64,000 nt of DNA from Rhizophagus irregularis. Taxonomy: Eukaryota; Glomeromycota; Glomeromycetes; Glomerales; Glomeraceae. Made by a program: the position numbers and the translations under genes. The notes beneath the pieces were generated by a model. That model had not been told where the DNA came from, made no database searches, and saw only the letters and a program-made list of their open reading frames with translations. The stretch's first letter is position 1; each line of letters begins with the position of its first letter. This document shows, in pieces, positions 1 through 64,000 of the stretch. The stretch is from NCBI RefSeq assembly GCF_026210795.1, contig NC_089429.1, positions 5,766,001-5,830,000 on the forward strand. Direction: 5' to 3'.

Positions 1-1248
1 GAAATAATAATTATGACGACTTTTTTTTATTGATACTTACGGAATTATTCGAATATTTTCATTTTTAGATATATTTATGGAGGAAGACTTTCTTTAGAGG
101 AATATGATACTTCGAATATTATTAAACTTTTAATTGCTTCCAATGAACTTAATCTACAAGAATTAATCACTCATTTACAATTATTTTTGATCAAAAACAA
201 AAAAGACTGGATGGTACAAAATTTTAGCTTGATATATAATACAAGCTTTGAGAAGGATTCTTTCTTGGAACTACAAAATTTTTGTAAAGAATTTATGTTT
301 AAAGAACCAAAAAAAATTTTTGATTCAAGAGATTTTACTTCGCTTCCAGAAAATTGTTTGATTACTCTTATTCAACATGAAAATTTTCAAAATAATGTTA
401 TTCAAGTTTGGGAACATGTACTTGAATGGGGTATTGCTAAAAATCCTGAACTTCCTTCAGATCCTTCTAATTATTCAAAAGATGATTTTAAGAACTTAAA
501 GAATACTTTACAACAATCAATTCCCTTTATTAAATTCAATAATTTGAGTCATCAAGAATTTTTGGATAAAGTATATCCATATAAAAAAATTTTACCAAAA
601 GATTTACGTGATGAATTAATTAGGCATTTTATAAACCAGTCAACTAATAGGCCAGAACCAAAGACTACCAAAGAAAATGATTCAAAAAATATTGATTCAA
701 AAATCATTACAAAACAGCATGCTGAATTAATCTCTAAATGGATTGATAAATTAGATATTAAGGACGAGATAGAAAATCCTTATGAATTCGAATTAATACT
801 TCGTGGATCTCGGGATGGATTCTCCCCTAAGAAATTCCATGAGATCTGTGATAATAAATCTCATACTATATCGATCATTAAAGTGAAAGGTAGCAATGAA
901 ATCCTTGGAGGTTATAATTCGATCATATGGAAATCTGATGATAAGTGGGGTACTACTAAAGATAGTTTTATATTCTCTTTTAAGAATAAGAATAGTATTA
1001 AAAATTATACTTTAAGTCGAGTAAAATCTGAGGTGTGTGCTATAGATAATGACCCTGCACACGGTCCATCATTTGGTTCTAGTGACCTTGAACTGTATGA
1101 AAACAATCGTGGAGGTGCGTTCGGTCCAGTACATTATGAAACATCGATTAGAAGCACCAATGGTGAATTTTCCGTAGAAGAATATGAAATATTTCAAATT
1201 ACGAAAGAATGTGAGCCTGAAGAGGAATCAAATTGTAATATATCTTAA
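1..1248 (+). CDS. BTB-BACK-TLDc domain protein, 5' truncated by window edge
   Basis: Positions 1-68 are the end of an intron (closing in TTTTAG); the exon runs 69-1248 and encodes the last part of the BTB domain, a BACK-like helical linker and a C-terminal TLDc domain. The first base of the exon completes an Arg codon, so the intron is phase 2, exactly as in the copies at 4.5 kb and 52 kb. TLDc hallmarks are visible: RGSRDGFS, ILGGYN..IW, DSFIFSF and a final EEYEIFQI block. The start of the intron resembles that of the next copy, so the missing first exon should lie just outside the window. Family knowledge: BTB domains dimerise and can recruit Cul3, and TLDc domains occur in stress-related proteins; the substrate here is unknown. 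The copy looks intact where visible. Confidence 0.88.
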
Positions 1249-2226
1249 AATTTTTTAAGGACATTCTATTTTATAAGTCTATAATTTATTGAACCCTCAA
1301 TCCAAGCGTATTTCATTATATTTATTACATTCCTTTTTAAATATTGAAGATTTAACGGCATGTTACTTAACATTGAAAAATAAGTTATTAGTATTATTAG
1401 TATATGATTAATTGATTGTTTCATATTTTTTTTTCTATGTAAAATCTAACAAAGAATTAATTAGAAGTTACTTATTTAAATTTTTCTAAAATCGGGAAAA
1501 TAATTGTTTTGAGTCAAACAAATAAATATTTAATTTACTCTTTATTCAAAATATGATATTAAAAAGGACATGAATAATCAGCTTTAATACAATTCATTAA
1601 AACTTTTATAGAATTCGGCCCGAGATTTTAATTCCAACCAGCACTATTATTGCCTGTTAATAATGCGTAAAAGGCGAATTCTTTTTTTTTTTACAAGAAT
1701 TAATAAAACCAAAATTGACACTTTAAGATTGCACAACGTATTGATACGGAAAATTTAAATTCGTTTATTTATTTAGGACCCGAAATATATATAAAAAGAC
1801 AAGGTGATAGCTGTACGCAGGACGGCAGGGTTATTACATCCTTCAGAAAATCGGAAAAATACGCAAATTAATTAATCATCATGTGATTCGCGTAAAAAGC
1901 GTACATTAAAATTTCAATTACATCTTTTCGACCAATATTAGAAACAGGGTGATGACTGATGAGTTAAAAGATTAAAGATTTTACATAAATTGTTAAACCC
2001 TTTATTTAAAAAAAAAAACTTGTTATGGTTATAAAAAATACGCATTTTAATAATCTGAACATGGCTGAAAAAGCCTCAGATTGTACGCAAATCAATAACC
2101 CTGTAAGATTTCTCAATTATTTAAATCTAATTTAGATTTAAAGTAGTGAATTTGAGAAATGAAAATTATTGTCCATAATATTATTAATAAATTTTCAAGT
2201 AAAATATTTGAGTTTTGCTAACTTAT

Positions 2227-2452
2227 CCCCTGGGTTAAATAACCTGGGTTAAATCACCCCCCTAAAAATTTATATTTTACATGATTTTTGCCAATTATTT
2301 TTTTAAAAAAAAAATTTCAGAAAAATAAAAGATTTTATTTTATTTGAACATTTTTTGACAATGTCTCTGATGTTTAAATTTGGGCAAAATTATATAATTA
2401 TATAAAATTTACTAGTAAATTAAATCACCCAGGTTAAATCACCCTGGGTTAA
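2227..2452. repeat. MITE-like unit bounded by CCTGGGTTAAATCACC subrepeats
   Basis: The left edge (2227-2260) has two tandem CCTGGGTTAAAT blocks ending in ATCACCCC. The right edge (2413-2452) has TTAAATCACCC blocks ending in CCCTGGGTTAA. The reverse complement of the right edge aligns imperfectly with the left around the core TAACCTGGGT, so the ends are inverted as well as internally repeated. The roughly 150 bp between them is AT-rich and non-coding. A small non-autonomous DNA element is the simplest explanation; no target duplication is clear. Confidence 0.45.
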
Positions 2453-2659
2453 AATTAATCTTATACTAATTAAAATTCTTGTTAAATTCTATAAAATAAC
2501 CCGTAGAAATGTTCAGTATATGTTGCTCTATCATTTTATCGGTTTAGTTTTTTCTTTTTACTATTCAATTTACAATTTATAAAAATTTGAAATCACATAA
2601 TATTAGTGTGGTTTATGGGTGACAGCCACCATAGCGCTAATAATATTACGTTAACAAGA

Positions 2660-3130
2660 AATGGACGGGATTACTTCAGAATGTTTAACTCAAGTCTAAC
2701 TTTACGCGAGAGAATAGTTGGCAGGCGATCAAAAATTGCAAGAAGGAAATAAGGCACCTGATCACGAAATTATTAAGAAACAGGTCAGGAAGTATGGCGA
2801 TCGTTTTGCAAAAATTATTGAATAAATATATTCTAATATATTTCAACAATGAGAACGATATGATGAAGGCCATATACGATTATGCAATAGAAGACGATTC
2901 AGGAACCGGTTTACAAGTTAAAAAGCAGGATGAACTAATAGACAAAGATGGTGGTTTTAAGAATCGGAGAACTCGTAAGACATCAACCAATAACGATAGT
3001 TCTCTATCAGAGGACGAACAATTTCTCGAAGCAATGGACAGTCTAACGGGTTTGAGGTTCCTAACACTAACACGGTAGAAGATGTTAATAAATTGAATTC
3101 GGAATTTAGTAAGACATTGATGACATAGCA
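2660..3130 (+). pseudogene. Decayed coding relic, unknown acidic protein
   Basis: Protein-like sequence appears in alternating frames. About 2727-2823 reads as a lysine-rich helical piece ending at a TAA. About 2870-3050 reads as an acidic, Ser/Asn-rich stretch (for example EDDSGTGLQVKKQDE and SEDEQFLEAMDSL). About 3048-3128 continues in another frame (EVPNTNTVEDVNKLNSEF). Base composition is less AT-rich than the surroundings. I do not recognise the family; a fragment of a mobile-element protein or of a dispersed gene are both possible. The frame switches argue that it is not functional. Confidence 0.35.
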
Positions 3131-4433
3131 ACAAGTTCAAAAGGTAAAGGTAAGTAACTGAGTCAGAAAGTAGTGAATTTAATGAACAAAGAATCTTATG
3201 TATTAGTAGTTTAGATTTATAGGTAGATACTATTGACGCAATATATTTACTTTGTATTTACGTTGATATGGGATTAATTAGTACGAATTAGTACGATTGA
3301 GTAATTATCTCTATACTAATAAAGTTTTAATTAAAAAAAGAAAAAAAAGATTAAGTCCGACTGAAGTGCCATTTTTGTTGTACAATGTCACGTGCGAAGG
3401 AAAAAAGTATCTTTTATATTATTTTTCTTAATAGACATATATTACATATACTTATGAGTTATGATTATTACACTTTATCCGGGCGGATATTCAGAACGTT
3501 TGCGTAGTAATATATAGTCCTTCGTTATACTTCGGACTAATAATTCAAGATTGAAGATTTTAACCATTCTACGACCTCTTAATAATTGTTCAAATACATT
3601 CTATATTTTTGTGACTTCAAGAACGGAATAAATAGTAATTGACAGCACCTTGTTCGGCTGGGCTTGGGCTTGCAAAGATCTATTATACAGTATTACAATT
3701 ATACAATATATGAATATATGAGGAAACCAACTGAATACGTTGTAATATCTACATATTTAAAAGCAAAAAATTTTATAATATTCTTATTACACATTTTGCA
3801 CGTTAGCAAGAAATAATTTTTTTATAATACTAATTTGTTTTGAATTATATATGAGTTATTGGTTAGGAGTAAATATCGGTCACTAAAACTAAAGATGCCA
3901 GTGTAATCTTCATGTATTAAATATGTGTATTTATTTGCTTGAAAATTGTAATTAAACAAATAGAGCAATTTACTAGTATTTATCTGTATTACGTTCTTTT
4001 AAATGATATCTAAAAAAAATCAAAACTTTAATTCCTTAATAAAGAAATTATTACTTTAAATACAAAATATTCAATTTTTTTTTATTCTTCTACTCATAAT
4101 AATATTTAATTTACAAATATTCGTTCTTATAATGATAAAATTTTATAAAATTGATTTAATGGTAAACTTAATATCTCAAATTTATAGATATTATCACGTA
4201 AAAAAAAAAATAGTATTATAAAACGAACGAAAATTTTCAAGCTTTTTTTTAATAAATGGATTTTAGAAATAATGTATTAATTATATAAATCTTTCATACA
4301 TAACCGTAATAAATTTCGTGATAGTCTTGTAAGTGTTTAATGGTCTAAGCATTAAAGACGTTTTGCTGGGACGTTAAATATTTTGAAGATAAATGCGTCA
4401 TCATAAACAAGTGATTCGGTGTTTCGGTGTTTC

Positions 4434-4480
4434 CGGGCCGAAGGATTTTCCGCACTGTATATAAGGTCAGCCATTCAACA
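4434..4480 (+). promoter_or_regulatory. Core promoter of the 4.5-kb BTB-BACK-TLDc gene
   Basis: A TATA box, GTATATAAGG, lies at 4457-4466, about 60 bases before the likely ATG. Upstream is CGGGCCGAA (4434-4442) and downstream CATTCAAC. Both flanking blocks recur before the decayed copy at 53.5 kb, and the CGG box also before the gene at 52 kb, so the element looks inherited with the gene family. Confidence 0.5.
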
Positions 4481-4523
4481 AATTAAGGACAACATTTCCT
4501 TTCATTTCTTGAAAAAACGAAAT

Positions 4524-6103
4524 ATGACTATAATGAACAATAATGAATTTTTATCAAAACTATCACAAAATTTACTTGAAATTTTAGAAGATAATGAATT
4601 TTATGATATAACAATTGAAGTTGGTAATGATCCTTATGTAAAAATTTTTCGAGCTCATATGGTTATTTTAAATTATCGTTCTCCTTATTTGCGAAGAATC
4701 TTATCAACTAGAGTTAATAGAAATAATAATGATGGAAGTTTAACTCATATTAGATTACCAAATATTTCACCGGAAATTTTTCAAACGATCTTAAGGTGAG
4801 AGGAATGAAATAATAAATTATAACAATTCTTTTATTTAAAAAACCCTACGTACTTACAGAATTATTCAAATATTTTAATTTTAGATATATCTATGGAGGA
4901 AGCCTTCTTTTAAAAGGATATGATATTTCGGATATTATTAAAATTTTAATTGCTTCCAGTGAACTTGGTCTTCAAGAATTAATCATTCATTTACAATTAT
5001 TTTTGATTGAAAATAGGAAAAATTGGATGAAACAAAATTTTAGTTTGATATATAAAACAAGTTTTGAGAATAATTCTTTTTTGAAATTACAAGATTTTTG
5101 TAAAGAATTCATATTTAATGAACCGGAAAAATTTTTTAATTCAAACGATTTTACTTCGCTTCCGGAAAGTTGTGTGATTTCTCTTATTCAACATAAAAAT
5201 TTTCAAAAGAATGTTATTCAAGTTTGGGAACATGTACTAAAATGGGGTATCGCTCAAAATCCAGAACTTCCTTCAGATCCTTCAAACTACTCAAAAAATG
5301 ATCTTAACACTTTAAGGGATACTTTACAACAATGTACTCGTTTTATTAAATTCTTTGATTTAAACCATAAAGAATTTTTGGATAACGTTTATCCGTATAA
5401 GAAGGTTTTACCAAAAGACTTACGTGAGAATTTAATCAAACATTTTATAAATCAACCAGATAATAAGCCAGAACCAAAGATAACTAAAGAAATTAGTTCA
5501 AAAAATACTATGGATTCAAAAATCATCACAATTCAACATGCTGAATTAATCTCTAAATGGATTGATAAATTAGAAATTACGGACGAGATAAAAAATCCAT
5601 ATGAATTCAAATTAATACTTCGTGGATCTCGTGATGGATTCTCACCTAGGAAATTCCATGAAATTTGTGATAATCAATCTCATACTATATCAATTATTAA
5701 AGTGGAAGATAGTAATGAAATTCTTGGAGGATATAATCCGATCATATGGAAATCTGATTATAGTTATGGCAATACTATGGATAGTTTTATATTTTCGTTT
5801 AGGAATAAGGAAAATATTGAAGATTATATTTTAAGCCGAGTAAAGGATGAAACTCTTGCTATATTTAATTCCGCTTGTCGCGGTCCAGCATTTGATTTTG
5901 ATCTTGTTTTGAATGGAAACAAACGTGGAAGTACGTTGCTTAGTCCACCATGTTATGAAAAACCGATTAGAAAAATTAATGGTAGTTTTAACGTAGAAGA
6001 ATATGAAATATTTCAAATTACCGAAGGAAGTGAAGAATATGAAATGTTTCAAATTACGAAGGGAAGTGAGCCTAAGGGGGACTCAAATTGTAATATATCT
6101 TGA
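4524..6103 (+). CDS. BTB-BACK-TLDc domain protein
   Basis: Two exons, 4524-4795 and 4885-6103, with an 89-bp phase-2 intron (GTGAG...TTTTAG) splitting an Arg codon; product about 496 aa. The ATG at 4533 matches the start of the 52-kb paralogue better and would give 493 aa. An upstream GTG-initiated extension is not a eukaryotic start. BTB spans roughly residues 18-125 (DITIEV, FRAHMVIL, SPYLRRIL), BACK 130-270, and TLDc about 302-485 (RGSRDGFS 337-344, GGYNPIIW 372-379). The last part of TLDc carries a 36-bp tandem duplication, so EEYEIFQITEGS is followed by EEYEMFQITKGS. It lies downstream of, and parallel to, a close paralogue. From the family, a Cul3-type adaptor is likely, with unknown target. 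Confidence 0.9.
5996..6067 (+). repeat. 36-bp in-frame tandem duplication in TLDc C-terminus
   Basis: Copy 1 is 5996-6031 and copy 2 is 6032-6067. They encode two near-identical 12-residue blocks that differ at two residues (I/M and E/K). The other BTB-BACK-TLDc copies in this window have the block once, so it is a recent gain in this gene. Confidence 0.9.
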
Positions 6104-8363
6104 AATTTTTTAGTACATTCTATTTATTTTTTATACTGATTTAAAATACCGTATCTCATCAATTAGCAGCTCTTTATAACAATTTCATTATCATAACTAT
6201 TGTTTTTTTTTGTTTTCATCATTCTCATAAATTATTGGCATGGTGATTATTATTATTATTATTATTAAACAATTAAAATTGATATTACGGCAAAATGAAA
6301 TATCATATTAGTAACATAAAAGTTATACAATATGGTGATAGTACTTAGAATAATCATATAGGTCTTTCCTTTTTTGCCTATGCAAAATATTCATCCTACT
6401 CGCGCAATACATATCTAGTCATGATATTATTGGAAAATATTTCATATACATGAATTCTAAGTTTCTACGGTCTAAATTAACAAATGATTCTGCTGAATAA
6501 AATAAAATGGGAATCATTGAGACATGCGATGACAGAAATAAATTAACCATAATAAGTTATGCTTGTCTGTTCGTGACGTTAATTAATTTCTCGAAAATTC
6601 TATAAAAAAAAACAAAAGTTGCTTCACATTGCAAAAGTACAACCACAGACGAAGTAATCGTCTCTTCGTCTCTTCCATAATAATTTCTCGCTAGCTTTCT
6701 CGGTGTGCTTTCTTTAAACTAGTCCATAATGATTTTGTTTAGATTCGTTATGATTATGTCGCAAATATAGTCCAAAAACTACAGTCGTACAGACAGACGT
6801 ATACAAATTTGATTTTCGTACTTTTTTTCGCAATAAATGATGTCACATTTTTTTTATTGATTAATTGTGTACTCTTTTTTAAAATTTTTAAGTATGTATC
6901 AACGATTAGTGAATTGAGGCATCATGATTGAATTGATTAATCATTGATTGTTCAAATGTATCAAAATCGATAATATAATTCTTACTCGGTCAAATCACAT
7001 TTTTGTAATCGGCATCATTATAAAATTTCCAATTTGAAAAGTTTCATGTCAAATGTTAAATTACTTCTTTTAATATGCTAAAATAACAATTATTTCTTGC
7101 TACATAGAGAATTGACTATGAACTTGTAAATTAAAATTATCTGAGACATATCACATTATCGCAATGAGTTCTTCATAATTTGAATTTTTCCTAATGGTAG
7201 GTGATTTTTATATTTAGGGAGAGAGTTAGCATACGCGTTAAAGGGTTCACGGCGGTTATCATTCCTGTTGTATAGGACTAGTAGACTGTCAACGACCTAT
7301 GGAGCAACGAATTTTGATTCAAGGTATTATAATGATATTTTAAATATTTTAGTATTTTATTTTTTTCAGTTTAAAAAAATAAAAAGTTTTTAAACCGAAA
7401 TTTTTTCTTTATTTTATTTACTTTTTTGATCTTTTGAACAGAAATATTTTTTTATTTTATTTTCTTAGTTTTTTGAACCAAAAATTTTTTAAATTTTTTT
7501 TTTTTTGGTATATTTCTTATTAAACCGAATTTTTTATTTTATTAAAGACAAAGTAAAATTTATAAGATATTTGGAAAGGAAAGAAAGAAGAAAATCAAAA
7601 AAAAAAGACGAAAATAGATTACAAGACTATGTTTAATTACTATTAATAAATCTTTATAATAATTATAGTAATTGAAACATATTGAACATATTATTCAGTT
7701 GATTTTTTATAAATAAAAAATTAATTTTTTAACGCAATACGAACATTTATTAATTATCAATGATTGAAATAATTTATGCCGCAAACCCCGATGATCTGGA
7801 GCAAAACTTCAAATAGACAATCCCGTTTCAAACCAAAACTAGTCAGCCAACCACAAAGAAATAGATAATCGTAATTATTAACACGAAATACCAAAACGAT
7901 TTGAAGAATGAAAGAAAATGGGTTAAACATGCCGTATACGACTTAAAAGTGACAAGAACATATTTCAAAAATAGACGAATTTTTAACTTCATCTTTTATG
8001 ATAAATATTTAATCACGAAATAAGGAAAATTCTGAGAGGAATCACATGAATTACAGTTAATACTTTTTATTTTTTTACATACATTTATTTAGATTTTTTT
8101 TTTTTTTAAAAATACATTTATTTAGATTTAATTATCATTTTTTTATGTATAGGAAATAATTTTCTTATGTAAACGAAATTTTATTTTTTAAAAAAAAAAT
8201 TCTAATAGTATTGTAAAAATCAAAAATTAAGCTCTCTTCTAATAATTACCACTGTAGAAAAATTTTTTAACATAAATTTATATCAAATAACCCTTTCTGA
8301 CATATAAATAATTGAATTTTATTTTGTAAAGATTTAACAAAAAAATGGAGATGTATTTAGTAA
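6104..8363. other. Intergenic, no gene seen
   Basis: Space between convergent BTB-BACK-TLDc genes. It holds an (ATT)n microsatellite at about 6246-6267 and long poly-T and poly-A tracts near 7370-7560 and 8090-8200. No coding signal, RNA gene or element ends were recognised. Confidence 0.6.
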
Positions 8364-9864
8364 TTATTTTTTAATTACTTGAAATACTTCATATTTTTCC
8401 ACCTTAAAACTTTCTGGAATTCCTATTTTAGGATAAGCAAAATTAGCATCACTAATATCAGAATGATAAAATGTCCAGTTGTCGGTACCGTTACAATAGA
8501 AATTGCCCATGTGTGGTCCTTGATTACTCTCGCAATAAATAGCACAACTTGCATTGTTGTCATTAACATAACTTAGTTTTGCAGTAGAAATACTTTTTCC
8601 ATCTATAATATTATTAAACAGAAAACTATCTGTAGTGTTTTTCCAAACACCATTTCCATCCCAATCAAGTGGATTATATCCTCCAATTAATTGTGTTGTA
8701 CCTTGAATTTTTGCTATCCAAATTGTAGCTCCTTTATTGTCACAATTTCTATGAAATGATGCAGCATCAAATCCATCTCTACTTGAACAATATATTAACT
8801 TAAATCCATAAGGAATATCATTTTTTTTATAAAAATCTTTTCTATCAATCCATGAAGCAAACAGTGGGATATGATTTGATTCAATTAAGGTTGAATCAAG
8901 TTTAAATTTTAAGTTTGGCTTTCTTGAAGGTGCTACATTAGTTTTAGGTTTTATATTAGGGACTATATGAAATTCTAAAAGATTATGAATTAAATCTTGA
9001 GGCAATATTTCTTTATAACAATAAACTTTATAAAAGAAATCTGCAGGGTTAATATCATAGAATCTAATTAAAGGAATAAATCTGTGTAATGATCTCTCAA
9101 TTTTTATAGCATCATCTTTACTCCATTTGGTAGGATCATTTAACATATTTTGCTGAGCAAAACACCATTTCAATAAACCTTCCCAAATCTCAATTTCCTC
9201 CATATTTAAATTATCTCGTTTAATCAACATTTCCAATAATGGAGCCTTTAAATCAGTAAATTTATCTGAATTAAATAAAATTTTAGGTTCTTCACAAATT
9301 TTTTCAAGACAAAAATTCCATAAATCCGTAAATGTTTCATATTGATAAATAGTTTCAAGAATACCAGTTGGATTTTGATGCAAAAATTCGGTTTGATGTT
9401 CAATTAAATATTCTTGAATATAAGAAATCAATCGTTGAATATTAAGTTCATCCACTGCTATCAAAAGTTTCAATACTTCAGGACCTTGTAAATTTTTCAA
9501 TTCAATATTTCCACAATAAATAAATCTAATAAATTATTATTAACAAAATATATAGTGTTAATTGAATACAAATAAAATTTTCATTGTTAATATTTTCTAT
9601 ACATTACCTGAGAATGATATTAAATAAGCAAGGAGAAATATTTGGTTTCCTTAAAATAAATTTTCCATCTTTTTTCTCAGCCCATTCATTAGAAAATGCA
9701 GAACGAAAATATTGAGACCTGATACACAAAATATTTGAATGAGCATGAATTTCTTTAACGTTTGACTCCTCTCCAGCATAAATGATAACATCATATCCTA
9801 ATTCTGTTTCAAAAAGTTTTTCATAATCACTTGATAATTCTGCCAAAAATTTTGAAGACGTCAT
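8364..9864 (-). CDS. BTB-BACK-TLDc domain protein, diverged paralogue
   Basis: Read on the minus strand: exon 1 9864-9608, exon 2 9525-8364, with an 82-bp phase-2 intron at the same BTB position as the other copies. The product is about 472 aa. BTB is residues 15-120 (YDVIIYAGEE, IHAHSNILCIRSQYFRSAF), BACK follows, and TLDc is about 300-470 (SSRDGFD near 335, LIGGYNPLDW, and the C-terminal FKVEKYEVFQV). The ATG at 9864 is preceded by a TATA-type box. It is clearly more diverged from the three plus-strand copies than they are from each other, so it is an older duplicate or a different subfamily. No frame damage is seen. Confidence 0.9.
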
Positions 9865-9897
9865 TTTAAAATGTTTTAAGAAAAAAAAAAAATATGA

Positions 9898-9906
9898 ATT
9901 TATACT
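9898..9906 (-). promoter_or_regulatory. TATA-type box of the 8.4-9.9 kb gene
   Basis: On the minus strand TAGTATAAA lies about 35-40 bases before the ATG. The CGGACCG block seen before other BTB-BACK-TLDc copies is absent here. Confidence 0.35.
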
Positions 9907-12156
9907 AGCTAGTTATGCATATTGTCGATCCATAATCAAAACCAATTCCCTTAAAAATTCTCATTTATTGAATTTTTGAAAATTTTCTTTATTGGAATTT
10001 TTAAATTTCTGTTCAAAATATTCAGATTAACTAAATCACACCTACTTATTAGATCAAATCAACTAATACATGTTTCTTCATTAGATATTTATAAAAATAT
10101 AAAATATAATTATAACAATCACTATCCATTGACCTATGCGGACATCAATTTTGGATTTTACAGTTTCTAAAATTTTCTATATTTATATCCTAACTATTTA
10201 TAAAAAAAAAAGATCTCAAATCCATAATTATGTATGTATGTATTGTATTTGTAAGATAAAAGTGAACAAGCGTATGAAATAATAAAAATAAAGAATTTTT
10301 ATAAATAAAGATTCAAATTGTTATTGTTTGAATGTAAGCTAATGTATTATGTATATATTAATCTAAAAACTGCTAATACTCTTAATACATTTGATCTTTT
10401 TATACGTATATACAGTAAAAGAGTCTATACAAATTATGATAATAAGATATCTAAATAAATCGAGACAAATGTTGAACTTGTATAAAAAAAATTATAATCA
10501 TAATTGATTGTAACTCATCATTCAAATTTATATTTTGAAAAAGTAATGACCTTTTATCGAATAATGTTACTTACCTATTCCTCTAAGACCTATAAAAAAA
10601 ATAAATTAGAACTGATACTAAACATGTATATAGTGAATAGTAATAAGATATATGAATATCTCAAGATCCAAAATTCAAAAGAATATTTAGTTAGTTATTC
10701 TTAATGGTAGTTGTGTAAAGTGTTGTGAAATATATATTAATATATTATATGGATTGTGCCCATGCCAAATAAATAGTAGTTTATACTATTGACCCAGAAG
10801 TGGAAATAAACAAATTGAAGCTACCTGACGCACCAATATTAATCAAAATCTCGGACAAGTGTTTCATAAGAAAAATCGCCATATAATTTAGCAGGTCACG
10901 AAATCCAAATTCACTTATATACTAGGAATTATGATATTATGAATATAAAATATTTCCTGTGTAAGATCTCGATGAATTTGCATTACTATCATGAGACTCA
11001 ATTATGTCATAAGCTATATTTTTATGCTTGATATGAGTTAATAGAAATGTAATTTTGTAAATAAATTTAAAACATGCATCTATCAAACGTTCAAACCAAC
11101 TGAATTTCTATTAACATTTTCGCTTTTGAACATCACTTCATATGTTCCTGAATCCTGATCTTTCCAATTATTGCTCTTTAGGTTCTCAAATTATTCGTTT
11201 TGCATTAATTTTGAGAAATTCTCTGTAAAATACAATATTCAAAATATGATGTATTTATCTTCATGAAACCTGTAGTCCGTTAGATTGTCCTTCGTAGAAA
11301 TGTATTTGTTAATACAAGAGCTATTTACTACTTGACCATAATTTTTCACACTTTATTCATTCTCAATTTTTTACGCCTCATCAAAGATTAGGAGGATATG
11401 GTCTCAATTCAAAAAATATATCTCTTAATACTCTTAATACATAATTAAATAAATATCATATTTAAGATAAAAGATAAATAAATTTTCTTTTTGTTTTAAA
11501 ATTTACTCAATTTAAAATTGCATAATAAACTTTTCAAGATTATTATTATTGATTTACGTATATACAATAAAATTTTCGGATCCTTCAATTTTGATCATAT
11601 ATTATCTTCTCTATACGGATAATAGTATGAAATACCTTACATTACTTTAATTTACCATATTTACTATACAAAATTTTGCCTTTTGTAATTATTACCAGTC
11701 CTCGACAAGGTTCATTTAAACCAATCATAAATATTTCCTAGCATAAAGATAAAAAAAAGCTTATGTACGAACTATAATCTATATCCACCTTGATTTATTA
11801 AAATTTTTATTCCAAACTAATTTATTTCTGATATATAATTTGGCAATGATTTTTTTATTGCTATTTATTTTTTTTGAAAATACAGAAAAAAAATTATATG
11901 ATCTACAATTTTAATTTGTCATTTTTCATTTTAACCATTTCGGGTTATATTTATTTTTTATGATGATCAGCTGCTGCTTACGAATTTTCTTTGTTACTAA
12001 TTTTTGTATACAATAGTAGTACAAATAGTAATACAAATAAGGTAATACAAATTATTGAACTTCGTTCAATTCATAATTTTTTTCTTTTGCCCATAATAAT
12101 TCTGAAATTTATTTTATATAACTAAAATTAAAATTATAATCCACAGCTCAATTAAT
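9907..12156. other. Intergenic, no gene seen
   Basis: AT-rich spacer between the divergent BTB-BACK-TLDc and kinase genes. The short open frames near 9976-10170 and 10504-10704 are lysine/isoleucine/asparagine-rich, as expected by chance in this composition. No repeat pairs or RNA genes were recognised. Confidence 0.55.
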
Positions 12157-14096
12157 ATGGACGAAACCCCCAAAAAATTATGGAAGGGTACTGATACAAG
12201 CAAATATCAGGTAATAGCAATTAATATTTTTAACAATCATAATTATTTTATTGAATTTTTGTAGTTAAAAAAATTAATAATTTTTTGTCTATTAAAAGCT
12301 CCATGTTACAATTCCTACTATTGATTCAACTATTGAATCAGAAAATGTAGATGAAAGAGTAGTTTATATAGGAGATTTAGAAAAAGAAGTCAAGCGTATG
12401 GAATATGTGGAGAATGTAAAGAACCTGGCACAGGATGGAAATGGTGTCAATCTTGTAATGCTAAAAGATTTAAAGATAACTTTAAAAATTGGACTAGTGG
12501 AAATAAAGATATTGATAAATTTATACAGCAAACACAAATTAATGCTGTACATTGTAAAAAATATCTTGAATGGATACCTTTTGAAAAATTTCAAAATATC
12601 ACTTATATTGCGGAAGGTGGCTTTGGTAAGATTTATTCAGCTGAATGGCCTGAAGGATATATCAGTTATTGGGATATTGAAAATCAAAGTTGGTGTAGAT
12701 ACACGACTAATAAATATGCATTGAAAAGTTTGAATAATTCTTCCGATATATGTCCAGATTTTTTAAATGAGGTAATTTAAACTTACTTTTTCTTATATAT
12801 AAAGTTTGTTAATTGCATTTATTTATTAATAAAATCTTACCTTTTTAATGATATTAGATTAAATCTCATCTTCAGGTTTATCTTGTAGATATTGTTCCAT
12901 GTTATGGAATTACTCAAGATCCAAATAATAAAGAGTATATGATGGTTATAAAATATTGTAATGATGGAAATTTGAGAAATTATTTAAATAAATCTAAAAA
13001 TTATATAAATTATAATTCAAAAATTGATAAATTACAACAAATTGCGAGAGGACTTTTAGATATTCATAATGCTGAAAAAGTTCACAAAGATTTTCATTCA
13101 GGCAATATATTATTTTCAATTTCTCCATTTATAAGTGATTTAGGAATGTGTCAACCAGCAAATATAAAGCAAACAGTTAAAGAAGAAGGAATTTATGGAG
13201 TATTACCATATATGGCACCAGAAGTTTTACGTGGACAACAATATACAAAATCAGCAGATATTTACTCATTTGGAATAATAATGAACGAATTTCTTTCTGA
13301 AGAAATTCCTTTTAATGATATTCCTCATGATGAATTTTTAGCTATTAAAATATGTAAAGGACTTAGACCAACAATTTCTAAAGACATACCAAAGTTACTT
13401 GCAGATTTGATAATAAAATGTTGGGATGCTAAAATAAAAAATAGACCAACCACTAAAGAATTGTATCAACTATTAAAGAAATGGTATGTTGAGATTAAAG
13501 TTATTGAATATAGTGAAGATAGTAAAGATGGTGAAGATGGCAAAAATATTGAAAATGGTGACAATAATCAAAATAGTGAAATATATTTTCAATTAAAAGA
13601 ATGTGATAAAATTAGAAAAGAAAAAATCAAAAACAGGTCAAATGAAGATAAATCCAAAAGCTTCCAAATGCATCCACAAGCAATTTATACTAGTAGACTT
13701 TTAAATTTCAAAAATCTTCCAAAACCAGTAAATTCTTTAGATTTATCATCTTTTCAATTCAATTCAGGTAATTAAATTTTAATTTTGTTTTATCATATAA
13801 TCCATTTTACACTATTAATGTTATTTTTATTTTTAATAGACACTAGTTATATTGCTCAATCAACATCAGAAAATCAAAGTAAGAATTCCCTTTATTACCT
13901 TTATTAATTATTTTATTTAAATTTATTAACGTTTAAATACTATAAATATACAGTTTCAGAATGCTTAGATGTTCAATTAAGTGAATTAGGTAAGTTATTA
14001 TTATTTGTAATTTTATTAGTATTCTATATTTTATTTATTTTTTTTTTTATAGAACTAAATGAAATTTGTCAAGATGATGAACATAATATTGAATGA
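12157..14096 (+). CDS. TKL-like protein kinase with Cys-pair N-terminal module; one-base frameshift
   Basis: Model: exons 12157-12210, 12299-12771, 12858-13767, 13840-13878, 13954-13989 and 14053-14096, with GT-AG introns. The kinase frame upstream of the glycine loop begins around 12385. The preceding part of exon 2 (12299-12384) is open in another frame, and the switch falls in an A run at about 12380-12385. One extra A would give a continuous product of about 518 aa. Alternatively exon 2 could start at 12358 with no frameshift (about 498 aa), using a poor acceptor. Visible motifs are CGEC...CQSC followed by NWTSGN, the glycine loop EGGFGKIYSAEW, YALK, catalytic HKD (not HRD) in VHKDFHSGNILF, DLG in place of DFG, and MAPE. 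The family is very large in Glomeromycotina. The catalytic Asp, the Lys and the metal-binding Asp are retained, so activity is plausible if the frame is intact. Confidence 0.8.
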
Positions 14097-16579
14097 AGTT
14101 TCTGTTTAAATATTTTACTTCTATTTTTCTTTCATTTATACTTTATAAATTTTTATAATATATAGTATATATAGGTAGATTTATTGGATTTTATATTTAA
14201 GAATATTCTATATAAATAAAAGATTTTAAATATAAAACTATAATACAGTAAGTATACTTACAACTGTAAATATTCCGCTCAATGTATCTTTGCTCAATGA
14301 TAATTGTACAAATTCTTAGTGAAATTTCATTTGATTATATCATTTTATGCGTAATAAATGGTTTTGGTTAATACTTAAGGTAGTTTGATCAGGTCAACTA
14401 TAATTCATTTTTTTTGAAATGCGATTAATCAAATGATATTCTATCAAATTATATAAACGTTAATAAGCAAACATGTTATTTTTTTTTTCACTCTTTGATT
14501 TCCGCAATTACCTAATTGATTTTTATTTCGTAATATAAATCCTAATATTTCACAATAAATTAAATAATTTACATTTATTTTATCAATGATTATTAAATAT
14601 CAACTACCTCAATTCAAATCATTCCACCACATTTTGCTTTTGCATTAAACATATTAAGATAGATATCTAACTTTATTTTATTCATTCTCCTAAAAAAAAA
14701 ATTTTTTTTTTTTGAACGATAGCCCTTTAGAAAATGGATATTCTTTAATCTGTAAATAACAACAAATAATATTATTTATGTATTAATACCATAATCATCA
14801 TTATTAGTGAATAATTCTTTATCAGAGGAAAAGTATTATATATGTACAGTATATAAATATGTACAGTATATATAACAGCTAAATTCGGTGGATATGAAAA
14901 TTAAGAACATTGCATTTGATTATTTTGGATACTGATTGCGATAGGAATTTTTGATATTATAAACATTATATATTAAAACAATCATTTTGTTATCTTTAAG
15001 ATTTTGTTCACACAATTATTACAGTCACTCATATTTAATAGTAAGTGATCGTTTTTTTAACATTTGTAGTCGTATAATAATTGTGTTATTTGACGCATAC
15101 TTCAAATTATAATATAGCAGAAAGTGGATGAAATTAATTTATATATTTTAAGTAAAACTATAGTATTTCAAAGAAAAACTAATTTTAATCAATAAATTGA
15201 TCGATCGATGTTAGTAAATTCAGAATATTAAACCTAATGCTGGCCGAAATTAATCATAGTGCGGGCAAAGTTTACTACTCGTAATACAAATTTTTCCGAA
15301 TCCTATGATTAAGAACATATATTTTAGATAAAGCAAGATCAATTCATAGAACGATCCTTTATACTTTGATTTATAGTAATTATTTATTATATGGCGAAAT
15401 AAAATGATCCGTATTAATTAACTAAACGTCCTGTATCCCCGAAAAACTTTTATTAAATTAACCAATTTCGGCTGCTTTAAAATAAAAGGCTAAAAAATAT
15501 TTATTTTAGTTTGTATTAATGGTTTTTATATTTTATATTATTTTTTTTATTCTTATTATATCCATATTTTGATGGATAGAAGTTTGTTCTTAAAGCTTTT
15601 CATGATTTATTTTTTGTAATTACAATCAGAACTTGATGTAATGTCTATGCAATACAATGGATTTCACGATAATGTCAACCTTACTTATTAAAAGAAATCT
15701 TTTGAAAATATAAATGTAGCGGATCTTTGTAGATAAAATCAATACAATCATAATCTTGTACTGATTTCTTGCAACCAGGAAGGAAGATTAAATACAGCAA
15801 GATCACCAGCGTAAATATACTTTAAAATAATGCTGAACCGCCGTTCTGATCAAAAGACTGGGTTTAAACTCTAGTTTTATCTGGGATAAAATTTGGAATA
15901 AACTTGTATTGATCCATTTCCCCCAGTTTTCCCCATATTTAACCCTGGTATTAATCCCTGTAAAAATAAAAATAAATACTGGATGAAAATTTCAAGATAA
16001 TCAGTTTTCAAAACGCAAAACGCTTTTTTCAAACCTTGGTATGATATTGTGTCATCTATAAAGTGATAAGTATATAGAAAATAAGGGTTTATGTTGGTTA
16101 TTCGTAGTAAACTTATGGTTTTGTAAGTAAAGAAGAGGGATATCACAGAAGTAAGCGTAATAAGTGGCGTGACGAGTTTTTAATGTGGTTAATTGCCGAT
16201 TCGGATATGATCAGCAGAAATTTGATATAAGAATTTGGGGTAAAATTTCGCCGATCACTTATTGAACACTTCAATATGGCACAAAACGCTTAAATAGTAA
16301 GTTTACACAAACTATTTTTGTGCACACAAAAATCATACGATCTAATGCAAAAAAGGCCAGAGAATTCGAATAAGCCTTCGTAAAACAGTCTTTAGTTGTA
16401 TTTTTAACGACTTTACTATGTACGAACGCTGGATTCCAAGAAAATTATGAAAATTATAAAATATGCATTTAGCAATTTTCCATAATAAAGTAATATAAAT
16501 TTTGTTTATTTGAAAGGTTTAGACTCCTCAAAAAGTTACGACACCACAGTTTTTTTGTCAACATTGAGTTCTATTTTTC
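14097..16579. other. Intergenic, possible relics, no firm gene
   Basis: AT-rich spacer downstream of the kinase. About 15830-16150 is somewhat richer in C and G and can be read on the minus strand as an 89-codon open frame, but it has no recognisable domain and the frame breaks on both sides. No inverted ends or RNA genes were identified. Confidence 0.5.
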
Positions 16580-17220
16580 TTAGATTTAAGGATTTCGTGG
16601 TAAGTTTTTTGGTGATTACGATTTTTTTTTTCTTTTTATTGATTTTATTTTTCATCATTAGAAACAGTTTATGTATTCGGAAGTCGGAAATATTTCTATT
16701 TAGTTGATTTATTTCATTGTAAATTTTTTTGTGGATCAATATTTAGAAACAGTTCGTCCTCGCGTTGTTTCTCTTTCTTTATGGATCCAAAGTAGAATTT
16801 GTTGATTTATCCTTGGATTTTGTGGTAAATATTATTCTAAGGTTCGAAGATGGGAAGGGTTTTCCTTTTTATTCTAGATTTTTTTTTATTTTGTCTCTTT
16901 TTATTGATTTTTTTATTTATCTTTTAGTAACAGTTCATCGCTCTCGTCTTTCTTATGAGTTGGAGAGGAAATTGATCTTTTTTGTCCTAGGATTTCACGG
17001 TAATTTTTATGAGATTCGGAAGTGGGATCTTTTTTTCTGGGTGTTGTTTCGATTTGTTTCTTTTTTTGATTTTTTTTTTATCTTTTAGGAACGATTTGCC
17101 TGGAATCCTTTAATTTCGGTGATTTTTTTAGAGGTTCTGAAGTGATCTTTTTTCTGATTTTATTTTTATTTTTTTTTATTGATTTTATTCTTTATCTTTT
17201 AGTCCTTTTGAATTTGTTGT
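16580..17220 (+). repeat. Degenerate tandem array with exon-like blocks and splice-like signals
   Basis: A unit is repeated about four times at 119-225 bp spacing. Each unit has a donor-like GGATTT(C/T)(G/A)(T/C)G-GTAA (GT at 16600, 16825, 17000; a weaker one at 17119), then a GATTCGGAAGTGGGATC-like block, a long poly-T tract and an acceptor-like TTTTAG followed by (A)AACAGTTC (AG at 16661, 16746, 16927, 17088, 17202). The blocks between acceptor and donor are 78, 72 and 30 bases. The open frames here are poly-Phe artefacts of the T-rich tracts and do not keep one homologous frame across units. The origin is unknown. Confidence 0.6.
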
Positions 17221-17427
17221 GCAATTTGAGAATATTTCGCAATCTTATTTTTTTTTAAATTTAGATTATTGATTTAGGTTCGATTAGATTAGAATTTTTT
17301 TTTTTAGCTATAGATTTATTATTATTATTTTCTTTCCACAATCATATATTGGATCGTGATACAAATTATATAGTAAATAAAACAAAAACAAAATTATCTA
17401 ATTTTATTTGCATAATTGAATACAAAC
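17221..17427. other. Spacer, 3' flank of the minus-strand gene
   Basis: T-rich on the plus strand and without motifs other than a run of A and T. It probably contains the 3' untranslated end of the gene that follows on the minus strand. Confidence 0.4.
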
Positions 17428-20400
17428 TTATTGCTCAGATGACTCCGCTTCCTCAAGAAGCCTTAGTGCCATGGTTTTCTTGAATGATCGTGACGTGCTT
17501 GTTATCCAATTCGCAATTGTGGAAACTTTTGGTACGTCATCTTTGGAAATTTCGTTATCAGTCACTCTTTTCAAAAGCTCCTCGTGCATTTCATTAGCAT
17601 TCATTTTGAGCCTAGGATTAGCAGTACCAGAGTGAAACATTATAGTAAGCAATCCCTTGACATGTTCTGTGATTCGTTTAGTTGGTACTTTTTGATTCAC
17701 TTTTAAATTTTCAGATAGTGCCCATCCACAACCAAATACAATGGCACTACAAACAAAAAATATGAATATATTCACGATAATTCAAATAACACTGACGATA
17801 TAGAGGAGTACAACATACCTTTTTGATATTGGATCAATATCCATATCTTCGATTTGTTCTTCTTCAACCTGTTTAGTGTTTACAACTCTTTTATCAGGTA
17901 TCCTGACGAAAAATAAACATTGATATGTTTCGTTTTACTTACTTCCTGAATTTCTTGATCTCCTTGGGTATTTTCTGAAAAGCATGATGTTTGTCAATAC
18001 AAATTAATTATGGAACAATTTTGTTGAAAAAATTACCTTTTCTTGATGTCAATGGTACAGTCCATGATTTTGAAGGTTGTGTATGTGTTGTATAGATCGG
18101 AGTTGGTTTTCCAAAGGTGCGTGATTTTGTAATTTTATCAATTTGACAGTGGGAAATTTTATTCCAATTACCAAATTCTGGCAGCGCACGGGTACATATA
18201 TATCCAGTGTTCTCTCCTGTTTCAGGCCAAGTAAACTCATGCCAATTTGATATACCATTTATCGTTCCTAATTTTCCTTTTTCTATTCAAAATATATTAT
18301 CATTCATTTTCTCAACAAAAAAAAAACGAAACTAAATATTTACCTTTATCACGATCTGGTTCAAGATGAGATACATGAGTACCTGAAAGGTCTTTGATGG
18401 CATTTTCAATGTCTTCTCCTTCTTCTATTTCATGTCCTATTTTTACCCATCTTTTTATTGCGTGAGAAATCTAAAACAAATAATAATATGTATCAATTAC
18501 TAATAATACAAAAAAATCAGGTATTTGTTCATACCTGAGCATGGTGAGAGTCTATTGCGGTTTTTGCTTCACCTGCTTCCAAAAATAACCATCTACGAGG
18601 ACTTATATCATACCATTCCTTCCAATGGCCTATAATAATCATTAATTCTGTATTACGGTAATGTCCTCCATTGTCTGAAATAATAGTAACCCATTTTGGT
18701 TTTCGCTCCAAAGTTTCTATTACTGAATGTAATGAGGACGCCGTAAACCACCCATCCTGCCGAGTATCTCCAGACCAATGGTCAAAAGCTTGCACTTCCA
18801 GGTTATTATTTTCAAGATTTTTCGTATACACAAGAACAGAATGAAGCGTCCATCCTCTTTTTCCGAACCATTCATTTTTTGTTTCACGAGCTTTTTTGGG
18901 AAGAATTTTCATCTTATAATCTACAATTATTAAAGCTCCATCTGAATCAAGTTGAGAGAATTGAGCATTAAACTGTGCATTGAGGTAAGATTTGCGAGCA
19001 TGATGTGCCATAAAAATAATCAACCGATTTTGATAGGCTGGTAACTTTTCTTGTTGTTCTTGTTCAAGGCTATTTTGTAAAGTATCAAAGAATGATAAAA
19101 GGGATTCACAGTTGTCACAAGTATCTGGATGGTCCAAATAACATTCACCAAATGCATGGGGTAGGCAATGACTGATACATTTACTATGTTTCGCACAACC
19201 TGATGAATCAATATTCAATTCTTTTGCAAAATCTCTACGCAAATAACGTCTCAAAACTTGTGCTTGTATTTTTAATTCTTTCTATTAAAAATTTAAATTA
19301 GAAGTATAAATACTAAAATAATTTATTCATTAATTAATAGGTAAATATATACCCGTAATTGAATATCAGAAACATAATTGTCAATCAAATCTTCAATCTC
19401 CACAAAAACTTCGTATCCACATTCATTACAGGTTGAGCATAGGCCTCCCAAATCCTCTTTATATTGATATCGATTTCCCTGGAGACGTGTCATAAATGAA
19501 GTTCTTCGCATACCATTAGGGAATGATTCTGAAAACTTCTTCCATAACAATGCTTTAGTATCTTGAAGGTACAGTACAGGCAATCCAGTTTCACTATCGG
19601 TCTTATAACTACTCATATTTACATTTTCTTTGTTTGAAAAAAAAACTTCAAATTGAACTAATGATTCCTCTGATAATTTAACTCGTTGAACAATAGGTTT
19701 GAATAGTGGTGGAGCACCATAGCCAATAAATCGTGCATGTTTACGGGCTTCAAGAATGGTATGTGCACTGACCTAAATTTAAATATTTAATATCTGATAT
19801 TAGAATTTAAAATAAAGAATTAATTATTCATATAATTTGAAACTAATATCTTACTCCCAATTGTAATTCTAATTCAGCATATGTAAAATCATCAGCAATA
19901 ATTGATAATATACGTCGCTTGCCATCTGGAGTCTTATTATTTATCATCATTGCACGTATAAAGCAATCCCAAAAAATTAGAGTTTGGTTTGGAATATGTC
20001 GGGGCTTGGTCTGGAGAAATCCTGATTTATATAACATGTATAATAAATTCTCATCTTTTTTGTAATCAATTGACCGCGTCCAAAATTGCCACTTAGAGTG
20101 ATGATAGAATATTATTTTATTAGCTTATAATAAAAAAAATGGTGGTTATTTGCTATATCATAAATTTTCTTTGATGGGTCGGGTCATGAGAATCTAAATT
20201 TTTTTTTTGCCCGTAATTTTTTTTTTTTTTTTAAAAAAAAAAAATAATAATTGGTATAAATAATACTTCGAATATTTTTCTCTTTTTGGATACTACTATA
20301 ACATATAAGATTTTTTATTACTTCGTAACGAAAATTTGATAAATTCTATTTATACTTTCTTTACATGATATTTTGCCATATCTTTTTACTAAATTAAATT

Positions 20401-21533
20401 ATAATAATTACTATTGAAATATATTTCATACTAATAATTTTTAGTTACTCTATTTTCTACACATATTTTTACAAATTAAATTATACATAAAAATAAATTT
20501 TTACACATTACCATACCTCAGATTCATGAGATGACCAAGGCGTTATATTGTGACAACCTGCAGCACGTAATGTTGTTTTCCATGCTCTCAATTCTCGATC
20601 ACTAAACTCATACTCACTTGGATAAAGTTTCTCAAGACTAGACGTAAATTCAATTATTGGATTTTCACTCTTAGCCCAAGATTCAAAGAATTGATACCAT
20701 TTTACATTTGCAAGTGTTCGACGTTTAAGATTGTAATCAAATACAGATTTTAATAAAGGAAAATTGTGCCAATTATCTGGCGAGCATGTGGGTTTTGAAT
20801 TCTCTTGAATAAATTTTCTTGTAAAGGAATTTTCAAGGCCAAAAAGTTGGATTCCTTTATATTGTTTTATAAACTTTGAAATTTCCCATACTTCATTTGG
20901 AGAATTGGCTACAAACCGGTTTTTAATTTTGTAATCTTGATAAATTTCAAGTGTACAATCTTTATCTTCAATTGTAGATACAAATATTGCCGGTTTATCA
21001 TGATATTTATTGTTGAGTGAAGCTTTGTATCCTAACCCACCATTATTCCAATCTTCGCGTAATGAAGTGCCAATACTATAAACAAATATTAGATATTTTC
21101 CAAGAAGAAAAGAGAAAGGAAAAAAAGGAATATTTTGAGATAATTGTGAAATTATATCCTTATCATTCCATCCTATTACAAGTGGACCAGAAAAACGCGT
21201 TCGTTTTTGAAATATGCTAGCGTATAGATTCGAAACTGCAGCAGAAGAACTACTTTCTACACTGCTTGAAAAGACGCCTGAAGTACAAATAAACCCAGGA
21301 GCAAAAGAGTTTTCAGAATTTCCTAGTAAAATAGTGGTATAAAAGTCCATTTCATTTAGAACAGCTTTTGTGGTTTGACCAATACGAATCGGAAAATAAT
21401 TTGAGATTTCATTTTCTTTATTGTCACTATTTTTTTGCCACCAAAGACGCGAATATGGCCCATAGTGCAAGTCTAATAGTATAGAACCTACTACTAACAA
21501 GGTAACAACAATTTCACGAGCTTTAGGCGCCAT
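17428..21533 (-). CDS. DDE/RNase H-fold transposase-like protein, nine exons, one frame discontinuity
   Basis: Exons read on the minus strand: 21533-20517, 20091-19855, 19772-19353, 19281-18535, 18470-18344, 18282-18037, 17974-17943, 17902-17819 and 17746-17428. Introns are GT-AG and the phases agree at every join except 17943/17902, where a 40-bp putative intron joins phase 0 to a frame needing phase 2. The product is about 1,075 aa. Exon 3 has a Cys cluster (CSTCNECG). Exon 4 has another (C587 to C616), then VDYKMK (D679), WFGKRG, ISDNGGHY (D761) and EAGEAKTAIDSHHA (E796/D802), which are plausible catalytic acidic residues of an integrase-like fold. I recognise the type as a repeated fungal family also resembling metazoan transposon proteins, but its superfamily is not certain. 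The frame break suggests an ageing copy, or a misjudged splice. Confidence 0.6.
20180..20213. mobile_element. Solo terminal repeat inside intron 1 of the transposase-like gene
   Basis: CGGGTCATGAGAATCTAAA, a T run and GCCCG match the right-hand terminal repeat of the element at 45270-46577, followed by TAA as there. No left partner was found nearby. It lies in the 425-bp intron between the first two exons of the minus-strand gene, next to a long T/A tract at about 20214-20245. Confidence 0.55.
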
Positions 21534-21994
21534 AAAAAAGAGACGACTTTGAGATTCAAAAACAATATATTTTTTATATGTTACTTATCCCCAATTTTTA
21601 TAGTAAATAGCTATATGTGTCACTGCAGATCTTATCCGGACTAGCAATTAATCAGATCTAAACACGAATATGCCAAAGAATCGCTGACTTACACGTATTG
21701 AGATATAAGAAAGCTATGTTTGATCCATTAGACACACGAAACAAAAGAAATAATTTTTTTATACGCATATAAAAATATAGATCCTTTATTTTTTTATTTT
21801 ATATTTTTACATTTTTTTTTTATATTTTTTTTAAATTTTTTTTTAATATATAAAAATGTTCTTATATATTACTCAAAAATTTATATAGATAAGATTTAAA
21901 ATATACTATAACAATAAAAAAGAATGTTTCTTTCGATTTACAAAAAAAAATACAGGTATAAGTCAAGAATTGGTAGTACGTCATCTTGAATAGG
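21534..21994. other. Intergenic between transposase-like and F-box genes
   Basis: Upstream flank of the transposase-like gene and 3' flank of the F-box gene. T-rich tracts lie at 21785-21845. No inverted ends matching those elsewhere in the window were found here. Confidence 0.45.
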
Positions 21995-23443
21995 TTAATA
22001 ATTCCATAATTTACGAATAATCAAATTCTTAACAACACCTAATTTGGTATATGTTTCAATAATTTTCATATTTTCAACATTTTTATCTAAACTATTTTTA
22101 CAAAATTCACTATCAATGATCACGAAAGAAAGTGGTTTTTGTGGTATACGTTTTTTCCAATCTATAAAAAAGGACTCTAATTCACTTGGAAGTAATTCAA
22201 ATTTTAAGTCAAATTGGTATTGTAAAATTATTTCATAAATATTTTTTGAATATTTCAAAACCGTCTCCAATGCTTCCTTTTCGTTCAAAAATTTACCTCC
22301 GCACCAAAATTTAATACTTTCTAAGTATTGACAATTATTAAATAATATTTTTAACGTTTCCAAATCCTTATCACTAAATCCAGTAGAAAATTTTCTGATG
22401 TTTGGACAATATTTAGCGATAGTTAAATTCAAGGAATTAATACTTTCCTCACTATCACAATGATTAACATCTATGTGAATTTTTTTTAAATTTTTTCCGT
22501 TATTTTTTAAAAATTTTACTAAAAACTCCAATCTTGGACATGAACATTTAATTATTAAAATTTGTAATTGTGGGAAAATAGCATCTTGTAACTTTTCAAA
22601 ACTCTCAATACATTCACTAAAATCAAATGATATTTCAAGTTCTTGTAAATTAATAAAATTTACTAGAAATGATAATGAAATATTATAATTCCCTCCAACA
22701 ACAATAAATCTGGTTAAAGTTTTAGGAAGTTCCATCGTTAACAATGGAATTGAATTGATTTCATCTTTCGGTCCATCATGTATCATCATACTAAAACATT
22801 TTAAATTTTTCTGAATGGTAATTAAATCAACTAATTCCTTTGGAACATGACAAATAATTATTACATCTAAAAGGAATAAATTGTGACATGTTTGAGTCAA
22901 ATTAATAAGTAGTTCAGGAGAAATATTTGAAATACATTTTAATTCTGTAAGATTTTTTAAGAAATTTCTTGGACTAGGATAAATATCATAAATTACATCA
23001 GAATATTGAACGTATTCTAAAACTTTTAAAGAGGTATGATTCATATACATTTTACATATTTCTTGTACAATTATTTGTGTATAATTGATAAGATCTTCAA
23101 GTAAAAGGTTATTTTGATTTTCAAGAAGGTGAAAAATTTTTTCATGAACTTTACTAATTGATAAAACTTTACAAAATATTGCATAATTGAAAATTGGATG
23201 TGACTCATGTGAGGTAGAAATAATAATTCCATTTTCTTTTAAAATTTTTTTAGACTCATCCGGAAGACAATTAATTAAAGTTCTATAATCTGAAGTACTA
23301 TAATTATTACAATCTCTCCATAAAATTCCCACGGTAACTTTACACCAAAGTCGATTAACTGATAAACATGAATGTAAACTATATTTATCATCATTTAAAT
23401 ATTCAATAACTTCGTCAAGACAATCAGCGAGGAGTTGAGGCAT
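21995..23443 (-). CDS. F-box/LRR-like protein
   Basis: A single uninterrupted frame of 482 codons. The N-terminus (about residues 1-45: LADCLDEVIEYLNDD...LSVNRLWCKVTVGILWRD) has the fungal F-box pattern of a hydrophobic helix, C/VNRLW and a W-R-D end. The rest is a series of degenerate leucine-rich segments (LTELKCI, NLKCFSMMIHD, LQELEISFDF, LKKIHIDVNHCD, YLESIKFW) with Asn/Leu spacing typical of the Glomeromycotina F-box family. Such proteins usually join an SCF ubiquitin ligase through Skp1 and bind substrate through the repeats; the substrate is unknown. The ATG at 23443 is the first in frame and precedes the F-box directly. It appears intact. Confidence 0.85.
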   Translation of the reverse strand: MPQLLADCLDEVIEYLNDDKYSLHSCLSVNRLWCKVTVGILWRDCNNYSTSDYRTLINCLPDESKKILKENGIIISTSHESHPIFNYAIFCKVLSISKVHEKIFHLLENQNNLLLEDLINYTQIIVQEICKMYMNHTSLKVLEYVQYSDVIYDIYPSPRNFLKNLTELKCISNISPELLINLTQTCHNLFLLDVIIICHVPKELVDLITIQKNLKCFSMMIHDGPKDEINSIPLLTMELPKTLTRFIVVGGNYNISLSFLVNFINLQELEISFDFSECIESFEKLQDAIFPQLQILIIKCSCPRLEFLVKFLKNNGKNLKKIHIDVNHCDSEESINSLNLTIAKYCPNIRKFSTGFSDKDLETLKILFNNCQYLESIKFWCGGKFLNEKEALETVLKYSKNIYEIILQYQFDLKFELLPSELESFFIDWKKRIPQKPLSFVIIDSEFCKNSLDKNVENMKIIETYTKLGVVKNLIIRKLWNY

Positions 23444-25520
23444 TTTGTTAATATTATTGAAAAATTTAGGTTTAATTTTAAAAAATGAAAAGGTAAGAGT
23501 TTTGGAGTTTTTTTTTTCCTAAAAAAAAAAGTAAACCATTTGCTTTTACGTTCAATACTGTATTACAAACAAAAAAATCATATGGATCTTATTATTACTA
23601 TTTGTGGTTACTTTATCATATCATGTGAAAAAAGTAAAGATCTTAAACTAATTAAGTTACTAATCAAGATTATTGTTGTGCCAATCAGAATTATGGACAT
23701 TTTTGTATCACATTGCGACTTGCATAGGATCTGGATATCGAATCTGAGAAAAGAAAGGTAGAATAGTTAGAGGTTTTCACTAATTTGATGGAAACATTGA
23801 TGATTTGTACGTCTTTAAAAGTCTTGATTCTTGAAGCTACACTTTAATTATTTCAAGTTGTAATTACAATTTCTTATAAAAATATCAAATATATATATCA
23901 TAGTCGGTTAATATTTTTTTGTACATCTCCGCTCAAATTGCGAGGATGTAACACAATCTAACATAAAAATCATGTATACAGATTAATTTTATTTCTTACT
24001 TATGTGAAAATCTGACAGACATCAATAAGTTTTTTAAAGAATCAATTTTTACTTTATAAAAAAATGCATGATTAATTACATAGAGGAATATATTAATTGT
24101 GGAATTTAATTGATTTTTTGGAATCTTCTGTCTAATCCTTATTTTAGGCACATATTATATAATGTCAAATAACACAGATAATGAAAAGAAATTAGCAAAA
24201 TAGCACGTAGAACAACGCCAACAGAAAGGCGCTAGCTTACTACTAATTGATAAGAGATAGATAAGTAAATCGATTCTATATCCTTGGTCAAAATGAGATC
24301 TTTATAACGGATTTGGTATGAAATCCCAAAGCTCATAATCCCGATGATTCAATATATCCCAACACCCAATCCTGAAAAATCAAAATACCAAAATATTATA
24401 TAATCCTAAAACTAAAAATACCGACAGGGTCATATCCAGAATTTCATAATCCCAAAAAATCATAATCCCGAAATGTCAATTCCTTGGCACTTCATAATCA
24501 GAATTACAAAATCCCGAAAAGAATATTGTTATCATCAACTTTAGGATTTTAATTAAATCTTCATTCTTCAAAAATTTTACGCGAATGGTGAGTATAATTT
24601 TCTAATGGTCTAAATTCTTAGGAAGTCCTAGTAAATGATTTTTTTTGCATTAAAAAGTGAATAAAAAATGATGTTTAAAATAGGATCATTTTATAGAGTC
24701 GCTCACCAAATATATATAGTATCAATAATGTCATCCAGAATTCCAGATATACCTAAAAAAATGGATAGTATGTATGATTGTCTTATACTCTTAAATATTT
24801 AGTGACTTTAGTCTCCAATTATACAACCATAATAATTTTTTTTTTCCAACTTATTAAGAGATGATCTCTAAATTTTTTTTTAAAAAAAGTTTTATTGAGT
24901 AGAGAAATTGACTAAAACATGGTTAACCTTTAATTTTTATAAGCTCATTATGTTACTAAAAAGGCAATAAATTTTGCCTGAAAAATATGTTACTATATTA
25001 TAATATTGAAATTATTATGCTTATAAAACTTTACAATCAAAATTGAATTTTTGAGTTATCCTTTACATTCGAAACTTCAAATTTGGCTCATTAAACATCA
25101 ATTGCCAATAAAAAAAAAAGTATCCTAAGTAATAACTAAAATAAATAATATATTAAAAAAAAAAGAATGAAAGAAAGTTAATCCATTATTAAATATTTAA
25201 TATTTTTTTATTGCCATTGAAATTTATTGATAACAGACAATCGTCATCACAAATATGGCAATTGAAATTTTATTTTACTATGAATTTAAATGTGTTTCCA
25301 TCTTTTTGAATTCTATGATGATTTTGATAAAATTGGTTTTTTCCAAAAACATCAAAATTAAATTTAATTCTATTCTACAAAAGCTTAACCTTAACGTCAT
25401 TTGTACCTTTGTAGTTTTTGCATCATATATGTACAATAAATAAAAGATCCAAGTTGCCGGTAATCTTGGATTATTTTGTTTATATTGTATGATCAGATGA
25501 TCATTTTGTTTAACAATATC
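23444..25520. other. Intergenic with short ATAATCCCGA-type repeats
   Basis: AT-rich spacer between the divergent F-box and kinase genes. At about 24318-24510 the motif (C)ATAATCCC(GAAA/AAAA) recurs several times at irregular spacing. A short coding-like piece near 24162-24250 is interrupted by stops. Nothing else was recognised. Confidence 0.5.
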
Positions 25521-25522
25521 TT

Positions 25523-25685
25523 CCCTGAATTTTCACCCCACGTGACCTGCATAAAATGTCACCCCGTGTCACACCCCACCGTTTTCATTTTTTTCATAAG
25601 TATTCTGGGACTTAAAAATTTTGTGGTGAAAAAAGTTTTTTTCACGCCCCCTTAAACATCACCGGTTACGTGTGGGTGAAATTTT
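25523..25685. repeat. Fold-back MITE-like unit with CACGTGACC ends
   Basis: TTTTCACCCCACGTGACC at the left edge pairs imperfectly with GGTTACGTGTGGGTGAAA at the right edge (about 25664-25683). The interior is C-rich for this genome (CACCCCGTGTCACACCCC). This is consistent with a small inverted-repeat element about 160 bp long, 150 bp upstream of the kinase start. No clear target duplication was seen. Confidence 0.4.
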
Positions 25686-25837
25686 ACTTAGAAATCTTGG
25701 GGCGATACTGGGTAAATGTTTAACAATGCAGGACTGACAGGTAGACAATATTATAATTTTGGTGGTTGCACAACTTATTTGTTTAACCGTCTATGGAAAC
25801 TTTTTTTTTTTTGTTAAATAGTCTTTTCTTTTACAAA

Positions 25838-28103
25838 ATGTCCAATATTCGAAAAGAATTAATACAAGCAGCAATTAGTAGAGCATTTGCATTAATTGAT
25901 TATAATGCACACAATGGCTTCCATGAAGGACATGAATTTATGCAACAAACAATTCTTACTGATAATTCTCTTACGGAAGAAGAAAAAACTGAAGCAATAA
26001 GATTAAATAATAAAAATTATGACCGAGAGAAAATTATTTATAATGATGGAAAAAGAAGAGTTTGTGAAAATTGTAACCAAAAATGTTTAGCTACATTATA
26101 TTGTGAATATTGTGTTCGGAATCATTTAAAATCTAATTTTTCAAATTGGACTTCTGGAAATAATATTATTAATAATTTAATAAAAAATTGTCAAATGGAA
26201 ACACTTACGCCAGATGATATTATTGAATGGATCCCATATAATAATTTAGATAATATTAAATATCTGACAAAAGGTGGATTCTCAGAGATTTATACAGCCG
26301 ATTGGATTGATGGTAAATATGAAGAATGGGATTCTAAAGAGCAACAATTAATAAGATATGGAACTTATGCTGTAATACTTAAAGAATTAAAAAATGTTGA
26401 AAATGCAAGTCAAAGTTGGTTTGAAGAGGTTTGTAAGTTAAAAATATTTAAAGAACTTAAATTTAAAATTTAATTGTTAATAATAATATTTATTATTTTT
26501 AAAGGCTAAATCACATTTAACTTTAGGCAACAAACTTTCAGAGATTGTTCAATGTTTTGGTTTAACACAAAATCCATCAAATAGAAATTATTTACTTGTA
26601 ATGAGAAAGTGTGAATTGAATTTAAGAGAATACTTACAACAAAATCATAATCAACTTACATGGAATGAAAGAATTGGAATTACTTTTTTAATTATTGATA
26701 ACCTTTATTGGGTTCATAAAGAGAATTCAATTCATAGAGATTTGCATTCTGGAAATATATTATATTCACAGCTTAATGATATTTGGTATATTAGTGATCT
26801 TGGATTTTGTGGTCCTGCAGACAAACCATCAACAAGTATATATGGAAATCTTCCTTACATAGCTCCTGAAGTTATTAATGGAAAAGGGTATACTTTTAAA
26901 TCTGATATTTATAGTATTGCAATGCTTATGTGGGAAATGTCATTTGGGCAACCTCCATTTATGAATTATGAACATGATTGTATTCTTGCAATTAATATCA
27001 TTGATGGTATAAGACCAAAAATTATATCAGAAATTCCTTCTGAATATAAAAGTCTAATGGAACAATGTTGGGATGCTAATCCATTAAAAAGGCCCGATAT
27101 TAATACACTTTGTAATAAGATGAATGAAATTAAGTCATATTATCGAAATAATCCAAATGAATTACCTCAATCAATAATAAAAGTAGATAAAAAAACAAGC
27201 AATATAATGAGTAGTAAAATATTTACAAGTAAAATTCATAATTTTGACAATCTACCTGAACCAAAAAATGCAACAGAAGGTATGCTTTTTAAATTTTAAT
27301 GTTTATTAGTAACTATTTGATTTTTTTTTCTTTAACATTATTATTAACGATACCTTTGTTTTAAATTAAATAATAATAGAAGAACAAAAAGGTAATATAA
27401 AGTTAATAATGTTTTAGTATAAATCCTTTAATTAATAATCTTTTTTAAAAAAATAGCATTTTATATCACTAGATCATATGATTTTAGTATTTCTAGTAAT
27501 GGTAAGTATTTATTAAAATAATATTGAATTTTATATAAATAAAATATCGTATGATTGATTTTCATTATATAATAGCTATTAATCTTAGTAAATCAAGTAA
27601 TCAGTATACATCAATTAATTTTAAAGATAATTTATTTTTATATTAGAGTTTTATAATGAATAAATACTAATTTATATCTTGATTATAGATAATGATAGCA
27701 AAGAGTCATCCAGATTATTTAAAAAATTGAAAATGGAGAATGGTAAAGTCTTAATATTTAATTCTAATTTTCGTTGAATATAAGAATGAATATTTTATTA
27801 AATTTGATTTATTAAATAATAGACGACGTTCAAAAAGACTATGAGAGAGAAATAATGCAGCAACGATCAAATATTAGTATTAATGGTAAGTAAAATAAAA
27901 TTATTTATAGTAATGGTCAGTATTATTATTCTAACTTATCATATTTTTATAGATGAAGTACAAAATAATCCAAATCTTCATTCAGAACAAAAGGATAAAC
28001 AAGAAATTCCTGATGGTTTGTTTATAATTTAATATTTAATAATATTAAAATAATATAATATATTTATTCACTAATATATTTATTCTCTTTAGATGGATTT
28101 TAA
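25838..28103 (+). CDS. TKL-like protein kinase with micro-exon tail
   Basis: Exons: 25838-26428, 26505-27279, 27380-27391, 27457-27501, 27576-27596, 27689-27742, 27823-27885, 27953-28015 and 28093-28103; the product is about 544 aa. The ATG at 25838 (MSNIRKEL) fits the family; an in-frame ATG 45 bases upstream adds only a Phe/Leu-rich run. Cys pairs at 76/79 and 89/92 precede NWTSGN. Glycine loop KGGFSEIY 145-152, VILK Lys182, HRD with D276 in IHRDLHSGN, DLG D295 and APE 317-319 follow. The catalytic residues are all present. The C-terminal tail is built from six internal exons of 12, 45, 21, 54, 63 and 63 bases, all phase 1 to phase 1, encoding polar Ser/Asn/Lys/Glu-rich sequence. The first donor reads GTTTGTAAGT and is the least certain junction of the kinase core. 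Confidence 0.85.
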
Positions 28104-30240
28104 ATTAATTTACTTGAAAACAAATTCATTTTTTATACTACTTATTAATTTTATTTTAAAATTATTTAAACACTAAGATTAGAGTATTAAAAAGATTCTT
28201 AGTTTGTAATTTAAATAATTCGATTCTCTATTTTTTTTATAGGACTTTTCAATTATTAAATAAAGATAATTATAAAATATCATGTGTAAGCAAAGTAATT
28301 TTGTAACAACGCACTAGTAGTTTTTATTAAAAATTATTTATAAATCATTCATTTGATTATTATTTTAAATTGTATAAATTTTAATAATTATGTTATAAAT
28401 TATCAGAATATCTAAATGATTATTATTCATTAAAAAGTGTTAAACCACATTTAAATGCAACATTTGATTAGATTACGTCCAGTTCTCATCCTTAATCAAT
28501 ATCCAACTGGTAACCAATTTCAAACAAATATATCCATTTTTAAGAATATTATTTGAATTTCAAAGTTGACGAAATGTGTATTGTCTAAGTTCATGGAAAT
28601 ATTGTCATCATAATGATGTTAAACTAAATTAATTAAATTTTCTATCAAGAAAAATTGATTTTATCTTATCATTTTATATCCGTATAACATAAATTTTTGT
28701 TTATCTCAAGGTAATCATTGATCCTGATGCGAAGCAACGGGCTTGTTGCTAGTTCAAATATTAGTTACATTAAAATTTATTCCCCTAAATCAGTTCATTT
28801 AAATTCAAGATCAAACTTGAAAGAATTTTTAAAATATTCTCAAATATTTTATTAAAATGCATCGGTTAATATAGATAGAGATGATGAAAATATATCATGA
28901 CATTAAATTACATAATTTCGATATTATTTCTTGTGGCACAGACATTATTAAATCGACGACCGATAATATATAACTGATAAGGAAGGAACGATTTACGTAT
29001 TATTTTAGTTCCTTGTTTTTGTTAAAAAATATAAATTATTTAAACCCAAAGTACATCTAAATTATGTTAATATTTTTGAAAAATTAGAACAAACATAAAG
29101 TTGTTAATATTCAATTTTTAAAAGCTGGTAGAATTCATTTTAGCGAAATAATTAGATGAGAAGTGTTTTTTTTTATTGCAAAAAATTGATATAACAAGTA
29201 TTTTAATAGCAGAAAGTATATTATAGGGTAAATAATAGTAATTGCCCATTTTGATTTTTTTTTTTTGATTCTTTGTTACGAGTTCGCGATATTTTAAATC
29301 GATTAGCAACGTAGGACAAGTATAGTCACGTTTTTACCTTTTGTTCGCTCCTGATCACCTGATCACCAACAGAAACGTTGCACAACCCTACGCAGAACTC
29401 TCACGAAGTGAGGGTCCAAGCATTCCCACCAAAGAGAAGACCATAAAAAGAATGACTAACCCGCACTAAGGTTTTGTGTTATATGTCATGAGTGATTTTT
29501 TTTTACGGGAGTAATTTTTTCTCGCATTTTTATTCATATAATTCTATTTAACTTTTACATAGCAATTTTTGCGTAACCCTCCGAATTTAGTATTAGTAAT
29601 CCATTAATGAATGAACGTTGATTTCTCTAATATCTTCTTCTAATTCCTTCTTATATTTCTCTACATACTGTATGTAATATAATGTTTTCTACTTCTATAA
29701 TATTAATCTTATAATTATATATCTAACTATGCTTTAATAAAAGATAACACAATCATATATTTATTATCATATATTTCTCTCATTTATAAAATTAATAATA
29801 ATGTTTATCAGCAAGGACCCGAAAATCAAAATATTTTATATAAATCTATTCATTTTTACATTTAGCGACTCAGCGACTGAATAATCTTGCAGATTTTACT
29901 CATTTTTAACAAATTGCTTGGCACTTCTTAGTATTCTTAAAAAGAAATATTAATACTTTTTTTTATTATTTTACAGTATGATTTGATAAATCCACTAGTA
30001 TATAAAACTTTGATCACATGCATTAATAATTGCGTCACAGTAATTAATCAAAATTAGTGTATTAGTATACAATTTAAAAATTACAAAAGAAGCATTTTTG
30101 AAAAAAATTAAAAGTATTTTAAGAATATTTAAAAAAAAACTAGCCTTAATTAAATTTCTTTAAATATTTATCATCCTTTTTTAAATGTAGATCAAGTGGA
30201 TCAATTCGACTAATTCGTGTTAACTAATAATGCAACTTTA
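28104..30240. other. Intergenic, no gene seen
   Basis: AT-rich spacer between the kinase and the P450 cluster. A less AT-rich segment at about 29320-29480 contains CTCTCAC-GAA-GTGAGGG (a small hairpin) and repeated GATCACC, and may be an old element end. No coding potential was recognised. Confidence 0.5.
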
Positions 30241-30350
30241 GTTAGCGTATATTATTTGACGTGTTTACTTGTGAAAAAGAGATCATGAAATTTTTAATGT
30301 GTGAATCTTGTCTTTGAAATTCCATCATTTGAATCATATATGATATATCT
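30241..30350. repeat. P450-associated upstream repeat, copy 1
   Basis: The segment around TTTACTTGTGAAAAAGAGATC...TTTGAAATTCCATCATTTGAA recurs at about 35325-35400, 40100-40195, 47395-47460 and 47510-47590, in each case within 0.3-1.2 kb upstream of a P450 or P450 relic. It probably marks the left side of the duplicated P450 unit. Confidence 0.55.
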
Positions 30351-30576
30351 ACGCCGATTCCTGATTTTTCAAATTTTCGAAAGTTACATTATCTTTTTTA
30401 TATAGATATATATATATTTATTTATACATGAATAATTAATTACTTAAAATTAGATGTGCAGCCTTAAACTTAAGCCATAGACGTAATTTGACGTAATTAA
30501 GTCATATGACTTAAAAAGGTTATAACCATAAGGGTAAGATAAAGCTGCACCTCTATATAGTTTTCGGTCTATACAG

Positions 30577-30600
30577 TATATAAATACAAGAACCGTACTT
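30577..30600 (+). promoter_or_regulatory. TATA box plus near-palindromic P450 promoter element
   Basis: TATATAAATA (30577-30586) is followed by AAGAACCGTACTT (30588-30600), 22 bases before the P450 ATG. The same pair occurs before the P450 genes at 36.1 and 48.1 kb. Confidence 0.6.
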
Positions 30601-30622
30601 TGCAATTTTTTAATTTTGAACG

Positions 30623-32341
30623 ATGATTACCACAATTATTTCATCTCTCAGAATCTCCGATATTTTTTCTATCTTAATAATTTATTTAATTATTTACATA
30701 ACTCGTTTCTATTATCATTATTTTACTCGTCCTAATCCTTTACCAGGTCCATTTCCACTTCCAATCTTTGGTAACTCTTATCAACAAATTGGATATCAGA
30801 TATGGATTTAATGATTGGTTATTATCATTACATAAAAAATATGGTGATATTTACGAAATAATCTTGGCAGGTCAACGTTCAATAATACTATGTAACCCAG
30901 ATTTAACTGAAAAAATGAATATATCTTCAACAAAATCTAAATATCCTATTAGATTACCTAATAGTGAAGGATTCGTGGAATATGGATTTGATGGGGTAGG
31001 AGTAGCATTTAATAATGATCTTCAATCTTGGAAATATAATCGTCAATTTTTTAGTCAAGCAATGATGTCTCCAAGTTTTAATTATCAAGCTCTTAAATGG
31101 ACTAATGAATTGTGGAATGAAATGGAATCTTATTGGAACAATCTTGGAGAAGATCATGAATTAGACCTTATAAAATGGTTGCGTAGATTTGCAAATGAAA
31201 TGATTTTTAGGATTTCTACTGGAGTAAAAAATGATGCTATCGCTTCTTATTATAATATAATTATTCTTAATAATAATAATAATAATTCATTAAACGAGAA
31301 AGAAAATGTGAAATTAAAGGAATCTTATGATTTTGTGAATCAATTGAAACTTACATTGAAGGAATTATTTATTTTTTCGCTTTTAATAAATTCATCCGTA
31401 ATAATATTCCATTTATTCGTGGAAAAGTTAAGAAATTATTAAAAAATAAAGATTATTTATTTAGTAAATTATACACTATTGTTAAAGAAAGAAGAATTGA
31501 GATTGAAAATTCACCATTAGATCAACCACTTCGTCATGATATGTTAACGTCGTTTATAACCGCGAATACACCACGTGATATTAACGTTGTGAAACAGGCT
31601 GATTCCGATTTATTAAGACCAATGACTGATAAAGAGATTTTTGGGAATATTCTAGACACGATGCTTGGAGGAACTGATACCGTATGTAAAAAATTTTTAA
31701 TTTTATTTTAATTTAAAAATGTGTACTTTAAGAAAATTTTTTATTTTTTAAAATCATAGACGGCGAATTTGATTTGTTTTGTTGTATATTATCTTGAACA
31801 TTATCCTGAGATAAAAAAACGATTGAGACATGAATTTGATACAGTTCTTGGAGAAGACTTAACAAGACCCATAACATACAAAGATCTTGACAAATTAGAA
31901 TATTGCGATGCAATTATTAAAGAAGTATTCCGCTGTAGCCCTATCTTTATCATTAATGGACGTATAAATTCTCAAAGTGATAAAGTTGGAGGATACGATT
32001 GGCCCGAAGGAACTCAATTTCAGATGCTGTTTTCCGCAATAATAAAACATAAAGATTATTGGACTGAACATGAAAAATTTGATCCTGATAGATTTTACAG
32101 AGTTGAAGAAAGTGATAAATATTTACTTGAAAAGAAAAATATGAAAACCACTTTTCCAATGTTTGGAGGAGGAATTAGAATTTGTCCTAAAAGAATTATA
32201 GAATTAAAATGTTTATTATTCTTAATTTATAGAAAATATGATATTGAATTAGTTGATATGAATTCTCCATTAAAATATAAACGTGATTTTCTTAACCTTT
32301 GTAAAGAATTAATTGTAAAGATTAAGCCACGAAAATTTTAA
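30623..32341 (+). pseudogene. Cytochrome P450, frameshifted and with damaged heme loop
   Basis: Exons 30623-31681 and 31760-32341 match the intact copies at 36.1 and 48.1 kb, including the intron after the GTDT I-helix motif. Three lesions are visible. CAGATAT is inserted at 30797-30803 and shifts the frame. One base is missing at about 31336 (GTG for GTTG), which shifts it back; the roughly 180 codons between are readable only in the other frame. The Cys loop reads FGGGIRICP followed by KR and IIELK instead of CPGRKLAMIELK: three codons and the conserved Gly after the Cys are lost. ExxR (EVFR) and the proline hinge are still present. The promoter is preserved. The net frame is restored but the middle of the protein would be scrambled, so this is very likely a pseudogene unless the two indels are assembly errors. 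Confidence 0.85.
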
Positions 32342-35324
32342 AAAGTTGAATAGTTGGTATTATTAATATATTTATGTATTTAATTAAACCCATTTATTGT
32401 AACCAAATTAAAATATCTTAACATATACTAATATAATACTTGATTATTTATTTGTTGATAAATCAGTATATACAGTATAGAATCTTTCTTTAAATAATAT
32501 AAAAATATAGAAATTTGATAATTAATAATTAATTACTTATTGCAAATTAAATTTAGACAGCCTAGAACCGGTTGACATCAAAAATACGTTGCGCAAGATC
32601 CGAAATATACAGCAGTCAAACACTCAAACCTCTATATAACGATACAGTGGTATATCAAAATATCGGTGTATGTAATTCTTTAGCAGATTATAATGCGAGC
32701 CAAATCTAGTTCTTGCCAGCATTATGATTAACTTTTCACGTCAACAAGTTTTAATTCTGTTAATGCACGATGACTTAATTGGTTTTTCTTATTCATTAAT
32801 TTTTGTATAATAAAAAATATATTTTCCAAGAGAAATTATGAGAAAAAGATTTTTTTTCAGCCCGAGCGATTATATAACTTATGCATAAGCACATGTTCTA
32901 TGTTATCGTTGGTTTGTAGTTTGCTTTGTGCTTCATTTTATTTTTTCTTTAAGAGTGACATATTTTTTTTGACTTAACAATCCAAATTTAATGATGAAGT
33001 TTTTATTAATCAAATCTCCTTTAATATTTATTCTTCTATTTACAAGAAAAATTGTACAGTAGCCAAAAGAATAGATCAAGTAAGATTATTAGAAAAAAAA
33101 ATCAATAACGTAATTGAACAAATTTTGTAATAGGGATATAAAAATATCACTCACTATTACTGTATATTATTCATATGACCATGTCATAAAAGAATCATCT
33201 TACTTAAATAATAAATTAAACAAAACTTTGACTATAACATACTGTGGAATATAACGTACATTAAAATAATATATTTTCGGCTTGTCAGTTTAATTTGAAA
33301 TCCTAAAGTAATTCTGAAATTTTACAAAGTTTTCTTTCTATTTATTGGCGTGTCCATAATGTCCATAATAAAGATGGTGCATTTGTTATTATATACTTAA
33401 ATTCGTTATTAAAATGTAATAATGTTTCTGCGGTTAATCTCGAAGAGAGGAAGAATAAGTATAAATATAGATTTCAAAATAAATGATAAAAAATTATTTA
33501 TTATTTTTTTTAAATTAGTAATCTAATCAAATTAATTAATTATTAAAATTACTGTAACTTTATCATTTGTAAATCAACTGATTTATATTTTATAATGTTA
33601 GTGTATAATATTAGAGTCTAATTCAAATGGACATCTGTCAGAAAGATTCGTATCGCATTTATTTTCAAAAATTATTCCGAAATATAATTAATTTTTGATT
33701 AATTTAAAAAAAAAGTATTAGGATTTTGGAAATTTGAACTATAGTTTAAAATTATACTGGCTTATAATGTTGATCATCACGTGAAAATATGAGAACCGAT
33801 TTAAAGTTAGTGTCGGTAATGTTAACGCGTCACTGATCACGTGCAAGCACGAGTTAATTATCTGAGGGACTTGGACTTTTTTTAGTGGTCCCGATTTCCT
33901 ATAATGACGTATTGAAAATTGGTTCAAATCAATGACAAAAAACAAAATTCAAAAAATAGAACATCGACTTATTATTATTTTTCATTAATGACGTCGAGTA
34001 ATTCAACACATAGATCTTTAATGATTTTTCAATAGATTTGATTTTCATAATTTTCTTTACATTTTTCTTTTGATTTATTTTCTAATTTTCTCTTTTCCCA
34101 CATTCCCGTTTGGTATCTTTTTTTGGAACTCGTTTTTTCTCTCTTTATGCGATTGCACCATTCACGTAGAATTGCATTATTTATAAACATTGAACGTTAT
34201 TTTTGTAGCCTTACATTAGTTTTAAATCCTGTTTCATAACCGCTCTTAGTTTTCCGATAGTTTGTACTATTTTATGAGTTTTGGAAAAATTATTAAAAAT
34301 GATTATTTTTATTTAAATATTAAAAAAGTTATGTATGATCTAGATTGATAAAAGATCCAAATCCAAATGTATTGTTTAAAGTTGAATTTCAATTATATTT
34401 GTTCGCCCCAAATATATTTTTTTTAACTAAATTTTTTCAGTTAAAAAGTGCCCAAGATTTAAAAAGATTTATTAATTAGATAAATATTATAAAAAAAAAA
34501 CATAACGATAAATAAACAGATTTTTAACAAACTATTAAAATTTAAAAATATATTTTTATTTTATATTAAATTTTATACTTTCATATAAATATGTAATGTG
34601 GCGCCTTGAAATACCATTTTAATGCTTTCAAAGAGGTCTAAAAATACCTTAGTAATGCAATTGTACGTGATTTACCTCGTTATTCATTGTGATTTATGTG
34701 TGATTCAAGTGATTTAAGTGAGATTTTGAAGTTAAAGAGTAAAAAAAATACTGGCCTATTTTTCGACACTTTACAAAAAATCAAGTACGAGAGGCGATAA
34801 TTTTTTCATAAATATGTTTTTTGTATTACATGTTCGATATTAATTTCAATCATTTTGAAAACGGCTATAATTGATCCAAGTAGATTTCTACTCTTTCATT
34901 CCTACTCGTACCGGAATTCTTGCATGTCCTTATTTTCTCCTAATTCACTTTTAGATATTTGTGCAATTTGACCCAGACCACTTGTTTACATTGAGATAAT
35001 AATTGGTGCTGAGTTGTGTTTCATTTTTCGTTTTATGTATTTCTAGATTATTTACCATTATGCATCGAAGCATCTAGACCATCTGATTGTTGGCGTTGAA
35101 TGATTTCATTTACCCAATTTTGGTTAATATGTTTTTTTGTTGCATGCTCAGCGAATCCTTAGTAACACCTGAAAAAATACCGCAATGGCTGGCGTTACGG
35201 TCAGGGATAGACCTAGTACAACATAATATAGAAATTGGCAGTGCAGATCATTTATAATTCTGCCCAAAATTGCGAAACTTTTTCTGGTGTTACTAGGGCA
35301 GTTTATTGAGTTCGTTATCGTGTA
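32342..35324. other. Intergenic, no gene seen
   Basis: AT-rich spacer within the P450 cluster. Isolated CACGTG boxes lie at 33778 and 33838. No open frame with domain-like sequence, element ends or RNA gene was recognised. Confidence 0.5.
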
Positions 35325-35895
35325 CCCGTTTAACGTAATCACTTGTGAAAAGAGATCCCTAAATTCGTAATATTTTCTCTTTAAAATTCCACCACTAAAC
35401 CACACACACCTACGGTAATACAGTCGGGGCAATTATTGAAATTGGGGGTTTGCGTTTAAACTCTAATCAATCAAATTGGTGTCGATCTCACCTTTTTGTT
35501 TGCGTAAATCAAAGAGACAATTGTGAGATATAAAATTTTATATCAAATTTCATAAAAAAAAATTTAAAATCCAATAAATAGTTTCTATTTCTTTCGTAAT
35601 AATGTTTTAAACATTTTACAAAAAAAAAAAGAAATTATTTCATCAATCGATGAAAAGATATCACGATATAATGATCGACATGGACCAATCGAATTTAGGA
35701 AGGCACAAATTAATTTTGGTGATTACCATTACCGCATTTTGCATATTACCTAATTGTCCAATCGTGTAACATTTGTGATCACCAATAATTTCTAGTTTAA
35801 CCCGCTAGAAAATCAATAAACAATTTTTATTCATGTCCAATTTAAAAAATCAAAGTTACATCGCAGTTACTTTTACTATCTTTACATGCAAACAA
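35325..35895. repeat. P450-associated upstream repeat, copy 2
   Basis: CACTTGTGAAAAGAGATC...AAAATTCCACCAC (35340-35395), and then TTTATTCATGTCCAATTTAAAAAATCAAAGTTAC (about 35828-35865), match the order of blocks found at 47.4-47.67 kb upstream of the intact 48-kb P450. The intervening sequence is diverged. Confidence 0.5.
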
Positions 35896-35948
35896 TTAAA
35901 CAACTAATTTAATAAATTAATTTTAATTTTGAACTTTATTTTTTTAAC

Positions 35949-35970
35949 ATAAATACAAGTACCGTACTTT
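35949..35970 (+). promoter_or_regulatory. P450 promoter element with perfect palindrome
   Basis: CATAAATA is followed by AAGTACCGTACTT at 35957-35969. AAGTAC and GTACTT are exact inverted repeats around one central base. It lies about 130 bases before the ATG, farther than in the two sister copies, with long T and A tracts in between. Confidence 0.6.
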
Positions 35971-36097
35971 TCCGTTTTTTTAACTTTTTAAATTAAGATA
36001 AAAAATTTATTTTTTTATTTTTGTTTTTATTTTATTTTTGTTTTTACTTTGTTTTTTTAATTTTTTTGTTTTTTTTTTTTTTTTTAAAAAAAAAAAA

Positions 36098-37809
36098 ATG
36101 ATTACAACAATTTTTGAAATTTCCAATATTCTTTCTCTCTCATTGATTATTTCAATTACCTATGTAACCCATTTTTATTATCATTATTTTACTCGTCCTA
36201 ATCCTTTACCAGGTCCATTCCCACTTCCAATCATTGGTAACGCACATCAACAAATTGGATATGCATTTAATGACTGGTTAATATCATTAAATAAAAAATA
36301 TGGTGATATGTACGAAATACATTTGGCAGGTCAACGTTTAATAGTGTTATGTAAAACAGATCTAACTGAGAATATGAATATATCAGCCTCAACAAAAACT
36401 AAATATCTTAATAGATTTCATAATAATGAAGGATTCGTTGAATATGGATTTGATGGAGCAGGATTATCATTTAATAATGATTATAAATCTTGGAAATATA
36501 ATCGTCAACTTTTAAGTCAAGCAATGTTAACTCCAAATTTTGATTATCAAGCTATCGAATGGACTAATAAATTATGGAATGAAATGGAATCTTATTGGAA
36601 CAATCTTGGAGAAGATCATGAATTAGATCTTATAAAATGGATGCGTAGATTTACGAGTGAAATGATTTTTAGAATTTCTACTGGAGTAAAAATTGATATT
36701 GTCGCTTCTTATTATAATACAATAAATCTTAAAAATGATTCTTTAAATGAGAAAGAAAATGAAAAATTAAAAGAATCTCGTAATTTTATTGAATCTATTG
36801 AAATTTATATGGATGGATTTATGTATTTTTACACTTTTAATAAATTTATCCGTCAATATTTACCATTTATTCGTGGAAAAGTTAAGAAATATTTGAAAAA
36901 TAGGGATTATTTATTTAATAGATTGTACACTATCATTAAAGACAGAAGGATTGAGATAGAAAATACACCATTAGATCAACCACTTCGTCACGATGTGTTG
37001 ACGTCTTATATAACCGCGAATACATCACGAGATATCAACGATGTGAAACAGGATGACAACGTTGATTTATTAAGACCTATGACTGATAAAGATATTTGTA
37101 TGATTATACTCGACGCAATTCTTGGAGCAACTGATACAGTAAGTAAAATATTTTGATATTATCGTTATTTTTATTTAAAAATATGTTCTCCAAAATAATT
37201 TTATTAAAAAAATCATAGACGGCGAACTTGTTTTGTTATGTTGCATATTATCTTGAACATTATCCTGAAGTGAAACAACGATTAAGACAAGAATTTGATA
37301 AAGTTGTTGGAAATGACTTAACAAGACCTATAACGTATAAAGATCTTGATGGATTGGAATATTGCGATGCAGTTATTAAAGAAGTGTATCGTCACTCTCC
37401 CATAGCATTTGTTCTTGGTCGTATAAGTGCTCAAAATGATAACGTTGGAGGATACGATTGGCCAGAAGGAACTACATTTCAAATTCTTGCTTCCGCAATA
37501 ATGAAACATGAAGATTATTGGACTGAACCTGAAAAATTCGATCCTGATAGATTTTATAAAGTTGAAGAGGGTGATAAATATTTGCTTGAAAAGAAAAAAA
37601 TAAAAAATACTTTTCAAATGTTTGGAGGTGGAGTTAGAATTTGTCCTGGAAAAAAATTGGCAATCATAAAATTAAAATGTTTATTAATTTTAACTTATAG
37701 AAAATATGATATTGAATTAGTTGATAAGAATTCTCCACTACAACATCAAGATGGTTTTATTAACGTTTGTAAAGAATTATTAGTTAAAATTAAGCCAAGA
37801 AAATTTTAA
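36098..37809 (+). CDS. Cytochrome P450 monooxygenase, intact
   Basis: Exons 36098-37138 and 37219-37809 with an 80-bp phase-0 intron; about 543 aa, a normal length for a microsomal P450. Residues 1-30 form a membrane anchor followed by a proline-rich hinge (RPNPLPGPFPLPIIGN). The I-helix motif GATDT (343-347) ends exon 1. ExxR is E402-R405 (EVYR), the PERF-like region is FDPDRF 454-459, and the heme loop is FGGGVRICPG with Cys489 as axial ligand. Family knowledge: heme-thiolate oxidation at the ER surface using a P450 reductase; the substrate is unknown. The ATG at 36098 was chosen over an upstream in-frame start in a poly-Phe/Lys run, because MITTI matches the sister genes. It belongs to a local cluster of four copies. 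Confidence 0.92.
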
Positions 37810-39010
37810 TAAGTGAAATAAGAATTATATAAATATTTACGCATAATTATGTCTATTTATGATTAAAAATTAAAATCGGCTTTTATATTAAGTACGTTAA
37901 ATAATATTTTCATAAATTAAATAATAAATAAAGCTTTGAAAAGTAGATTTTCAAATTTTTCAAATAATTTGGAAATTGTTCTTTTAATACGAATTATATT
38001 TATGATAAAGCAAATTTTATTTAAGAAATTTCTTAAATAGAAGGCACACTGTAGAATTTATTATTAAATCTTTAAATAATAATATTAGCTTAAAAATGGT
38101 TAAGCTTATTAATCAGTTTATCTATCCGATTAAAATAGTACCAGACCATGAAGTTTGTGATAATATTTATTATTTAATGCGCTAAATTCTGAACGGAATT
38201 AAGATCTAAAATTTGTGTAATAAATTAATTCTTTAATGCCTTATAAAAAATGTTGTTCCGTCGTGAGTCGTCGTCCGTGTTCTATATTTCCATGTTTTCC
38301 CGTGAATGTATCTTATAGTCTTAAATCATGGAAATTTTAATCTCTCTAACACGGATATCCGTGAATTTTACGAAAGCCACAGATAAATAATGGAAAATAT
38401 TCGGATAAAAATTTTTTATAGGGATGGAGTTAAAGAAGGTTTTTGGGCTGGTTATAGGTTAATATGATGGATTAAATGGCTTTTCTTAGATACTCATTTT
38501 TGAGGTTTTTTTTGCCTTCAAAACTTCAAAAAAAAATTATTGTGGTGTTAAATTTATAATTCGAAATGAATTTTCAAAACTCCAGACTTTTCGAGTTTCG
38601 AATTGCGGTGATTTTCACTTTTATATGAAGGGACGCAAACCTATTATTGTAAAAAGACGTACGTTTTTTAAGATTAATGATCATAAGAATGTTGTTTGCT
38701 GCTTTAATTGTAGAGTTTAGCCGCCTAAAATAAGACTAGTAAGGGCACTCATCAATATTACCCATATTCAGCTAGGTAATAAAATTTGATTGACGCAAAC
38801 GGATGTAATCGAGAAATTATTCGATCATTTAGCTGTGTGGTCGATCAAAAATCTGACGATCACGTGCAGACGTTTCATCGATCAAATTATTTGATCGATT
38901 GAAAATTATGTTTATTGGTTCGATTAATAACCATACACATAACCAATAAAACCAATAAAAAACAATATTAATAATGTAACGAATGTAACGACCATTTTCC
39001 GACGGATACA
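37810..39010. repeat. 3' flank of P450, duplicated downstream of the pseudogene copy
   Basis: Several blocks recur in the same order at 42.55-43.95 kb. They are AAATTTTATTTAAGAAATT (38010-38035), GAACGGAATTAAGAT (38192), AACTTCAAAAA...ATTATTGTGGTGTTA (38523), TTATTGTAAAAAGACGTACGTTTTT (38644) and the GATC-rich block 38836-38998. This defines a duplicated unit of P450 plus about 1.2 kb of 3' flank. Confidence 0.6.
38836..38998. repeat. GATC-rich dispersed repeat, copy 1
   Basis: GTGGTCGATCAAAAATCT, then TTGATCGATTGAAAATTATG, TTTATTGGTTCGATTAATAACCA and AATAATGTAACGACCAT. The sister copy is at 43838-43935, with a fragment at about 43170-43195. Confidence 0.55.
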
Positions 39011-40763
39011 GTATATACATCACTTTATATCCCGGGGGTTTACGATAATATCCTGTTCCCCACGTGATAGTGGCGCAACAGCCTGATTTATTTGTACGTT
39101 ATACGCAGTACAAATTGTTTTCTCTTCCTTTTCTCTTCTTTTCAGTTATTTTTAAAAATATTTTTAAAAGTTTAAAAAGAAATATTCTTAAACACTGACC
39201 TTAAATATAGATATTTTTTCACATTAAATCTTATAATAGACGCGTTTTTTGTACAGAAATCTATCAGTATTATTTTATTATTTTAACCAAAATAATATGG
39301 CTTTTATTAAATAAGTAAAGTTATTCAGCAGGTGTGGGAATTTTTAGACATTAAATTTATTGAATTAACTTGAGTATTATAAGTATTTTAGTTTAAAGTT
39401 TCTGTAAAAATTTTAAAAATAGATTTCAAGCTTTAGCAGTCTAAAATTAAAATTTCAGTAATTAAAAAAAAATGAATTTCTATTACGTTCTACGAACGCT
39501 TATATATCAAATACTAATCATTTAAATTTTTTTTTTTAAAAAAAAATTTAAAAATTATTTTAATCTATAATAATTCGTTCTTTATTCGCTAATTTCTATC
39601 CGCAGATCCACCATAGCTAGCAGACTCAGCCATATGCATTTTCACAGATTATTTGGGTTGTAAACCCTTTGACACAACATAGATAATCTATATAGTATCT
39701 CGGTATTCAGGAATATCCGGAAAATGGAAAATGATAAAATATGTTGTCTGGAATTTTTTCATGTCCAGAAGAAAAAAATTGGACATATATTGAATAAGAT
39801 TTACTGGACAAATATAATCGGACGAAATTCCAGACACCAAAAACATATTTTGGACAAATAAAACTGAATATTAAATTCCAGACATTGGAAAAGAGACCAA
39901 TTTTGGACGATAAAAATAAAAAAATGTAAAATACACAAAACTATCTAAACTTCCCTCTAAGTAAAGTTAAAGAGCAAGTATCTATGACGTTAACTGCTAT
40001 AAATGATTGTATATTGTGTACATTGAATACAATATGTTTAACGCTTTATAAATTAATGTTCATTGGTGAATGATCTTTTCAATCTTAGTTACACTGAATT
40101 CGTTTAGTTTGTGCAAAATCATCGACTTGTGAAACAAAAAAAAATACGTGAACTTTATCCTTTGGAATTCCATTATCGAATGGTAATAGCCAATCATGTA
40201 TATCGTCTGACGATCACAAATAACTTAGGGTTAGTGACATTTATTACGTAACCAGTCTTAACCCCACATAATACATAAAATCTTATGTTACACCATATAT
40301 ATTAAGACCTTCACCCCCTAAAATATTATGTCATTGCCCTTAATTTTCTGTCAGTTTAGGTCGCAGAAATATAACAATCAAATTTATCTACGCCAAGTAC
40401 GGCATTTTTTTTATATGCAAACATTAATTAATCACTTAAGCGTCTAAGTCGTTATAAAAAATAGTAACTAAAATTTATATTTTGTAAAAATTATTACTAT
40501 GTATGGGGACCCTACAGGAAAGCAGGGGCTCAGAAAATCAAGGTTTAAATTACGTAATCGATTGTACGATCATCTTTACGAAAATGGATTTTCTCAATAA
40601 CTTCTTAGGACGAAATTTTACAAGCATTTAATTGAAAACTTATGCCGTGTTTTTAATTAAAATCATGGAATTTATATATTAGATATTTTTAATGAGGTTA
40701 TTGTGATATCTAGTAAAAAAAAAACACCGAAAAACTATTTAAATTACACCAATATATTATAGA
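39011..40763. other. Intergenic with inverted GTCTGGAATTT repeats
   Basis: No gene was seen. At 39740-39880 GTCTGGAATTT pairs with AAATTCCAGAC (39818 and again 39873), interspersed with TTGGACA motifs, possibly a decayed fold-back element. The P450-associated upstream repeat is present at about 40100-40195 (CTTGTGAAA...TTTGGAATTCCATTATCGAATGGTAAT). Confidence 0.45.
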
Positions 40764-41166
40764 TAGGGATGGCACGTGATTTAAAACAAGATGTTTTAAA
40801 ACAATTTAAATCCAGTTTTTATTGTTTTAAAACGTTTTTTTTTTGTTTTAAAATATTGGTCGGCATGATTATTGCGTAATTATTTTTTAATGACCTTTTT
40901 TGTATTTTGTGTAATTATTGTGGAAATGACATTAGTTATTGATTTAATTGATCGATTAGAAGATTTAAAATTAGTATATTATATAATTTTTTTTTTTCAC
41001 ATTTTATTTAACGATCACTAAGCTATATTCCCAAACAAGGTCGGTCCGGCTATACTCTAAATATATATTATATAATAAAGTGCTTAAATTTTTATTGCAA
41101 ATATATTACGTCGTAAAGGCTAGTAAAGTGCTAAAATTGTTTTAAACATGTTTTTTGCCATCCCTA
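40764..41166. mobile_element. hAT-type MITE with 8-bp target duplication
   Basis: The 403-bp element starts TAGGGATGGCA and ends TGCCATCCCTA. The inverted ends extend imperfectly over about 45 bases through ATGTTTTAAAACAATTT. It is flanked on both sides by the identical octamer ATTATAGA (40756-40763 and 41167-41174). Terminal sequence, size and 8-bp duplication fit a non-autonomous hAT element. The interior is AT-rich with no coding. It sits about 100 bp before the truncated P450 pseudogene. Confidence 0.85.
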
Positions 41167-41263
41167 ATTATAGATAGATAAAAATCTATTTTCTGAAAAT
41201 GGTTAGACTTATAAGCACATTTCCATTACAAAATCTCAAAATCATGTGATTATGGATGATTTG

Positions 41264-42260
41264 TACTAAAATTATACTCTTGAAAATAATAATATTAATC
41301 CATTAAATGATTTTGTTGGGTCAATTGAATTTTATATGGAAGGAGTTATTTGTTTCTTCACTTATAATAAGTTCATGCGCCATTATTCTCCATTTGTTCG
41401 TGGAAAGGTAAAGAAATTTTTGAAAAATAAAGATTATTTATTTGGTAGTAGATTATACGCCATTATTAAAGAAAGAAGGATTGAGATTGAAAATACACCA
41501 TTAGAACATCATGATATGTTGACGTCTTTTATAACCGCGAGTACACTACGCGATATCAACGATGTGAAAAGTGCCGACGCTGATTTATTAAGACCCATGA
41601 CTGATAAAGAGATTTTTGGGAATATACTCGACGCAATATCTGCAGGAACTGATAGCGTAAATAAAATTTTTTAATATTATTCATTCCAACATTTGTGTTC
41701 CAAAAGCTTCAATAATAATTTATTAAAAAATTTTGTAGACGTCGAATTTATTTTGCTTTATTATGTATCATCTTGAACATAATCCTGAAGTGAAATAACG
41801 ACTGAGACAAGAATTTGATACGACTCTTGGAAATGACTTAACAAGACCAATAACATATAAAGATCTTTGTGAATTAGAATATTGCGAAGCAGTTATTAAA
41901 GAAGTATATTGTCACTCTCCTACAGCATTTTTTCTTGATCGTATGAATGTTCAAAGTGATAACGTTGGAGGATACAATTGGCCAGAAGGAACTCAATTTC
42001 AGATGCTTATTTCAGCGCTATTGAAACATAAAGATTATTGTAATGAACCTGAAAAATTCGATCCCTGATAGATTTTATAAAGTTGAAGAAAGTGCATAAA
42101 TATTTACTTGAAAAGATGAAAATACCAAATACTTTTCTAATTTTAATTTATAGAAATATGGTATTGAATTAGTTGATATGAATTCTCCACTACAATATAA
42201 ACAGGAACATCTTAACCTTTGTAAAGTATTAATAATTAAGGTTAAGCCAAGAAATTTTAA
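41264..42260 (+). pseudogene. Cytochrome P450 pseudogene, 5' truncated, heme loop deleted
   Basis: Homology to the 48-kb gene starts abruptly at about 41264, inside exon 1, so roughly the first 210 codons are absent. The intron is kept (41657-41738). Exon 2 has an in-frame TAA at 41796-41798, ExxR changed to ExxC (Arg codon CGT to TGT at 41910-41912), an inserted C at about 42064 and another at about 42093. It also has a deletion at about 42135 that removes the whole Cys heme-binding loop. It cannot encode a P450. It is closest to the 48-kb copy by eye. Confidence 0.93.
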
Positions 42261-44340
42261 AAAGAATAAGAATTATATAAATCTGGGCGTCTAGAGCGGA
42301 GCAGTTTTGGGCAGCATTACAGCATTAAGAAACTATGCATGTGACGCCGGCGATATTTACTACGGTCACGTGATTATTTACTGCTTTATTTATTTATTTA
42401 TTAATAAATCGACGGGCAGGGCGACTTTTTTCGGGAGATTGGGCACTTTCATGATTTTGGTTGATTAGACTTGTAGTTTATGCTCACTCATGTATTTGTT
42501 AGGCTCCAGTCGTGTCTATATTTTAAAAATAAAAATAAAATAATTTTATATATCATAAAGACCCGAAAAATAAAATTTCAAATAATTCGGAATTATAGCT
42601 TTATCGCTTCAATTAGTCAATTATGATTCAAAAGAATTATATTTTGATGAAACAAATTTTATTTAAGAAATTGCTTAATTTTGAACGGAATTAAGATTTA
42701 ATAGCCTTTCTCGTTTGAACGCAAACGAAAATAGGTCAAGCCTAGACCGAAACGGTAGAAAGGAAAACATTTATTATTAACTTTTTTAACCTTCAAAACT
42801 TCAAAAAGAAATTATTGTGGTGTTACATTTTTATTCGATTGTATTGGTCAACTTTGCTAATCTAAAAATTTAATTTATAAATTTCAATCAGTAAGTTCAT
42901 TCCGAATTATCATATAATAAATTAAGTCTGTTTAAATTAAATTGTAAAGTATAAGCTGTAAATGAACAATTTAAGCATTATTACTTCAAGTTCTTTTTGA
43001 TGTTGAATATTTTATTTTTACAATACAAATTTCTAGACTTTCGAATTCATTATTCATTTATTAAGTAGTCAAACATTATTGTAAAAAGACGTACGTTTTT
43101 TTTTAAATGATCATAAGAAGGTCGTAAAATTGCAAAGTTTAATTAAAGCTGCAATCGACGATCATGCAGGTGCGTGGTCGATCAAAAATCTTAGCATTTA
43201 CACTTCAATAGGCCTGTTCAATTCTGATCGTTCGTTGATAATTATTGGCTGATGAAATTGTGTGACCTGATCAACAACCCGAACTTTCCGAACAACAAAA
43301 AATGTGGTGTCATTTTGATCGCTTTTTTTTAACGTGTCTGGTGCTTAGTAAAGTTTTAATATACGCCCTCAAAAAGTTTACTATACCTTTATGGTATTGC
43401 TTATTTGCCATTTTTAAAAAAGAAAAATATTTTATTATACGAGAAATAAGGTGACCAAGGTTAACCGTTCAATAAGCCGTTCAATAAGCCCTCAATTTTG
43501 ATTTTGATCACATGTTAAGATTGGTTAATCGATTTTCGATCAAAAAACCCGAACGATCATAATTGAACATGCCTAATAAGACCACGTGAATGGCGAGATC
43601 TGTTTACATTTATCTCAGCAATTTGAGTCCCTGTAAGCAGTGATATGCATAAGCACTTTTGGACTTCCAATTCTTCCAATTCCAATAATACTTCCAATGT
43701 TAAACAAAGATTGAATTCTATAAAACTTGCATATATCTCATTTTTAGTGTATTTTTTTTTACTACATTATGTACTAATTTAATTATTTATAGTCTAAAGT
43801 ATTTTTCGAGTTATTTATGCGCCACATTCCATGATCGTGGGTCGATCAAATTACCGAATTTGATTGATCAAAAATTATGTTTATTGATTCGATTAAAAAC
43901 CAAAATTAATAATGTAACGACCATGCATTTCCGGCAATCAAATATATGTGAAATCTATCACGGGCTTGTGTGTCAACTTATCTTGTAATTTATCACATTA
44001 CTTATTATTCGTATGAACATCAATTTATTACTTCTGTATTATTTGGTGTATTTCACATTTTTTTTTTTAGTCATTTCCATTTCTCCTTTTCCTTAAAACT
44101 TTTTTTTTCTTTCCCTGTTCTTAGAAATAGTTTCATTTTTATTAACCTTTTTTTTAGGTATTTCATGTCATAGTATTTGTCATGAACTTCTTTTAATTAT
44201 TCCTCTTTTATTTATTTATACAATAATGAAAGGGCCTTTTTAAGGCTTTTTTTTTTTTGAAACAGTTTATAAACTGAGGTAAGTCTTTCTTATTAATTTA
44301 TTGTTTTTCTATTGCCTTTTTCTGTTGTTGAAATTTATTA
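42261..44340. other. Duplicated P450 3' flank and spacer
   Basis: 42550-43940 repeats the blocks listed for 37810-39010, including the GATC-rich block at 43838-43935. The remainder is AT-rich, with T-rich tracts from 44060 to 44260. The open frame near 43970-44173 is a Phe/Tyr-rich composition artefact. Confidence 0.55.
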
Positions 44341-44348
44341 ATTGTTTC

Positions 44349-44950
44349 CAGGAGTCCATTTCGTCTCCAGGTGGTGTTCATATAAGAACCATCGAAAGAA
44401 CATTAGGAAACGTTCTTAAACAAAATAAACACTTACCTTCGTTCTAGAAGCCTATTTCGACTCCAGGGAGCGTTCCTACAAAAAAAAAAGATCAAAAGTA
44501 TGTTTAAAATGTTCTTAAACAAAAGGAAACAAAAAGAAGCACTTACCCTGAAATCCATTTCGTCTCCAGGGGGCGCTCCTATAAAAAAAGTTATTGAAAG
44601 AACGTTAGAAACGTTCTTAAATGAAAATTAACAAAAGAAATGACTCAAACGAGGCGTTCCTAAAAAAAAAATTATTGAAAAGAACGTTAGGAACGTTCTT
44701 TAAACGAAATTAACACAAAAAAATGAAAAAGAATTTTACTTTTAGTCTTAAAGAGTGGAGCGCTCCTATAAAAAAAAAATATTGAAAGAACGTTAGGAGA
44801 CGTTCTTGAACGAAATGAACGGGAAAAAAAATGAAAAAAACACTTACCTTTATGTCTAGGAGATTATTTCGTCTTCAGGGTATTCCTACAAATAAGGGTA
44901 ATTAAAAGAACGTTATAAAACGAAGTAAAAATAAAAAATAAAAATAAAAA
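44349..44950 (-). repeat. Tandem array of micro-exon-like units with AACGTT palindromes
   Basis: About six units at 90-116 bp spacing. On the minus strand each unit reads: poly-T, then (A/G)TAG acceptor-like end, then a block such as GAGCGCCCCCTGGAGACGAA, then GGTAAGTG (perfect donor-like, at 44842-44847, 44541-44546 and 44431-44436), then AAGAACGTT(N)AACGTTCTT palindrome, then poly-T again. Blocks between acceptor and donor are 38, 32 and 39 bases in the three best units. Other units have lost the donor. No continuous reading frame is kept across units. Confidence 0.65.
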
Positions 44951-45269
44951 ATAGATCGATTATCTAAATTACACAACCAATAAAATTATAAAATTTTAAA
45001 ATCACTTCACGTGATAGGGTGCGTTCGAACGCAGGTGCTTTAAACCCATTTAAAAAATAGCTTTTGCGATCATTATCGTCGGTCATCCTATCACATATGA
45101 AATAAATATTGTCAGAAAAAATTTTTTGATCAAACCCTTTTAATATACAGTACTAAAGAAGAATGTACCACTTTAGTTTTTTTCAATATCGAATATGTTA
45201 TTTATTGATAAATATATAATATTTACATATAAATATTAAAAAAAAAATTTTTATGCATAATTTATTTAA
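44951..45269. other. Spacer
   Basis: AT-rich sequence between the tandem array and the left end of the Harbinger-like element. No gene or repeat was recognised. Confidence 0.5.
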
Positions 45270-46577
45270 GGCCGGGCAAAGTTAATTTTTAGATTCTCGT
45301 GACATAAAATTTTAAAATTGACCGGTTTTTTTTTTTTTTTTCATATGTAAATTTTTTTATATGTATTTTGTATTATATTTTGTATTACACAAATATATCT
45401 TGTATTACACAAACAAAGATAAAATTGTTAAATCTATGTAAATCTATCTTCCGCCACTTTTTATTAAATAAAATCTGATATGCCGATAATAATTGTACAT
45501 GTTTTGCTTCGTTCTAAAACAGTATTTGAGTGGGAGGGGCTTCCTGTTGATGAGGATATGAATATAAAAGATTTTTTAATGATGTAGTAGTTAATGAATT
45601 AAAGATAGAATTATGGGGAAAAAATTGTATTGCATATTTTAGTCCTACAAAAACGGGTGAAATAGAAAAATAGGACTGAGTAACTAATGCATGGGAAACT
45701 GTTAAACAGTGCGGATAATATGTAACATTTAAATTACTTGATGACTCTAATAATGAGCCAGCTATGAATACAATCAATGCATTTGAATTAATGAAATCTG
45801 CTTCAATGCTTAACTACCTTCCAGAATTTAAATTACCAGCAAAAATTCTTTGGATCAACTATGCATAGATGGAGGTGGCTGGATAGGAAAAGATAATGCA
45901 AATAATATTAGAAAAAGATTTGTTTCTAATTTAACAAAATCTACGTATATGTTGATATTTGTTCTTATAAAACATTAGATGATAGATACAAAATTCCGGA
46001 TTTATTTACTAGGTTTTTTGATCAAGCCCATCCTGAAAGATACAAAAAATCAAGATGATCATTTAATTCAGAAGAATTACAAAGTTATTATAAAATTCCG
46101 ATAAATTACATTGAATTACCATGGATGGAAAAACCCAAATTTGCTTGGCTTAAAGAACCTATGCTGCTTTATGCAACAAATCTTCTGAATACTTTATTAA
46201 TCAAAGAGCTATAACTGCAGATAATCAAAATTCGTTAACTCCTATAGTTGATGAAGGAAAAGCAGGATATATAGGAAATATATGGAGGAAAACTGTAATT
46301 ATTAAAGAGTTTCGCATTCTTATAAAAGCTTTAGAGAAATTGGAATATTGGAAACTTGTTGATATAAACCAATTCTGTCCAGTATCACGAAAATAAGATT
46401 TTATATTTACGAAAATAATATGTAACACGTTTATTGAATTTTATATAATAAAGTATATGCAATTTTATTATGTTAAGTCACGTGATAAAAAATTTTACTA
46501 TAAAAAAAAAATCCCTGAATTTTTGTAAAACTGACACGGCCGGGTCACGAGAATCTAAAAATTAATTTTGCCCGGCC
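45270..46577. mobile_element. Decayed PIF/Harbinger-like DNA transposon
   Basis: The 1,308-bp element has 34-bp terminal inverted repeats (45270-45303 and 46544-46577, one mismatch) beginning GGCCGGGCAAA, flanked on both sides by TAA. A 3-bp TAA target duplication and GGCC-type ends are typical of PIF/Harbinger. Inside, 45490-46396 on the plus strand reads as coding-like sequence in pieces (KTLDDRYKIPDLFTRFF, YIELPWMEKPKFAWLKEPM) with stops and frame changes, ending at a TAA near 46396. I do not recognise this internal protein. Confidence 0.75.
45490..46396 (+). pseudogene. Broken gene inside the Harbinger-like element
   Basis: Protein-like fragments lie in at least two frames with in-frame stops at several points (for example before 45870 and near 46060). 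No catalytic motif of a Harbinger transposase or its Myb-like partner could be identified, so it may be an accessory or captured gene. The density of stops excludes function. Confidence 0.5.
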
Positions 46578-47394
46578 TAAATTGTCTTTTTTTAAATTAT
46601 CTACTGATAATTTTTCAATTTTTTTTTTTTATTATAAGTTTATTGTGATTTAATAAAAAATATGTCCAAGAAATTTTTTATATGCAAATATCAAAAATTA
46701 TTTTTTCAGTTTATAAGAATCGAAAAAAAGAAGCCCATTATTCTTTAGCTTCGGTGATGATCTGTTGTGGCTGATCACCTTAACAGTTAAGACAATTAAG
46801 CTTTTTTATTAAATTTCATTAACCGGAATCAGGATGTACACATGTCCCAAATTATACTAACTATAATAAATAACCAGGTGCAGACATGTTTTCTTTAAAA
46901 TTGTTAATTTGGACAACTTTGTCTTGTTTATATTATAATAAAATATTTTTAGATGCACAGAAAAATTTTTCTATCTACAGAAAAAACAATAATCATATGT
47001 TAAATCATTGATAATACAATATTCAAACAATATTCTTAAAATAAAAGAGATTTTAAATCATATGTTAAAAGAAAAAATTAGGAAAGGTATTTCTTTTTTT
47101 AGTTAAAAAAGAAAAATTTATCGTATGATGATCTCGTTATCAGCAAAATTAAAAAATTTAAAAAAAAACCATAAATTAATGCACAATAAAAGTGCCACAG
47201 GAATTCCCAAATCACAATTTTACTCTAACGATTTACAATACATTTTCAGTTCATTAATATTAATATTAAATATTAATTTAAATTAAATTTATTTTATTTT
47301 ATATAAATAATAAAGAACAAATAGTGTGGTAGTCGGATATTCCTTGCTGCGCTCTGAAAGACGAATTCGTTCCGGATGTAACTTTTAGCAAAAC
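46578..47394. other. Intergenic, no gene seen
   Basis: AT-rich spacer between the DNA transposon and the upstream repeat of the next P450. No coding sequence or element ends were recognised. Confidence 0.5.
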
Positions 47395-47680
47395 CATTTG
47401 GCATATTTACTTGTGAAAAGAGATCAATAAATTTGTGAATTTTCTCGCTGCATCCTGAAAGTTCACTGAATTCGTTTCGGATATAACTTTTAGTTAGAGC
47501 GAAACCATTCGGCGTATTTACTTGTGAAAAGAAGTAATAAATTTGTGAATTTTATCTTTTTGGAATTCCATCATCGAACGGTAATATTTTGCATATTTGC
47601 CGATTGTACAATGAGAATAACAAGTTTATTATTCATGTCCAATCTGGAAATCGAAGTTACAGTCTTGGAAAAGATCTTAA
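47395..47680. repeat. P450-associated upstream repeat, two tandem copies
   Basis: GGCATATTTACTTGTGAAAAG...AAATTTGTGAATTTT occurs at about 47400-47450 and again at about 47512-47552. Between them CTGAATTCGTTTCGGATATAACTTTTAG repeats a preceding GACGAATTCGTTCCGGATGTAACTTTTAG. Single versions occur upstream of the other P450 copies. Confidence 0.6.
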
Positions 47681-48030
47681 AATCGATACAAAAAACGAAT
47701 TGATTGGCAATCACGTGATATTTTACCAATCTTTGATCAGCCTTTTGATAACGTAACATAAAAAAATAAAGTTTGTCCTGTGATTTTGCATTATATTACA
47801 TACATTCAGGGATGGGGGTTATGAGATTTGTACAGTATTACTAATGTAAAATTTGCACAGATCCTGATAAATTCCTGCAAATTCCATGGGAATCCCATCA
47901 CTACATACTGTACATTACACATTTTTTCTTGTGTATTATTTGAAATTCTTTGTTTTTTTTTTGTGCTTTTCACTTTAAGTGATTGGCATCAATTTCAACT
48001 GTTTATAATTTAAGTTTGACCTTATCTAAT

Positions 48031-48051
48031 ATATATATAAGAACCGTACTT
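48031..48051 (+). promoter_or_regulatory. P450 promoter element
   Basis: ATATATATAA immediately followed by GAACCGTACTT; the 13-base element AAGAACCGTACTT is 48039-48051, 26 bases before the ATG. Confidence 0.6.
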
Positions 48052-48076
48052 ACCGATTATTTTTTTTTAAAAAAAA

Positions 48077-49765
48077 ATGATTACAACAATTATCTCAACT
48101 ATCGGAATTTCCGATGCCCTTTCTCTCTTAATAATTATTTCAATTTTCTATGTAGCACGTTTTTATTATCATTATTTTACTCGTCCTAATCCTCTGCCAG
48201 GTCCATTCCCACTTCCAATCATTGGTAGCGCTTATCAACAAATTGGATATGGATTTAATGATTGGTTATTATCATTAAATAAAAAATATGGTGATATGTA
48301 TGAAATAATTTTGGCAGGTCAACGTTTAATTGTGTTAGGTAAAGCAGATTTAATTGAGAATATGAATATACCATCTTCAACGAAGACTAATTATCCTAAC
48401 AGATGGCCTAATACGGAAGGATTTGTAGAATACGGATTTGATGGAGTAGGAGTAGGATTTAATAATGTTCATAAATCTTGGAATTATAACCGTCAATTTT
48501 TTAGTCAAGCATTAATGACTCCAAGTTTTAATTATCAAGCTATTGAATGGACTAATGAATTATGGAATGAAATGGAATCTTACTGGAATAATCTTGGAGA
48601 AGATTATGAAATAGACCTTATAAAATGGATGCGTAGATTTACAAATGAAATGATTTTTAGAATTTCTACTGGAGTAAAAAATGACGCTCTTGCCTCTTAT
48701 TATAATAAAATCACTCTTGAAAATAATAATATTAATCCTTCAAATGAATTTGTTGAATCACTTGAAACTTATATTGAAGGAATTATTTATTTCTTCGCCT
48801 TTAGCAAATTTATTCGCCATTATCTTCCATTTATTCGTGGAAAGGTTAAGAAATTATTGAAAAATAAAGATTATTTATTTAATAAATTATATACCATTGT
48901 TAAAGAAAGAAGGAATGAGATTGAAAAGACACCACTAGATCAACCACTTCGTCATGATATGTTGACGTCTTATATAACCGCAAATACACCACGTGATATT
49001 AACGTTATGAAACATGCAGACGCTGATTTATTAAGGCCAATGACCGATAAAGAGATTTTTGGAAATATACTCGACGCAATGATTGGAGGAACTGATACAG
49101 TAAGTAAAGATGTTTTAATACTATTTTATTCAAAATTTTGTGCTTCATAATAATTTTATTAAAAAAAATCGTAGACATCGAATTTGTTTTGTTTTATTGT
49201 ATATTATCTTGAACATTATCCTGAAGTGAAACTACAATTGAGACAAGAATTTGATAGAATTCTTGGAAGTGACTTAACAAGACCAATAACATTTAAAGAT
49301 CTTGATGAATTAGTATATTGCGATGCAGTTATTAAAGAAGTGTATCGTCACACTCCTATAGTATTTTTTCTTGGTCGTGTAAATGCTCAAAATGATAACG
49401 TTGGGGGATATAATTGGCCAGAAGGAACTCAATTTCAAATGCTTATTTCCGTATTAATGAAACATAAAGATTATTGGACTGAACCTGAAAAATTCGATCC
49501 TGATAGATTTTATAAAGTTGAAGAGAGTGATAAATATTTCCTTGAAAAGAAAAAAATGAAAAATACTTTTCAAATGTTTGGAGGAGGAATTAGAATTTGT
49601 CCTGGAAGAAAACTTGCAATGATAGAATTAAAATGTTTATTAATCTTAGTTTATAGAAAATATGATATTGAATTAGTTGATAAGAATTCACCACTAAAAT
49701 ATAAACGTGACTTTTTTAACCTTTGTAAAGAATTAGCAGTTAAAGTTAAACCAAGAAAATTTTAA
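48077..49765 (+). CDS. Cytochrome P450 monooxygenase, intact
   Basis: Exons 48077-49099 and 49175-49765 with a 75-bp phase-0 intron at the GGTDT I-helix motif; about 537 aa. A membrane anchor and the hinge RPNPLPGPFPLPIIGS lead the protein. ExxR is E396-R399 (EVYR), then FDPDRF, then the heme loop FGGGIRICPG with Cys483. Compared with the 36-kb gene it lacks about ten residues in the variable Asn/Glu-rich segment before the I helix (near residue 220). The ATG starts MITTI, as in both sister copies, and directly follows a T/A tract. It is intact and probably expressed, given the retained promoter block. The substrate is unknown, and redundancy with the 36-kb gene is likely. Confidence 0.92.
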
Positions 49766-51841
49766 AAAAATTGTATAAAAGAATATAAAGAATTATGTAA
49801 ACATTTATGTATTACAACTATTTATAACTTATTATTAATAAATCAGGTTTATTAATATTTTCATAAAATAGGAGCGGAGCATCAGTAAATTATTATGCAG
49901 CTAAATAGGATCATCATGTTCCCTATAAAAAATATATTAAATTTAAATTTTGCTGCAATTATTCTTATTTAATACTAAAAATATGCTGAAAATGAAAATT
50001 AAAGATCTTCTTTAATCAATTTTCATAAAGTTTGATTTGATCAGATTACAATGGGGTGGCTATCACATGAATCTTGCCGATCATATTTCACCCAATATTT
50101 ACCCCCTAAAGTGGCTTAGACAAATGGCTTAGGCTCGGCTCGGATAGTATCAGTATCAGTTATATAAAGTTAATTGTTGTACAAAAAGTTTGCTTAATAA
50201 TATTACCTGTAAAAATAAAATCTTGCTGCAATAAAAGTAAAAGTTATGACCTTTAGCACGTGATTTCTATTGTCCCACAGTTATTTATTAATAATTTTCT
50301 TTGTAGTTCCCACCATGCTGATCTATATAAATTTATGATTATTTCCTTACTTAGAATAACTAGAGTCATACCCTAAAGCCGGTGACCGGCCCTTTCTAAG
50401 AGTATGATATATACCATAAATTTTAACACTTATTTGCAGAAACAAAAGTATTGATAAGATATAATTTAATTTTGTTTGAAATAAATAAATAATTTATTTT
50501 ATTTTTTTTTTCATCTAAAATATTTTAATTTGTTTTTTACGTTTTGATTTAATAATCTTGTAATTGGTCTTAAAAGAAGAATTTGTAAAAAACAATTTTT
50601 TTTAAAAAAATTTTTTCGTTTCTAACCAAAATAAAATAATTCAATAAAATTTATTTAACATGATTAAAAACTTAATATTGTAGGATATTTCAAATCAAAT
50701 TTGGACGATTCTATGTCCACATATGTTTTTAATAAATCAATTCATGTAATATATAATTTTTTTAATAAATCAATTCATGTAATATATATTTTAATAAGTA
50801 AATTCATATAATTTTTCTTTAATAATTAAATTCATATAATGTTTTTAATAATTAGTAAGTTTGTATTATGTTTTTTAATTATAATTTTTTACTAATAAAT
50901 ATTTTTTTAATAAATAAACTTAATAAATTCGGATATATAATTTTTCTTAATAAATCAATTCATGTAATATATATTTTAATAATTAAATTTGTATAATGTT
51001 TTTTAATAATTACTAAATTTGTATAATGCCTTTTTTTAATAAATAAACTCGTATAATGTTTTTTAATAAATAAATTTAATAAATTTGGGTATATATATTT
51101 TTTTTAATAAATTCGGGTATATATATTATTTTTAATAAAATTCAGATATATATTTTTTTAATAAAACACGGATGTATTTTTTTTTTAATAAAATAAGTTC
51201 GGATATATATTTTTTAATAAAATAAAATTCAGATATATATATATTTTTGGATATATATATTTTTTTTATAATTTGGATATATGTATATTTTAATAAAATT
51301 CAGACATATTTTTTTTTATATATTTGATCATCATTTAAAGAATGTTATATATTTAATTTCCTTCAATTCCTATTATAATTAATCACAAAAATTGGCCTCC
51401 TGAACAATGTATACGAATAATAAATATTTCCTTGATGTTAATATGTAGTTAGCTCCCAGATTTTTGGCCAGCCAATTGACAATTCATAATTTCTTGATGT
51501 CAATATATGGTTAGCTCATGATTTTTGATCAACCAATTCGGATCATGCTGCAGATCATGATCAAATTTTTTTTTTTATATAAACGACCATCAATTCAATA
51601 TCAATATCAATACAATATCAATACAATATCAATATATATCAATAATATAAAAACGTACCCTATACTTAGCCCATAAGAGCTAACTAAATTAGTAAAATTT
51701 TCCTTCCATAGCACGATTAGCATAACAACCAATTACAAGGACTATCACTATTAAAATGAAGATCACCTGATATCGTTAACTATATAGCGTGATCTGTATA
51801 TGGTGTCAAATAAAAAATTTGTGATACTGATACTTTTTCGT
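49766..51841. other. Intergenic with long AT tandem array
   Basis: No gene was seen. Contains an imperfect hairpin at 50366-50407 (TCATACCCTAAAG...CCCTTTCTAAGAGTATGA around GCCGGTGACCGGC), the AT-rich array at about 50729-51320 and a (TCAATA)n-like microsatellite at 51590-51645. Confidence 0.55.
50729..51320. repeat. Degenerate AT-rich tandem array
   Basis: Units of about 30-40 bp vary around TTTTTAATAAATCAATTCATG followed by TAATATATA. The first units are well conserved (50729-50790 and 50938-50972). Later ones drift to TTAATAAATTCGGGTATATATA and TTAATAAAATTCAGATATATA. No coding potential. Confidence 0.7.
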
Positions 51842-51880
51842 CGGACCGGATCTAGCCAGAATTTTTCAAATATAAAATAT
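51842..51880 (+). promoter_or_regulatory. Core promoter of the 52-kb BTB-BACK-TLDc gene
   Basis: CGGACCGGATCTAGCCAGAA followed by a TATAAAATATAAG box. Nearly the same string precedes the decayed copy at 53510-53548, and the CGG box plus TATA order recurs at 4434-4466. Confidence 0.6.
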
Positions 51881-51957
51881 AAGGGTTGTCATTTAATTTT
51901 AAATTACCAAACCTTTTACACTTTCTTTTTAATAAAAAAAAAAAAAAATTTCTTATA

Positions 51958-53459
51958 ATGAATGATAATACTTTTTTACCAAAATTATCACAAAATTTAC
52001 TTGAAATTTTAGAAGATAATGAATTTTATGATGTTACTATCGAAGTTGGTAATGACCCTTACGTAAAAATATTTCGCGCTCATATAGTCGTTTTATATTA
52101 TCGTTCTCCTTATTTGCGTAGAATTTTGTCAACCAATAAAAAGCAAAATGATGAAATTTTGGTACATATTAAACTGCCAAATATTTCACCTGAAATTTTT
52201 CAAATAATCTTAAGGTGAGAGAGCGCAAGTTATATATAATAGGTTAGGAGTTTTTTTTTTTATTATTATTATTTACATATTAATTTTTTTTTAATAGATA
52301 TATTTATGGGGGAAAGCTTTCTTTAAAAGAATATGATACATCTGATATCATTAAAATCATGGTCGCCGCCATTGAACTTAATCTTCAAGAATTAATCACT
52401 CATTTACAATCCTTTTTGATCGAAAACAAAAAAGATTGGATAGAACAAAATTTTAATTTGATATATCAAACAAGTTACGGGAATAATTCTTTCTCGAGAT
52501 TACAAAATTTTTGTACAGAATTAATGTCTAAAGAACCGGAAAAAATTTTTAATTCAATCGATTTTATTTCACTTTCAGAAAATTGTTTGATTTCTCTTAT
52601 TCAACATGATAACTTTCAAATGGATGTTATTAAAGTTTGGGAACATATACTCAAATGGGGTATTGCTCGAAATCCTGAACTTACTTCGGATCCTTCAAGT
52701 TATTCAAAAGATGATTTTAACATTTTAAAGAATATCTTAGAACAGATTATTCCCTTTATTAAATTTTATAATTTAACTTCTGGAGAATTTTTGGACAAAG
52801 TATATCCCTATAAAAAAATTATACCTAAAGAATTACGTGAAAACTTGGTTAAATATTTTTTGAATCCTAATAATCAATCAGTTAAAAAATTCAATAACCC
52901 AAAAAGTATTGATTCAAGGATAATTACAATACAACATGCTGAATTAATATCGAAATGGATTGATAGATTAGAAATTACTGACAAGATAAAAAATTCATAT
53001 GAATTTAAGTTGATTCTTCGTGGATCTCGTGATGGATTCTCACCTAGTAAATTCCATGAAACCTGTGATAATCGATCTCATACTATATTGATCATTAAAG
53101 TGAAAGATAGCAACGAAATTCTTGGAGGATATAATCCGATCATGTGGACATCTGATATTACTTGGGGTGCTACCAAAGATAGTTTTATATTTTCTTTTAA
53201 AAATAAGAATGATATTGAAAATTATATTTTAAGCCGCGTAAAAGTTGAAAAATGTGCTATAATAAATGGCTATAATTGCGGTCCATCGTTTGCTGCTGGT
53301 CTTATTATAGGAATTATGAATGGAGATGATATTCACAATAATAATATTCATAATAGGGGTTATTGTAGGAAAAATATTATTTATGAAAAACCAATTAGGG
53401 AAACTGTAGATGACTTCGCTTTAGAAGAATGTGAAATATTTCAAATTACGAAATGTTAG
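51958..53459 (+). CDS. BTB-BACK-TLDc domain protein
   Basis: Exons 51958-52214 and 52298-53459, with an 83-bp phase-2 intron splitting the conserved Arg codon; about 472 aa. BTB is residues 15-120 (YDVTIEVGNDPYVKIFRAH, YYRSPYLRRIL), BACK 125-265, and TLDc about 292-470 (RGSRDGFS 327-334, ILGGYNPIMW, DSFIFSF). Near the C-terminus a His/Asn-rich insertion (HNNNIHNRG) enlarges the loop before the final EIFQI strand, relative to the copies at 0-6 kb. The ATG is the first after the promoter block. It is intact, and is closest to the 4.5-kb gene in the BTB exon. Probably a Cul3-type adaptor by family; the target is unknown. Confidence 0.9.
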
Positions 53460-53509
53460 CCATTCATTCAACAATTAAAATGGTAGCATAAATGTTTAAG
53501 TTCTTTTTT

Positions 53510-54180
53510 CGGACCGAATTTAACCAGAATTTCCCAATTATAAATAAAGTTGATCATTCAACGTTGCCAATTTTTTTTCTTGCTTGATGAGACAATATAC
53601 TTTTACCAAACAGGCGTCTTTTTTAAACAACATACAAAAAAAAAAGAAAAAAAATAAATAAATAAATAATTTTTAATATTCAAATCAGGTATATCTATGG
53701 AGACAGAACTTTCTTTAAAGAATATGATCCTCCGGATATCATTAAAATCTTGGTCGCCGCCAGACGCCGGTGAACTTAGTCTTCAATAATTGATCGCTCA
53801 TTTACAATCATTTTTAATTAAAAACAAAACAAATCTGGTGGAGCAAAATTTTAACTTGATATATAAAATAAGTCTTAAATGATTCTTTCTTGGAATCGAT
53901 CGACCGTATGGGAAACTAATGGTAGGTTCGGCGCCACTGAAGACAGTTTTATATTCTCTTTTAAGAATAAAGAGCACACAATATTATATTTTAAGTCGGT
54001 AATACTTGAATCATATGCTATATTCAATAATCTCCATACGGTCTTGTAACGAGACAATTATTACAATAAGTTATTGTAGGAAAAATAGTAGTTATGAAAA
54101 CCAATTAGGAAACTGATGATATATTTTCTGTAGGAGAATAGAAAATATTCAAAATTATTTAATATTGATTTTATATTTTA
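53510..54180 (+). pseudogene. Decayed BTB-BACK-TLDc gene with promoter retained
   Basis: The promoter block (CGGACCGAATTTAACCAGAA, then TATAAATA) is retained. Exon 1 is reduced to a few codons (about 53590-53612). The exon 2 start (YIYGDRTFFKEYDPPDI) follows at about 53690, preceded by an AG. Stops occur near 53788 and 53879. The BACK region and the front of TLDc are deleted at about 53890-53935, after which TLDc pieces resume (DSFIFSFKNK, then a decayed EECEIF-like end). A short insertion GACGCCG interrupts 'GCCGCC..GAACTTAGTCTTCAA'. Clearly non-functional; derived from the adjacent intact copy or its parent. Confidence 0.88.
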
Positions 54181-57100
54181 GAGGTTAAAAAACGTTCATT
54201 AATGTTTTTGTTAGAAATTAGAAATTACTAAACACATAATATCATTGAGTTGTTGGTCAGCACTATAATTCTTACCTACATTACTTTTTTTATTGTTGGC
54301 TACCTATAAATTATAAAAAATTTATTAATATTACGCAAATTTATTGGAATGAAACAATTAAATATTGTTTCATTGAAATAATTAGCACGATATAAAAAGT
54401 TAGAGTGCAAAAAGTGATTGGTTACTCATTCCAATTACTAACGTGACCATTCAAAAAAAGTGTCCAATCGGGATAGTACAAATTGATCAGCGCCAAAATG
54501 CGCAAGCGGCTTATTGCTTTTTTTTTTTTAAAAAAAAAAAATGTTGAAACTCGACAGAGGCTTACTTTTCCTAATATTTGAAAAATTAAAATATTATAAA
54601 TATTTACTAAACATTGTCCAAAATAAGAAGACTAACTGTGATATATGCTTTGAAAATTTTGAGTAATCACCTGCAACCTTACGAGAATTTCATTTGGATT
54701 TATGAAGTAATTTCTAGATAGGAAACTCATTTTAGTAAATGTATCACCTCTCCACAACTTTAGATAACTGGTCTTTAGGGTGTTTATTTTGTAGTCTAAC
54801 TGACTGCCCCCGTTGGTTTAACCATTCTTAACGGACTAAAAAGGACAAATTAAAATTACTACTCGCAACCATATGAGAATTTTCATTTGGAGATAATTGG
54901 AATTTAGCAATAAAGTTTAGAATCATTTTTGAAAGTTGGAAATGTAAAAAGATTTTGTAATTTATTCATGGGTGAAAGATTACGAAAAGTTAGTTAAAAA
55001 CTACAAGGGTGAAGGAGTAATTATATAAAAGTTTATTTCTTAATCATTACACTATTTTATTATAATATTATTAAATTTTTGTCATATAAAATTATTTCTT
55101 TGAGTGAAATTGGTAGAATTTTTCTAATAGAAAAAAATAAAAAAAGGATCATATATTATCTAATGTAGTTAAGCAACCTTACGAGAATTTTTATTTGAAT
55201 TTTTTTAGTAAAAGTTTAGAAACATTTTCTAAATGTTGGAAATATAAATTTTAAATTTGCTCATTGTTATGGACAGATAATTATGAAAAGTTGGTGTGCT
55301 GTAAAAAAAAATTCGCTTCTCAATTCCTAAAATTGTGCAACTTGTACGATGTTGACTAAATAAATAAAAAAACATTATGAATAGTTCATAATACATTTGG
55401 GCGTTGTAAGCAAGTGTTACTATAGATTTATTTAATTTGTAATTGATCAAAACGTAAATATAAAGTCAGAAATTAAGAATTAAGGGATTAAACTAGAATA
55501 AAGCTTTTAAAAGAATTCTTAAGTATCTCCCTATAATTCTCAAATGATAAATAATTTTTTTAATTTGTTATAGTTACAATTAACTTCTTTACTGTAAGTA
55601 ATGAATTTTTAGCGTAAGTTTTATATAAAACAACAATAATAAAATTTTATGTTTCTAATAAAGTTATTATGAGATTAAATAAGTATTTGTTTTTATGTGC
55701 TTTTTTTTAACGAAACCTGTTTATTAATTACGTTTTCTATTTAACCTATTTTACTTTTGATATTATATAATATAAATTATTAAATATTTATTTTATTAAA
55801 CGAATTGTTAGGAAGTATTTTCGTCAATAATTCAATATTATGAAAATTCATCATTGAGGCTGAATCACTTTATTTATGTTGGCTATGTTTAAAATATTCA
55901 AAATTTTCATTCGATCCTACATTATATGAATGTCATAATGAATAGTCTGGTATTGATGTTTTATATCTTCATCTACAAATACTTCCTACTATATAGGTAA
56001 ATATATTCGATTTTATTGTCTGCGGTTAAATGAGCTCCAGTCTTTTGTTAAAAAAAAAATCATTATAAATTTGTCATAAACGTAAAATAAATAAAAAAGA
56101 ATAAAGGAAATAAAACATACCAAATCTTTATGTTATATTATAAACCTCTTTGGCAAATGACTAACAATCACAAAAATCATACTATATAGCAACATTTTCC
56201 ACATTACGAGTCCCTTGATGTCTCATACAGTTAATTGGCTAAATTTTTCAATTTTACCGAGTAATAAAAAAAAACAACTAAAATCAAAAATAAGATAAAA
56301 TAAAACAAAGTTAAAGAGATTTACCGATAAGAAACATTTCAATAATATCCTAAATGGAAACTATCAAAACTAAACATATATAAAATTATTTCAATAAGAC
56401 TTCTAATCCGTGATTTTGCTGATAGCATCGCAGAATTATAATAATTGCTATGTTATTTCTTACATTAATGATAGCTTCTGCTTCAATTGTGTCAATTTAT
56501 ACTAATTTCTTTTGATTTATAAAACATATTCATTAAAAAAACAATAGTAATTAATTATACTAAAATAATAGAATTTTAAATAATAAAAATTCGTAGCATT
56601 TATATTAAAGTCTGAGCCAGGTTTGGTTGATAAATATGTATCTATTTTAATTCCAGGCTTCAAAAATAAAGGCAAATACAAGATTCTTTCTTGATTAAAT
56701 GAAAAATGTTATTATTTCATTATCATTATTTAAATTTAAATAATATAAAACATTTTTAAAACTATTAAACTTTTGTACTTAGTGGCTATGGATTTGTGTA
56801 CAATTTTGGCTTTGATATCATTTTGTGGCAAAGTTCTGGATATCATATTATAGGTAACTTTGAAGTAAACAAAATAATCTAAACCTGATTTCATAAGTTA
56901 TTTAATATATTTCATCTGATAACTATAAATAAGTTCAAAATTTACTTGTCTGATTATTAATCCCTTTTTTTTCCTTTTTTTAGAATCCTTTTTTTTTTTT
57001 TTATTTTTCAACTATGAAAATATAGTGTACTTAAATTATTTTTCCTCTTTAATAGAGATATGATAAAAGAATTTTTATAATAAACCAGTTATATTATGTA

Positions 57101-57833
57101 AGGCACACATTATACATAATGGTTTTGTGCATAACTAACAAAGCCATATGTACTTATGTAAAATATAATGATAGTAAGAGCTGTTATGAAAGACCATATT
57201 TACTCTACTTTCAATCACATTGTGTGGAAATATAAAGCAATGTATACTGTACTACCATAACTGGAGCCTTATATATAATCTCTGAACTTGATACAGTAAT
57301 AATGTTCTCACAACTCTGGACTGTTGTTGTTTAAGATTTCTTTACTCATCATATACAGTATAAATGTAAATTGAAAGAGATAGAAGTGATAGAAAGAGAA
57401 AGTATGAATGAAAGAAATATGAAATGAAAGAATAAAAAAAACAGTTAAAGAAGGATATTTTTTTTTATCCTGATGAATATGGTATTGCTATTGAACTAGC
57501 ATCAAATTCTATATGGTGTTGGTTGACAAAAGCTGTACATGGTACAAGGCAAAAGTTGCCATCATCATCATTAATCATGAAGACTCTTTTTTACTACATG
57601 AACTCATCTGATGGAGAATTAGATCTCATAATATAATGTAGGAAATATGAACAATCTCTTCTAATCTAAAACCTACTTTATTTAAACATGACTAAAATTA
57701 ACCAAACAAATATTTTTTTAGTCAATTTGTTTAAATATAATTTTATTGTTATAAATTTAACTAGAATCATTTATAACATAAATCATAACTTCAAAACTGG
57801 CATTCTAAATATTCTATATATAAATCAAATAAC
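54181..57833. other. Intergenic with a threefold repeat, no gene
   Basis: The motif CAACCTTACGAGAATTT(T)CATTTGGA occurs at about 54675, 54867 and 55170. The last two are followed by AGTTTAGAAACATTTT and GTTGGAAATATAAA in the same order, showing a duplicated 140-bp block about 300 bp apart. Elsewhere only AT-rich spacer was seen, with a less AT-rich stretch at 54420-54500. Confidence 0.5.
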
Positions 57834-60340
57834 AGAGGAAAATAAATTTTATATTTTGTATATATTTAGAACCACCTGTAACTGAATGACACAACATTCA
57901 AATTCAGTTACAGGATTATTACTTCAATTGAAGAAGAAACTAGCAAGAAATAATAGACAAATATGAAAAGAGCATATCACTTTTATATACTTCACAAATT
58001 TTCATAAACTGAACACATAAATGCAGAATACACTATATTGATTGGATAGAATTATATACTTATGCTGTGAAAATAATAAAATTATCAATATACATTGATA
58101 ATATCCTCATTCATATTAAGAGATTAAATAATATAATTAAACTATAATTGCAAAAATCAGAAAAAAATCAGTTAGAATATTAATAAATACAAGTATATCC
58201 GTCATCTAACTTGTAGTATTACTCTTTAAATTCTATAAGACCATCTTTATATATATATCTCTATTTTGATTGGTAAAAATGATAAAATCATCAATATTCA
58301 ATCAATTAATTATACATGGTGTTAAACATTGCCAGACGGAGATAGTTAGACATCATAAACCTTCATGATGACTTATTAGATCATGTTTCAAATATGCAGG
58401 TAGTCTACTGATAAATTCATCTGCTATTTACTTAACTGATAGAAAGTTAGCACCAAGAGTCCAGTTTCTCAAAAATACCACTGAACAACAACAGCAGTAT
58501 ATCAATGGTGAAGAGGCCGTGATAGATATGAAAACAAAACAAAACAAGAAAGAAGCTAATATAGCTAAAGATAAAAATGAAGATTCATATTTAAATAATT
58601 TCTTATATGATAATACAACTAGAATAAATTACATTTTTCTGATTTTAAGTATTACTATTTCAATACTAATAATATGCAATTAAATTACAAATACAAAGTC
58701 AAAATTTACTGGTAAATTCATTTATTACCATTACCAACTTTCAATCATTAACTTCCTCTCCTAATCCTGGAAAAATCCTTTACTAGTGATGATTAATAAA
58801 TTAAAAATCATTGAATGATTGTGATTATCCCATATTTTCTACAATTGAAAATATATGTAATGATTTGGAATCAAAAGTTGTTGAATGATTGTATATTCTC
58901 AACCATTAAAATTACAACAAATTATTATTAAAGCGTAACAATCTTTGTAGATTTTATGGACATAGTGGAAATGACTGCCCAAATTTAGATAGTTGTTTTG
59001 CAGGACATTGTTATAACTGTTGGGACTGGTCATAATTCTTCAAACTGTAAGAGAAACATAAATGAGAGATATAACTCCATCAGATTTAATTAGTGATAAT
59101 TGATGAATTAGAAGTTAATATTAAGAGAAAAATTTAAATATATTTTCCCAGATTTTATTAATCCATCATAATTAGTAAAATGGAATGACTATCTTTATTA
59201 AAATACAACAATAGATTAAAAAAAGTATACCATTTTAATACAATTCATCAAGCTTTTTACAGAATTCATTTAATATTAAAATAATAATGAATTAATAGAA
59301 AATACATGAAAAAGGAAAAAAGTTAAGCTTTCAGCCAAAAGGAATGATGCAATTTCAGATTTGAATGAAAAAGTTGCTAGAATCAGGGCTTTGGAGATGG
59401 ATCAGAAGTTAAATGCATGTATTTTAGAGAACAACATAATGATATTTGGATTTTATTTCAAGATATATTTATGTTACAAAAAGTGATGGACCACCTTTAT
59501 TTACACAATGCAAAAACTAAGTCTTTACAAGAAGTTTTATCCCATTTTCAATTTGATAACAAATATTTGCATAAATTATTAAACAAATCAAATAATATAA
59601 ATACATATATACCAACAATAATTTAAATCAACCAATTACCCAAATCACATTTTAATATAAAAGGCAATAAAAAAAAGGTTAGAAAAGAAAACAAAATAAG
59701 AGCACCAAATGGACAAGAATGGAATCATTTTATGATTTCACCACTATTTACAAACATATCAGAGAATTATTCTTTTTAACTTTAAAAAATATGTTTATGT
59801 ATTTTTTTGTTAATTATGACTTGGAAAGAATGTAATTTAGCATCACTTTATATTGAAAAGAAACTTATTGTGGTTGAGACATGAAAATTTGGAACTTCAC
59901 CTATAAATGTTAATCATCAATGGTTATACTCCTTCAGAACTCACTATTTCTCATCAAACATATTCAGACCTCATTAATTGTTATTTGAATTTTAGTTCAT
60001 CAAAAAAAAAGTGGCAATTACAGTATACATAGTCAACATGCTACTTATTCAAACAATATTTATTCTTCATTATGGATTATATCAACTTCTACATATATTC
60101 CACATGAAATAATTATAATTTTTATTAGTTTTTTCCCTTCTATATTCCTTATATTACCATAGTGAATAAGTTTCTTATAAAATAAAGTGATTTATACAAC
60201 ACATTTAATCACATTTCATTACTATTAACAGAAATCAAATATGATTTAGATTATCAACTAGTAAAAACTTTAAAATATATAATATATGATTAAATTTATC
60301 AAGAATCATATATACTCAACAACTACTCAAGATCTTACAG
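57834..60340 (+). mobile_element. Decayed retroelement-like segment, copy 1
   Basis: Long blocks match 61944-64000 in the same order. They include TTTTGTATATATTTAGAA (57851), AACTAGCAAGAAATAATAG (57938), GGTAAATTCATTTATTACC (58711), TTTTAATACAATTCAT (59231), CATTTTCAATTTGATAAC (59543) and the tail around 60190-60300. Inside are a zinc-knuckle trace (58946-59050) and a helical charged stretch (about 59335-59440, LNEKVARIRALEMDQKL). No long terminal repeats or reverse transcriptase motif were found. Gag-derived element is an inference. Confidence 0.45.
58946..59056 (+). pseudogene. Zinc-knuckle (gag-like) relic
   Basis: Reads CRFYGHSGNDCPNLDSC, then GHCYNCWDW and a stop. The spacing C-x2-x-x4-H... 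fits a CCHC knuckle with the second Cys changed to Tyr; a second knuckle (CYNC) is cut by a stop at about 59033. Upstream and downstream frames are broken. Retroelement Gag and cellular CCHC proteins are both possible sources. Confidence 0.45.
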
Positions 60341-61943
60341 TATTGAAACCACCAGTCATAGTGACATCTGGATTATGGGCTGGTGGTAATTACCATCATT
60401 CCTACTGTGATCTCATCCTAAAATATGCGGATCAGAGCCCTTTCATTATACTAGATATTTAGATTAATGTCAGGCTTCATCCAAGACTTATAGATACCAA
60501 TTCCAGTTCATGTTCCTAATGAACCATTATTATTCCCATATATTTACAGATGGAAAAGCTGTATATTCTATTGTGAATTTCAGACATAATTCTGGAAAGA
60601 AGATATAAGGAATTATTGAATATCTATAATTAATTATTTAAAATACATGAACAAAAAGACAATATATCATTTAATTTATATAATTTAATTAATATTATAT
60701 AATTATATAATTAATACTATATAATTAAATACTATTTGATTTTAATGCAATACCTGCTATAGGTATGACAAACATTATGGTAATAGGAGTGACTCTCTTT
60801 CCTTCCATATTATCCCTAACTGTTTTCTTTCATATATATATATTTCTTGATTTTCTTCTTCATTTTCTTAATTTTCTTAATGCATTTACTCATTCTATAA
60901 TATTATTTCTTTCATCTTCTCTTTCTTTTTACAAACATAAAATTGACTTAATAGTTTATTTAAAAAATACTCCTAAAGATTCCCAATAGTTTAAACATTA
61001 TTTACTACACATAATGCAAAAATTAGTTACTTATTAGCTAATAAAACAAATTTTTTTATAAATTTTTTAATTGATTTTATTTTATACATTTATATTTAAT
61101 TTAGATGAAACAGCTTTTTTTTTAATCAAAAATAATTCTAAAAAAAAAAAATTTAAACATATGAATTTGATATGAAAAGTTTCTTATTTAAGGAATAATT
61201 TTTTAAAGAAGAGGGACTTATTTTGGTTTGCATGATACATTTTTTAAAAAATTTTTTCATCATGTTAAAAGCAAAAAAATTAAATTTGATTATCCCGACT
61301 CTTACAATGGAAATTCAAATTAAAAATACAATATAAAGATGTTAACAATGTCCTTGATAGTCAAAAAAAAACAAATTTTACAAGATTCAAAATATATATA
61401 TGCACAAAATACAACTATTTATCACATATCTCAGTTTAATGGATGCATTAATGAAAAAATTACTGGAAAAGGTTCAGAAAAACTTTATGACATCATTCTT
61501 TTAAGTTTTATATGATCACCCCATATATCTCTATTTTGGTTGGATATAATCATGTACTGTGAAAATGATAAAATTATCAGTATTTTCAGGAATTGTTCAG
61601 GTCTATTACTATTCACTTAACTGTTCAAACTAGAAACCAGATAACAATATACAATTACAATCAAACTGAAAATCAGTCAAATTTGATTATTGCAAATATT
61701 ATCATCTACTTTATAGAATCATTCTTTAAGTTTTATAAAACTCTCTCATTTCATGAACTCTCATGGTATAATTCACAAGTCACCACCAGAACTGTTCACA
61801 TATATTCAAATCTTACCTTTTTTATTTTACTGATATACTTTAACCATTCCACTCATAGTATTAAAAAAAGACAAAAATACAAAAGACTTCTTCAAACATC
61901 CAAATATAAGTTCCAATACTTGTAGAGACTTCTTTCAAATTAC
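60341..61943. other. Spacer between duplicated segments
   Basis: AT-rich. 60380-60600 is slightly less AT-rich and has no recognisable frame. At 61500-61580 a stretch resembling 58240-58290 (TATATATCTCTATTTTG then GGT...AAAATGATAAAATTATCA) hints at a third fragment of the same family. Confidence 0.4.
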
Positions 61944-64000
61944 AAAGGAAAGAAAATTTTATATTTTGTATATATTTAGAATCACCTGAACTGAATGACA
62001 CAAGATTCAGATTCAGTTACAGGATCATTACTTAGATTGAACAAGAAACTAGCAAGAAATAATAGGCAAATATGAAAAGAGCAATTAGGTTTACTAGTGA
62101 ATATCTTTTTAGAAGTTCTCAAGGGTCACTGACATCTAAAATCAAAGAAGCTATGTTCAATATGTATATGTTTTGAGAAACACAAACTCCTGTCAATAAA
62201 TACAAATTCTAAAGAGTCAAAAGGCAAATTTTATATACTGAACACATGAATGCAGAATACTCTATATTGATTGGACAGAGTTATATGCTTATGCTATGAA
62301 AACAATAAACTTAGTAATATTCTTAGGAATATATTGATGATAAACTTATCCATATTTAGAGATCAAATCATAATATAATTAAACTATGATTGCAAAAATC
62401 AGAAGAATATCAGTTAGAATAAATACAAGTATATCATCTAACTTATAGTATTACTCTTTCAGTTTCTCAAAAGCACATCCATATGTCCACTGAAAAACAA
62501 CACCAGCCTAACAAAGACCAAACAAAGAAAGAAACTGAACATCTATGCAACAGGGAATGCATTTCCCCTTTTTTTGAATTACTAGTTCATATATTTTCCT
62601 CCTTTTCAAATTTCTGGTTCAGATATTATCCCCATTTTCAATAAAATATTTCAAGGATGGCTACAAATCATCATACTGGCAAGAAGTGCTGATGATGCAA
62701 TATTAAACTTTTTAAAGCGTGTTTATTGCTTTTTAAATGAAAATTCATATAATAGTATATTAAATAATTTCTTATATAATAATACAAACTAGAACTTATT
62801 ATATTTTTCTGATTTTAAATTAGCTAATCTCAAACACTATTTCAACTTCAAAGAATTAATTCAATATACTAATAATAGAAATTAAATACAAATACATAGT
62901 TACTGGTAAATTCATTTATTACCATTACCAACTCTCAATCATTAACTTCCTCTCCTAACCTGGAAAAATCCTTTGGCCAGTCAAGTTATTAGTAATGATT
63001 GATGAATCAGAAGTTGTTGAATGATTAATATTATCTTATTTTTTTCAACAACTACAATACAACAAATTATAATAACAATTGACAGAAGTTATTTAAAATA
63101 TTACAGCTAATATTAAAGTGATGCTTAAATTTATTTCCCATAAAATAGAATGGACTATCTTTATTAGAATACAACAAGGATTAAAAAAGTATATCATTTT
63201 AATACAATTCATTAAGCTTTTTTTACAATTTACACATTAATGATATAAAAATAATAATAACTTCAAACAATGGAATTTTATTGAAAGAGAATTTTAGCAA
63301 CAAAAAAAACTTAAATCAACTTTGCAATTTTTTAACATATGGCAAGTTGATAGAGTGCTTATTAAATAAGCTGATAGAATTTTATCACATTTTCAATTTG
63401 ATAACAATTATTTGCATAAATCACTAAACAAACAAACAAATAATATAAATACATATGTACCTGCTTTTGAAGTGACAGAACTGGTAGCAGAAATAAATAG
63501 TGAAAATAATGAAAGCAAACAAAGTGAGGAAGTCGATGAAATTGTTATTGGAGAGGAAGGGGATACAATGATAATTCAAATCAACCAATTATCCAAATAA
63601 CATATTGACCCATTAAAAAAGTGTTAAAAGAGAGCAAAAATAAAATAAGAACACAAATGGATTCTTACCATGTTTCTCTCAATAAACCATAGTTTATCTC
63701 TGCTTATTCAAACAATGGTTATTCTTCATCATGGATCATATGGACATTAAGTAACTTCTATATATGCATATATTCCACATAAATAATTATAGTTTACAAA
63801 ACAAATTTTATAGTTTCTTTTTCACATTTCCTCTCTATATTCCTTAGACATCATAGTGAATAATAGTGGAAAGTTTCTTAAAAAATAGAGTGATTTAAAC
63901 AACACATTTAATCACATGTCATTACTATTAATAAAAATCAATGATTTAGGTTATCAAATAGTAAAAATTTTAATATAATATAATATATGATCAAATTAAT
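61944..64000 (+). mobile_element. Decayed retroelement-like segment, copy 2, cut by window end
   Basis: Matches copy 1 block by block with small indels; the offset shrinks from about 4,110 to 3,840 bp, so copy 2 is internally shorter. The zinc-knuckle part is missing (expected near 63050-63110). The piece at 63375-63600 stays open as an acidic tail (VAEINSENNESKQSEEVDE). The end lies outside the window. Confidence 0.45.

Follow-up and report, generated by a model that had tools for sequence, protein, structure and literature searches.

A decayed tandem array of exon-like and intron-like modules in Rhizophagus irregularis, possibly the relic of a repetitive spliced gene

Several described systems share features with a minus-strand array of about 600 bases (ca 44929 to 44340) in the window analysed here, that is, the whole of a 64,000-nucleotide stretch of Rhizophagus irregularis DNA. 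The content of the array is copies of one exon-like plus intron-like module. In tandem exon duplication, as outlined in two reports (PMC9013439, PMC9741552), exons are duplicated in tandem, as they are in the array, in which homologous exon-plus-intron copies lie head to tail. The array goes further in that the adjoining intron is also duplicated, and it differs from the cases outlined there in that a block of less than 40 nt is present five to six times and is decayed, with no parent gene found. Schistosome micro-exon genes likewise combine several very short exons with a repetitive design, and their products are secreted, according to PMC10526429. The introns of these genes are there put at 100 to almost 5000 bp, whereas the intron-like blocks of the array measure 57–82 nt, and their exons are mostly multiples of three, as against one of the three donor-ended exons of the array (38, 32 and 39 nt). 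In other words, the long introns and multiple-of-three exons of a schistosome-type micro-exon gene are not found in the array.

Among fungi, introner-like elements are repeated intron-like sequences with canonical splice signals, as are the intron-like blocks of the array; PMC4457414 describes many near-identical copies in unrelated genes, whereas the array is a repeat of exon plus intron at one place, with 63–73% identity to one of its copies. The sister stwintrons of the fungus Hypoxylon (PMC9024468) resemble the array in being repetitive and symmetrical and in that a predicted stem takes in their branch point. They are, however, nested introns with terminal inverted repeats, whereas the inverted repeat of the array is internal and no nesting was seen. 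Short imperfect repeats are also common to the array and to the SP7-like effectors of arbuscular mycorrhizal fungi, in which, according to PMC11333574, a conserved intron precedes the first repeat, with no mention of one for each repeat; the array, in contrast, has an intron-like block for each repeat. The SP7 motif given there, Y[KR]Rx[AP]x[AP], was not seen by eye in the translations of exons 1, 4, 5 and 6. The AGL tandem-repeat proteins of Glomeromycotina are described in PMC8786786 as having, in Rhizophagus, a single intron close to the boundary of the signal sequence.

Read along the minus strand from 44929 to 44340, the array opens with a partial intron, continues with five exon-plus-intron modules and closes with a sixth exon-like block (Table 1). 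The tandem modules are real. A 70-nt stretch is present in five copies, the other four being 63–73% identical to the reference copy, and leave-one-out profiles find each module from the other four at E values of 2.4e-9, 8.8e-7, 5.8e-6, 8.8e-4 and 2.1e-11 for modules 1 to 5, respectively. A profile of all five modules recovers them in nhmmer, by construction, at E 4e-20 to 4.7e-12, and below threshold it also matches the sixth exon (44379–44348, E 0.088), the partial intron (44919–44886, E 0.19) and, in two short plus-strand matches, the inverted repeat (E 0.52 and 2.1). Across the 64-kb window this profile has no match outside the array at E up to 10, and in the rest of the window the leave-one-out profiles give no significant copy, their single match standing at E 1.1. 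Within the array, Tandem Repeats Finder reports just one 82-bp duplication (44572–44726). A preliminary description of the sequence had counted three units; the tandem arrangement stands and the count becomes five exon-plus-intron modules and a sixth exon, with modules 2 and 3 lacking the exon core. The block lengths given there, 32–39 bases, agree with the 38, 32 and 39 nt measured.

Table 1. Coordinates of the array modules and of neighbouring features in the window.
Feature	Position	Strand	Description
Module 0	44886..44929	-	Partial intron, 3' part, with one inverted-repeat arm and TTATTTGTAG; array edge; resemblance by eye, letters checked
Module 1, exon-like block	44848..44885	-	38 nt, 37% GC; stops in 3/3 frames
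Module 1, intron-like block	44766..44847	-	82 nt, GTAAGTG...CTAAC...TATAG; hairpin 8/9 pairs
Module 2, exon remnant	44740..44765	-	26 nt, 42% GC; core deleted; boundary by eye
Module 2, intron-like block	44660..44739	-	80 nt; donor degraded to GTAAAA; perfect inverted repeat, CTAAC, TTTAG
Module 3	44579..44659	-	81 nt, without exon core and donor; perfect inverted repeat, CTAAC and TATAG present; 82-bp tandem copy of the adjacent module
Module 4, exon-like block	44547..44578	-	32 nt, 59% GC; all frames stop-free
Module 4, intron-like block	44476..44546	-	71 nt, GTAAGTG...TGTAG; without CTAAC; inverted repeat 6/9
Module 5, exon-like block	44437..44475	-	39 nt (13 codons), 51% GC; single open frame
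Module 5, intron-like block	44380..44436	-	57 nt, GTAAGTG, hairpin with CTAAT; without terminal AG
Module 6, exon-like block	44340..44379	-	40 nt shown, 47% GC; by eye, the resemblance stops near 44343
Cytochrome P450 cluster	30702-32341, 36002-37809, 41270-about 42080, 48071-49765	+	Three copies match Pfam p450
38-nt inverted repeats	45266-45303 and 46544-46581		95% complementary, 1240 nt apart, bounding a 1.3-kb stretch beyond the array
TLDc ORFs	34-1245, 4407-6100, 8367-9533, 52284-53456		Several

The likeness of the blocks to introns, as judged from their letters, is supported by the donor, by CTAAC or CTAAT, by the T-tract, by TAG and by the lengths. At the donor, GGTAAGTG starts on the minus strand at 44848, 44547 and 44437, and these are its sole occurrences on either strand of the 64-kb window, where dinucleotide frequencies lead one to expect about 0.5 for both strands together; the three perfect donor-like strings noticed at the outset are thereby borne out. 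The looser string AAGGTAAGTG, with one mismatch allowed, has seven matches (three in the array) against a mean of 2.8, and one of 100 shuffles reaches seven, such that the enrichment is less striking than that of GGTAAGTG. GTAAGTG is kept in modules 1, 4 and 5, and the donor of module 3 has gone along with the exon core. At the other end, an AG following at least four T, with at most four other bases between, ends at 44766, 44660, 44579 and 44476 (the same search also finds two TTTAAG strings within modules), and a fifth acceptor-like string ends at 44886, its AG coming after TTATTTGT. An AG stands directly before five of the six exon starts, four times after poly-T, and the intron-like block of module 5 ends in TATAT with no AG ahead of the next exon. 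One acceptor that the preliminary description placed at 44477 actually ends at 44476.

CTAAC is the usual fungal branch-point consensus. It occurs in modules 1, 2 and 3 with its second A 27, 27 and 26 nt from the AG end, and in module 5 the A of CTAAT lies 23 nt from the block end; module 4 has neither string. By sequence, the complete set of donor, CTAAC, T-tract and AG is present in module 1 only, modules 2–5 each lacking some part. Under a strict pattern that requires donor, CTAA[CT], T-tract and AG, the window has two matches (44847 minus, which is module 1, and 27886 plus), where 60 second-order Markov simulations average 0.08; without the branch string, there are three matches, two of them in the array, against 0.15 simulated. 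None of the 60 simulations produced three patterned donors within 450 bases, a result that is discounted as evidence since the array itself yields only one such donor (strict) or two (no branch string). The branch-like string resembles that of minor (U12) introns. Rhizophagus irregularis is described in PMC10639083 as rich in such introns, and a minor intron was considered for the array; the GTAAGTG donor argues against it.

For comparison, six introns were located by eye in the split P450, TLDc and kinase ORFs of the window, two candidates from a separate scan for introns joining long open frames being left out. These six are 75–86 nt in length, all end in TAG, and start with GTAAGT in two cases and with GTATGT, GTGAGA, GTAATG and GTAATT in one case each. 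Length and GT...TAG ends are, in other words, shared between the array and the local introns, while CTAAC and, for the most part, the long T-tract set the array apart: CT[AG]A[CT] (CTRAY) was found in none of the six, and a long T-tract is missing from most of them. Since none carries CTRAY, CTAAC is not a local habit, and its absence lowers the case for a repetitive spliced gene and raises that for a minisatellite, both of which are set out below.

The exon-like blocks 4, 5 and 6 are far richer in GC than the intron-like blocks and the whole of module 3 (21–28%), the window overall standing at 26%; exon 1 and the module 2 remnant, at 37% and 42%, fall short of them. Ranked against 30-base windows, the first 30 bases of exon 4 fall within the top 0.4%, those of exons 5 and 6 within the top 0.9% and those of exon 1 within the top 12%. 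The 39 nt of exon 5 make exactly 13 codons, and its single open frame reads NAPWSRNRLLER; in this frame, exons 4 and 6 read SAPWRRNGFQ and NTTWRRNGLLET. As exon 5 is open in one frame solely, over 13 codons, introns of phase 2 would lie on both of its sides. Between the three pairs of exons 4–6, the differences at codon positions 1, 2 and 3 number 8, 4 and 10, with the minimum at position 2, in a comparison of 11 variable columns out of 30 from three exons. Exons 4 and 6 are stop-free in every frame and exon 1 in none; the 26 codons for which exon 6 is open are equalled by 18% of minus-strand starts in 43500–46000, and the lengths of 38 and 32 nt do not keep the frame. Neither a first exon with a start nor a flanking minus-strand coding exon was recognised by eye, the longest unspliced stop-free run in 44250–45010 being 64 codons. 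The coding signal in the decayed locus is, overall, faint. A literature search for the exon peptide strings found none. Repeats like the exon translations may be present in Rhizophagus protein sets.

The array is decayed and mostly broken: deletion has removed two of the six exon cores, three of the five donors survive, the last acceptor is gone, and one exon has stops in all frames. In pairwise comparison of modules, identical letters amount to 40 of 45 in the acceptor TAG (taken at the expected bases of all six copies), 82 of 90 in the 5' arm of the inverted repeat, 78 of 90 in its 3' arm, 83 of 96 in the exon core (four copies) and 53 of 80 in the spacer after the arm. The three surviving donors are identical in 21 of 21 letters, and two of the five are gone. 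There is no clear preference for the splice strings over the exon core or the arms; the preferential conservation by which the preliminary description proposed to judge its unit is, when checked inside the array, not seen.

That description had offered a gene relic, a spliced non-coding RNA or a selfish repeat as explanations. The likeness to introns on which all three draw holds up, albeit with the full signal set in module 1 only, and the relic gives the closest fit, given that splice signals or exon cores are missing from several modules. Tentatively, and with somewhat less than even confidence, the array may be read as what is left of a repetitive spliced gene in which every 13-codon repeat had its own phase-2 microexon and which grew by exon-plus-intron duplication. 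The repeat unit would have been one microexon, ancestrally of about 39 nt, together with its own short U2-type intron of about 70–80 nt, multiplied by tandem duplication of the entire exon-plus-intron cassette. In a working relative, each intron would be removed and the microexons joined into a run of repeats of about 13 residues, the number of which could change by unequal exchange between cassettes. The present locus, with two exon cores, two donors and one acceptor gone, is probably dead, or partly spliced at most.

The main rival, which is possible if rather on the doubtful side, is a non-coding minisatellite with units of about 80–120 bp, whose founder would have held splice-like strings by chance or from an old intron; these would have hitch-hiked with the duplications and would now be unspliced. 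Such a history would sit well with the loss of two of five donors and one acceptor among splice strings kept no better than the rest, with the stops in exon 1, with the 82-bp tandem duplication, with the want of CTAAC in the six local introns and with a position between genes, beside a relic bounded by terminal inverted repeats (TIRs). It is less readily reconciled with the correct order of donor, CTAAC, T-tract and AG, with the two strict-pattern matches, one of them module 1, where simulation gives a mean of 0.08, and with the GC of exon blocks 4–6, which is far above that of the intron blocks.

The inverted repeat, AAGAACGTT...AACGTTCTT, bears on a further alternative. The preliminary description placed it in each putative intron; both arms are exact in modules 2 and 3 only, i.e. 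in the modules without a good donor, and over modules 1–5 the arms pair at 8/9, 9/9, 9/9, 6/9 and 9/9 positions, the last with one G-U. The CTAAC string lies in the inverted repeat, partly within the 3' arm, and a predicted stem covers part of it in modules 1–3. Palindromes with CTAA and at most three mismatches occur at two places in the window (four rows, both strands), as against none in 100 shuffles, and the folding z-scores of modules 1–5 are -3.46, -2.26, -1.80, +0.43 and -2.02 (module 3 being folded from 44649). The hairpin seems to have belonged to the founder unit, with no sign of retention for function. It follows a different course in the proposal of a live spliced RNA, non-coding or weakly coding, in which modules 1, 4 and 5 would be spliced, the dead modules 2 and 3 possibly skipped, and splicing tuned by the hairpin over CTAAC. 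This we consider unlikely: three GTAAGTG donors and five AGs do remain, CTAAC is partly in the predicted stem of modules 1–3, where z-scores go down to -3.46, and PMC9024468 reports fungal introns whose branch point is predicted to be masked, but a proper donor is absent from the very modules that have perfect hairpins, module 4 shows neither CTAAC nor excess folding, and the final acceptor is gone.

An introner-like or other selfish element with splice signals, spread as intron copies and piled up in tandem here, is very improbable, for although introner-like elements of fungi number in the hundreds, as near-identical spliced introns that occupy unrelated genes (PMC4457414), and the inverted repeat is borne by the intron, the repeated unit takes in the exon, the inverted repeats are internal rather than terminal and there is no significant second copy in the 64 kb.

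Returning to the favoured reading of a gene relic, intact relatives, if they exist, would show the joint multiplication of microexon and intron in a fungus, and would provide a natural series in which copy number, splicing and the branch-point hairpin could be compared. The array in the present window is most likely a relic and chiefly useful as a probe for them. A bolder proposition, and quite an unlikely one, is a genome-wide family of spliced minisatellites, in which exon-plus-intron cassettes would spread as DNA arrays and their transcripts be trimmed to pure exon repeat, such that array size would set the length of the protein or RNA and the branch-point hairpin would control how many repeats are included. 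Rfam covariance models give no match in the window at the gathering score; with E allowed to reach 1, 44000–45300 holds two matches that fall short of that score (E 0.072 and 0.77). Two exon patterns and the intron patterns have no match in viral_contigs, a collection that should contain little fungal DNA, such that the absence is weak. In genome_contigs, which comprises prokaryotes with little fungal DNA expected, the exon pattern has one match, in a Fibrobacter MAG; this was rejected as a relative and taken as chance, the 251 surrounding bases showing no array by eye. Among the literature matches listed, no title or abstract start describes the array, which is likewise a weak absence.

Stop-to-stop ORFs of the window match the TLDc, BTB, protein kinase and cytochrome P450 families, those of the P450s being interrupted by intron-like gaps, and the array sits between P450 genes of a tandem cluster. 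The P450-like copy at 41270, which was outside the Pfam scan, resembles the other copies and looks broken by eye. When a P450 stretch of the window was searched against viral_contigs, seven stretches fitted the peptide pattern and none was confirmed. Similar stretches within 38507–38933 and 42782–43902 point to segmental duplication. The interval 38933–40125, ahead of the previous P450 copy, has anchors in common with 43902–47520, and it holds no counterpart of the array (alignment score 28, shuffle mean 26, maximum 37). No clean empty site can be demonstrated there, as three neighbouring stretches also fail to align (scores 32, 28 and 32; shuffle maxima 40, 37 and 45).

Beyond the array, the 1.3-kb stretch with its 38-nt inverted ends looks like the relic of a DNA transposon. 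It contains a stop-riddled plus-strand fragment from about 45480, which we take to be crinkler-like. On the strand opposite to the array, an intron-like stretch (44279–44351, plus), CTGAGGTAAGTC, has its GT at 44279 and a TTTCCAG end at 44351; it adjoins module 6 and may be due to chance. Further along, AT-rich tandem repeats with a period of about 28 bp and longer occupy 50721–51318. As for the TLDc ORFs, one has a BTB domain in the immediately preceding ORF and another a BACK match just below the cut-off.
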